Below are positions 1 to 38,166 of a DNA stretch of 38,166 bases, one piece after another. The stretch covers positions 1 through 38,166 of the IMG/VR virus record IMGVR_UViG_3300036850_000036. One strand, 5' to 3'. The translations under genes were made by a program, and so were the position numbers. Under the pieces are notes generated by a model. It was not told the DNA's origin. It made no database searches and saw nothing but the letters and a program-made list of their open reading frames with translations. This DNA comes from a virus. Within the stretch, counting starts at the first letter, position 1, and each line of letters begins with the position of its first letter.

Positions 1-404
1 GTGGCAGCTGCCCACTGCTCGTCCGTCAATTCGGCAGCCTGTAGGGCCCTCTGGAGGACTGCGGCGATCATCCGTGCCTCTGCCTGTACCGACTCGATGT
101 AACGCTCTGAGAGACCCGCCTGAACGGCCGCACGGGCTACCTGCGCCCCATGGGCGCGTTCCTCGCGTCCGAGCCGCACCCACTCCCTCAGCTCGCGCCC
201 AGCGCGGCTCCGCGCAATCTCGAACTTCTCCGGCTCCCAATCGTGCTCCTGCGCCTCCAACTCGCGCTCGCGTTCGATCTCTTTCCCGATCCGTTCCTCA
301 AGCCACAAGATCCGGTATCCGGATCGCCGAACCTCGCTGAGGATCGCGTCCCACGGCGCAACATCGACTTCGCCGTCATGCGGAATCTGCTTTTTGGTCT
401 CCAT
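1..404 (-). CDS. Phage protein resembling small-terminase-type proteins (3' end outside window)
   Basis: The frame is open from an ATG at 404 to the left edge, giving at least 134 residues beginning METKKQIPHDGE. A GGGAG ribosome-binding site lies 7 bases upstream. The protein is charged and largely helical, with a Glu/Arg-rich middle and an end reading AAVLQRALQAAELTDEQW. From memory, actinophage proteins of this shape (an early WxxxILxEVxRxxGxxxWL-like stretch and a late LxxALxxAELTxEQ-like stretch) are often encoded at the start of the packaging operon, so a small terminase or terminase-associated role is my reading. The direction matches the virion operon at the other end of the window. 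No catalytic motif is visible, and other phage roles are possible. Confidence 0.55.
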   Translation of the reverse strand, partial: METKKQIPHDGEVDVAPWDAILSEVRRSGYRILWLEERIGKEIERERELEAQEHDWEPEKFEIARSRAGRELREWVRLGREERAHGAQVARAAVQAGLSERYIESVQAEARMIAAVLQRALQAAELTDEQWAAA

Positions 405-479
405 CAGTGTTCTCCCTGCTCAACGGCTTCCCAATCACTCCGCAAGCCTGTGACCTGCGGGGGGGACTTGGAAAATGCC

Positions 480-889
480 AAGTCTACCCAGCTCTACCCC
501 CTCTGACCTGGTAAAACAAGTGATAGGTAGACTTGGTAGACTTAAAAGCGTAGGTACGCCACCTATATAAGCGCAACAGTAATATATTACTGTTTTTCTC
601 ACCTGCAAGTACCTCTAATCTAAGTCTACCCAAGTCTACCTCTCTTAAGTGTTTTTACTGGTAAGAGAGTCGGCAAGCCTTTTCCACTCAGGTAGACTTG
701 CCGTGGTCAAAGCCCCGTCCAAGTCTACCCACAAGCTTCCCCACACCCTTCCAAGTCTACCTAGGCAACCCTAATAAATGCGGAGAGTACACACTCACTA
801 ACTTTCTGGGTTATGCACATATCGATATGCATGAGCCTCGAAGGCCTCTGGGTAGACTTGAGGCTTCCAAGTCCCCCCTCAAGTCTACC
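480..889. repeat. Array of ten AAGTCTACC repeats in mixed orientation
   Basis: Forward copies of AAGTCTACC start at 480, 622, 632, 721, 753 and 881. Reverse copies (GGTAGACTT) start at 526, 535, 691 and 851. Two pairs are head-to-tail neighbours (526/535 and 622/632). Several copies are about 30 bases apart (691/721, 721/753, 851/881), close to three helical turns. Degenerate versions occur near 491 and 869. The pattern fits iterons of a replication origin or an operator array for a phage regulator. Its position beside the helicase gene of a prim-pol replicon favours the first. Confidence 0.85.
575..594. repeat. 20-bp perfect AT-rich palindrome
   Basis: AACAGTAATA is followed directly by its reverse complement TATTACTGTT and then by a T run (595-597). 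It sits in the most AT-rich part of the repeat region. It could be a dimeric protein-binding site, a DNA-unwinding element, or a weak terminator on the plus strand. Confidence 0.75.
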
Positions 890-906
890 CAACCCTCAGT
901 AATCAC

Positions 907-2532
907 TTATTGACTTAGAGTCTTGACGTGCCACATGTAGACGCCCTTGGTCTTCTTTTCCGAACGCACCACTTGGACATCCCCGAACCACCGGCGATCT
1001 TTGTAACCGAGGTACCTGCCGAGCGTCATGGCGAACGATCCGGTGGCGAAACCCGTCCACTTCATCGCCAGCGCCCCAGGTAGCACCTCTTCCATCCTCG
1101 ACGACATGTTGATAGCGTTCGCAAGATCTTTGGTGTTCCACAACGTGTTCCCGAAGTGCTCTTTCACCACGTGGAGGAACGACTCCCATTCGTCGTCTTC
1201 GGCGGACATGACCGGCCTGACGGTCTTCGAGTCGAACTCTTCCCCGAGGCCCGCGTGGCTCAAGATCCCCGACAGCATCTGTCGCCATAGCGCATAGGAG
1301 TCCGAGCCGGTGGCCGGTGGCATTTGCGCTCCTGCGTACAGCCATGACCGGATCACGGTCATCAAAGCGCTCAGGTACTCGCCGCGCCTGTCCCCCATCC
1401 ACTTGACCGGGTTCGCAATGTCGAACCCGGTTCGGTTCTCAGGGTCGGGGCCAGCATCCAACCGGACCTTGAGCACACGACGTGCCATGTCGCCTCCAAT
1501 AGAGGCGTTGTTGCCCGTGAGAATCCACAACCTGTCGTTGGGGATCGTGGCATCGATGTTGCCCCCCAAGAGCCTGTCCGACCACGTTTCGGCCGTCAGC
1601 AGGGCTTCCAGCGACGGCGAACTGATCATGCCCTTGACGTTGTCGAACACGATGATGCCCTCAGCGCCGAGTAGGGCCGTGGTGATGGTCTTGCGCATCT
1701 CCGCTTCCTTGTCGGGCAGCGAGCCGCGCAGGGTGCCCCCGTGGAGTTTGCGGAGCATCCCCGCGAGGTAGCCCTTGCCACTCCCTGGCTGGTGCGCTTC
1801 GATGATGCCGAGCTTGTACGGCCCTGGTGCGAGGTAGCGCAGCAACGGCGTGAAAGCCATACCAATCCAGTTGGATTTGTCTGCTTCGGATTCGAACGGG
1901 AACTGCGCCACGGGATACTTGATCAGGGTTGCGGCTTCGAAGAGGTTTTGCCGCGACGGTTCTTCGGGAACATGGATCTTGAGGCCGTCTTCGGGCTGGT
2001 ACAGCATCCGAGTAACGGGGTCGTAACCCGCCTGGTCGATGAGGTCCCCATCGCCTCGGAAGAGCGGAATCGAGGTGATCCCTGCCAGCTCACGCGCGTT
2101 GGGAAGCCGGTGGACGGCGCCGCAGGCGTTCTCCGCCGCGATCAAAGGGAAGTTGGTGTCGCGCACACCGTCTTTCGTGTGCTTGATCGACCGGAACGTG
2201 TAGTCGATCTCAGCGCGCAACCGTTTCGAGTCCAACGGCTGGATAGCGCCCGGCACGACCCGGACCAGTTCCCCGCGCCGCTTGAACATGTGGTCGAGTT
2301 CGCCGACGCCGATGCGACGGGACAGCCAGAGGTGCAAGCCGGATGCCTCGGTGGCGTCGCAGATCGGCCGGTCGATATCCTCGGCTGACGAGTCATTGAC
2401 GCCATCGGGCACTACCGGAGTTTCGGTCTGCCCATCGCTGTCGCTCTGCGCCATGCCTTCGAGCATGGCCTTAGCCCAGTCATCACTGGAATCCGGGCCG
2501 GTTGCGGTGTTTGCGTTGTCTGTGTCGGTCAT
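907..2532 (-). CDS. D5/SF3-like replicative helicase (phage primase-associated)
   Basis: About 541 residues. A P-loop HQPGSGKG lies near residue 250, a Walker B strand IIVFDN near 295, a sensor-like LTGNN near 340, and an arginine-rich MARRVLKVRLD just after. This order fits the AAA+/SF3 helicases that phages and plasmids pair with a prim-pol. It probably unwinds DNA at the phage origin. The prim-pol is upstream in the same operon, and the repeat array begins just past this gene's stop. I chose the ATG at 2532 because AGGTGA lies 8 bases ahead of it; a GTG at 2544 would add four residues but has a poor site. The N-terminal ~60 residues are acidic and probably disordered. Confidence 0.82.
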   Translation of the reverse strand: MTDTDNANTATGPDSSDDWAKAMLEGMAQSDSDGQTETPVVPDGVNDSSAEDIDRPICDATEASGLHLWLSRRIGVGELDHMFKRRGELVRVVPGAIQPLDSKRLRAEIDYTFRSIKHTKDGVRDTNFPLIAAENACGAVHRLPNARELAGITSIPLFRGDGDLIDQAGYDPVTRMLYQPEDGLKIHVPEEPSRQNLFEAATLIKYPVAQFPFESEADKSNWIGMAFTPLLRYLAPGPYKLGIIEAHQPGSGKGYLAGMLRKLHGGTLRGSLPDKEAEMRKTITTALLGAEGIIVFDNVKGMISSPSLEALLTAETWSDRLLGGNIDATIPNDRLWILTGNNASIGGDMARRVLKVRLDAGPDPENRTGFDIANPVKWMGDRRGEYLSALMTVIRSWLYAGAQMPPATGSDSYALWRQMLSGILSHAGLGEEFDSKTVRPVMSAEDDEWESFLHVVKEHFGNTLWNTKDLANAINMSSRMEEVLPGALAMKWTGFATGSFAMTLGRYLGYKDRRWFGDVQVVRSEKKTKGVYMWHVKTLSQ

Positions 2533-2588
2533 GGTAGTGTTCACCTGCCTTATCTGTTCTTAAGCTGTTGCGCAGCGGCATTGAAGGG

Positions 2589-2632
2589 CGCAAGTGCCCC
2601 GGCTCCTCACCCGAAGCCGGGGCACTGTTGCG
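2589..2632 (-). terminator. Strong hairpin between the small-gene chain and the helicase gene
   Basis: AGTGCCCCGGCT (2593-2604) pairs fully with AGCCGGGGCACT (2615-2626) around a 10-base loop. CGCAA/TTGCG can extend the foot with a small bulge. There is no T run. It is either a terminator of the actinobacterial type or an attenuator that lowers helicase expression relative to the upstream genes. Confidence 0.65.
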
Positions 2633-2633
2633 T

Positions 2634-2879
2634 CTAGGGGTTGTCGGCTCGACGTGAACGCCGTTGCCCTTCGGCAATCTGACGGAACAGGTGCGCCAAA
2701 GCTTCACGTCCCACGTGGTCGATGAACATCGGAGACTGTTCGATCTCCGATGCGATTTCGTCGTAAATGGCTGGCCGCACAGCAGCCACGATCTCACGAG
2801 CCTTGTCTTCCCATCCGATTGTGTGGCCGAGCAGGATTTCAGCTGTGGCACGTTCGGCCTCGGTGAGTTCGGTGCTCAT
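2634..2879 (-). CDS. Small phage protein of unknown function
   Basis: 81 residues, beginning MSTELTEAERATAEILLG, acidic and mostly helical, ending in a basic tail (QRRSRRADNP). I recognise no family. It is the last gene of the small-protein chain before the 2589-2632 hairpin. Its ATG overlaps the stop of the upstream 53-residue gene as ATGA, which implies translational coupling. The operon position suggests an early function, perhaps host takeover or regulation. Confidence 0.7.
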   Translation of the reverse strand: MSTELTEAERATAEILLGHTIGWEDKAREIVAAVRPAIYDEIASEIEQSPMFIDHVGREALAHLFRQIAEGQRRSRRADNP

Positions 2880-3037
2880 CGCGTCCTCTTCTCCATCGTT
2901 TTGAGCACGATCTCAGCACCGCAAGTCTGGCACCAGAATTCATCGTGCGTCTCGCCATTGGCGACGCGGATACCGTTGGTCCACGTGGCCCAGCGATAGC
3001 AGTAGGTGCACCGATATTCGGTGGTCTCCTCGTTCAC
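2876..3037 (-). CDS. Zinc-ribbon microprotein (53 aa)
   Basis: GTG start at 3037 overlapping the upstream TGA. The protein has two cysteine pairs, CTYC (residues 10-13) and CQTC (36-39), spaced as a small zinc ribbon, and a basic end (MEKRTR). Almost the whole protein is the ribbon, so it probably binds nucleic acid or a protein partner. It is one of four tiny CxxC proteins encoded in this stretch. The overlapping ATGA/GTGA junctions on both sides support a real gene. Confidence 0.72.
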   Translation of the reverse strand: MNEETTEYRCTYCYRWATWTNGIRVANGETHDEFWCQTCGAEIVLKTMEKRTR

Positions 3038-3201
3038 GACCCCCACCGCCGGTACTGCTCGTCAGCGATTTCGAACGGGTCCATCCCGTTCCAAGGGTTC
3101 GGATCTTCGGGGATCACGCAGTGACCGCACATGTCGTCTTTGCCTTCGGTGTCCGCGTCGTACAGGCTGCCACAATCGGTGCATACTCTGTCGTCGGTCA
3201 T
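3034..3201 (-). CDS. Zinc-ribbon-like microprotein (55 aa)
   Basis: Begins MTDDRVCTDCGSLYD and contains CTDC (residues 7-10) and CGHC (25-28), followed by an acidic stretch and a WRRWGS-like basic/aromatic end (QYRRWGS). Its ATG lies at the TGA of the 68-residue upstream gene, and its TGA overlaps the next GTG. The two pairs can bind one zinc ion. The function is unknown; an adaptor or nucleic-acid-binding role is inferred only from the fold type. Confidence 0.7.
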   Translation of the reverse strand: MTDDRVCTDCGSLYDADTEGKDDMCGHCVIPEDPNPWNGMDPFEIADEQYRRWGS

Positions 3202-3407
3202 CAGGATTCCTGGATGCGTTCGATGGTGACGCGGAACTTCTCCGCCTTAACCTGCAGAATCTCCCCGTCCTCCCGGGGAGTCAGCTCCACGATGGCGCCG
3301 GTGTTGCCGATGGCGCGCATGTCGACCCACATGTCAGGGAGATTGCGATAGTTGGCATCTTCGAAGAGCCCGAGGACATCTCCGCAGGAAAAGTTGTTGG
3401 GCATCAT
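3201..3407 (-). CDS. Small phage protein of unknown function
   Basis: 68 residues starting MMPNNFSCGDVLGLFED, with a central MWVDMRAIGNTGAIVEL that may form a small beta barrel. It has no cysteine pairs, unlike its neighbours. AGGAGG lies 5 bases before the first ATG, the clearest ribosome site in this part of the operon. The stop overlaps the start of the next gene. No family is recognised. Confidence 0.68.
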   Translation of the reverse strand: MMPNNFSCGDVLGLFEDANYRNLPDMWVDMRAIGNTGAIVELTPREDGEILQVKAEKFRVTIERIQES

Positions 3408-3515
3408 TCAGTCCTCCTCTTCGAACTGGTCGCCGTAGCAGTCTTCGCACATGCCGTCAGCGCCTTCAATGTCGTCGTCGTAGTCGATGCCGCATTCCTC
3501 GCAGGCCATCATCAT
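3408..3515 (-). CDS. Very small acidic zinc-binding protein (35 aa)
   Basis: Reads MMMACEECGIDYDDD and ends DQFEEED. CEEC (residues 5-8) and CEDC (23-26) form two pairs in a strongly acidic protein. Three consecutive ATG codons make the exact start uncertain (3515, 3512 or 3509). AGAGGA lies about 7 bases before the first. The stop directly abuts the next gene's ATG. Conserved spacing with its neighbours argues for a real gene in spite of its size. Confidence 0.62.
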   Translation of the reverse strand: MMMACEECGIDYDDDIEGADGMCEDCYGDQFEEED

Positions 3516-3518
3516 CGT

Positions 3519-3689
3519 TTAGTCCTCTTTCTTGCAGTCGGGGCAGAATGTCTCGTCGGCGCGTGGATCGAACTTCCAGCCGTCGAGCAGGTCTCGCCAG
3601 TTGTCTACGTCCATTGCATGGTGGTCGATCATCCACCCGTCACAACCGTCTTCGCTGTCACAGGTGCGGATCGGGATCGTTCCTCGCAT
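3519..3689 (-). CDS. Small Cys-containing phage protein (56 aa)
   Basis: Starts MRGTIPIRTCDSEDGC and ends CPDCKKED. C10 and C16 near the start and CPDC near the end could bind zinc. A tryptophan-rich middle (NWRDLLDGW) lies between. AGAGGA precedes the ATG by 7 bases. The layout, a C-x5-C followed by CxxC, differs from the ribbons nearby. The function is unknown. Confidence 0.66.
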   Translation of the reverse strand: MRGTIPIRTCDSEDGCDGWMIDHHAMDVDNWRDLLDGWKFDPRADETFCPDCKKED

Positions 3690-3692
3690 CGT

Positions 3693-3956
3693 TCAGTCCT
3701 CTTTCGTGTCGTCGTCAACGGGCACCAGCTGATAGGCACCCTCTTCGAAAAGCCCCGTATAGGGGTTGTTGTCGGGATCGAACGCACCGGGAGGTGCGAT
3801 CAGGTCAATCGGTTCGGTCGGGTACCCCGTGCGGTAGAAGAACTCCATACGTGTGACTGTCTCGACACGTCCCGGAAGGTCTGCCTCATGCGTGATCTCT
3901 TCACCGTCTGCGTCCTGAAAAGTGATACGAACCGAGGTCTTCTGATACCCGATCAT
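3693..3956 (-). CDS. Small phage protein of unknown function
   Basis: 87 residues. The first half (SVRITFQDADGEEITHEADLP, with RVETVTRMEFFYRTG) looks like an all-beta small domain. The second half is Pro/Asp-rich (PGAFDPDNNPYTG) and ends acidic. The start codon overlaps the upstream stop as ATGA, so it is coupled to the 56-residue gene before it. No family is recognised. Confidence 0.68.
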   Translation of the reverse strand: MIGYQKTSVRITFQDADGEEITHEADLPGRVETVTRMEFFYRTGYPTEPIDLIAPPGAFDPDNNPYTGLFEEGAYQLVPVDDDTKED

Positions 3957-4123
3957 GCCGTGTGGTCCTCGTTGTCTTCCACAGGCACCAACCGGTACCC
4001 GAGGTTTTCAGCCTGCGCTTCGAGCATGACCAGACGTTGTTTCCGCTTGTCCGCGCTGGTCTTGCCCGCCCACCTCGCAGCGGCGGCGGTTCGTGCGCGT
4101 TCGACGCGTTGTTCCTTGTTCAT
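3953..4123 (-). CDS. Small basic helical protein (56 aa)
   Basis: I start it at the ATG at 4123 because an almost perfect ribosome site, AAGGAGGTGA, lies 6 bases upstream. The frame stays open further back but only through prim-pol sequence. The protein begins MNKEQRVERARTAAAARW and is Arg/Lys/Ala-rich, then acidic at its end. It may be a small DNA-binding or protein-binding helix. It is the first gene after the prim-pol, and its ribosome site is the strongest in the operon, so it may be made in quantity. Confidence 0.7.
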   Translation of the reverse strand: MNKEQRVERARTAAAARWAGKTSADKRKQRLVMLEAQAENLGYRLVPVEDNEDHTA

Positions 4124-4148
4124 GCGCGTCACCTCCTTAGCAAGCATT

Positions 4149-5039
4149 CTAACACACGTTCCCGGCTCGCCTGCCCGCTTCCCACCCCGATTCAAACGTC
4201 CTACGTTGGGATGACTCGTCATCGTTCGCCCCGATGGAGAACATGACGGTCCGAAGCTCCGACCACGCCGCATCGACACTCATGGTGCCCATCTTCCCCA
4301 GCCGGTACGCCGCCACGTTGAGTTCGTTGTTCCGGGTCCCAGGTGCCGAACTGCCAAGCCGGTCAAGCACCCGCTCGGCTTCACGCTGCGCCTGCGCACT
4401 CCCTGGTTCGTACTGCGTTTCCGCACGTTCCGGGCGCTCCGATTTGCGCGTCAGCGCGACCAGCCAATCAGGGGCGGGGACGATAACAGTACTCCGAATT
4501 CCGCCCCTGGGAACCACTTGATAGCCCCCGCAGCCGGGAGCTTTCACGAGTCCTCCGATGCCGCGGACATCGATGCCAGGACCGAGGAGACCTGAGGAGT
4601 TGTGCACACCTTTCTGCCGTAGCACAACCTCGTCCCACCGGAAGTACAGGTGAGCCCCACCGGAGGGCGTTGCGACGGTCATCGTGGCTGTGAAGTCCGC
4701 TAGCGTGCTGCCGTGCTGCGCTGCGAGGTCACGCAGGGAGGCGAACCCGTCGATACCGCTCTTACGATCGATATCGATAACAAAGATGCCCGAACCAGGA
4801 CCCGTGGCGATCCCGACCGGATAACCGGTGAGCTCCCCGCTTGCCCACCACTCCCTGATCACCTCGACGTCACTTGTGGCCCTGGTCTTCCACCCTTCGA
4901 TCGCGGGCCGCTTCGTTCCGGGAACGAGCGGGAATACACGGAACCCGAGCCGCGAGCAGGCGTACGCCACCGCGCCAGCGCTGGGAGCCTGGCCCCCCGC
5001 GTTGGTGTCCTCAAACTTAACTGTCGTCACATCCATCAT
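4149..5039 (-). CDS. Bifunctional DNA primase/polymerase (prim-pol, AEP superfamily)
   Basis: 296 residues. AEP catalytic motifs are clear: FVIDIDR (residues 86-92, acidic DxD), TPSGGAHLYFR (124-134, with the conserved histidine) and GIDVRG (155-160), followed by VKAPG. The C-terminal third is helical and may contact the helicase. Such enzymes make primers and can extend them during phage or plasmid replication. It is the first gene of the minus-strand early operon, and a D5-like helicase follows in the same operon, a usual pairing. Two ATG codons (5039, 5036) are possible starts; neither has a strong ribosome site. Confidence 0.88.
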   Translation of the reverse strand: MMDVTTVKFEDTNAGGQAPSAGAVAYACSRLGFRVFPLVPGTKRPAIEGWKTRATSDVEVIREWWASGELTGYPVGIATGPGSGIFVIDIDRKSGIDGFASLRDLAAQHGSTLADFTATMTVATPSGGAHLYFRWDEVVLRQKGVHNSSGLLGPGIDVRGIGGLVKAPGCGGYQVVPRGGIRSTVIVPAPDWLVALTRKSERPERAETQYEPGSAQAQREAERVLDRLGSSAPGTRNNELNVAAYRLGKMGTMSVDAAWSELRTVMFSIGANDDESSQRRTFESGWEAGRRAGNVC

Positions 5040-5146
5040 CCTGTCATCAGTCGTCGTGGTGCAATCTTACCGCGTCTGGTAGTCTTGCGCTAGCGGGACA
5101 CCCGCTGACGATTGACTGACGATCGAAGATGATGAAGGGAAAACAG
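5040..5146. promoter_or_regulatory. Divergent control region between early operons
   Basis: The prim-pol operon leaves to the left and the long plus-strand operon to the right from this short gap, so promoters for both must lie here or just inside the genes. A 15-bp inverted repeat AGCGGG-ACA-CCCGCT (5092-5106) is a candidate operator. A TAAGAT-like -10 faces left near 5070. I see no convincing pair of -35/-10 boxes for either direction. Confidence 0.5.
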
Positions 5147-5725
5147 ATGGACGTGTACCGAGATGATGAAGCGCGCGAGGCTGCGGTCAAGGGCAGTGAT
5201 GACGCGCCACTTGACCTCCTCTCTGATGAGTTCGCCGCGTTCGCGAAGGAAGAGATGGAATACGAGGACCGCGAAGAGGACGACTTCACCGTCGAGGGGC
5301 AGGAGTTCACCGGAGTTGTCCTCGGCTTCGGCACCTCTTTCGATCCCGCACGCGATCACTCCCATGATCCCCGCGTGCCCGCGCCCAAGGAGAAGAGCTG
5401 CCCCGCGTGCCGGTGGGCGGATGTGGCTATCCTGCGGGTTTCCTCGGAAGACAACGTGCCTATGTACGTCGTGGTGACCATGGGGAAGTCGAAGAACCCG
5501 GGCGAAGACCAGCGGATGTCTGCTACCTGGACCGCCGACCCCATGGGCGTCCTGCGTGCGCTGCCCGTGTCGGGCCGCAACGGCGCCCCCGCGAAGATCC
5601 CGATGCCGAACGCCACCGCGTTCCGCAACGCGGCCACCGTTGACAAGGGTATTGCCCGCGTGCTGGAAGATCACGAGGAAGCGATTCCGGACTACGCGCC
5701 GCGCAGCAATGCGCTGGGATTCTAG
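5147..5725 (+). CDS. Phage protein of unknown function, first gene of the plus-strand operon
   Basis: 192 residues from the ATG at 5147, chosen because AAGGGA lies about 6 bases upstream; the ATG at 5129 has none. The N-terminal 50 residues are very acidic. A single CPAC pair sits near residue 85, followed by a beta-rich region with VVVTMGKSK and TWTADPMGVLRALP. No family is recognised. The leading position opposite the prim-pol suggests an early DNA-replication or regulatory role, but nothing in the sequence proves it. A structured leader follows before the next gene. Confidence 0.75.
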   Translation: MDVYRDDEAREAAVKGSDDAPLDLLSDEFAAFAKEEMEYEDREEDDFTVEGQEFTGVVLGFGTSFDPARDHSHDPRVPAPKEKSCPACRWADVAILRVSSEDNVPMYVVVTMGKSKNPGEDQRMSATWTADPMGVLRALPVSGRNGAPAKIPMPNATAFRNAATVDKGIARVLEDHEEAIPDYAPRSNALGF

Positions 5726-5769
5726 GGACTCAGGCCCCGCGTTGCGCGATCAGGCGCACCATGGTAGGT

Positions 5770-5904
5770 TTGACAGGTCTCACCAAGCTTTCGGGCTACG
5801 GGGGCCAGGGACTTACCTCCCTGGTAGGGAGCCATCTTTCCAGGGGTGGAGATGGCTCCCGATAACATAACCCCTCAATCACGATCAAAGACGGAAGGAC
5901 ACTC
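5770..5904 (+). promoter_or_regulatory. Intergenic leader with -35-like box and two successive hairpins
   Basis: TTGACA at 5770-5775 is a good -35 box, but no good -10 is found at the right distance. Hairpin A pairs CCAGGGA (5805-5811) with TCCCTGG (5818-5824). Hairpin B has an 11-bp perfect stem, 5827-5837 with 5850-5860. The loop of B repeats CCAGGG (5840-5845), so CCCTGG (5819-5824) could pair there instead. This could be a terminator after the first gene or an attenuator for the second. Confidence 0.6.
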
Positions 5905-6252
5905 ATGTTCAACATGTCAGATGAGGACCACCGCGCCTACGCGGTTGCAGGTTTCCACAAGCTCGCCGATTTTCTGCACACCTACAGCGACATGTCGCTG
6001 CTGAACACCGCGAGCCGCATCGACGTTCAGTACAGCATCCTGGAAGAGGACAACGACAAGGCTCGTGAGGAGTACAACGCGCTGTCACAGTTCATGCAGG
6101 ACGTCAACGACCTTACCCATGCTGAGTTCAGTACCGCTTCGGATGTGTACGACGACGCTACCCACCACATCGCAATGCTGTTGTTCGGCGTTGGCACCGT
6201 TGCCTACCGCGTGGTGTGGATCGAGCGGATGGGAGAGGCCGAAGATGAGTAA
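5905..6252 (+). CDS. Phage protein of unknown function
   Basis: 115 residues, mainly helical and acidic, starting MFNMSDEDHRAYAVAGF. AAGGA lies 5 bases before the ATG. A late hydrophobic stretch (HHIAMLLFGVGTVAYRVVW, about residues 86-104) could be a membrane-associated helix. Its last 8 bases overlap the next gene. It is the first gene after the hairpin leader. No family recognised. Confidence 0.7.
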   Translation: MFNMSDEDHRAYAVAGFHKLADFLHTYSDMSLLNTASRIDVQYSILEEDNDKAREEYNALSQFMQDVNDLTHAEFSTASDVYDDATHHIAMLLFGVGTVAYRVVWIERMGEAEDE

Positions 6253-6439
6253 CCGATACGAATACTTGGTGAGCTACGCACATCAGAGCGGATTCGGTCG
6301 CGCGAGTGTGTTTCGAAGCGCACCCGCTGACAGTCTGGAAGCTGTCGAAGAAATGGAAGCTGCGATCAGGCAGAACAACCCGTCTACCGGTCCAATCGCT
6401 GCCATCAACATCGTTCTGTTGCGGGAGTGGTCAGAGTGA
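6245..6439 (+). CDS. Small phage protein of unknown function (64 aa)
   Basis: Begins MSNRYEYLVSYAHQSGFG and ends INIVLLREWSE. The pattern, a strand with Tyr/Ser, then FGRASVF, a helix EAVEEMEAAIR and a final strand, suggests a compact alpha/beta domain. The start overlaps the previous stop (ATGAGTAA), and the stop overlaps the next GTG. The function is unknown. Confidence 0.68.
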   Translation: MSNRYEYLVSYAHQSGFGRASVFRSAPADSLEAVEEMEAAIRQNNPSTGPIAAINIVLLREWSE

Positions 6440-6942
6440 GTGACGAACGGGAAACGAACCTCGCTTCCGTCCTGCGGATTACCGAACCGGGGATTCTCGG
6501 AGCGAATCCAAAGGTGTTCGCGGAGTTCCAAGGTGCCATCTTTTACACGATCACCGAGGAATTCCAACCAGGGGGAAGCGAACGGTTTGCGCCCAACGTG
6601 GACATCTGGACTTACATCAACCCGCGTCTGATCGGACTTGACATCGACGTGGAGATGGTGGGAGCCCTACAGGTGACGGGAACGTCTACGAGTTTCTACG
6701 TCGATACCGACAGCGTTTTCGTGGGTGTCGAGTTGTGGAAGCCGCTGCACAACCCCGATTGCGGGAGTGACGAAAACCTGTGGTGGCGAAGTCGGTACCA
6801 CCGTTGCACCGTCAGCGTGATCGAACCGGGTCACTTCGAAGTGCGGAGTGCTCAGGTTCCCGGAACGACCATGATCTACACGGGGCAAGTGCTCCACGAA
6901 GGTGACTACACGCCGAAGATGAGAGGAACGAACGATGAGTGA
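6436..6942 (+). CDS. Phage protein of unknown function (168 aa)
   Basis: GTG at 6436 overlaps the previous TGA; GGGAG lies about 9 bases upstream. The protein is beta-rich with alternating acidic and aromatic residues and contains YVDTDSVFVGVELW in its second half. No transmembrane segment, cysteine motif or catalytic signature is seen, and no family is recognised. Overlaps on both sides place it in one translational chain. Confidence 0.68.
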   Translation: MSDERETNLASVLRITEPGILGANPKVFAEFQGAIFYTITEEFQPGGSERFAPNVDIWTYINPRLIGLDIDVEMVGALQVTGTSTSFYVDTDSVFVGVELWKPLHNPDCGSDENLWWRSRYHRCTVSVIEPGHFEVRSAQVPGTTMIYTGQVLHEGDYTPKMRGTNDE

Positions 6943-7276
6943 CGAACTGAAAGACTTCCGTTACTACGCGGACAAAGCCGAAGCGCTCTGCCTTGCGCTT
7001 GACATGCTTGACCCTGACGACAACGAAGGCGCAAGGCTGGTAATCAGCACCGCTGCTGTGTACGCCGAACTGGCGAAGGCTGCGCCGAAGGCTGGACTCG
7101 GTTGGTGTTCGAACAACTGGAATGCGGAAGATGCCACATACGTGTGCTCGCGCGGATACGGACACGAGGGACCACACCAGCACACCTGGACCGGTGTCAC
7201 GTGGGCACAGGGTGTTGGTATGGACCCATGGAAGTTCAAAGCCAAGCCAGACCGGCCGATGAAGGACAACGACTGA
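6935..7276 (+). CDS. Phage protein of unknown function (113 aa)
   Basis: Helical N-terminus (MSDELKDFRYYADKAEAL), then a C-terminal part with two cysteines and several histidines (GWCSNNWN, YVCSRGYGHEGPHQH) that may bind a metal. The ATG overlaps the previous gene by 8 bases, and the TGA overlaps the next ATG. The metal site is my inference from the Cys/His pattern only. Confidence 0.68.
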   Translation: MSDELKDFRYYADKAEALCLALDMLDPDDNEGARLVISTAAVYAELAKAAPKAGLGWCSNNWNAEDATYVCSRGYGHEGPHQHTWTGVTWAQGVGMDPWKFKAKPDRPMKDND

Positions 7277-7407
7277 TGCCACGATGGTTGGCAGGCGCAT
7301 TGATCGGGTTGGCCGTGAGCCTCACGCTCATCGGACTTCCCGCCTATGGGATCATTCCCCTAGGCGTACTGATCGCTGTCAATGGGCAGCGATGGAACAA
7401 GAGATAA
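7276..7407 (+). CDS. Small membrane protein (43 aa)
   Basis: Reads MPRWLAGALIGLAVSLTLIG, then a second hydrophobic segment IIPLGVLIAVN and a basic end. One long or two short membrane helices. The ATG shares a base with the preceding TGA. It is the first of five tiny membrane proteins between here and 8778. The function is unknown; superinfection exclusion or holin-like roles are possible but not shown. Confidence 0.65.
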   Translation: MPRWLAGALIGLAVSLTLIGLPAYGIIPLGVLIAVNGQRWNKR

Positions 7408-7413
7408 GGACAG

Positions 7414-7626
7414 ATGATGTTGAAATGGCTCGTAGCCGCTCCGATCGTGCTTGCCGCTGGCGCACTGTTCGGCGGTTGGATGCTCATGCTCACCGTAGGC
7501 GTTATCCACGGCGAGTGGCTGCCCATGATGCCGACTATCGGTTATTGGTCGGCTGTGAAGGTGAGCTTCATGCTCTCACTCCTGATGGGCTTGTGCTTCG
7601 GCGCGTCCCGGGCCGGGAGCAACTGA
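7414..7626 (+). CDS. Small membrane protein (70 aa)
   Basis: Two predicted membrane helices: about residues 5-29 (LVAAPIVLAAGALFGGWMLML) and 46-64 (WSAVKVSFMLSLLMGLCFG). AAGGA precedes a double ATG (7414, 7417), and the second gives the better spacing. The stop TGA overlaps the next gene's ATG. No family recognised. Confidence 0.68.
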   Translation: MMLKWLVAAPIVLAAGALFGGWMLMLTVGVIHGEWLPMMPTIGYWSAVKVSFMLSLLMGLCFGASRAGSN

Positions 7627-7760
7627 TGACCGACGACAAACAGAAACTTAACGGCTGTGCCGTAGCGGTGATCATCGCGGCGATGCTCATCGTGGTTCCG
7701 CTCGGAGTGACCGTGTTCTGGATTCTCCTCGAATTCGGTCAGTGGATTGGGAGGCAGTGA
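7626..7760 (+). CDS. Small single-span membrane protein (44 aa)
   Basis: A charged start (MTDDKQKLNGC) is followed by one strong membrane helix (VAVIIAAMLIVVPLGVTVF) and a short end (GQWIGRQ). Start and stop each overlap a neighbour by an ATGA-type junction. The function is unknown. Confidence 0.64.
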   Translation: MTDDKQKLNGCAVAVIIAAMLIVVPLGVTVFWILLEFGQWIGRQ

Positions 7761-7918
7761 TGGGACATCTTCTTGCTTCCGTGTTGCTTGCCGTCTGCGC
7801 TGGTGTCATCACGCACATGCTCAGCTATGAGCACCCGTGGCCGCTCATCGCTGGCGTGATCGTATTCCTCTTCTACTGGGGTGCGGTCGTGCTCGTATTC
7901 GACGCCGACTGGTTTTAG
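7760..7918 (+). CDS. Small membrane protein (52 aa)
   Basis: Starts MGHLLASVLLAVCAGVITH; two hydrophobic helices are separated by SYEHPWP, and it ends FDADWF. The ATG overlaps the previous TGA. GGGAGG lies just upstream. No family recognised. The two-helix hairpin form is compatible with a small holin, but the context is an early operon. Confidence 0.64.
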   Translation: MGHLLASVLLAVCAGVITHMLSYEHPWPLIAGVIVFLFYWGAVVLVFDADWF

Positions 7919-7921
7919 CTG

Positions 7922-8152
7922 ATGACCACACGAACCTACTGCGATGGATGCGGGCACCAAGTAGGGAATACAGCACAGCCGAACTACTGGCACGCGACAC
8001 TCATGGGAGACACGCTCCGCGCGTCTGATGGACGCATGATCGAGTACTCGGGAATCACGGGACAGGTAGGCACGAACCGATCGATTCCGTTGAGCAAGGT
8101 AGACTTGTGCATTCCGTGCATGTCCAAGACACAAGAGGAGAACACGAAATGA
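7922..8152 (+). CDS. Small zinc-binding protein (76 aa)
   Basis: CDGC (residues 7-10) and CIPC (63-66) flank a beta-rich core, giving a split zinc site as in many phage and actinobacterial small proteins. Starts MTTRTYCDGCG. Its codons for KVDLC happen to contain one copy of GGTAGACTT, the repeat core of 480-889. The TGA overlaps the next ATG. Unknown function. Confidence 0.68.
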   Translation: MTTRTYCDGCGHQVGNTAQPNYWHATLMGDTLRASDGRMIEYSGITGQVGTNRSIPLSKVDLCIPCMSKTQEENTK

Positions 8153-8277
8153 ACCAGTATGTTCCGTGGATTGTAGCTGGGATCTGCGTGTCACTGAGTA
8201 TTTGGCAGGGCATTCGGTACTGGCTGAACCGGCCTTCGGTCGTCGTCACTGCCGAGATTGAAGAGGAGACAAAATGA
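8149..8277 (+). CDS. Small single-span membrane protein (42 aa)
   Basis: MNQYVPWIVAGICVSLSIWQ gives one N-terminal membrane helix, followed by a short basic turn and an acidic cytoplasmic tail (AEIEEETK). Both ends overlap neighbours as ATGA. It directly precedes the BldC-like gene, so the two are probably made together. No family recognised. Confidence 0.62.
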   Translation: MNQYVPWIVAGICVSLSIWQGIRYWLNRPSVVVTAEIEEETK

Positions 8278-8450
8278 AAGAGGTCGAAGAACTCATGACT
8301 CCAGGTGAGGTCGGTGCTGCTCTTCGTGTCGATCCGAAGACAGTCACGCGCTGGGCAGAACGAGGGCTCTTGTACTCGATTCGAACCCCAGGCGGACACC
8401 ACCGCTTCCGAAGAGTTGACATCGACGCGATTATGAACGGCGAGAACTGA
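8274..8450 (+). CDS. BldC-like MerR-type DNA-binding protein
   Basis: 58 residues with MTPGEVGAALRVDPKTVTRW (helix-turn-helix), then RGLLYSIRTPGGHHRFRR (wing). This closely resembles the single-domain MerR-family regulator BldC of actinobacteria in length and key residues (DPKTVTRW, TPGGHHRFR). BldC proteins bind direct repeats cooperatively and control development; phage relatives probably regulate phage promoters, or act as excisionase-like DNA-bending proteins. The gene ends the first plus-strand unit and is followed by a strong terminator hairpin. The ATG overlaps the upstream stop. Confidence 0.88.
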   Translation: MKEVEELMTPGEVGAALRVDPKTVTRWAERGLLYSIRTPGGHHRFRRVDIDAIMNGEN

Positions 8451-8466
8451 GCAAAGGTAAGACGTG

Positions 8467-8497
8467 AGACCCGGTGTCCCATCGACACCGGGTCTTT
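8467..8497 (+). terminator. Rho-independent-type terminator after the BldC-like gene
   Basis: AGACCCGGTGTC (8467-8478) and GACACCGGGTCT (8484-8495) form a 12-bp perfect stem around a 5-base loop, followed by TT. It lies 17 bases after the BldC-like stop and before the next gene's ribosome site. Confidence 0.8.
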
Positions 8498-8541
8498 CCT
8501 ATGCTTGGGGTACCGTTCAAAACCTTCCCGAGGAAACCGCC

Positions 8542-8778
8542 GTGTTTTGGTCTGCCCTTTTCATGCTCGGATACGCCCTGTTCGCCACCGGAACGGGAGT
8601 TATCCTGTACAACACCGTCGCTACCATCATGGGCTCACTGCCCGAATCGAAACACCGCAACACCGAAGAGGATGAGATCTGGCGAGATCTTGTCGTCACG
8701 GTGGGGATTGCCGCAATCTGGCCGGTCACGTTCCCGCTCTACCTGGCTAGCCGAGCGGCTGCGCATCCTGTAAGATAG
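8542..8778 (+). CDS. Small membrane protein (78 aa)
   Basis: GTG start at 8542 with GAGGAAA 5 bases upstream; an earlier GTG at 8464 would run through the terminator and is unlikely. Two membrane helices: residues 4-24 (SALFMLGYALFATGTGVILYN) and about 49-70 (VTVGIAAIWPVTFPLYLAS), with a charged middle (ESKHRNTEEDEIW). Fifth of the small membrane proteins here. Unknown function. Confidence 0.68.
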   Translation: MFWSALFMLGYALFATGTGVILYNTVATIMGSLPESKHRNTEEDEIWRDLVVTVGIAAIWPVTFPLYLASRAAAHPVR

Positions 8779-8783
8779 ACAGA

Positions 8784-8803
8784 CGGGGCCCTTCGGGGCT
8801 CCG
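8784..8803 (+). terminator. GC-rich hairpin with TTCG tetraloop before the polymerase gene
   Basis: CGGGGCCC and GGGCTCCG pair (one G-T wobble) around a TTCG tetraloop. TAAGAT at 8771-8776 just upstream could be a -10 box without a clear -35. It may end upstream transcripts or stabilise the 5' end of the polymerase message. Confidence 0.55.
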
Positions 8804-8826
8804 CACCTAAGACGAGAGGATCAAAG

Positions 8827-10638
8827 ATGTTGGAAGGCGTTCAGCTCCATCTAGTCGAGACGTACGAAGACGTTGCTGCGTGCCTCGACTGGCTTTCCGG
8901 GCTCACGTGCTCGCACATCGGTCTGGACACCGAATCCACAGGCCTCGATAAGCTACAGGATCGCGTGAGACTCGTTCAGGTAGGCGACGCCTACCAGGGC
9001 TGGGCGATTCCGATCGACCGATGGAAAGGCATGGTCGAAGAGATCATCACCCGGTGGTCTCGCAAGGGGCGATTCGTTGGGCACAATGCCCGGTATGACG
9101 TTGACATGCTCCGAAACCATGACATCCACGTGCCGGTGCATCTGGTTGATGACACCATGATGTTGGCGCACATCTACGACCCCTCCGTGTCGATTGGACT
9201 TAAGCAGCAATCCGCTAAGCACATCGACCCTCGTGCAGCTGCGATGCAATCACAGCTTGACCAGGTGATGCACTCCGGTGGATACACGTGGGCAACGATT
9301 CCGATCACCGCTACGGGGCCTTGTTCCGTCTACTGGATTTACGGTGCGCTTGACCCCATCCTTACCGTTCGCCTCTGGAATCATCTTGCGCCCCTGGTGC
9401 TTCCTACCGCCTCACGAGCCTACGACCTGGAAGTCTCCACAGGATGGCTCGCTTCTCGGATGGAAGCCAAGGGCGTCGCTTGCGACCGTGAATACACACA
9501 GTCGAAGCGATCCGAGCTTGCCGTGATGTACGACGAGCTGACGAAGCGCGGTTTTGAAGAGTTCGGCGTTGATCTCGGCTCGGCGACACAGGTCGTTGAA
9601 CACCTCATCGCAGACGGAGTGAAGCTCTGGAAACGCACAGACGGGGGCCAGTGGTCTCTGGACAAGTTCGCGCTTGAGGGCATCGACCACCCGTTGTCGA
9701 TCCTGTTGCAGCAGCGCAAGAAGGCCGAAAAGATCAATTCCACCTACCTTAAGCGATTCCTCGAATACTCACAGTATGACGGCCGTATCCACTCCTCTAT
9801 CAACACGCTTGGGTACAAAGAGCAGTCGGCGGGGGCCTTCGGCGTCAAGACGGCGCGCATGAGTAGTTCAAATCCTAACCTTCAACAGCTTACTCGCGTG
9901 GACGACTCCGACCCGCTGAGCATGATTGCGCGGAACTGTATCGTGTCGTCCCCTGAGAGCACGTTCGTGCTCTTCGACTTCGACCAGATCGAGTTGCGTG
10001 TTATGACGCATTTCTCGAAAGACCCTGGACTGTATGAGGCGTTCCTTTCGGATGAGGACTTTTTCGTGTCGCTGACTAAGAAGATTTATCAGGACGAGAC
10101 GATCACCAAGAAGAGCCCGCAACGCAACCTTACGAAGAGCTATACCTACGCCACGTTGTACGGTGCTGGCAACGACAAGCTGGCGACGACCACGAAGCGT
10201 CCGCTTTCGGAGATTGAAAAGCTTGCCGACGACTTCAACCGAGCGTACGCGGGCGTGCCCGCACACCAGCAGAACATTCAGCGGCTGGCAAGTGACCGCT
10301 TCAAGGCCGAAGGGGTGGGTTACGTCAAGTCACCATTGACGGGACGCAAGTTCATGCAGAGCAATCCTCAGCTCTTCTACCAGCTTGTGAACCATCAGAT
10401 CCAAGGGGTTGCTGCTGAGATCATGAAGATGAAGCTCCTTGAGCTTGACGCGGCTGGACTCGGCGATTACCTCGCACTGGTTGTACACGATGAGGCTATC
10501 GCCGATGTTCCGGACAATAGCGTTCCGGACGCGATCGCGACCATGCAAGACGTGATGAACGATGACACCCTGTTGTCCCTTCCGCTTACAGCTGGTGGGG
10601 CAACAGCAACGCGTTGGGCGGAGAAAATTGACATCTAG
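8827..10638 (+). CDS. polA: DNA polymerase I-type (family A) with 3'-5' exonuclease domain
   Basis: 603 residues. Exonuclease motifs: LDTEST (D34, E36), GHNARYDVDML (residues 85-95) and YGALD (Y172, D176). Polymerase motifs: FDFDQIELR (motif A, D384), QRNLTKSYTYATLYG (motif B, about 432-446) and VVHDEA (motif C, D555). There is no 5'-3' nuclease domain, as usual for phage enzymes. The motif B tyrosine at 445 is present. It copies phage DNA in the cytoplasm, probably with the prim-pol and helicase of the opposite operon. The ribosome site GAGAGGA precedes the ATG. The end overlaps the RuvC-like gene by 11 bases. The start of the DNA-metabolism block. Confidence 0.95.
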   Translation: MLEGVQLHLVETYEDVAACLDWLSGLTCSHIGLDTESTGLDKLQDRVRLVQVGDAYQGWAIPIDRWKGMVEEIITRWSRKGRFVGHNARYDVDMLRNHDIHVPVHLVDDTMMLAHIYDPSVSIGLKQQSAKHIDPRAAAMQSQLDQVMHSGGYTWATIPITATGPCSVYWIYGALDPILTVRLWNHLAPLVLPTASRAYDLEVSTGWLASRMEAKGVACDREYTQSKRSELAVMYDELTKRGFEEFGVDLGSATQVVEHLIADGVKLWKRTDGGQWSLDKFALEGIDHPLSILLQQRKKAEKINSTYLKRFLEYSQYDGRIHSSINTLGYKEQSAGAFGVKTARMSSSNPNLQQLTRVDDSDPLSMIARNCIVSSPESTFVLFDFDQIELRVMTHFSKDPGLYEAFLSDEDFFVSLTKKIYQDETITKKSPQRNLTKSYTYATLYGAGNDKLATTTKRPLSEIEKLADDFNRAYAGVPAHQQNIQRLASDRFKAEGVGYVKSPLTGRKFMQSNPQLFYQLVNHQIQGVAAEIMKMKLLELDAAGLGDYLALVVHDEAIADVPDNSVPDAIATMQDVMNDDTLLSLPLTAGGATATRWAEKIDI

Positions 10639-11140
10639 TAACGAATACGTGATCATCGGTATCGACCCCGGTCTCATGACCGGTGTGTTCACCTGGCATC
10701 CAGGGATGGGGAAGGCTCCTGCACTACCTGTATGTGAGCAGTACCAAATTCCTGCTAATGAGGTGATTGATTACTTGTGGGGACTCATGGGAGATTGGCG
10801 TCATTACTGGCTGCCTGATAACATCCATGTCGCCATAGAGAAATACATCATCACGTCGCGCACTGCAAAGCTTTCACAGCAGTCAGACGCTCTGGAGGTC
10901 ACCGGCATCGTGAAAGCCGTGTCGCACCTCCATGGGGTCACCGACGTGCGCCAATACCTGAAGGCTAACCTCAAGTTCGCCTCTGATGACATACTGCGAG
11001 GGGTAGGTTGGTACTCCCCCAAGCTCCGACATGCCAATGACGCAGCCCGACAGGCGTTCGCACTCCTCAAGGACGTGGACTATCCCCGCTGGTCAGAACT
11101 GGTGCGGGGTGCTAAGATGGAAACTAAGACGGAAGGATGA
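10628..11140 (+). CDS. RuvC-like Holliday junction resolvase
   Basis: 170 residues from a TTG start, chosen because GGAG lies 5 bases upstream; a GTG at 10649 is the alternative. It begins MTSSNEYVIIGIDPGLMTGV, the RNase H-fold motif IGIDPG. A second acidic strand is VAIEKYI. A C-terminal HANDAARQAF supplies the DxxR-like acidic and helical end. RuvC-type nucleases cut recombination intermediates and are common beside phage polymerases. It overlaps the polymerase stop, so expression is coupled. Confidence 0.85.
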   Translation: MTSSNEYVIIGIDPGLMTGVFTWHPGMGKAPALPVCEQYQIPANEVIDYLWGLMGDWRHYWLPDNIHVAIEKYIITSRTAKLSQQSDALEVTGIVKAVSHLHGVTDVRQYLKANLKFASDDILRGVGWYSPKLRHANDAARQAFALLKDVDYPRWSELVRGAKMETKTEG

Positions 11141-11143
11141 ACG

Positions 11144-11359
11144 ATGACTGAACCAGAAATCACCCTACACTTGTCACGCCGTGACGTGAGTGTGCTAGCC
11201 GCGAGCATGGGCATGTTCGTGACCTCGACTCATGGGCGCATGTCTTACGAGACGCGCGTAGCGCTGGAAAACGTCTGTCGACAGGCAGGTATCGACCCTA
11301 ACTCAATGTGCGTTCCGTACGAAGAGGATAAGCGCGGCCGGAAGTGGTGGAAGCGATGA
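11144..11359 (+). CDS. Small phage protein of unknown function (71 aa)
   Basis: Starts MTEPEITLHLSRRDVSVLAAS and ends in a basic cluster (EEDKRGRKWWKR). GGAAGGATGAACG upstream gives a good ribosome site. Its end overlaps the SNF2 helicase start. The basic tail suggests nucleic-acid contact. No family recognised. Confidence 0.7.
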   Translation: MTEPEITLHLSRRDVSVLAASMGMFVTSTHGRMSYETRVALENVCRQAGIDPNSMCVPYEEDKRGRKWWKR

Positions 11360-13278
11360 ATGAGATCTATGCCGAGCTTAGCGAAGACGACCGGATCACC
11401 CTGTTCAGCCGCAAGGCGAACGGGGAACCCGACGAAACGCTGTGGAACGACTCTTATCAGATCAAGATGATCCCCGGCAAGAAGTGGGACCGTAAGGCGA
11501 AGCGCTGGACGCTCCCGAAGTCCTATGCCGCGTGCATCGTGCTGCGTGAGTTGTTCGGTGACCGGATCGTTGTCGAGCCTGATCTTGCCGCTTGGGCGCG
11601 TTCGGAGCGATCGCGTCGTGACGAAATGCTGTCACTGCGTAAATCACTGGAACTTGTTGAGGCATCGCCGTTTAAAAACGACCACGACAACATCCTGTAT
11701 CCGTTTCAGATCCCTGGTCGTGACTTCTTGGTCAAAGCTCGCAATGCTCTCATTGGTGACGAGATGGGAAGCGGCAAGACTTTGCAGACACTTTCGGCTA
11801 TTCGAGCTGTCACTTTTGATGAAGAGGCGTTTCCTGTCCTAGTCGTGTGCCCCAATTCCTTGAAACGGAACTGGGAACGCGAGATCAAGCGATGGCTTCC
11901 CGAGGCGAACCCGTTCGTGATCCAAGGGAGCGCCGCGAAGCGACGTACGCAGATCACCGAAGCTGCCGAATCAGACAATGCGATCATCATCGTGAACATC
12001 GAAGCGATGAAGTTGCACTCTCGTCTGTCCGCCTACGGCTCGACGCGCCTCAAGCGCTGCATGGAATGCGAGACGAAAACGCAGCTCGGCACGCCGGATC
12101 TGAAAGAATCTGCCTGCGAGGTGCACGAAAAAGAACTCAACCGCATTCCGTTCCGAGTGTGCGTGTTGGATGAAGCACACAGGGTGAAGGACCCGAACGC
12201 TTTGCAGACGCGTGCCATCTGGAACGTGTTCCACGGCCCTACGGTCAACTACCGATGGGCCCTGACGGGTACCCCCGTGGCGAACCACCCTGGTGACCTG
12301 TGGTCGATCATGTACGCTATCGCTCCCGAAATGTGGCCGGGGAAGTCCGCCTTCGAAGACCGGTACGCGCGTACCGAGTGCAACCACTTCGGCGGGAGAA
12401 CCATCGTGGGGTTGAAAGAGGAGACGAGACAGGAGTTCTTCAAAATCCTTGACCCGCACTTCCGGCGTATGATCAAGGCGGATGTGCTCAAGCAGTTGCC
12501 TGACAAGGTGTTCATGCGCCGTGACGTCGAGATGAGCCCCAAGCAGGCGAAGGCGTACAAGGACATCGCCGAGCAGTTGGTGACGGTGCTTGAGGATGGA
12601 ACGGTACTCGTTGCCAACGGTAACCTCGCAGGAGCCACCCGGTTGCTGCAATTCGCGTCCGCGTATTGCGAAGTCGACCAAGGGGAGACCCCTGATGACC
12701 CCGCCACCTGGATTGTGTCGCTTACCGACAGCCCGAAGTCCTCGAAGATCGATGAACTCATGTCGATCATCGAAGACAACCCCGATAAGCCGCTCGTGAT
12801 CGCAGCGGAGCACCGGCAGCTCATCGACCTTGCGGCCACCCGCATGACCGACGCCGGTATCCCGTTCGCTCGGGTAACGGGTGGTGTGTCTGCGGATGAG
12901 CGTGACGCTGCGGTGCAGGCGTTCCAAGACGGCAAGATCGACTACCTCTTGTTCACGTACAAGGCTGGGGGTGTTGGGCTCAACCTGACGCGCGCTGACA
13001 CCATGGTTCGGTTGCAGCGAAGCTGGTCACTGATTGATAACAATCAGGGCGTTGACCGGATTCACCGGATCGGTTCTGAGGTACACGACAAGGTGACTAT
13101 CATCGACTTGGTAGCCGCTGGGACGATCGAAGAGACGCAACTTGAAAGACTGTACGACAAGGCCGAACGGTTGGAAGAGATCGTGCGCGATCGCGTGAAG
13201 CTGCAAGCGCTCGGTAAGGACACGAGCGCGCTTGACGCTGAGGCGGCACGTATCGAGGCAACAGGATTGATGGGATGA
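11356..13278 (+). CDS. SNF2-family DEAH helicase/translocase with zinc-finger insert
   Basis: 640 residues. Q/ motif I: GDEMGSGKTLQTL (P-loop near residue 135). Motif II: LDEAH near 272. Motif III: ALTGTPVAN. Helicase C-terminal motifs: TYKAGGVGLNLTRAD (V) and GVDRIHRIGS (VI). Between motifs Ia and II lies a CMEC...CEVH insert (about residues 235-257), a probable zinc finger. The N-terminal 80 residues with KKWDRKAKRWTLP resemble the small DNA-binding part of SMARCAL1-like proteins. The C-terminal tail is a helical, charged segment. Phage SNF2 enzymes probably remodel forks or displace proteins. The ATG at 11356 overlaps the upstream TGA, and GGTGGA is the ribosome site. Confidence 0.93.
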   Translation: MNEIYAELSEDDRITLFSRKANGEPDETLWNDSYQIKMIPGKKWDRKAKRWTLPKSYAACIVLRELFGDRIVVEPDLAAWARSERSRRDEMLSLRKSLELVEASPFKNDHDNILYPFQIPGRDFLVKARNALIGDEMGSGKTLQTLSAIRAVTFDEEAFPVLVVCPNSLKRNWEREIKRWLPEANPFVIQGSAAKRRTQITEAAESDNAIIIVNIEAMKLHSRLSAYGSTRLKRCMECETKTQLGTPDLKESACEVHEKELNRIPFRVCVLDEAHRVKDPNALQTRAIWNVFHGPTVNYRWALTGTPVANHPGDLWSIMYAIAPEMWPGKSAFEDRYARTECNHFGGRTIVGLKEETRQEFFKILDPHFRRMIKADVLKQLPDKVFMRRDVEMSPKQAKAYKDIAEQLVTVLEDGTVLVANGNLAGATRLLQFASAYCEVDQGETPDDPATWIVSLTDSPKSSKIDELMSIIEDNPDKPLVIAAEHRQLIDLAATRMTDAGIPFARVTGGVSADERDAAVQAFQDGKIDYLLFTYKAGGVGLNLTRADTMVRLQRSWSLIDNNQGVDRIHRIGSEVHDKVTIIDLVAAGTIEETQLERLYDKAERLEEIVRDRVKLQALGKDTSALDAEAARIEATGLMG

Positions 13279-13279
13279 T

Positions 13280-13438
13280 ATGGCACCGAGCATGCGATAT
13301 GACGACCCGCGCTCGACGCCGGAGTACATCGCCAGCGAAAAAGTACGCAAGCGTCTTGTCAACCGACAGGCGTGGGTGAAAATGTGGTGGCCTCGCATTG
13401 AGGCCGAAGTCAAAGGAGATGAAGAGCATGGCAAGTAA
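13280..13438 (+). CDS. Small basic phage protein (52 aa)
   Basis: Begins MAPSMRYDDPRSTPEYIASE and continues with KVRKRLVNRQAWVKMWWPRIE. Basic and aromatic. The ATG is 2 bases past the helicase stop. The end overlaps the next gene by 11 bases. One of three consecutive proteins of 51-52 residues. Function unknown. Confidence 0.62.
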   Translation: MAPSMRYDDPRSTPEYIASEKVRKRLVNRQAWVKMWWPRIEAEVKGDEEHGK

Positions 13439-13583
13439 GAGCGGGACCAGTAAAGATGAAGGTGGCCTGTACGACCACTACGTGGAACGTCAGAAGCAGT
13501 CCAGAGCACGCAACCCCACGCGCAGCGTGGGCGATGACGACAAGATCAACAAGGCCGACAAGGAAAAGAGGGACAAGCGATGA
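13428..13583 (+). CDS. Small charged phage protein (51 aa)
   Basis: Starts MASKSGTSKDEGGLYDHY and is rich in Lys/Arg/Asp with no hydrophobic core, so it is probably disordered. AAGGAG lies ahead of the ATG at 13428. An earlier in-frame ATG at 13419 is too close to that site. The stop overlaps the next ATG. Function unknown. Confidence 0.6.
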   Translation: MASKSGTSKDEGGLYDHYVERQKQSRARNPTRSVGDDDKINKADKEKRDKR

Positions 13584-13738
13584 GCAACGAACCTGAGTAC
13601 GAACTCGATTTCGTGCGATACCAGGAACTCAAGCCGGTTACGGTGTCCAAGCGCGACGAAAAGTGGATGAACTCGAAGGACGCGCAGCGCGAGGTCAAAG
13701 CACAGGCCAAGGAAGACAGAAAGCGATGGAAGCGGTGA
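13580..13738 (+). CDS. Small charged phage protein (52 aa)
   Basis: Starts MSNEPEYELDFVRYQELKP and ends in a basic helix (AQAKEDRKRWKR). The ATG overlaps the previous TGA, and its last 13 bases overlap the nuclease start. Tight packing supports a real gene. No family recognised. Confidence 0.6.
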   Translation: MSNEPEYELDFVRYQELKPVTVSKRDEKWMNSKDAQREVKAQAKEDRKRWKR

Positions 13739-14706
13739 GGCGGTTCTCGCAGTCGGAGTTCAAGGAATTCCAGTGCAACCGGCGGTGGTGGCTCGCAAGC
13801 TATCGCCGGTTGGCGCCGGTCTCATATGACCCTTCGGGGCCGTTGCGCTCGGGGAGTCGCGTCCATGCTGCGCTTGAAGTGTTCTACGGCCCCGAACCTG
13901 AGGGGACCCTTGACGCTCTCAAGGTTGCACAGGATGCCGACTGGCAGGCGTATCTGAACAACTGCGCGGGACTCGACGTCTATCCGGACGTCGAGGTGTC
14001 GAGGGCGTTCGACAAGGATTGCGAACTCGAAAGGGCGATGCTGGAAGGTTACGCCGACTGGATCGCCGAGTCCGGTGTTGACGCCGGACTGGAGTTCGTC
14101 GCTATCGAGGAGATCGTCTCGGTTCGCGGTTCGGAATTCGCACCAGAGATCGTGGAGCGGTTCGGTGAGTTCGAAGTCGTCGGTAAGCTTGACGCTCGTG
14201 TGCTGCGCCTCATGGACGGCGCTCGAAAGTTCGTCGACCACAAGACCGCTGCCAGCCTCACCACGGCGCTCAAGACATTGCACATGAACCCGCAGATGCT
14301 CCACTATGCGTGGCTTGAACGCCAGACGCAGCCCGAGGGCACGTGGAGCGACGGAGCGCTGTACAACGTTCTCAAGAAAGTCAAGCGCGGCAAGCAGGCG
14401 AAACCGCCGTTCTATGACCGATTCGAAGTGAACCACAACGACGACCAGATCACCACCTACGAGTTGCACATGAAGCGGAAGATCACAAAGATCTTCGAGC
14501 TTGAGGCGTTGCTCGCAAGCGCCCAGCTTGCGGGAGCCTCGGTCGAAGAACAGGCGCACATCGCCGAACCGAGTCCGGACGACACCTGTAGCTGGAAGTG
14601 CCAGTTCTTCACGCTGTGCCCGCTCTACGACGACGGGTCACGAGCCGAAGACATGGTACGCGAGGAGTTCGCCGAGCGTGACCCGCTGGCCCGCTACGCC
14701 TCATGA
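13726..14706 (+). CDS. Cas4/RecB-like PD-(D/E)XK exonuclease with Fe-S cysteines
   Basis: 326 residues from the ATG at 13726 (MEAVRRFSQSEFKEF). Four cysteines fit an iron-sulfur cluster: C17 (QCNRRWW), C288, C292 and C298 (CSWKCQFFTLC). Nuclease core: RVHAALEVF (H47), GKLDARV (D156), FVDHKTA (D171-x-K173) and a QMLHYAWLE helix. The arrangement is that of Cas4, AddB and phage RecB-like exonucleases, which resect DNA ends. The next genes are a Sak4-like ATPase and an SSB, so together they resemble a phage recombination cassette. There are no CRISPR repeats or other cas genes in the window. Confidence 0.88.
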   Translation: MEAVRRFSQSEFKEFQCNRRWWLASYRRLAPVSYDPSGPLRSGSRVHAALEVFYGPEPEGTLDALKVAQDADWQAYLNNCAGLDVYPDVEVSRAFDKDCELERAMLEGYADWIAESGVDAGLEFVAIEEIVSVRGSEFAPEIVERFGEFEVVGKLDARVLRLMDGARKFVDHKTAASLTTALKTLHMNPQMLHYAWLERQTQPEGTWSDGALYNVLKKVKRGKQAKPPFYDRFEVNHNDDQITTYELHMKRKITKIFELEALLASAQLAGASVEEQAHIAEPSPDDTCSWKCQFFTLCPLYDDGSRAEDMVREEFAERDPLARYAS

Positions 14707-14712
14707 TATAAT
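14704..14712 (+). promoter_or_regulatory. Extended -10 promoter for the Sak4/SSB genes
   Basis: TGATATAAT: a perfect TATAAT with the TGn extension, overlapping the end of the nuclease gene. No -35 is clear, as is usual with extended -10 promoters. It is followed by AATTCAGACC, also found after TATAAT at 19904. Confidence 0.65.
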
Positions 14713-14740
14713 TCAGACCTAGACAAAGAGGAAGGACAAG

Positions 14741-15538
14741 ATGACCAAAGACAGAAACCCGCGCCATAACGCGACGTTCCTGGTGTACGCCGAAACCAAG
14801 CGAGGCAAGTCGACGCTCGGGGCGAGCTGCCCCGGGCCGGTACTCGCGCTCGACGCCGAAGGCAGTTGGAACGCGTTCGAGGGGCGAAAGAACCCCAACA
14901 ACCCGAACCAGCCTTACCGAGTCGTATGGTGGGATCCGAAAGAAGCGCCGCCAAAAGCGGACGGAACCTGGGATATCTGCGTGGTCGATGTGCTCCGATG
15001 GGAAACCGTTGAGCAGGTTATCCAGTGGACTATCCAGCCCGACCACCCGTTTCAGTCGATCGTGGTCGACTCCGTGACGCAACTCCAGAAACGGTGCAAG
15101 GAAGCGTTGCCCGGTTTCCAGTCAGGGAACCAGCAATATTCTGACTGGGGCCAGCTCTTGACCCGCATGTCAGAGAAGATCCAGCGGTTCCGCGACATGG
15201 TGAAGGACGTACGCAACCCCTTCAGGGTCGCGCTGTTCACCGCCGAAGGCAAGCCCCGCACCGTTGACGGGAAGTACGTCCCCAACATGGAAGGCGCACT
15301 GCGAGACGGTATCGCCTATTGGATGAACACCACGGCATGTCTTACCGTCAAGCAGCTGCCGAACGCCGATGGCATCATTGCCGCCGACAGCCCGTTGATT
15401 CGGTCGTTGACCGTGAAGCCTGCACCGAACCTCATCACCGGTTCGCACTTCGAAGACCGGTTCAAATCCAATACCGTCGAAAACCCCAACATCACGCAGA
15501 TGATGGGCCAGATCTTCCCCGGTTTCGTGCCGGAGTAA
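14741..15538 (+). CDS. Sak4-like RecA-fold ATPase (single-strand annealing type)
   Basis: 265 residues. The P-loop reads VYAETKRGKSTLG (residues 15-27): GKS is kept, but the usual first glycine is alanine. SIVVDSVTQL near residue 106 is the Walker B strand. Length, single RecA-like core and neighbours (Cas4-like nuclease before, SSB after) fit the Sak4 group of phage recombinases, which anneal single strands with the help of SSB. GAGGAAGGACAAG before the ATG is a good ribosome site, and it has its own extended -10 promoter at 14704. Confidence 0.85.
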   Translation: MTKDRNPRHNATFLVYAETKRGKSTLGASCPGPVLALDAEGSWNAFEGRKNPNNPNQPYRVVWWDPKEAPPKADGTWDICVVDVLRWETVEQVIQWTIQPDHPFQSIVVDSVTQLQKRCKEALPGFQSGNQQYSDWGQLLTRMSEKIQRFRDMVKDVRNPFRVALFTAEGKPRTVDGKYVPNMEGALRDGIAYWMNTTACLTVKQLPNADGIIAADSPLIRSLTVKPAPNLITGSHFEDRFKSNTVENPNITQMMGQIFPGFVPE

Positions 15539-15556
15539 CCGAAAGGACTACACACC

Positions 15557-16066
15557 ATGGCGGACATGAGCTGGGATGCCCTCGTTGCCGAAGCTGGCGA
15601 TGAGTACAACCTGCCCCCGGAGGGGGAGTACCAGGCGATCATTGAAGGCGCTGAGGCTTCGGTGTCGAAGGTGAAGGAGAACGGCAAGGGCGGTAACCCC
15701 ATGGTTGTCGTCTCCCTCAAGATCTCCGAAGGACCCCACCACGGGAAGGGGCCCAAGAAGCACTACGTCACGAAGTCTGCCGCTGCCGCTGGGCTGTTCC
15801 TCGGGAACATGAAGGCGATCGGTGTCACCGCTGACGACCTCAAGAAGTTCAACCCGACCATGGCGCAAATTGCTGCGTACATGATCGGCAAGCGCGTCAC
15901 GATCAAGATCAAGTACGACAAGTACAACGGCAACGACCAGGCAGTCGTTGACTACACGATGAAACCCCCGCGTGACGGTGCCACCGCATGCGAGGGATTC
16001 CCCTCGATCGCCGAGGCTCCGGTTGGTGCCGCTGCAGGTGGCAGCACGATTGACCCCGGTTTCTAG
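15557..16066 (+). CDS. Probable single-stranded DNA-binding protein (phage SSB-like)
   Basis: 169 residues, with a beta-rich core that fits an OB fold: GEYQAIIEGAEASVSK, GGNPMVVVSLKISEG and KRVTIKIKYDKYNGND. A glycine-rich tail ends STIDPGF. Its place just after a Sak4-like ATPase matches phage recombination cassettes, where SSB partners the annealing protein. There is no catalytic motif. AAAGGA is 11 bases before the ATG, somewhat far. A terminator follows directly. Confidence 0.78.
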   Translation: MADMSWDALVAEAGDEYNLPPEGEYQAIIEGAEASVSKVKENGKGGNPMVVVSLKISEGPHHGKGPKKHYVTKSAAAAGLFLGNMKAIGVTADDLKKFNPTMAQIAAYMIGKRVTIKIKYDKYNGNDQAVVDYTMKPPRDGATACEGFPSIAEAPVGAAAGGSTIDPGF

Positions 16067-16073
16067 AACACCC

Positions 16074-16099
16074 AAGGGGCTCCCAACCGGGAGCCCCTT
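16074..16099 (+). terminator. Rho-independent terminator after the SSB-like gene
   Basis: AAGGGGCTCCC and GGGAGCCCCTT form an 11-bp perfect stem with an AACC loop, followed by TTTCACTCTTT. It ends the recombination gene group. Confidence 0.88.
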
Positions 16100-16119
16100 T
16101 CACTCTTTGGAGGTACAAC

Positions 16120-16671
16120 ATGTGGATTGCGACAAACCGCCAGAAAAAGAACGCTTTCGCGAAGCGAGCGGACATGAAGCGGAAGGCGGAAGAACCGCCA
16201 GCCAAGCCTGCGCCGGTCGCGACACCGACTCCGGTTGCTGGTCCGAAACCTGATCTTGAGGCGATGAAGGCTGCGGCTGCGGAAGCGGCTGCGCTGGTTC
16301 ACGCGAACACTCCGGCCGATGATCTCACTGAACGGCTTCAAGGTGCGGGGACTCTCGAGGTTCCCGATTCGCTGATGGTTGACGGAATCGAAGAGCACAC
16401 CGAAGCGCTTGACGCGATCGTTTCCGAAGCGGTTGCGGAACCTGAACAGGTCAGACGCGGCCGTCCGATGTCTGCCGCTGTTGCGAAGCGAAACGCCTCG
16501 ATTCTCCAACTGCTCGCTGAGAATCCCGAAGGCCTGTCACGAGCCCAGCTTGCCGAAGAGGTCAAGGAGAAAGAGGCGAACGTGTACACCTCGCTGCGTC
16601 GCCTCCAGAGTGACGGCAAGGTTCGCGTGGAGAACACCGAAGGCACCAAGTATCTGTGGTACCTGGCCTGA
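16120..16671 (+). CDS. Winged-helix DNA-binding protein
   Basis: 183 residues. A basic start (RQKKNAFAKRADMKRK), a long Ala/Pro linker, then a C-terminal winged helix of about 65 residues: ILQLLAENPEGLSRAQLAEE, KEANVYTSLRRLQSDG (recognition helix) and the wing KVRVENTEGTKYLWYL. The domain resembles MarR/LexA-type small winged helices. It is probably a phage transcription or replication regulator. TTTGGAGG lies 6 bases before the ATG. It follows a terminator and precedes a strong promoter, so it is a separate unit. Confidence 0.78.
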   Translation: MWIATNRQKKNAFAKRADMKRKAEEPPAKPAPVATPTPVAGPKPDLEAMKAAAAEAAALVHANTPADDLTERLQGAGTLEVPDSLMVDGIEEHTEALDAIVSEAVAEPEQVRRGRPMSAAVAKRNASILQLLAENPEGLSRAQLAEEVKEKEANVYTSLRRLQSDGKVRVENTEGTKYLWYLA

Positions 16672-16702
16672 TCTGCGAAAACATTCAGGGGGTACCCCGG
16701 TG

Positions 16703-16731
16703 TTGACAGCATCGGGGGCACCTGATATTGT
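16703..16731 (+). promoter_or_regulatory. Strong sigma-70-type promoter
   Basis: TTGACA (16703-16708), 17-base spacer, TATTGT (16726-16731) with a TGA extension. It is the best promoter in the window and lies 44 bases before the ATG at 16775. CTGCGAAAAC at 16673-16682 upstream matches the arm of the inverted repeat at 19781-19856. Confidence 0.8.
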
Positions 16732-16774
16732 TCTCTTATCAGCAAGATGAAGACCAAGACAAAGGATGAATGAC

Positions 16775-17083
16775 ATGAACACCACGATCACCGCTTACGC
16801 CAAATTCGCCAAACTCGTTCGCCAGGGTGCGACCGATTACCAGGTCGTTGATGCCGCTGCAAGTGTCGGCAAGAAATACCCCGTGGTGATCGGGCACGTC
16901 AATGTCATCCGAGGATTCGGCTACTTCACCGGTGACCGGTACTCCGCCATGAATGGTGTTGAGGCGATCATCGCGCCGTCTTACCCCATGGAAGATGGGG
17001 GCAAGATGACCGGCGATCTTGTCGGCGCAGTGCAGTATGCACTCAAGCACGGCCTGAAGAACGGTCGCGACGACCGGAGCTAG
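16775..17083 (+). CDS. Small phage protein of unknown function (102 aa)
   Basis: I start at 16775 because AAGGA is 8 bases upstream; the ATG at 16766 has no room for a ribosome site. It begins MNTTITAYAKFAKLVRQGAT, with GYFTGDRYSAMNGVEAIIAP in the middle and a basic end. Alpha/beta, soluble. It has the strongest promoter in the window and its own terminator, so it is probably expressed strongly and separately. No family recognised. Confidence 0.72.
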   Translation: MNTTITAYAKFAKLVRQGATDYQVVDAAASVGKKYPVVIGHVNVIRGFGYFTGDRYSAMNGVEAIIAPSYPMEDGGKMTGDLVGAVQYALKHGLKNGRDDRS

Positions 17084-17089
17084 GCGGAG

Positions 17090-17111
17090 TGCGGGGCCTT
17101 CGGGCCCCGCA
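17090..17111 (+). terminator. GC-rich TTCG hairpin terminator
   Basis: TGCGGGGCC and GGCCCCGCA form a 9-bp perfect stem with a TTCG tetraloop, 6 bases after the stop at 17083. It has no T run. Its form is like 8784-8803. Confidence 0.75.
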
Positions 17112-17145
17112 ACCCATGAACTGTTACAACGATCAAAGGATGTAC

Positions 17146-17547
17146 ATGCGAAACTCAGTCAAGATTGCCCTTGCGGCCACCGCTGCGGCTGCGATGCTCA
17201 CAGGCTGTACCGCCGAAGCTGACACCGTGTCAGAGAACCTGTCCAAGGAAGCCGACAGCTTTCAGGTGCTTCGGCGCGTCGTGTTCTTCAACGGGATCAC
17301 GGACACGTATCTGCTCAGCCTAGAAGGTTTCTGTTCCATCACGGACGAGGGCAACCAGCTCGAAGTTACGTGCAAGGTCGGCGAAGACGTCTACGAAAAG
17401 CACTTCCTCGGTCTGTCCGACAACGTGTCATACTTTGCCGAACAGCTTGACCCGATGAGCGTCGACCCGTACCACTACACGGTGATCTTCCGACCCGAAA
17501 CCATCGTTCCGGACATCGATTTGCAGACGTCCGGCGAAGACAAGTAA
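17146..17547 (+). CDS. Predicted lipoprotein, widespread actinophage family
   Basis: 133 residues from the ATG at 17146 with AAAGGA upstream. MRNSVKIAL, a hydrophobic core and the lipobox LTGC give lipidation at C21, so it should sit on the outer face of the cell membrane. The rest (ADTVSENLSKEADSFQVLRR, VVFFNGITDTYLL, KHFLGLSDNVSYF) is typical of a beta-sandwich protein family I recall in many actinophages, often without a known function. The surface lipoprotein form suggests superinfection exclusion or another change to the host envelope; this is inference. Confidence 0.85.
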   Translation: MRNSVKIALAATAAAAMLTGCTAEADTVSENLSKEADSFQVLRRVVFFNGITDTYLLSLEGFCSITDEGNQLEVTCKVGEDVYEKHFLGLSDNVSYFAEQLDPMSVDPYHYTVIFRPETIVPDIDLQTSGEDK

Positions 17548-17559
17548 GGAGCATCAAGC

Positions 17560-17694
17560 ATGACCAAGCCGACAACCCCGAAAAGCCCCGACAAGGAGAA
17601 CGAACTCACCAAAGCTGTCATGCCTCATTTGGAGGTTCTCGCGGCTGACGCTGCCAAGCGCACCAGCAAGGCGGAAAAGAAGGGCAAGCTGTAA
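17560..17694 (+). CDS. Small basic phage protein (44 aa)
   Basis: Begins MTKPTTPKSPDKENELTKAV and ends RTSKAEKKGKL. Lysine-rich and helical in the middle, probably partly disordered. AAGGAG lies 9 bases upstream. It is the last coding gene before the tRNA block. No family recognised. Confidence 0.6.
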   Translation: MTKPTTPKSPDKENELTKAVMPHLEVLAADAAKRTSKAEKKGKL

Positions 17695-17723
17695 GATCAA
17701 GTCCGGACTTCGGTTCGGCACAT

Positions 17724-17796
17724 GTACCCATGGCCCAACTGGTAGGGCAACGGTCTCCAAAACCGGAGGTTCCAGGTTCGAATCCTGGTGGGTATG
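17724..17796 (+). tRNA. tRNA-Trp (anticodon CCA)
   Basis: 73 bases. Acceptor GTACCCA/TGGGTAT with one G-T pair at its end, D stem GCCC/GGGC with loop AACTGGTA, anticodon loop CTCCAAA, T stem CCAGG/CCTGG with loop TTCGAAT, discriminator G. The anticodon stem has one A-G mismatch at its base (27-43). CCA is not encoded. Confidence 0.93.
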
Positions 17797-17799
17797 CAA

Positions 17800-18125
17800 A
17801 GGGGGTCGCCCATCCTCTTCAAGGCTTAACCAGCCAACAGGGCAACGTTCACGGGAAGTCATGAGCCGGTGAACTGGTAAAACCCGGGTGGTTCCGGGCG
17901 CGTGTAACACGTAGGTGAGAGAACGTTAGTAGTGGACCAAGGTAGCCTCACAGGCAGACCGGGGGACGAACGCCAGTATCAGGCCGGGTGCAACTCCCGG
18001 GCACGCACGGTGTGTTTAGTCCGTACACCATTAGGTACCACGCGCATACTGCCTTGCGCAACGGACTCGGGTTCGGTTGGGTAGCTCCCGACGCGAGTAC
18101 AAAGGCTGCGGATGGCACCGTGGTC
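17800..18125 (+). other. Non-coding, hairpin-rich stretch within the tRNA block
   Basis: No credible gene. It contains a run of stems: GTTCAC..GTGAAC (17848-17874 area), CCCGG/CCGGG (17883-17898), CGTG/CACG (17901-17910), GCCT/AGGC (17945-17955), CCGGG/CCCGG (17984-18000), GGTGT/ACACC and GCGCA/TGCGC (to 18059). A tRNA-like frame can be drawn from 17899 (6 of 7 acceptor pairs with 18001-18007, a D-like arm ACGT/ACGT) to the T-like arm at 17984, but the middle is far too long and the T loop reads TGCAACT. Confidence 0.5.
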
Positions 18126-18197
18126 GCACTTCTAGCTCAGTTGGTAGAGCAACCGTGTAACAGCGGAAGGTGCGGGGTTCGAATCCCTGGGAGTGCA
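18126..18197 (+). tRNA. tRNA-like gene with abnormal anticodon arm
   Basis: 72 bases. Acceptor GCACTTC/GGAGTGC (one wobble), D stem GCTC/GAGC with AGTTGGTA, T stem CGGGG/CCCTG with TTCGAAT, discriminator A are all good. Between A26 and the T arm there are only 21 bases. The best anticodon stem is CCGT/GCGG with a 6-base loop GTAACA, or CCG/CGG with an 8-base loop. Reading T33 before AAC would give a valine-type anticodon, but the geometry is not canonical. Confidence 0.7.
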
Positions 18198-18200
18198 CGA

Positions 18201-18259
18201 GTCTGCTAGGCACATGAGGACCATGCTTATGGAGGGCATATCATCAGCGCTTAGCAGAC
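18201..18259 (+). other. 59-nt hairpin element between tRNA-like genes
   Basis: GTCTGCTA (18201-18208) pairs perfectly with TAGCAGAC (18252-18259). Inside, ATGC/GCAT near 18223-18239 can form a second stem. Possible spacer RNA or processing signal between the two tRNA-like genes. Confidence 0.5.
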
Positions 18260-18263
18260 ACAA

Positions 18264-18343
18264 GGGACCCTAGCTCAACTGGAAGAGCAGCGGACGCGCC
18301 TAGGTGCAAACCGTATGTGAAGGTTCGAGTCCTTCGGGTTCCC
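18264..18343 (+). tRNA. tRNA-like gene with enlarged anticodon arm
   Basis: 80 bases. Acceptor GGGACCC/GGGTTCC, D stem GCTC/GAGC with AACTGGAA, T stem GAAGG/CCTTC with TTCGAGT, discriminator C are good. The 29 bases between A26 and the T arm do not form a normal 5-bp, 7-base anticodon arm. The best stem GCGG/CCGT encloses 17 bases that hold a small hairpin GCGC-CTAG-GTGC. A class II reading with a long variable arm also fails to pair. No anticodon can be assigned. Confidence 0.65.
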
Positions 18344-18409
18344 CGAGAGTCATGGTTTATACTCTTTCAAAACTTCAACCCGACCGTCCTGCGAAAGCCC
18401 CGGTCGTAT

Positions 18410-18444
18410 GAAAGCGGGTCCTCTCTTGAGGGCCCGCTTTCTTT
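18410..18444 (+). terminator. Rho-independent terminator ending the tRNA block
   Basis: A 14-bp stem (18410-18423 with 18428-18441, one G-T pair) with a TCTT loop, followed by TTT. It separates the tRNA block from the transfer-like module. Confidence 0.85.
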
Positions 18445-18455
18445 CGTGCTATGGT
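18426..18455 (+). promoter_or_regulatory. Promoter for the DUF2637-like gene
   Basis: TTGAGG (18426-18431), 18-base spacer, TATGGT (18450-18455) with a TGC extension. The -35 overlaps the terminator stem. The transcript would start near 18462, before the ATG at 18484. Confidence 0.6.
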
Positions 18456-18483
18456 GGGAGTCCCCCAAGATGAAGGACTCATG

Positions 18484-19707
18484 ATGAACGATTTCACGTC
18501 AACACCGTCAGGCGCGCTCATGAGCGCGTGCGCACTCGGTGCGCTCATGCTCGCGCTCATCATCTGGCGCACGTCGCAGGGTGCGCGCGCACGCGCATCG
18601 GAACGCGCACGCGCATGGGCTGAACTCAAGCGCCCCGATTGGGAGGCGCGCGCGAAGCGCAAGGCAGACGCGCGCGCATCAGGTGCGCGCGCGGACGCGC
18701 GCTTGCGCATCACGCTCATGAGCGCGGTTGCGCTCGTTGCGCTCGCAGCCACGAACCTGAGCGCGCACGCCACGATTACCGCAATCCAGCGCATCGGCCT
18801 CACCTCGATCGACGCCGCGATCTCCGCTGTGATCGTCTTCGAAGCGTGGCTTGCGATCCTCGGTGCGCTTTCCCTGCGCCATATGACCAGGGGCGAAGGC
18901 TTCAACCGGTACGAAGCCGGTGTGTGGTCCATGGCTTCCCTGATGGGGGTTATCGCATGGTGGGGTGGGGATAGCCCCATCTTCGCGCTGTGGCCGCTGC
19001 TGGCTGCGGTTGCTTGGCACGTGGTCATCACCTTCGGACGTCCTCACAAGCCTTCGGCTCTGGTCGTCTGGTGGCGTATGAAGCGCGGTAAGGCTACCTC
19101 GCAAGACGCGAGTGCAGTGCTCACCGAACGACTTATCACGCTCATTGTCAACTGCGCGTACGCTGCCAACGTCGGACCCAAGCTCACGCGCGGTTTCTAC
19201 GCACGCGCGTACGATCGCGCATGGGCGCGCGCGGATGCGCTCGGCATCCTCACTCCCGAGGTGCGCGCGCGCATTCAGACGCGCATCGCCGCGCGCTATG
19301 TCGGCGCGCGCGCACTCGCTCCCGAAGCGGTTGCGCACATGAACCCTTGGAACGAGCGCGCACCGATGAGCGCGCGCACTCACGCGCGCACTGTGCGCCC
19401 GGTGAGCGCGCCTCCTGCGCGCGCACTCGAAGCGATCGCGCATGTTCCCGACGACGCGCGCGCACTCACCGAGGAGGCGCACGTGCCTGCTCCTGCCGTG
19501 AGCGCGCACGATAGCGAAGCTGTAATCGCTGCTATCGCCGCGCAGCCTGAAAAGGTGGTTCCGGTGAAGGTCAAGGATTGGATGCAGAAATTCGTGGAGC
19601 TGAACAACGAGCTGCCGAACCGCAACGAGTTGGCTGCGGCTATGCAGAAATCCCCCGGACACGCTGGCAAGTGGCTCACCCCGGTGCGCAAGGCGCTCGG
19701 GTATTAG
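18484..19707 (+). CDS. DUF2637/SpdB-like multi-span membrane protein with C-terminal helical domain
   Basis: 407 residues from the ATG at 18484 (AAGGA 6 bases upstream; an adjacent ATG is at 18481). About five membrane helices: near residues 11-28, 77-98, 108-131, 146-160 and 167-184. A soluble Arg/Ala-rich segment (GARARASERARAWAELKR) lies between the first two. The C-terminal ~45 residues (DWMQKFVELNNELPNRNELA, KWLTPVRKALGY) look like a small helix-turn-helix. This layout is typical of the DUF2637/SpdB-type proteins of actinobacterial conjugative plasmids, which help DNA spread through mycelium beside a TraB translocase. An FtsK-like gene lies downstream. The DNA is packed with GCGC. Confidence 0.7.
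   Translation: MNDFTSTPSGALMSACALGALMLALIIWRTSQGARARASERARAWAELKRPDWEARAKRKADARASGARADARLRITLMSAVALVALAATNLSAHATITAIQRIGLTSIDAAISAVIVFEAWLAILGALSLRHMTRGEGFNRYEAGVWSMASLMGVIAWWGGDSPIFALWPLLAAVAWHVVITFGRPHKPSALVVWWRMKRGKATSQDASAVLTERLITLIVNCAYAANVGPKLTRGFYARAYDRAWARADALGILTPEVRARIQTRIAARYVGARALAPEAVAHMNPWNERAPMSARTHARTVRPVSAPPARALEAIAHVPDDARALTEEAHVPAPAVSAHDSEAVIAAIAAQPEKVVPVKVKDWMQKFVELNNELPNRNELAAAMQKSPGHAGKWLTPVRKALGY
18510..19510 (+). repeat. GCGC-dense tracts inside the DUF2637-like gene
   Basis: GCGC and longer GCGCGC runs recur about every ten bases in 18510-18770 and 19200-19510 but are rare in the middle (about 18790-19130). Recurrent forms are TGCGCGCG, GAGCGCGCAC and ACGCGCGCA. The 17-mer formed by GCGCGCACTCACGCGCG (19375 area) recurs at the start of the FtsK-like gene (20604 area). 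Confidence 0.8.
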
Positions 19708-19716
19708 TTGAACAGC

Positions 19717-19749
19717 ACCCGGCACACCTGTGGAACAGGTGTGCCGGGT
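19717..19749 (+). terminator. 15-bp perfect hairpin after the DUF2637-like gene
   Basis: ACCCGGCACACCTGT (19717-19731) pairs fully with 19735-19749 around a GGA loop. No T run. It is either the terminator of the upstream gene or part of the repeat complex downstream, which shares the GGCACAC element. Confidence 0.78.
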
Positions 19750-19780
19750 CGGCACACACCGGCACACCGCAATAACGGCT

Positions 19781-19856
19781 TGACCTGCGAAAACGTTGCT
19801 TGGCACACTGGCACAGTGTGCCGAGAGCACCGCTCTCTGAACGTTTTCGCAGGTCA
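19781..19856. repeat. 76-nt inverted repeat folding as a three-way junction
   Basis: Outer arms TGACCTGCGAAAACGTT (19781-19797) and AACGTTTTCGCAGGTCA (19840-19856) pair over 17 bp without a mismatch. Inside are two more perfect hairpins: GGCACACTG-GCA-CAGTGTGCC (19802-19822) and GAGAGC-ACC-GCTCTC (19823-19837). Flanking DNA repeats CGGCACA several times (19720, 19751, 19760, 19867). Candidate transfer origin, partition site, recombination site or operator complex. Confidence 0.85.
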
Positions 19857-19903
19857 CCCCGACCACCGGCACAACCCGCCTACTGTGCCGTGCCGGGTCG
19901 GTG

Positions 19904-19920
19904 TATAATTAATTCAGACC
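19904..19920 (+). promoter_or_regulatory. TATAAT -10 and AATTCAGACC leader before the small membrane genes
   Basis: Perfect TATAAT at 19904-19909, then AATTCAGACC at 19911-19920. TATAATTCAGACC occurs at 14707-14719; here the same sequence is extended by four bases. No clear -35 box. Confidence 0.58.
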
Positions 19921-19947
19921 AACGATCGAGACGAAAGGACAAAGATC

Positions 19948-20415
19948 ATGAATGGTGATGAAATCAGCAATACGATCAATAATGGGACCGTCGAGTGGTC
20001 AGGAGCGGGTATTACTGCCCTCGTCCTGTTCATCGCCGCGTGGGTCCTGAACAAGTGGGGTCGTGAGCAGGAATGGACACCCGTGGTAGTTATGGTGCTG
20101 TCCGTGCTGGGATCGTTCGTTTTCCACGCTTCCCAGTGGTCCGCCAGCATCGGCGCGGGTATGGCGTCGTGGATGTCTGACAACAATTGGCCTGCCACGC
20201 TCGTTATGGGCATCGCCTTCGGTGTCTCCATGTTCGTCATCATCGCAGACCTCAAAGCGGACCCCCGCGTGAACGGATGGGCAGTGACCATGCTATTCGT
20301 CGCGCCGATCACGGCGCACGGTACGTCCGGTTGGATCGGTGCCATTGTGAATTTCGGTTACGAGTCGTTGACCGCGCTCGCGCTCGGGCTCGTCACGAAC
20401 GCGTTTGGGCACTGA
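19948..20415 (+). CDS. Four-span membrane protein of the transfer-like module
   Basis: 155 residues, with four hydrophobic helices: about residues 21-36, 45-63, 82-99 and 112-150 (the last possibly two). The N-terminus (MNGDEISNTINNGTVEWSG) is outside the membrane region. GAAAGGACAAAG precedes the ATG. It lies between the structured DNA and the FtsK-like gene; in actinobacterial plasmid-transfer loci small membrane proteins (Spd type) occupy such places. A membrane-pore or spread function is possible. No family recognised from sequence alone. Confidence 0.72.
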   Translation: MNGDEISNTINNGTVEWSGAGITALVLFIAAWVLNKWGREQEWTPVVVMVLSVLGSFVFHASQWSASIGAGMASWMSDNNWPATLVMGIAFGVSMFVIIADLKADPRVNGWAVTMLFVAPITAHGTSGWIGAIVNFGYESLTALALGLVTNAFGH

Positions 20416-20416
20416 C

Positions 20417-20587
20417 ATGGAAACGGTTCTGTGGTTCATCGGAGCGGCTATCGTCGTCGGCGTGATGTCACACGCCATTGACCTGTTGCCCATCCGCGTG
20501 GTTCAGTTTCTGCTGGTTATCAGCGCATGTTTCCTTATCTGGGTGACTGGCGCGTGGGAATGGATTCTTCGTGTCTTCTCTTACTGA
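20417..20587 (+). CDS. Small two-span membrane protein (56 aa)
   Basis: METVLWFIGAAIVVGVMSH is the first membrane helix and VVQFLLVISACFLIWVTGAW the second. The ATG is one base past the upstream stop. Its end overlaps the start of the FtsK-like gene by 17 bases. Likely partner of the adjacent membrane and translocase proteins, on context only. Confidence 0.7.
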   Translation: METVLWFIGAAIVVGVMSHAIDLLPIRVVQFLLVISACFLIWVTGAWEWILRVFSY

Positions 20588-22397
20588 CGATCAGAACGAA
20601 CCGCGCGCACTCACGCGCGTTGCGCGCACCTCGTGGGGTTACACCCTGCGGGGTGCGCGCGTACTTGCAGACGATGCGCGCGCGTGGACGCGCGCGGAAG
20701 GCATCGAGGTGCACATCCGCGAGCAGGATGCGCGCGCGCTCAGCGCGCAGCAACAACGAGCGATGCGCGCGCAATCGAACCGACGCGGGAAGCGCACGCA
20801 GAGCACGCATCCTACACGCGCACGCGCGATCACCGACATTGAAGTGAATGCGCGCGCATTCGGAATGCGCGCATTCCGGTGCGCGTGCGCGATCGCAGTT
20901 CCGATCGCTGCGTGCGTGCTCCCCCCATGGGCGCTCGTCGAAGGCAACCCTGAGGCGATGCTCATCTGGCCTGCCGCGTACGGGTACCTCGCGTGGCTTG
21001 GTTGGACGCATCGTGAAGACGAGCCGGTTCCTTCGGTAACCACGTTGCCTCCAGTTGAGAAAAAGACGCGGCTGTTCTCACGGAACCGACCGGAAGCGGG
21101 CCTCAAGCCAACAGCACAGGAATCGGCGATCATCGACCGAATTCACACCTGGGAGGCCAACGCCGCCGATCGCAAGCTTCATGAGGTGTTCCCCGGCTCG
21201 CCGATCATCGATGAGTCCGGCATCTTGATTCCTATGGAGTTCGCAGGGTTGTGGACGCCTGCGAAGCTGGATAACCAGGTCGACCAACTGAGAGCACTGC
21301 TCTCGGTTCCCGATGAGGTCAAGACGCAAGTGAGGCCGGGTGGCACCGCTGATCGTGCTGTCCTGCGTATCCGCACCCGCGTGCGAGACCTTGACCTCAC
21401 CTGGTCACCGGAGCGCAAGGGGCTTGGTCTCAACGCCGATACGGGCGAAGTCGTCTACATCGACATTACTGATCGCATCCTTGTTGCGGGAATGTCCGGA
21501 GCGGGGAAGTCGGTAGCGCTTCGGGTGCTCATGGCTGCTGTACTCGATCTGCTCAACACGGCGCTGGTGATTCTTGACCTCAAGGTGGAAGGTGCCCTGT
21601 GGTCACACGTTGCGCGCGTCGAATCTGAGGCGGACGGTATCCAGTCGGTAGTTGATGATCTGGTTACCGAGATGCGCGAGCGTGAAACGATCATGCGCAC
21701 CGAAAGCCTTGACATGTGGGAACCCACCCCCGAGCGTCCTCGTATCGTCGTGGTCGTCGATGAAGGTGCGGAGCTCATGACCGAGGTCGAAGGCGCGGTT
21801 ACCGGTCTGCGCTCGCTCGCACGCCGTGCACGCTCGGCACAGATCATCTTGTGGTGGGCCACGCAGAAACCCACGGTGACCGGAGCTGGCAAAGGACTGG
21901 ACTCCGCTATTTCTGCTCAGCTCACCTCACAAGTGTGCATGGCTGTGTCCTCTCCTACTGAGGCGCGCAACGTCTTGGGAGAGGACGCCACCGCCAAGGG
22001 TTGGCATGCGGAAGATCTGCTCAAGGGCGGATGGTCGATGGTTCGCGTTCAGGGCGAAGACAGGACTCCGGACCCTACCCGCGTCTGGCACATGACCAAG
22101 GAAGACGTGAAGGCGATCGAACCGCGTTCACCATGGCGTCGCGCTAAGACGCTTTCGCCGGTCGCTGCAAAGGATGCGCTCGTTGTCGCACTCGAACTGT
22201 CCGAAGGGCTGCAAGGCGTGTCAACGGCGCGTCTTGCTATCGCACTCGGCGTTGCTGACACTGAGGTGCACGCACGCATGCGCATCCACGGTGTCGAGGT
22301 GGAACCGAACGCATTCGCGATGGGGAACGGCGAAAAGGCTCGGGGATACCGCAGGGATAAACTTGAGGCAGCGTTCAACGGGAGGAATGATCGATGA
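20571..22397 (+). CDS. FtsK/SpoIIIE/TraB-type DNA translocase
   Basis: 608 residues, GTG start within the end of the upstream gene. An Arg/Ala-rich N-terminus (about 1-100), two membrane segments (about 103-122 and 128-145), then an FtsK-type motor: Walker A VAGMSGAGKSVALR (residues 305-318), Walker B RIVVVVDEGAELM (391-403) and WWATQKPT (428-435). The C-terminal ~80 residues contain a winged-helix-like part (STARLAIALGVADTEVHARM). Membrane anchor, motor and C-terminal DNA-binding domain match TraB-type hexameric pumps of actinobacterial plasmids and FtsK. It probably moves double-stranded phage or plasmid DNA across or along a membrane. The first 300 bases are crowded with GCGC. Confidence 0.88.
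   Translation: MSSLTDDQNEPRALTRVARTSWGYTLRGARVLADDARAWTRAEGIEVHIREQDARALSAQQQRAMRAQSNRRGKRTQSTHPTRARAITDIEVNARAFGMRAFRCACAIAVPIAACVLPPWALVEGNPEAMLIWPAAYGYLAWLGWTHREDEPVPSVTTLPPVEKKTRLFSRNRPEAGLKPTAQESAIIDRIHTWEANAADRKLHEVFPGSPIIDESGILIPMEFAGLWTPAKLDNQVDQLRALLSVPDEVKTQVRPGGTADRAVLRIRTRVRDLDLTWSPERKGLGLNADTGEVVYIDITDRILVAGMSGAGKSVALRVLMAAVLDLLNTALVILDLKVEGALWSHVARVESEADGIQSVVDDLVTEMRERETIMRTESLDMWEPTPERPRIVVVVDEGAELMTEVEGAVTGLRSLARRARSAQIILWWATQKPTVTGAGKGLDSAISAQLTSQVCMAVSSPTEARNVLGEDATAKGWHAEDLLKGGWSMVRVQGEDRTPDPTRVWHMTKEDVKAIEPRSPWRRAKTLSPVAAKDALVVALELSEGLQGVSTARLAIALGVADTEVHARMRIHGVEVEPNAFAMGNGEKARGYRRDKLEAAFNGRNDR
20602..20893 (+). repeat. GCGC-dense tract at the 5' end of the FtsK-like gene
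   Basis: Very frequent GCGC and GCGCGC, often as GATGCGCGCG or AATGCGCGC. It includes two adjacent palindromes, GAATGCGCGCGCATTC (20846-20861) and CGGAATGCGCGCATTCCG (20861-20878). The density falls sharply after about 20900. Confidence 0.8.
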
Positions 22398-22633
22398 AAC
22401 TTGACTGGCAGAAAGACGACAAGGGATCGCACCGGCACGTGGCGGAAAGCTTCCAGTTCCGGTACATCATGATCTCTCCGAAGCGTGGGCGTGTGCATCT
22501 GCGGGTACAGCATCTCGACGATGACCCGGTATCGGCGAAACCCATCGATGAGCGTGCATGTACCTCTCGCAGGCAAGCCGAACGGATCGCTCAGCGATTC
22601 GAGGACAACGGCAACGCGCGCAGGCTTCGCTAG
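22394..22633 (+). CDS. Small basic protein at the end of the transfer-like module (79 aa)
   Basis: Starts MKLDWQKDDKGSHRHVAESF and ends with RRQAERIAQRF and NARRLR. Basic, with a short beta part (GRVHLRVQHL) and a final helix. The ATG overlaps the translocase TGA as ATGA, so it is coupled to it. It may bind DNA beside the pump. Its stop shares the bases CTAG with the stop of the converging gene. No family recognised. Confidence 0.7.
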   Translation: MKLDWQKDDKGSHRHVAESFQFRYIMISPKRGRVHLRVQHLDDDPVSAKPIDERACTSRRQAERIAQRFEDNGNARRLR

Positions 22634-23043
22634 TTTCCGGGGCACTCGCAAGAAACCGCCAGCCACGTAACGGGGATGTGGTTCCACGCTTCCCCATTGG
22701 TTTCACCGACGCGGTACACGTGGATACTAAATCCGATGTTGCCGATGAGGATCGCGCGGGCGTCCCACCCTTTCGTCATTGCTCCCTGTGTAGCTATGTT
22801 CACGAACACCGAAGGCGGGTAGTTGGGACCGCCCTCAAGTTGTTTGCCGTACATGGTCAGCTGGTTGTGGTACTCGGTGTCGCTGGGGAAGGATACCGTT
22901 GCTGTACCGGTACACAGGGGCAATGATGCACTGTTGATTTGTTTGCTTAGAGCGTCGAGACGATTGCTGTTGCCGCGAATGAGTTTGTGGTGACGGAACA
23001 GCTCTTTTCGGGTACGTGTGATGATCTCTTCGATTGATGCCAT
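22630..23043 (-). CDS. Probable tail protein with H-type-lectin-like C-terminal domain
   Basis: 137 residues from the ATG at 23043 (a GTG at 23049 is possible). The N-terminus (SIEEIITRTRKELFRHHKL) is a helix, possibly a short coiled coil. The C-terminal ~90 residues (TGTATVSFPSDTEYH, PPSVFVNIATQ, HIPVTWLAVSC) resemble the end of the 23826-24329 tail protein (PPHITTNIDS, SIPVRWVATY), which looks like a small H-type lectin domain. Such domains bind host surface sugars. It lies outside the main tail operon, beyond two plus-strand genes, so it may be a separately expressed or moved receptor-binding module. Confidence 0.68.
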   Translation of the reverse strand: MASIEEIITRTRKELFRHHKLIRGNSNRLDALSKQINSASLPLCTGTATVSFPSDTEYHNQLTMYGKQLEGGPNYPPSVFVNIATQGAMTKGWDARAILIGNIGFSIHVYRVGETNGEAWNHIPVTWLAVSCECPGN

Positions 23044-23069
23044 GAGCACAGCCTAACAGCAGGATCCTC

Positions 23070-23099
23070 TTGCATGGTCCTACTGTTTGCTGTTACGAT
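23070..23099 (+). promoter_or_regulatory. Promoter for the 87-residue membrane protein and WhiB
   Basis: TTGCAT (23070-23075), 18-base spacer, TACGAT (23094-23099) with a TGT extension directly before the -10. It lies 33 bases ahead of the ATG at 23132. Confidence 0.6.
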
Positions 23100-23131
23100 A
23101 AGTGATTATACAAAGACGAGAGGATCACACG

Positions 23132-23395
23132 ATGAATGCTTACAGGTTCAAAATTGAACTATTTGCTTGGGCCATGAAGACCATGCTCTGCGTTCTCACC
23201 GTATTGGTGACGGGATGCGTGTTCTTCCAGTCCGCAACCGGATTCTGGTCGTATCCAGTGTCCATGCGCATCGTCGCAGAACATCACGGAATTATCCCCG
23301 CCGTGTTGGTCGTCGGTACTGTGATGCTCTGGCTGTTGTACTGGAAGATCTTCCGAACCTGCCGAAGCCGAAAGGCGTACCAAGAAAGACACTAA
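23132..23395 (+). CDS. Small membrane protein (87 aa)
   Basis: ATG at 23132 with AGAGGA 7 bases upstream. Two membrane helices: about residues 10-33 (FAWAMKTMLCVLTVLVTGCVFF) and 52-74 (IIPAVLVVGTVMLWLLYW), then a basic end (RTCRSRKAYQERH). The first helix followed by VTGC resembles a lipobox, but the second helix makes a lipoprotein unlikely. It shares a promoter with the WhiB gene 10 bases downstream. Function unknown. Confidence 0.7.
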   Translation: MNAYRFKIELFAWAMKTMLCVLTVLVTGCVFFQSATGFWSYPVSMRIVAEHHGIIPAVLVVGTVMLWLLYWKIFRTCRSRKAYQERH

Positions 23396-23404
23396 GGGGA
23401 CAAC

Positions 23405-23854
23405 TTGACACAGTATGGTGACAAACTGTCGGGGGCTCCCAGCGAAAGCAGGGAGCCCCAGCCTGATTGGCGTACTAAGGCTGCATGCCGAGGGTATGCG
23501 GCGAGCATTGATCCTTGGGATGCCGATCCGAAAGACGGTACCGTCAACGCAACAGCTGCTGCATTCTGCAAGCATTGCCCGGTTCGGCGAGAATGCCTCC
23601 TCGAAGGACTCCGCAGTGACGAGATGAACGGCGGTTTCGCTTACGGCGTGTGGGGTGGGCTCTCACCGAAGGAACGCCGCGCCTTGATTCGATTGCGATA
23701 CCGAGCGGCGTGCCCCGTGTGCAAGGGCAACCTGGTGATCACTGCCGAAGGTGAGGAATGGCAGGTCTGCGCGAGCTGCGCCGTGACATGGCGTTGCCGA
23801 AAGCGTCAACCCGTCACCGAGGAGATTACGCCCGGTACGTCGCAACCCATCTGA
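23405..23854 (+). CDS. whiB: WhiB-family iron-sulfur transcription factor with extra C-terminal zinc ribbon
   Basis: 149 residues from a TTG start (AGGGGACAAC upstream). WhiB core: C28 (AACRGY), CKHC and a further cysteine (FCKHCPVRREC), then the GVWGG turn and a basic RRALIRLR helix. The four cysteines hold a 4Fe-4S cluster in this family, which works with sigma factors in actinobacteria. Phage WhiB proteins can block host WhiB2 and septum formation. Past the core are CPVC and CASC pairs, a second metal site not usual in short WhiB proteins. The first codons contain a strong hairpin. The last 29 bases overlap the end of the converging tail gene. Confidence 0.92.
   Translation: MTQYGDKLSGAPSESREPQPDWRTKAACRGYAASIDPWDADPKDGTVNATAAAFCKHCPVRRECLLEGLRSDEMNGGFAYGVWGGLSPKERRALIRLRYRAACPVCKGNLVITAEGEEWQVCASCAVTWRCRKRQPVTEEITPGTSQPI
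23432..23459 (+). other. Hairpin inside the first codons of the WhiB gene
   Basis: GGGGCTCCC and GGGAGCCCC (9 bp) enclose A-GC-GAAA-GC-A, a short stem capped by a GNRA tetraloop. The stem is the same as in the terminator at 16074-16099. It lies 37 bases after the preceding stop, so it may act as an attenuator. Confidence 0.65.
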
Positions 23855-24329
23855 CAGGAATGCTCACCCAGGTGTTGGTGTTCACCTGATTCTGAAAGAC
23901 GAACATGGTGAATCCAGTCGTTGTGGCGTTGGTGCCACGTGAGCCCCATCGGGCCGTTTCGCCTGCTACCGAGTCGATGTTGGTAGTGATATGAGGAGGC
24001 GCAGGAAAGGTGAAACCGAAGTTGACGTTAGCGGTTGTGGAACTCAGCGACGTGAACGACATGTTCAACGTTCCGGTGCGAGTCCAGTTAGTCAAGTTCG
24101 TGATGTTCGTAGCGCCTGCGGTGATATCATTTTGAATATCTACGATGTCCGCATTGATGGCAGTGATGTCATCTTCAACAGCGTCGACACGACCAGACAC
24201 CGTGTTCAGTGCAGCATCGACTTGCACAGCCAGAATCGGCGAACCACCCCCGGGACCTCCCGTGAGCGTGATACCCGGAAGCGAGGAAGGCGATTCGTAT
24301 TCCAAGCCCCAAGTGGTGGTAACAGGCAT
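23826..24329 (-). CDS. Minor tail protein with lectin-like C-terminal domain
   Basis: 167 residues, ATG at 24329 with GGGAGGGG just upstream. The N-terminal part (SLPGITLTGGPGGGSPILA) is shared with the next upstream gene (KPGITLTGDSDGSSPILA) and is probably a virion-attachment module. A coiled-coil stretch (GRVDAVEDDITAINADIVDI) follows, then the C-terminal domain (PPHITTNIDS, SIPVRWVATY) resembling H-type lectin folds. It is the last gene of the virion operon and probably a receptor-binding tip protein. Its end overlaps the converging WhiB gene. Confidence 0.78.
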   Translation of the reverse strand: MPVTTTWGLEYESPSSLPGITLTGGPGGGSPILAVQVDAALNTVSGRVDAVEDDITAINADIVDIQNDITAGATNITNLTNWTRTGTLNMSFTSLSSTTANVNFGFTFPAPPHITTNIDSVAGETARWGSRGTNATTTGFTMFVFQNQVNTNTWVSIPVRWVATYRA

Positions 24330-24340
24330 CGTGCCCCTCC

Positions 24341-25168
24341 CTAGATGAAGACTTCCACGACGACCAGGCCACCGCTTCCAGCGCCGCCGGTGCGGATATC
24401 GGCCTCAGACACGTCGTTCATCGCTCCCGAACCACCCCCGCCGAAGTTGCGCGCAGCGAAGCCGTTCGCGCCGCCGACCGTATCAGAGCTGGTACGGCCA
24501 CCCCCGTTGAAGAACGAACTGCCCCCCGCAGGCGATTCCGTTGCCGTAGCGAAGCTTTCGCTACGTGCGTTGCCGCCGTCGCCACCGGGGATGATGAGTT
24601 GGCCGGTTCCGGTTGTGGCACCGGTACCGCCAGCAACGCCATTCTGTCCGGCCGTGGTGTTGGTGCTTCCCGGATTACCGCCGTTGCCGCTCACGAGAGC
24701 ACCGAATGACGTGGTGCCACCTCCGGTGCCGCCGACCCCAACGCCGCCAGCGCCGCCGGTGCCCACGGTGACGTTCACCGAAGCGCCGATTGCAGCACTG
24801 AGAAGGAAGCTCTCCGCGTAACAGCCACCGCCTCCCCCCGAACCCAAGGAGATCTGAGCGGCGTTGGTGACAGCCGCGCCACCACCACCTGCTCCTGCGC
24901 CAACGAGGCGAACCCGAGCGGCCTTGAAACCGTCATAGCTTGCTTTGGTGAAGGCCGTGACGCTGCCAGGGACGTCATAATAGAGTGTCGTGAAGAGCCG
25001 GTATCCCGTGGTCTCGATAGCGGTAAGTCGAGACTCGAAGGACGCGAGAACCGCCTCAACGGCTTCCGCCAGAATCGGTGACGACCCGTCCGAGTCACCG
25101 GTCAAGGTGATACCAGGCTTGGATTGGGGTGTTTCGAACGGGAGCGAGTAAATCGGTGTTTCAGGCAT
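24341..25168 (-). CDS. Glycine-rich minor tail protein
   Basis: 275 residues. The same N-terminal anchor as its downstream neighbour (PGITLTG...SPILAEAVEAVL) is followed by a short helix and then a long Gly/Ala/Thr-rich region (GGGGGCYAESF, GTGGAGGVGVGG), ending GSGGLVVVEVFI. Such Gly-rich domains form repeats in phage tail tips and actinophage minor tail proteins. ATG overlaps the previous stop (TAATG). Likely part of the baseplate or tip, contacting the host surface. Confidence 0.8.
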   Translation of the reverse strand: MPETPIYSLPFETPQSKPGITLTGDSDGSSPILAEAVEAVLASFESRLTAIETTGYRLFTTLYYDVPGSVTAFTKASYDGFKAARVRLVGAGAGGGGAAVTNAAQISLGSGGGGGCYAESFLLSAAIGASVNVTVGTGGAGGVGVGGTGGGTTSFGALVSGNGGNPGSTNTTAGQNGVAGGTGATTGTGQLIIPGGDGGNARSESFATATESPAGGSSFFNGGGRTSSDTVGGANGFAARNFGGGGSGAMNDVSEADIRTGGAGSGGLVVVEVFI

Positions 25169-26280
25169 TATTGCACCCCAACAAAGATAACGGTAGATTC
25201 GCGCGTGGCGATCTTGACGGGACTCTCGACGTTCAGCGGAATCGTTGCACGCTCCACGATATGCAGCTCGCGGTTCCCGTTGTTGTACGTCACCCGCAGG
25301 ACATCGTACGGACGAACGGCAGGATTGGGGACCGCTGACAGACCAACGTCGTATGGAGCGCCGAGTGACTGACGTAGGAGGTTCCGGGCGGCGTTAGCCG
25401 CCTGCGTCTGCGTCGTGATGAACGGCGATGAGTAGAAGCGCGGTACTCGCCCGAAGGGGCCGTCAAAGAACGTCGGGCTCGATTGCTGGGCGTCGAAGGC
25501 GACGGCGCGAACGGGTGTGATCTCGTCTGCGCCTTCACCCGTGACGACTACGGCGTTATACACGCCTTCGCGTGACAGGGATCGGTCCGCTTGGACCATG
25601 GCGCCACCGGGGCCTGCCTTGACCGACCACGTCACGTCGTCTTCATCGGGGATGGTTCGGAACACAAGCTGCCCCAGCTCATCCCAGTAGACGACCTTCC
25701 CGAGTCCTTCTGCCAAGGTCAGCAGCAACTCATAGCGCGATTCCTCAACGATGAGCGATCGCCCGATCGTAGACAGATCCGAATCATCATCGAACACGAT
25801 CACCGCGTCGTCATAGACCGTGTGGACCGTGTCGCTGACGATCTCACCTACTGTGGTTCCCGTGATCCACTGCCGTGGTTGCAGAAACCGGGAATCGATG
25901 ATGGTAGCCATACGGTCGTCAAGAGTGAGCTTGAGGGGGCCTTTGGCAGCGTCATTCTGGGAGATTTCCGAGATGCGGAAGTATCCAAGGGGCGCCCAGA
26001 GAATACCGTTCGCGCCTCGGTCGATTCCACGAGAGAGGAACACCTCAGCACCGTACGGGGCGAGGGAGAGGTTCTGTGAAGTCGGCCAGTTGCCTACCAA
26101 TTCGACAGAACCAGACGCCCTGATGTCCGCTGTGGCATCGAACTCAATAGATCCGTTCAGAATTGGCAGTTCGATACCGGTAGGATCGGCTCCGGTCTGG
26201 AAACCATCCACAGCAGTGCACTGAAACCGAGCCATATGTGAGCCTGATACCAAGGAAGCGAAATCGGCAGCGGTAACCAT
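25168..26280 (-). CDS. Minor tail protein (baseplate hub-like)
   Basis: 370 residues with the layout of the DUF5047/siphovirus hub-like minor tail proteins of actinophages: an early beta region with IELPILNGSIEFDATADI, a central helical part (GTTVGEIVSDTVHTVYDD) and a C-terminal part with VRPYDVLRVTYNNGNREL. It probably forms part of the tail tip. The ATG overlaps the stop of the upstream gene. No enzyme motif is seen. Confidence 0.8.
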   Translation of the reverse strand: MVTAADFASLVSGSHMARFQCTAVDGFQTGADPTGIELPILNGSIEFDATADIRASGSVELVGNWPTSQNLSLAPYGAEVFLSRGIDRGANGILWAPLGYFRISEISQNDAAKGPLKLTLDDRMATIIDSRFLQPRQWITGTTVGEIVSDTVHTVYDDAVIVFDDDSDLSTIGRSLIVEESRYELLLTLAEGLGKVVYWDELGQLVFRTIPDEDDVTWSVKAGPGGAMVQADRSLSREGVYNAVVVTGEGADEITPVRAVAFDAQQSSPTFFDGPFGRVPRFYSSPFITTQTQAANAARNLLRQSLGAPYDVGLSAVPNPAVRPYDVLRVTYNNGNRELHIVERATIPLNVESPVKIATRESTVIFVGVQ

Positions 26281-27161
26281 CAGGATTGCCGCCCCTCGAA
26301 CCGACGCACCATGAAGCGAGAGAATCCTCCGCCGGTATTTCGGCCCTCAAGCGTGAAGGTCACGACGTCACCAGGATTCACGGTGGCACCCCAGCCAGGG
26401 ATGTCAATATCACCCGAGGCAGAACCCGAGCCGGTGAACAGGACAGTACCGTTCGCGAGTAGACGCCAATCGGTGACGCCGGTCGCGCTCACGCCGATGT
26501 CATACGAAACCTTGGGATGCCACACATGTGGCCTGCCTTCGTAGACGGCGACATACGACGCCGAAGTAGTGGCAGGTACGAAAACAGTTCCATTGATTTC
26601 TGCATTGGTGGTTGGCGCCATGTGGTAGTACAGATACGGCCTGGCGAGCCCCGCACCTGATAGGGCATCGTTTGAAAAGATGCCGTTACCTGCGCTATCG
26701 CGGATTTGGATAACGTTGGTATTGAAGATTTCTAGCGCGCGAGTAGAGTCTTCATCTCCGTAATACAGGACAGTAAACGGTTCGCCGTCCGTGTCCCGGC
26801 CGAAGTATACCTGATCATACTCGTTGATGTAGGTAAGGAAACGGACCTGCCCAAGGTAGAACGTCAGGTCAGAGATGAACTCACCAGGGTTGGACAGTTT
26901 TCCGAGAATCCACCATGTTCCCACGCCTTTTGCGTTTTCGGGAGCCCACCCGAGCATCCCCACCACGTCACCAACTTTGAGTGCAAGCGGGTTCACACCC
27001 TCTACCATGGGGATATCAGTAAGGGTGATACCGCGCCATTCAATCGTGTTGTGCAACCGCTCATGGTCCCATGACAGAATGATGCCCTGTGAGAACTGGA
27101 CACCCTTGGAAGGCGCAGGCGTCAGCAATGCTGCCAGGTCGTTGTTCGCTCTATCAGTCAC
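26280..27161 (-). CDS. Minor tail protein
   Basis: 293 residues, GTG start with GGGTGA upstream. It is beta-rich, with a short N-terminal helix and later a jelly-roll-like part (TSASYVAVYEGRPHVWHP, WRLLANGTVLFTGSGS, VTFTLEGRNTGGGFSR). The end has the form of a carbohydrate-binding or trimeric tip domain. The position between the hub-like protein and the 480-residue tail protein supports a tail-tip part. Confidence 0.74.
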   Translation of the reverse strand: MTDRANNDLAALLTPAPSKGVQFSQGIILSWDHERLHNTIEWRGITLTDIPMVEGVNPLALKVGDVVGMLGWAPENAKGVGTWWILGKLSNPGEFISDLTFYLGQVRFLTYINEYDQVYFGRDTDGEPFTVLYYGDEDSTRALEIFNTNVIQIRDSAGNGIFSNDALSGAGLARPYLYYHMAPTTNAEINGTVFVPATTSASYVAVYEGRPHVWHPKVSYDIGVSATGVTDWRLLANGTVLFTGSGSASGDIDIPGWGATVNPGDVVTFTLEGRNTGGGFSRFMVRRFEGRQS

Positions 27162-27170
27162 CGTGTCACC

Positions 27171-28613
27171 CTATTCGAAATCTTCAATGTCACCCTGTGT
27201 AAGCCACAGTTCTTGCCAGGTGAGCCACTGAGCCCACACGTCTTCCCAGGTGCCGTCTTCGCCGAGGAGTGCCCAGAGCATCGTCCACGTGATCGTTGTG
27301 GGCAGGATGTTCTCAGTGTCCATCGCCGCTACTTCGGTGAAGGCTACCTGCCACACCCACAGCGGTTGCCCACGCATAGAGTGCGGTTTCACGGAAGTCG
27401 TGCTGACCACGTACCCGCTGGGAAGCCCCGAGTAGTCGATGGGGCAGTCTTCCACGGCGTCCCCCGGTGGCTGCAAGAGCAGCACGCCGCCGTAAGTCAG
27501 CAGGCCGAGAACAGCAATATTCGCCTCTGCGGATCGTGTGACAAAGGTGAGCCCGAACGAGCCGGAAGAGCCAACGTCGGTGACCGCGAGGATGTGGTGA
27601 CGCCCTTTGACGTCGTACAATCCCACGCGTGAGTCGTACCCGATCGCATCCCAGTCGGTGCACTCGATTTGCCAGTTGAACAGAGGATAAGCTACCGACT
27701 TCAACCACACCTCGGTCTGAACCGGGGTGATGTCCGCTGTTGCGGCCACAAGCTCGGGGATGGCATGGACCTCGATAGGTCCGTACCACTGCTCATAGGC
27801 CGCGCCACCATCTTTACGTGCGCGGATATGCACGTTCGATCCTGCGACAAGATCAGGATCGGTAACGAACAACTGCCAGTCTCGGGGTTCGTCGCTGCCC
27901 GTAGGCCATGCCTTGCACATGAGGGAAGAACCCAGGACACGGAACTTGGCGTACCATGGGATGTTCGCGGTCCACTCACCCAACCGGAGCGTACTGGTCA
28001 AACCGGTGAACACGCCAGCGACGCGTTTACCGAGCTGGATACGAACATCACGGCCGTCAACGGCGTTTTCGAAGATCAACTGACATTCGTAGTAGTTGTT
28101 CTCATCTGCGGATCGCAAGCCCATGTTGTAGTTGGTCTGTACGTCCAATGCAGGATCGGGCTGGACTGCTGACCACGTTGCTTCCGCGTCAACCGCACTC
28201 GGATCGGTTGGAGCATTCTGTTCGAGAATATCGCTGGCGGGGGTAGCGTCTTCGATGATGCCCACGCCGTTGTCAACACGCGCGGTAGCACCAGGATCGA
28301 CGTCGAAGGCCGTATACACCTGACCGGTATCCGCAGTACCCCACGTGGTAGCAGGTGCTGTGACGCGGTTGAACGAGTCGTAGAAAGCAGGGGTAACGAG
28401 CCGGTAGTGGTTGACGACGTTGGGGGTGTACTCGTAATCATCGACGATCGTCACGCCCAGCGTGGAGACATTCCCGCCTCCGCGCACATCGACCCACACG
28501 GGTTCGGCATCGGTAGACCGCTGCAAGGTGTAGCTGACGTTAGCCACCAACGCACCAGCGGTGAGTCGGACGCGTCCGAGGTCGTCAAGATAGGTAGCGC
28601 TCAGAGTCACCAT
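27171..28613 (-). CDS. Minor tail protein (distal-tail type)
   Basis: 480 residues, starting MVTLSATYLDDLGRVRL directly after the tape measure, where actinophages encode the first large minor tail protein. It has fibronectin-like or Ig-like starts (TYLDDLGRVRLTAGAL, YTLQRSTD), a middle domain with aromatic residues (NNYYECQLIF, laminin-G/concanavalin-like pattern) and a C-terminal region with DYSGLPSGYVVSTTSV. The ATG overlaps the tape measure stop region; GGAAGG lies about 9 bases upstream. Confidence 0.8.
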   Translation of the reverse strand: MVTLSATYLDDLGRVRLTAGALVANVSYTLQRSTDAEPVWVDVRGGGNVSTLGVTIVDDYEYTPNVVNHYRLVTPAFYDSFNRVTAPATTWGTADTGQVYTAFDVDPGATARVDNGVGIIEDATPASDILEQNAPTDPSAVDAEATWSAVQPDPALDVQTNYNMGLRSADENNYYECQLIFENAVDGRDVRIQLGKRVAGVFTGLTSTLRLGEWTANIPWYAKFRVLGSSLMCKAWPTGSDEPRDWQLFVTDPDLVAGSNVHIRARKDGGAAYEQWYGPIEVHAIPELVAATADITPVQTEVWLKSVAYPLFNWQIECTDWDAIGYDSRVGLYDVKGRHHILAVTDVGSSGSFGLTFVTRSAEANIAVLGLLTYGGVLLLQPPGDAVEDCPIDYSGLPSGYVVSTTSVKPHSMRGQPLWVWQVAFTEVAAMDTENILPTTITWTMLWALLGEDGTWEDVWAQWLTWQELWLTQGDIEDFE

Positions 28614-31334
28614 TTAGAAACGCCTTCCTGTTCCCGCTCGCGCGCGTCGCAAGGTTTCCTGGTTCATACCGTTCTGTTGTTCCACAACAATATCAGTCAA
28701 CTCACGCTCACCGATCTTCACCACGAAGTAGTTGTCTCCACTCCGACCAGCGGCGTTGATTGTTTCCTCACCCGATCCGGCGTTTCCTTGGTTCATCACA
28801 CCTGCTCTGCTGAGAGCAGACGCAAGTAGGCTGTCCACTCGGGGGTCACCTAGGGGAAGCACCGCTTCACTGCGTCCACCTTCACCAATCATCGCAAGGG
28901 TAGGCCCAGTGGCGAGACCCCCATTCGCAAGATAGGGGATGTTGGGAGTACTGATCGTGCCGCCACCCACCGTACCGAAGCCAGGGATGTCAACGGAGGG
29001 GATGGAGAAAGACAGGTTGTTCCACCCACGAATCACGGTGTTGATCGCTGACTTGAAACCGTCTGCGAGCGGCGAGAACATGTCGCTCAGCGCACCGCTG
29101 ATCTTGCCCGGAATGCCCTTCATGAAACTGACGAAACTGTTCCACCCACTTTCGATGCCATCGATAACATTGCCGATATTGTCCTTTAGGGCGTCGAATC
29201 CCCGCTTAAACGGCTGAATGGTGTTTCTGTCGATAAAGTCCCAACCAGCCTTGAGGGCATCTTGCAGGAACTCGAAAATCACGACCATGGCATCAATACC
29301 GGCCGAAAACTGATTCTTTAGCCACTCGAAGAGGACGCCGAGTCCTTCCCAGGCGCGCGTGAAGTGTTCAACGAGTCCCGTGATGGCTGCGGTAAGGAGC
29401 ACGCTCAGCACGTCTGCAAGGAACTCGATAGCCGGAACTAGGATCGGAACGATGATCGTGTCAACAACCCATAGCAGAATGTCACCAAGTACTTGGATGA
29501 TCGGCGCAAGAACGGTGCCGATGATCTCCGCGACCAACCCGAGGATTTCAAAGAGCGGCGTCAGCGCTTCGATGACAGGACTCAATGCCTCAAGGAGCAC
29601 CGTCAGAATTGGTGCAATAGCTGACAAAGCAACAGCTACTACCTCAAGTACGACACCGAGCGCGCCGCCGAGTAGCTCGGCCAGCAACTCAATCCAAGGC
29701 ATTAGGGCCGTAATCGCTTCAACAAGGAAGCCACCAAGCAATGTGATGATTTCGGTCAAAGGGGCGATCAGAGGCTGAATCGCCGTTGCGATAACGCCGA
29801 GGATCGGCGCTAGCGCGCCAAGAACCGAGCCCACCAGCTGCGATAGGGGGCCGAGGAGAGGTGACACCGCGCTGAGAATGCTCGATAGCCCGCTGAAAAT
29901 CGGCGGGATCGCGGGGGCAATATTTGAGAGAACCGTAGCGAACGCGTCACCGACAGTGTTTAGCGCCTCGAAAATCGAGATGAGCGCCGCTTGCCCCTGC
30001 GCTGACGCCAAGAAGTCATCGAATACTTGCAGTGCCTGCCCGAACACGCCGAGGATGTTGCCGCCCGTTGATTGCGCTGCCGCGCCGATAGACCCCAGGA
30101 TGCCCGCGATAGGCGACAAGATGTTCTGAATCGCTTGAAACACCGCAAGTGCGTCATTGACCCACTGGACTGCCTGTCCACTGGCCGCTGCCTGTTCCAG
30201 GAAAGCGGCAAACTGTGTGATCAGGTCTGCGAGTCCGGCCCCCGCGTTCTCTCCGAACGCCTCGTTGATCGCCGTTCCCACGCTCAGCAATGAGCTGAAC
30301 AGCGCCGTCAACGGCTCTTGCAGCTGGGCGAGAATAGCCGCCATGATTTCGAAACTCTGCGTGACGAACGTGACGCCTTCGGCAGAAGTCGCTACACCTG
30401 CAAGCCCTACGATGATGCCATTGATCTCGGCGGCTACGGCGGTCATGCCGGTAGTTACAGGGCCGATGAGGGTTTCGGCCAGTGCGTTAAGAACGTCGTC
30501 AAAATCCTGGAAGAACGCACCTTGTACCGAATTGCGTAGTTCTTCCAGGGCAGGCATCATATCTCGGATCGCCTGTGCGGCTTCCTGAACAGGAGGCGCT
30601 AGCCCTTCCATCGCCTCTTCGAACTCCGCAGCGCTCCCTGTCGCAGCGACTTCGAAGGCTTCCCCTACGCCCAGTGTCGCTACACTGAGCGTCGTCATGC
30701 CAGCGGCGAGTACACCGATACCGGAGGGAAGGGCTGCAATGATACCAACGGCAGGAGCGAGCGCGGCTGCGAACTGAACAGCGGATGCCGTAGCCGAAGC
30801 GAGAGCAAGACCAAGCGCCGCGAAAGCGGGAACGGGAAGGCGAATGTCAACGATTGAGGACAGCGCCTCATTCATGCCGTCGCCGAAACCGCTACCGAAA
30901 GCACGACCGGTGTTTCTGCCCCCGCCGCCGCCTTCGTCTACGAACCTGCCGAACTGGTCGCGCAGGCGTCCGTTAACGTCACGCTTGAGTCCGTCTTCCA
31001 GTCCTTCGCCGATGCCCTCGCTGAGTGTTTCCCCGATGACTTGGCCGCTAGCTCTTGCGGCGCTGACAAACCTGCCTTGAGCATCTACAATCCTGCCTGC
31101 GGCATTCCGCCGCAGACCTTCACCGAGTGCTTCACCAGCGTTGTCACTGATGGCATTGCCGACCGTTTCACCAATTTTCGCGCCTTCGCGCGCCATGGTC
31201 TTTTCGGCGGCTGTGACGCCGGAGGTGAGGTTGTTGGTAACAGCTTTTGACGCCGCTCTTGAGGCACGTTGTATCTGGCTGATGTCAAGATCAGCCGTGA
31301 TCTCAACAAACGCCTCATCAAGCGGACCCGCCAT
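28614..31334 (-). CDS. Tape measure protein
   Basis: 906 residues, the longest gene here. Starts MAGPLDEAFVEITADLDISQ, typical of actinophage tape measures. Long hydrophobic and helical stretches (for example PVPAFAALGLALASATASAV, LAPILGVIATAIQPLIAPL) run through the middle, and NYFVVKIGERELTDIVVEQQ with an Arg-rich end follows. It sets tail length and is found inside the tail tube. It sits directly after the G/GT chaperones, the usual order. GAGGTG lies 5 bases before the ATG. Confidence 0.95.
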   Translation of the reverse strand: MAGPLDEAFVEITADLDISQIQRASRAASKAVTNNLTSGVTAAEKTMAREGAKIGETVGNAISDNAGEALGEGLRRNAAGRIVDAQGRFVSAARASGQVIGETLSEGIGEGLEDGLKRDVNGRLRDQFGRFVDEGGGGGRNTGRAFGSGFGDGMNEALSSIVDIRLPVPAFAALGLALASATASAVQFAAALAPAVGIIAALPSGIGVLAAGMTTLSVATLGVGEAFEVAATGSAAEFEEAMEGLAPPVQEAAQAIRDMMPALEELRNSVQGAFFQDFDDVLNALAETLIGPVTTGMTAVAAEINGIIVGLAGVATSAEGVTFVTQSFEIMAAILAQLQEPLTALFSSLLSVGTAINEAFGENAGAGLADLITQFAAFLEQAAASGQAVQWVNDALAVFQAIQNILSPIAGILGSIGAAAQSTGGNILGVFGQALQVFDDFLASAQGQAALISIFEALNTVGDAFATVLSNIAPAIPPIFSGLSSILSAVSPLLGPLSQLVGSVLGALAPILGVIATAIQPLIAPLTEIITLLGGFLVEAITALMPWIELLAELLGGALGVVLEVVAVALSAIAPILTVLLEALSPVIEALTPLFEILGLVAEIIGTVLAPIIQVLGDILLWVVDTIIVPILVPAIEFLADVLSVLLTAAITGLVEHFTRAWEGLGVLFEWLKNQFSAGIDAMVVIFEFLQDALKAGWDFIDRNTIQPFKRGFDALKDNIGNVIDGIESGWNSFVSFMKGIPGKISGALSDMFSPLADGFKSAINTVIRGWNNLSFSIPSVDIPGFGTVGGGTISTPNIPYLANGGLATGPTLAMIGEGGRSEAVLPLGDPRVDSLLASALSRAGVMNQGNAGSGEETINAAGRSGDNYFVVKIGERELTDIVVEQQNGMNQETLRRARAGTGRRF

Positions 31335-31378
31335 TACCGCACCTCAACCCCCGTTAACCTGCGCACACAGTGTACCGC

Positions 31379-31807
31379 TTATTTCCCGCGTTTCTTACCG
31401 CTCACTCCCGGTGCCGTAAGCGTGGCGAATGCGGCCTTCGAATTGAAGGTGTTCGTCTTGTCGTCGCCGTACCACGACGGTTTCGGCGGACGCCTGCGTT
31501 CCGGTTTCGCGTCCTTCGGTGTTGCGATCGCCTGAACGATGACAGGTTTCGCTTTCTTCATGTTCCACTCCGCTACCTGTTCGGCGATAGCCGCATCGAA
31601 CTTGTCTTTGTCCTCGGTTGAGGCGTTGCGGGTGGCAAAGTAGTACACCAGGTTGAGCCACCGATCCCAGCGCATGTCCTCATGGTCGATACCACGGGAA
31701 GCGCACCAACCGTCGAAAGTCGGCCACACTCTATCGCTGAGAACCAGATCAGTGAGCGCTAGGACTTCGGGGTACTGTCTTTTCCCAGGGCTTCCCCAAA
31801 GATCCAT
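31379..31807 (-). CDS. Tail assembly chaperone, frameshift extension (GT type)
   Basis: The open frame overlaps the end of the G-type gene by 49 bases in the -1 frame. Ribosomes slipping at GGGAAAA (31780-31786) would join K104 of the G protein to RQYPEVLALTDLV, giving a product of about 237 residues. The extension has DRWLNLVYYFATRN and a basic, Pro/Lys-rich end (ERRRPPKPSWYGDD). GT proteins bind the tape measure while the tail tube is built. The ATG at 31807 has no good ribosome site, so separate translation is unlikely. Confidence 0.87.
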   Translation of the reverse strand: MDLWGSPGKRQYPEVLALTDLVLSDRVWPTFDGWCASRGIDHEDMRWDRWLNLVYYFATRNASTEDKDKFDAAIAEQVAEWNMKKAKPVIVQAIATPKDAKPERRRPPKPSWYGDDKTNTFNSKAAFATLTAPGVSGKKRGK

Positions 31808-32091
31808 TCGATGATCTCGTTGAACGTCTGGATATCGATGGGCCCGTACTCGCCCCAGAATCGTTTTTCGAATCGAGCGAATGACTCGTCTTCGAAGATC
31901 TGCCCAAGTTCTTTCATGAGCACGGTTCCCGCGTTACTGTCAGGGTCACCCATGGCGGCGTCCATCTTGCCCTTGAGGGACGAGACGTTGAACATCTGGC
32001 CAGCGGAAACGTTCGGTTTGAGGTAGAATACTTCATCATCGACGTCGAAGTCGATACGGTCTTTGCGGGTGGTAAAGCTCTTACGAGTCAT
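31759..32091 (-). CDS. Tail assembly chaperone (G type)
   Basis: 110 residues, starting MTRKSFTTRKDRIDFDVDDE, helical and acidic, ending ALGKDSTPKS. AGGTGA lies before the ATG. It is placed just before the tape measure and carries the slip site near its end. Both the short form and the frameshifted form are expected, with the short form more abundant. Confidence 0.88.
   Translation of the reverse strand: MTRKSFTTRKDRIDFDVDDEVFYLKPNVSAGQMFNVSSLKGKMDAAMGDPDSNAGTVLMKELGQIFEDESFARFEKRFWGEYGPIDIQTFNEIIEWIFGEALGKDSTPKS
31780..31786 (-). other. Programmed -1 frameshift slip site GGGAAAA
   Basis: On the minus strand CTG GGA AAA GAC contains G GGA AAA in the heptamer form X XXY YYZ, in the right phase. 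Slipping back one base continues AGA CAG TAC CCC, the frame of the GT extension. It lies 21 bases before the G stop. Confidence 0.9.
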
Positions 32092-32103
32092 GCTGTCACC
32101 TGT

Positions 32104-32439
32104 CTAAGAGAACTGCGCGAAGCCTTCCCGAAGTCCGTCAACAAGGAACGGGTTGGCTTCCATGTACCGAGTACCTTGATGCACAAAGTTCGCGTACTCA
32201 ACATCGGTACCGATCCGTTCAACAATACCACCGCCTCGAATGTACTCCAGAATCTCGATTGAGTTCACCAGGTTTCCGGTGTCGATGCGTCTTGGATCGG
32301 CGTTGAGTCGGCGCTTAGCGGCCGTCTGCGTGGCGAATGCGCGTGCACGTAGATTCCGCACGACTCCCGAAGAGGGGGAAGTCATCAGGACACGAATGTT
32401 CCCGTAGTTCGTCGAGTGCCGGACTTTCGAGGTCGCCAC
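32104..32439 (-). CDS. HK97 gp10-like head-tail or tail-completion protein
   Basis: 111 residues from a GTG at 32439 with AGGAG 5 bases upstream; the open frame extends further without a site. Typical pattern: RRIDTGNLVNSIEI, then IGTDVEYANFVHQGTRYMEA and NPFLVDGLREGF. HK97 gp10-like proteins sit at the neck or tail end. It lies between a probable tail terminator and the chaperones, as expected. Confidence 0.86.
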   Translation of the reverse strand: MATSKVRHSTNYGNIRVLMTSPSSGVVRNLRARAFATQTAAKRRLNADPRRIDTGNLVNSIEILEYIRGGGIVERIGTDVEYANFVHQGTRYMEANPFLVDGLREGFAQFS

Positions 32440-32447
32440 GGGTGCTC

Positions 32448-33008
32448 CTAACTGATATCGCAAGGGTAACCGCCGTTTATCACACCGATTTGCACGGTGA
32501 TCGCCGAGCCTTGGCACCCACCCATAGGTCCCACTTCGGCCTGCTGACCAATCGTGTACCTATCGAACAACTTCACGCCGTCTGTGCGCGTGGTACCGGC
32601 GCACAGGCAGCACATGAGACCAGCACGAACTGCCCATGCATCCTCGACAGTCACGCGAGCGGCTGCGTCGATCTCCGAACAAGGGGGAGGGTTGCCGAGA
32701 TCATCGCCAGTCGGAGCGCACCGGAGCATTGACACCGTGTATTCGAAGACGAACATGGGAGGCCCACACTTGCGCACCCCGTCATTCTGCGTCGCGTTCC
32801 ACGGGACAGGGAAGTTAGCCGACTCGTATTGTCGGTCAAGCGCAACAACGAGTTGTCCGCACTCGCAGTCGTCCCAAGCGATTTGTCCCGTCGTGATGCA
32901 CACGCGCCCGGGAAGGCCGCTAGTTGTTCCTTCGAGATACGGCACAATGCAGTCTCGCAGGTGCTCGGCGAGTTCGTATCCAGCGAACGGGTTGTCATTG
33001 CGGAACAT
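32448..33008 (-). CDS. Probable head-tail connector or tail terminator protein
   Basis: 186 residues, unusually rich in cysteine (CIVPY, CITTG, DCECGQLVV, MCCLCAG). It begins MFRNDNPFAGYELAEHL with an early helix and a beta-rich rest. Its place between an adaptor-like protein and the gp10-like protein suggests a stopper or tail terminator. The ATG overlaps the previous TGA. The cysteine content is shared with the adaptor-like and capsid-like proteins. Confidence 0.72.
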   Translation of the reverse strand: MFRNDNPFAGYELAEHLRDCIVPYLEGTTSGLPGRVCITTGQIAWDDCECGQLVVALDRQYESANFPVPWNATQNDGVRKCGPPMFVFEYTVSMLRCAPTGDDLGNPPPCSEIDAAARVTVEDAWAVRAGLMCCLCAGTTRTDGVKLFDRYTIGQQAEVGPMGGCQGSAITVQIGVINGGYPCDIS

Positions 33009-33820
33009 CAGGAAGTACCTGCTCTGCGCGGCCTCGGACCGTCAATGTCAAAGATCGTGGCGATGCCGGTGCCGCTTGGGTTGTACGTTTTGATGAACAA
33101 ATCAGGCCAGTACATGCCAGTCATGCCGCCTTTGAAGGCTGTTTCCGAATCGAAGAACACCTTTTTCACGCCTTGCCGTGTCACCTCTTGTACGGTGCCA
33201 CTAGGCAACACGCAACCCGAGGCGTTCACACAGCGCTTAGCGATCTCCACAGCGAGCTGTCCCGCTGCGAGCTTGCCGATTTTGGGAACATCATCCCCAT
33301 ATCGTGCCGTGACTGACCAGGTGCCTATCTGGTTGTCGTCGAGATTCAGGTCGTTGCATCGGGGCCAGTCTTCACCGTCGAGGCGAACCAGTAGGTTGAA
33401 GTTGTCAACGCGGTATGAGGTCACCGGGAGTACCATCCCGTCAACCTTGACCTCAACAATGGAGTTCACGGGATAGGGAAGACGCACCTCAGAAACACTG
33501 GTGCACGAGCAACCGGAGGTACACGTTCCGCACGCAATGTTGATCCACGCGCCGCCGACAAGGGCCGGTTGTGGGAACGGCCAGGTGCTACCCGAGAGGT
33601 TGTACCACCCGTTCGTCGGAATCCACGGCCACGCTGGAAAGCAGTCCTTCCGGCATGGCCTGAGCGTCACGGTACACAGGCCGAACTGACGTTTAGTCCG
33701 GTTCCACAACACTTCGGTAGCGATCATCGCCGCAGTCGCTTGCAGCGCGGGACTCGTCCCTTCCGGGAACGTCGCGCATTCCAGGTCCCATGCCTCACAT
33801 GGTCCGGTGACTGCCACCAT
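33008..33820 (-). CDS. Head-to-tail adaptor-like protein
   Basis: 270 residues. The first part is helical (LQATAAMIATEVLWNRTKRQ), then a Cys-rich stretch (LCTVTLRPCRKDCFPAWPW, CGTCTSGCSCTSVSEVRLPY) and a beta domain (VEVKVDGMVLPVTSYRVDN), ending helical (KLAAGQLAVEIAKRCVN). I recall this pattern in actinophage head-tail adaptors. It is the first virion gene after the sugar and methyl cassette. GAGGGGG lies about 10 bases before the ATG. Confidence 0.8.
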   Translation of the reverse strand: MVAVTGPCEAWDLECATFPEGTSPALQATAAMIATEVLWNRTKRQFGLCTVTLRPCRKDCFPAWPWIPTNGWYNLSGSTWPFPQPALVGGAWINIACGTCTSGCSCTSVSEVRLPYPVNSIVEVKVDGMVLPVTSYRVDNFNLLVRLDGEDWPRCNDLNLDDNQIGTWSVTARYGDDVPKIGKLAAGQLAVEIAKRCVNASGCVLPSGTVQEVTRQGVKKVFFDSETAFKGGMTGMYWPDLFIKTYNPSGTGIATIFDIDGPRPRRAGTS

Positions 33821-33865
33821 GGCCTAACCCCCTCGTGTGGTGTTCAGTGTACCGCCAGTAAAGCG

Positions 33866-34693
33866 CTAAGCCGGACGCTTCGGCGGTACGTCACCAGGTC
33901 GCGCGACACGAAGCGATTTCGCAGACTTCGGAGCCTTTTGCAGGTTGCGCGCCACGAACGGCGTAGGCACTCCCGAAATCTCCTCGGGGGGGAGTGGCGT
34001 CAAGTTGTTCACGACGGGTCGCTGCGGGAAGCGACGCCCCATGGTGATTCGATACCCGAGATCAACGTATCGGGTGTCCCAGTCGATACCAAGCGCGGAA
34101 GTGTCCTCACCGATGAACTCATGTGCCTTGCGCCCCTGCCCATGGCCGACAAGGCTGTCATCATCACGGTGGTCGACCAAGGACGGCCATGTGCACCATG
34201 TGGGGATGTCCAACACATCGATAGCGTAACGCCCGATGCGTCGGTCGTAGTTCGGATACTGCTGCTTGTCGCACCACGGCAGCATCTTGTTGATGATGTC
34301 CGTAGGCGCGATGATGCCAACACCCCAGTTGAGGGACGGCATGCGAACCCAAGACACTTTTTCCTGCCGCGCCTGGTTCACGGCTCGCTCGACACGGCTT
34401 GCCGCAGGACGACGAGTGCCGATGTACGGCGAGACGAGTGCCTTTTCGGGGAGGTAAGCCAGCGCCTTTTCCATACCCGCGATGAAGTCTTTCGCCACGA
34501 TCGAATCATCTTGCAGCACACAGCCGAAGTCGACTGACTGATCAACGGCCTCCCATGCGCGCCTACCCGTGTCCCACCTGTCGTTTTTGCGATCCCAGAT
34601 CACATCGTCGTCGGTAAGTCCGAGTTGTTCGAGGAGATGCGGGATATGACGTGCACGCTTCTTGTGCGCCATGATCTTCACAGAGAGTTTCAC
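33866..34693 (-). CDS. Glycosyltransferase-like protein
   Basis: 275 residues from a GTG overlapping the previous TGA. It starts MKLSVKIMAHKKRARHIPHL, a GT-A-like first strand and loop. VDFGCVLQDDSIVAKDF supplies an acidic DD (metal-binding DxD-like) site, and SLNWGVGIIAPTDI is a typical acceptor-side loop. The last 50 residues are basic and probably disordered. It is probably a sugar transferase that acts on a virion protein or on host surface glycans. Last of four cassette genes. Confidence 0.75.
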   Translation of the reverse strand: MKLSVKIMAHKKRARHIPHLLEQLGLTDDDVIWDRKNDRWDTGRRAWEAVDQSVDFGCVLQDDSIVAKDFIAGMEKALAYLPEKALVSPYIGTRRPAASRVERAVNQARQEKVSWVRMPSLNWGVGIIAPTDIINKMLPWCDKQQYPNYDRRIGRYAIDVLDIPTWCTWPSLVDHRDDDSLVGHGQGRKAHEFIGEDTSALGIDWDTRYVDLGYRITMGRRFPQRPVVNNLTPLPPEEISGVPTPFVARNLQKAPKSAKSLRVARPGDVPPKRPA

Positions 34694-35289
34694 TGTGTCA
34701 CCTTTTCGTATACGAAGAACGACGCCAAGCCGGGACGCAACGGTTCTTCGGCGACCTTGAGTTCCCAGTCAGGGAAGCGATTGGCGATGTCCGGCGTGAA
34801 TTCGCGTCGGAAGACGTGACGAGCGGTGCGTCCATCTGGGGTGTTCGTGGCATAGATGATCACGAACTGTGTCGCGCTGCCGAAGAGGTTCACCAGGTAT
34901 CGATCGTAGTCCCGGTCATCCGGAAGATGGAAGAGCACGTCAAGACTGAGCGCTGTTCGGTAGTTCTCGATCGGGAACGTATGATGGTAGTCATCCACGG
35001 TCTTAAAGCGGTAGTGAACAGGGAACTTCTCACGCATCCTGTCAATGATCAGCGGAGAGACGTCAAGACCGAGATACGCGATGTGCTTGGGGAATCTAAC
35101 AAGTTCGAGGACTTGCCCGTCTCCGCAACCCCAGTCGATCACACTCGTAATGTCGTTTTCTGCGCAGAAACCCGTGATGTACCGAGCCTTGTAAGCACCC
35201 TCTTCGCCTTCGGAACCGGCACCGGAGGTGCGCCCCTGCTGATAGCGCTTGTTCCAGTATCCAGCAGGCGTGTATTGCAGCGACTTCAC
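34690..35289 (-). CDS. SAM-dependent methyltransferase
   Basis: 199 residues from a GTG at 35289 that overlaps the upstream TGA. Motif I is VIDWGCGDGQVLELV, followed by YLGLDVSP (acidic second strand) and SLDVLFHLPDD. This is a class I Rossmann methyltransferase of the kind that modifies sugars or small molecules. It lies between the GT-like protein and a second methyltransferase, so it probably methylates the glycan made by the cassette. Confidence 0.85.
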   Translation of the reverse strand: MKSLQYTPAGYWNKRYQQGRTSGAGSEGEEGAYKARYITGFCAENDITSVIDWGCGDGQVLELVRFPKHIAYLGLDVSPLIIDRMREKFPVHYRFKTVDDYHHTFPIENYRTALSLDVLFHLPDDRDYDRYLVNLFGSATQFVIIYATNTPDGRTARHVFRREFTPDIANRFPDWELKVAEEPLRPGLASFFVYEKVTQ

Positions 35290-35912
35290 TTGGTCACCCC
35301 GGGGTTCCGCGCGCCGCGAGTGGAACCGAGTTTGCACACAGCGATACGCGCGACGACTTCTTGCATATCGGCAAGTTCCTTAGAATCCATGAGCGCCGCA
35401 ACGGCGGCCTTAACACCAGGATTCTGCGTCATGGCGTAGTCATCGAACACCACAAGGGCATCATCAGTGAGATGTTCCCGCCATGCTCGCAGATCCGCCA
35501 TGGCTGCGGTCATGGAATGGTCACCGTCGATGTACAACAGCCCAACCGGGGGCCCCTCATAGTGGTCACCCGCCATGGTCGACAATGACTTGACGGCTGT
35601 CACGCTCTCATCATTGAAACCGGCCTTCGAGAGCTGCGCACGAAAGTCGGAGTACAACGGGGAAGGCAGTCGTTCAAGCACTCGGTTGCGCCATGCTGAA
35701 ACTTCCTCGCTCCACGCGTCAACGGCGTAGACGTGCGCGCCGTTGCCTTGTCGAGCACCGGTCGCTAGGTAGCACGTTGACTTTCCTCGGTACGATCCGA
35801 GTTCCACGATTGCCTGATCGCCAGGGACGCGCGACGCGAGCTTGAGAAGATGTTCCCCGACTTCGCGGGGAATGAGCCCGTCTAGCTTGGCAAGTTCATC
35901 GAGTGACAGCAC
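35286..35912 (-). CDS. Class I methyltransferase (Methyltransf_24 type)
   Basis: 208 residues from a GTG at 35912 with AAAGG 6 bases upstream; the frame stays open up to 35966 within the preceding gene. Motifs: AIVELGSYRGKST (SAM loop), VYAVDAW (second strand), LLYIDGDHSMTAAM and DALVVFDDYAM. The YIDGDHS pattern is typical of O-methyltransferases in sugar or antibiotic biosynthesis. It overlaps the glycosyltransferase upstream by 17 bases, and the two seem coupled. Confidence 0.85.
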   Translation of the reverse strand: MLSLDELAKLDGLIPREVGEHLLKLASRVPGDQAIVELGSYRGKSTCYLATGARQGNGAHVYAVDAWSEEVSAWRNRVLERLPSPLYSDFRAQLSKAGFNDESVTAVKSLSTMAGDHYEGPPVGLLYIDGDHSMTAAMADLRAWREHLTDDALVVFDDYAMTQNPGVKAAVAALMDSKELADMQEVVARIAVCKLGSTRGARNPGVTK

Positions 35913-36567
35913 GTCGGCCCTTTCGTCGTTCCATGACTTCGGCCGTGTGGTTCCACGCATGCACACATGTCACTTCGGGTCCGAACTTGGTAGGGACATT
36001 CCCATTACGCACGTGACTATAGCTGTACGGGTAGAAACGTTCACTAGGAGCAGTATACCCCCCGCGACGCTTCCAGATGGGCGTCAAGAATTTTGGTCCT
36101 GTGAGCACGTTTGGACGGTGCCCTAGGTAACGCTTGACGTTTCCGGGGATGGCTCCGACGATCTCGCGCATTATCAAGTGACCGGGAACTGCGCCGAGAT
36201 AGGTGTTGCCCACCCAATTGGGGTCCTCCATTGCCGCAAAGACATCATGTCCTTCGAGTTCCGAGTCGATGCGCTTAAGGGGCCGCGTGTCGACATCCGC
36301 GTAGAATCCGCCCATGTCGTACAATAGCTCATACCGCGAGAGGTCAGCTCGGAACTGGTTCACCGCGTCTGCCGGTACGATGTCTTCCGCACTGTCGAAT
36401 AGATCTTGATTTCGGAGTTCCGGTAGGTTGCTCTCAGTCCATAGGTTCATGCGCCAATCGGGGTGCATCTGGGCCCAAGCAAGGATGTTATCTCGCAGAT
36501 GTGTGGGCATCGGCTTACCGAACCATATGAAGTGGAACGTCTTTGGGATCGTCTGGTCTTGCATCAT
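35896..36567 (-). CDS. Glycosyltransferase with DXD motif (GT32/capsule-type)
   Basis: 223 residues. TIPKTFHFIWFGKPMP is the typical N-terminal IPKxxHxxW pattern, then NLWTESNLPEL, and MGGFYADVDTRPLK with the metal-binding DxD. This family transfers sugars from nucleotide donors and includes capsule enzymes and glycosylating toxins. First gene of the four-gene cassette between the major tail gene and the head-tail connectors. GAAGGGAAA precedes a double ATG. Confidence 0.86.
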   Translation of the reverse strand: MMQDQTIPKTFHFIWFGKPMPTHLRDNILAWAQMHPDWRMNLWTESNLPELRNQDLFDSAEDIVPADAVNQFRADLSRYELLYDMGGFYADVDTRPLKRIDSELEGHDVFAAMEDPNWVGNTYLGAVPGHLIMREIVGAIPGNVKRYLGHRPNVLTGPKFLTPIWKRRGGYTAPSERFYPYSYSHVRNGNVPTKFGPEVTCVHAWNHTAEVMERRKGRRAVTR

Positions 36568-36587
36568 TTTCCCTTCGACATGAGAAT

Positions 36588-36625
36588 GGGGGAGCGTAAC
36601 CCGGTGACTAGGTAAACGCTCCCCC
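36588..36625 (-). terminator. Hairpin between the major tail gene and the glycosyltransferase cassette
   Basis: GGGGGAGCGT (36588-36597) pairs with ACGCTCCCCC (36616-36625) around an 18-base loop. On the minus strand it follows the major tail stop by 33 bases. There is no T run. It may lower expression of the cassette relative to the major tail gene. Confidence 0.75.
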
Positions 36626-36657
36626 GTGCGATAGGCTACATCCGCCCATCGATCCTA

Positions 36658-37326
36658 TCAGCTGCCGATCTCCACAGCGCCGCAAGCGGGCTCTGGAGGC
36701 TGAACAGTGGTGATCGCGAAAGCGAAGTGCTTACCCGGACCCCACGTGCTGACAGGCGAATCGGCAAGCCAAGGGTTGCCGATATCCCACAGCGGCGACG
36801 CAGGCTTAGACATGCTCGCGAAACCGAAAGTAAAGATATCGTTGGTGAATGTCAACTCCTGAACACGCGCGTTGTACTCGTGCGGGAACGCCCAGTAAAT
36901 CCACCGCTGTAGGCCGCTCGCGTCGCAAGCGTCCTCGCCAGCAACAGGTTGCCAGATCTCTTTGGAGAACCGAGCATTCAGCAGGCCGGTGCCGAACTGA
37001 ACACCCACGAAATCGGCTTCGGCATTGGACACGATAGGGTCCTCACCAAAGACGAGCGCGATCAAGTCGACGTCGAGGGTACACAGGTTCGTGACCTCAT
37101 CAATCCAGTTCAGGAATGACGGACCCTGCTCATTGACGCACGGTTCTCCATTGGCTTTGAGCTGCAAGAGCCGCGTGCCATCTTCGTAGTTCGGCGTGAT
37201 CGTGATTTCGGTCCACGCGTCCGTTGTGACCTGAGCGGAGCCATCACCCGTAACGGGTACCCCACACTGATCAAGCAGGGTGAACCGAGCGATTTCGCCT
37301 CTGATCGGGTTTGCACAAACTGACAT
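36658..37326 (-). CDS. Major tail protein
   Basis: 222 residues. MSVCANPIRGEIARFTLLDQ, then ITITPNYEDGTRLLQLKANG, GPSFLNWIDEVTNLCTLDVD and WIYWAFPHEYNARVQEL match the major tail (tube) proteins I recall in several actinophages, with their early cysteines and PACGAVEIGS-like end. AAGGAGGTGCTGAC before the ATG is the best ribosome site in the virion operon, as expected for an abundant protein. The hairpin downstream supports separate, high expression. Confidence 0.82.
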   Translation of the reverse strand: MSVCANPIRGEIARFTLLDQCGVPVTGDGSAQVTTDAWTEITITPNYEDGTRLLQLKANGEPCVNEQGPSFLNWIDEVTNLCTLDVDLIALVFGEDPIVSNAEADFVGVQFGTGLLNARFSKEIWQPVAGEDACDASGLQRWIYWAFPHEYNARVQELTFTNDIFTFGFASMSKPASPLWDIGNPWLADSPVSTWGPGKHFAFAITTVQPPEPACGAVEIGS

Positions 37327-37338
37327 GTCAGCACCTCC

Positions 37339-38166
37339 TTACGGTGTGATGTCTTCGCCATTGAGGATGAGGATTGCCATAAGGCAGCAATCCCAACCGA
37401 TGACATAGGTACGCTCGGCGATCATGCTGAGCGTGTTCACGTTTCGGTCGAAAGACTCAACCGCCGTGAAGGTGTGCGGCGCGGGTTCGCGTTGGTAGAA
37501 CACGGCACCCGTCGCGTACATCCACGTGGAACCGGCGTCCGGCGCGGTGCCATCTGGGCCCGTACCTGGATAGTCGCCGATGACCACTCGCGAACCGACA
37601 GTGGTCGTGTACATGACCCCTGCGCGCGATTCGATCAGGTGATGATCGGCAGCGATGGACGCGAGACGGATCGGCATGTGGATCGTGGCGACACCTGGGT
37701 AACAGTCCCGCATTGCCGCTTCCAGCATCCCCAATCCGATGACCATTTCCTGAACGACGTTGGATGCCAGCACAGCCGCAGGCTGAATAAGGTCGTCACC
37801 GTCGATCACGTTGGTGTCGGCTGCGAGGTGCGGCCACACACTCGTGACGCCGCTGCCTTCATCGGCTTCACCGGTCCAGAAAATACGTTCCAGTTCGCGA
37901 GCCTCTGATCGCAATAGGGCCTGTCGATTCTGGTCAGACAGTTCTTCCCAGGTGCCGACCGGAGCGCAATCGATACGGCTGTACACCGTGACCGGCGTTG
38001 CCCCGCGCGTCTCCCAGTTCCAAGTGTCATCCTTGGACGCGGGAAGCGGCGTTCCGTCAGGACGCGTGCATTCCCCATACGTACCCTCTGCATCCGGACA
38101 CATCGGCTGCCATTGGAGACCCATACGCCAGTGTGGGTCAACAAGCTGCAACTCGGTGGCTGTGGA
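37339..38166 (-). CDS. Probable major capsid or abundant virion protein (5' end outside window)
   Basis: The frame is open to the right edge (STATELQLVDPHWR), so the start lies beyond the window; at least 275 residues are visible. Contains LLRSEARELERIFWTGEADE, AMRDCYPGVATIHMPIRLAS, TWMYATGAVFYQRE and AERTYVIGWDCCLMAILIL. I recall this SEARxLERxFWTG family in actinophage structural operons next to the major tail protein, where it is likely the capsid subunit. A different head protein cannot be excluded. Small gap and strong ribosome site before the major tail gene. Confidence 0.6.
   Translation of the reverse strand, partial: STATELQLVDPHWRMGLQWQPMCPDAEGTYGECTRPDGTPLPASKDDTWNWETRGATPVTVYSRIDCAPVGTWEELSDQNRQALLRSEARELERIFWTGEADEGSGVTSVWPHLAADTNVIDGDDLIQPAAVLASNVVQEMVIGLGMLEAAMRDCYPGVATIHMPIRLASIAADHHLIESRAGVMYTTTVGSRVVIGDYPGTGPDGTAPDAGSTWMYATGAVFYQREPAPHTFTAVESFDRNVNTLSMIAERTYVIGWDCCLMAILILNGEDITP

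What the first reader, a model, noticed from the sequence alone, without database searches (positions are those of the whole stretch)
19717..19920. Perfect three-way-junction inverted repeat next to a 15-bp hairpin
A 17-bp outer stem with two inner perfect hairpins is far beyond chance and lies in a gap flanked by the DUF2637 and pump genes. CGGCACA elements repeat around it. It is a strong candidate for the cis-acting transfer, partition or recombination site of this module.
Basis: partly seen in the sequence, partly recalled or inferred. Interest (0 to 1): 0.8.

Follow-up and report, generated by a model that had tools for sequence, protein, structure and literature searches.

The report
Repeat-studded control site of phage pump
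The folded-looking DNA is the shared control and protein-docking region in front of a conjugation-type DNA pump operon in a family of soil phages; its hairpins are mostly inverted copies of two protein-binding motifs, and whether the pump itself docks there, as its plasmid cousins do, can be tested directly.

Summary
The inverted repeats are real and beyond chance: outer arms 17/17, hairpin 15/15, best of 100 shuffled windows 14. The window is a fragment of a tailed phage with about 30 relatives among soil and rhizosphere viral contigs. The gap is conserved at the same place in all examined: membrane/HTH gene, site, variable membrane gene, FtsK-like pump. The "three-way junction" is not the functional unit. 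(1) Its outer arms are two inverted copies of TGACCTGCGGAAAC, a motif that also occurs singly before other promoters of these phages; the outer stem shows no covariation above shuffles and decays in distant relatives. (2) GGCACAC occurs 8-13 times per site at fixed distances from a conserved TATAAT, and nowhere else as densely. (3) Only the 15-bp hairpin after the upstream stop codon covaries clearly, so it is a true hairpin, probably a terminator. The pump is a relative of Streptomyces conjugation proteins (pIJ101 Tra 194 bits; E. coli FtsK 57 bits), which in their plasmids load on short repeats (clt). Best reading: promoter/operator of the pump operon whose GGCACAC array also serves as a clt-like docking site; the docking step is inferred. 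Origin and recombination readings find no support.

The parts
18451..19707 (+). upstream gene, 418 aa: membrane helices plus C-terminal HTH; DUF2637-like layout but no DUF2637 sequence match
19717..19749 (+). 15-bp perfect hairpin 9 nt after the stop codon of the upstream gene; terminator-like without a U tract; its arms are two GGCACACC elements
   Evidence: covariation 0.233 vs 0.088 +/- 0.014 shuffled
19721..19894 (.). array of ten GGCAC(A/G)C elements; motif starts 19721(+), 19745(-), 19751(+), 19761(+), 19802(+), 19810(+), 19822(-), 19868(+), 19889(-), 19894(-)
19781..19797 (+). left outer arm: TGACCTGCGAAAAC copy of the phage promoter-upstream motif, plus GTT
19802..19822 (.). inner hairpin = inverted pair of GGCACAC elements
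19823..19837 (.). small inner hairpin, not kept in distant relatives
19840..19856 (-). right outer arm: inverted copy of the same motif, 47 nt upstream of the -10 box (42-52 nt in solitary promoter copies)
19889..19909 (+). promoter core: -10 TATAAT at 19904-19909; overlapping inverted GGCAC pair (TGTGCCGTGCCGG) where a -35 box would lie; no -35 consensus
19948..20415 (+). 155-aa membrane protein, variable among relatives
20571..22397 (+). 608-aa FtsK_SpoIIIE pump of the actinomycete Tra/TraB type, with a C-terminal HTH-like domain
16669..16731 (+). solitary TGATCTGCGAAAAC motif (16669-16682) followed by TTGACA (16703-16708), 17 nt, TATTGT (16726-16731): shows the arm motif also occurs outside any stem

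Best explanation
The stretch 19717-19909 is the promoter/operator of the pump operon (155-aa membrane protein plus Tra/TraB-type DNA pump), preceded by a terminator-like hairpin of the upstream gene. Two kinds of double-stranded DNA motif make it up: about ten GGCACAC elements at conserved distances from the -10 box, and two inverted copies of TGACCTGCGGAAAC, a promoter-upstream motif used elsewhere in the same phages. Shown: conserved position, motifs, spacing, promoter box, and that the outer stem is conserved as sequence rather than as pairing. Inferred: the GGCACAC array is bound by the pump through its C-terminal wHTH-like domain, so that it serves, like clt in Streptomyces plasmids, as the place where the pump assembles on the phage DNA while also adjusting the pump's own expression; a phage regulator binds the TGACCTGCGGAAAC copies.
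For: Same site between the same genes in 26 aligned relatives. GGCAC core with G, C, A, C invariant in 267 of 267 scored elements (the scan required that core up to G/A at position 2), spacing fixed to within a few bases; it is the densest GGCACA cluster in all nine genomes (3-14 elements against at most 3 per 250 bp elsewhere). Arm motif: six exact 14-mers outside the site in nine genomes, none expected by a Markov model; copies at two recurring positions stand 42-52 nt before a -10 box. Outer-stem covariation 0.128 vs 0.116 +/- 0.007 shuffled. Pump: 194 bits to pIJ101 Tra, 57 bits to E. coli FtsK; its closest plasmid hits are small Streptomyces plasmids, several with spd genes. The pump's C-terminal domain is 76% identical among 12 relatives while the upstream protein's HTH region is 46-53% identical, yet the DNA motif does not change, which favours the pump as binder. 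Known clt loci are short direct repeats (pJV1 CCGCACA[C/G][C/G], very like CGGCACACC; pWTY27 TGACACC) plus inverted repeats beside tra; in pWTY27 the Tra protein was shown to bind them (PMC3583192; TraB and TRS, PMC4170104). An independent phage group (Woodruffvirus YDN12) also has hairpin, repeat cluster (GGAACGG, six copies in 118 bp), promoter-like box and FtsK-like gene in this order.
Against: No binding or transfer data. The elements point both ways, whereas clt repeats are described as direct repeats. Elements next to the -10 box suggest a transcriptional operator and need no docking role. The likeness to the pJV1 repeat is eight of nine letters and could be chance; pJV1 itself could not be fetched. 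The pump model has low confidence (pLDDT 53), so the wHTH rests on sequence and secondary structure. Some solitary arm-motif copies lie in coding sequence without a promoter.
Confidence: 0.42

Rival explanations
1. Purely transcriptional control region: GGCACAC is an operator array for a repressor or activator of the pump operon (not the pump itself), and the TGACCTGCGGAAAC copies bind a phage activator; no docking, transfer or partition role.
For: Elements overlap the expected -35 position and there is no -35 consensus; the right arm sits as far from the -10 box as the solitary motif copies do at other promoters.
Against: Ten elements over 175 bp, reaching into the terminator hairpin of the upstream gene, are more than a simple operator needs; the repeat cluster recurs with an unrelated motif before the FtsK-like gene of another phage group.
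Confidence: 0.38
2. Partition or anchoring site: the membrane/HTH protein (418 aa) binds GGCACAC and tethers the phage genome to the membrane.
For: The gene is always adjacent and has membrane helices and a confident C-terminal helical HTH-like domain.
Against: Its HTH region varies (46-53% identity) while the motif does not; no typical partition pair was seen, but ParA/ParB were not searched for.
Confidence: 0.08
3. Replication origin of the phage (iterons plus hairpins).
For: Iterons and long inverted repeats occur at origins such as that of pWTY27 (PMC3583192).
Against: No initiator gene alongside; cumulative GC skew peaks 2.5-9.7 kb downstream of the site and has no minimum there (partly a gene-orientation effect); another repeat cluster, different in each phage, lies beside the primase/helicase genes (window 479-880).
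Confidence: 0.05
4. A single-stranded DNA or RNA three-way junction (recombination, packaging or riboregulator structure) is the functional unit.
For: Very stable predicted fold on both strands.
Against: Outer stem without covariation above shuffles; left arm changed in L030, L031, L033 and L051 while the right arm stays; in L079 both arms stay while the inner hairpin is lost; no Rfam match; no integrase or resolvase.
Confidence: 0.04

Closest known systems
clt loci of Streptomyces conjugative plasmids (pIJ101, pJV1, pWTY27, pSVH1; 8-bp TRS repeats bound by TraB)
   Same: short repeats plus inverted repeats in a noncoding stretch next to a Tra/TraB-type FtsK pump gene; repeat unit close to that of pJV1
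   Different: lies in a tailed phage; elements in both orientations; fused to a promoter and to copies of a phage-wide motif; binding and transfer untested
FtsK-like gene region of Streptomyces phages (Woodruffvirus YDN12, TP1604, Xkcd426)
   Same: hairpin, repeat cluster, promoter-like box, FtsK-like gene in this order
   Different: unrelated repeat sequence (GGAACGG, one orientation), no inverted arm motif, different HTH domains
Iteron origin of pWTY27 (RepA, long stem-loop)
   Same: iterons and long stem-loops
   Different: no replication gene adjacent; skew and gene context point elsewhere
Intrinsic terminators
   Same: GC-rich covarying hairpin just after a stop codon (19717-19749)
   Different: no U tract

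Membership tests
clt / TRS docking site of Tra/TraB pumps | lies beside a gene for a Tra/TraB-type FtsK pump | tested here: met
   pump gene 20571-22397; 194 bits to pIJ101 Tra vs 57 bits to E. coli FtsK
clt / TRS docking site of Tra/TraB pumps | several 7-9 bp repeats plus inverted repeats in a noncoding stretch of about 50-200 bp | tested here: met
   ten GGCACAC elements in 175 bp, fixed spacing in relatives
clt / TRS docking site of Tra/TraB pumps | pump carries a C-terminal winged HTH that reads the repeats | tested here: inconclusive
   conserved C-terminal HTH-like domain by sequence and predicted helices; structure of low confidence, binding untested
clt / TRS docking site of Tra/TraB pumps | pump binds the site, and the site is needed in cis for DNA transfer | not testable with these tools
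   needs gel shift, footprint and a transfer assay
DUF2637 (PF10935), for the upstream protein | match to the family profile | tested here: not met
   no hit up to E = 10; no profile match to a plasmid DUF2637 protein
DNA/RNA three-way junction | outer stem kept by compensatory changes | tested here: not met
   covariation 0.128 vs 0.116 shuffled; 39/500 shuffles reach the number of double changes
intrinsic terminator (hairpin 19717-19749) | covarying GC-rich hairpin directly after a stop codon | tested here: met
   covariation 0.233 vs 0.088, 0/500 shuffles
intrinsic terminator (hairpin 19717-19749) | U tract after the stem | tested here: not met
   sequence; not found by the terminator scan
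site-specific recombination site | cognate tyrosine or serine recombinase in the element | tested here: not met
   no PF00589 or PF00239 match in nine genomes
replication origin | adjacent initiator gene and skew minimum | tested here: not met
   neighbours are membrane and pump genes; skew maximum, not minimum, lies nearby
known RNA family | match to an Rfam model | tested here: not met
   none at E <= 1

The most novel reading that the evidence does not exclude
A family of tailed soil phages carries a complete conjugation-type transfer module (Tra/TraB-type pump plus clt-like GGCACAC docking array plus membrane partners) and can pass its genome as double-stranded DNA between neighbouring cells or hyphal compartments without making virions.
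Probability: 0.12. Interest if true: 0.85.

Novelty: new variant of a known kind. Interest (0 to 1): 0.45.

Why it matters
FtsK-like genes are annotated in Streptomyces phages with no established role. A conserved, pump-linked repeat array gives a concrete DNA substrate with which to test whether phages use conjugation-type pumps, and it defines a phage promoter motif (TGACCTGCGGAAAC) for finding the regulator. It also shows that a striking single-sequence fold can be an inverted arrangement of protein-binding motifs, which comparison with relatives exposes.

Tried and rejected
Three-way junction as a structure: rejected by pair counts and by arms occurring singly. DUF2637 by HMM and by profile comparison: not found. 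Known RNA: none. Integrase or resolvase partner: none. Close relatives in named phages, plasmids and bacterial genomes: no useful DNA match, no relative of the upstream protein, so host and lysogenic state stay unknown. Literature search for the arm sequence: one unrelated paper. Structure predictions: upstream protein pLDDT 64, pump 53; fold search of the former gave no significant match, only a weak LexA-like HTH hit for a 43-residue stretch. GC skew as origin test: confounded by gene direction. pJV1 record not in the collection.

Full report
OBSERVATION. The inverted repeats are exactly as described: a 15-bp hairpin at 19717-19749, then 17-bp arms at 19781-19797 and 19840-19856 enclosing a 9-bp and a 6-bp hairpin. 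The 17-bp arms are the best, and the 15-bp hairpin one of the two second-best, perfect inverted repeats of the window with loop up to 60; 100 shuffles never exceed 14. CGGCACA/TGTGCCG is clustered there (7 of 11 copies in the window; best 7-mer cluster 7 vs at most 4 in shuffles).

SETTING. The window is an IMG/VR virus record, a fragment of a tailed phage: tape measure and tail genes on the minus strand, PolA, SNF2 helicase, nuclease, primase genes and tRNAs on the left. Searches with the flanking genes found about 30 related viral contigs, several of about 60 kb. Two of them (G001, G004) have 127-bp identical ends and so probably assemble as circles. The site lies between the same genes in all those examined: membrane/HTH protein (63-84% identical), site, 155-aa membrane protein (28-37%, or too divergent to detect; 78% in L079), FtsK-like pump (57-84%). 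No tyrosine or serine recombinase was found in nine genomes.

WHAT IS CONSERVED. Aligning 26 relatives shows three layers. First, GGCAC elements: 8-13 per site, at nearly constant distances from a conserved GTGTATAAT (typically -208, -196, -172, -161, -157, -145, -102, -94, -82, -15, -10). In every one of the nine genomes this is the densest GGCACA cluster. Second, the outer arms contain TGACCTGCGGAAAC in inverted orientation. The same 14-mer occurs six times exactly outside the site in the nine genomes (none expected) and more often with one or two mismatches. At two recurring positions it stands 42-52 nt before a -10 box of another gene, for example window 16669 followed by TTGACA-17-TATTGT. 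The right arm of our site lies 47 nt before TATAAT, which fits that series although in reverse orientation. Several other copies are coding and show no promoter, so the motif's role is inferred. Third, the 15-bp hairpin after the stop codon.

IS PAIRING CONSERVED? For the outer stem, covariation is 0.128 against 0.116 +/- 0.007 in shuffles and double changes do not stand out. In L030, L031, L033 and L051 the left arm has changed and the right has not; in L079 both arms stay and the inner hairpin is lost. For the 15-bp hairpin, covariation is 0.233 against 0.088 +/- 0.014, with 38 double-changed cells against 18.6 (relatedness inflates such counts). So the outer stem is two copies of a sequence motif, while the first hairpin is a real hairpin, probably the terminator of the upstream gene although it lacks a U tract.

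THE PUMP. The 608-aa protein matches FtsK_SpoIIIE and is nearer to conjugation proteins of small Streptomyces plasmids than to the cell-division FtsK tested: 194 bits to pIJ101 Tra vs 57 to E. coli FtsK. Its best plasmid hit lies on a plasmid that also carries a DUF2637 gene just downstream. Its C-terminal domain is HTH-like and conserved (76% among 12 relatives), whereas the HTH region of the upstream protein is only 46-53% identical. Because the DNA motif is invariant, the pump is the more likely reader of the two; a third protein is not excluded. In Streptomyces plasmids Tra/TraB proteins assemble on clt loci made of short repeats: pJV1 CCGCACA[C/G][C/G], pWTY27 TGACACC, 8-bp TRS (PMC3583192; PMC4170104). 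The phage unit CGGCACACC differs from the pJV1 unit at one of nine positions, which may be chance.

AN INDEPENDENT PARALLEL. In Streptomyces phages YDN12, TP1604 and Xkcd426 the gap before the FtsK-like gene holds a hairpin, the repeat GGAACGG (in YDN12 six copies in 118 bp, the only such cluster of the genome) and a promoter-like box. Repeat and HTH domains are unrelated to ours, so a repeat array before such pumps occurs in at least two phage groups.

MECHANISM. Shown: conserved position, motif set, spacing, -10 box, behaviour of the stems. Inferred: transcription of the membrane-protein/pump operon starts near 19915, under a phage regulator at the TGACCTGCGGAAAC copies; GGCACAC is bound by the pump, which docks there and may repress its own promoter through the pair overlapping the -35 position. 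A purely transcriptional reading is nearly as likely (0.38 vs 0.42).

REJECTED READINGS. No support for a recombination site, a known RNA or an origin (no initiator beside it; skew maximum rather than minimum nearby; a phage-specific repeat cluster beside the primase/helicase genes is a better candidate).

VERDICT. Ordinary in its parts, unusual as a whole: a clt-like repeat array fused to the promoter of a Tra-type pump in tailed phages. Interest 0.45.

Noticed in passing
window 479-880; G001 78-397; G003 54365-54815; G004 53062-53431: Each of these phage genomes has its own 10-bp repeat clustered about 7-14 times in a few hundred bases (window CAAGTCTACC, G001 ATCCCTGCAA, G003 CTACCCCTGC, G004 ATCCCGGACA), in both orientations, in the window next to primase/helicase genes: candidate origin iterons or phage-specific repressor sites.
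   Followed up: partly
window 16669-16731 and homologous places in G001-G008: TGACCTGCGGAAAC recurs 42-52 nt upstream of -10 boxes at two recurring positions per genome, one overlapping the stop codon of an HTH-type gene in the window (16120-16671): a phage promoter-upstream motif for which no description was found.
   Followed up: partly
window 19948-20415 and homologues: The 155-aa membrane protein is only 28-37% identical (or undetectable) among relatives whose flanking genes are 57-84% identical, yet 78% identical in L079 whose pump N-terminal part is 50%: looks like an allele that is swapped, as in exclusion or immunity genes.
   Followed up: no
L009, L013, L015, L016, L017, right after the stop codon of the upstream gene: An extra stretch of about 60-85 bp with a long near-perfect hairpin (e.g. 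GGAACATCTCAAGTCTC/GAGGCTTGAGATGTTCC), absent from the window: added terminator or small mobile hairpin.
   Followed up: no
window 17724-18344: tRNA-Trp, a tRNA-like gene with an odd two-base anticodon call, and tRNA-Arg lie just before the module.
   Followed up: no
window 19180-19480 and other coding regions of the relatives: Strong enrichment of GCGCGC runs inside coding sequence, also among the top repeated 10-mers of several relatives.
   Followed up: no
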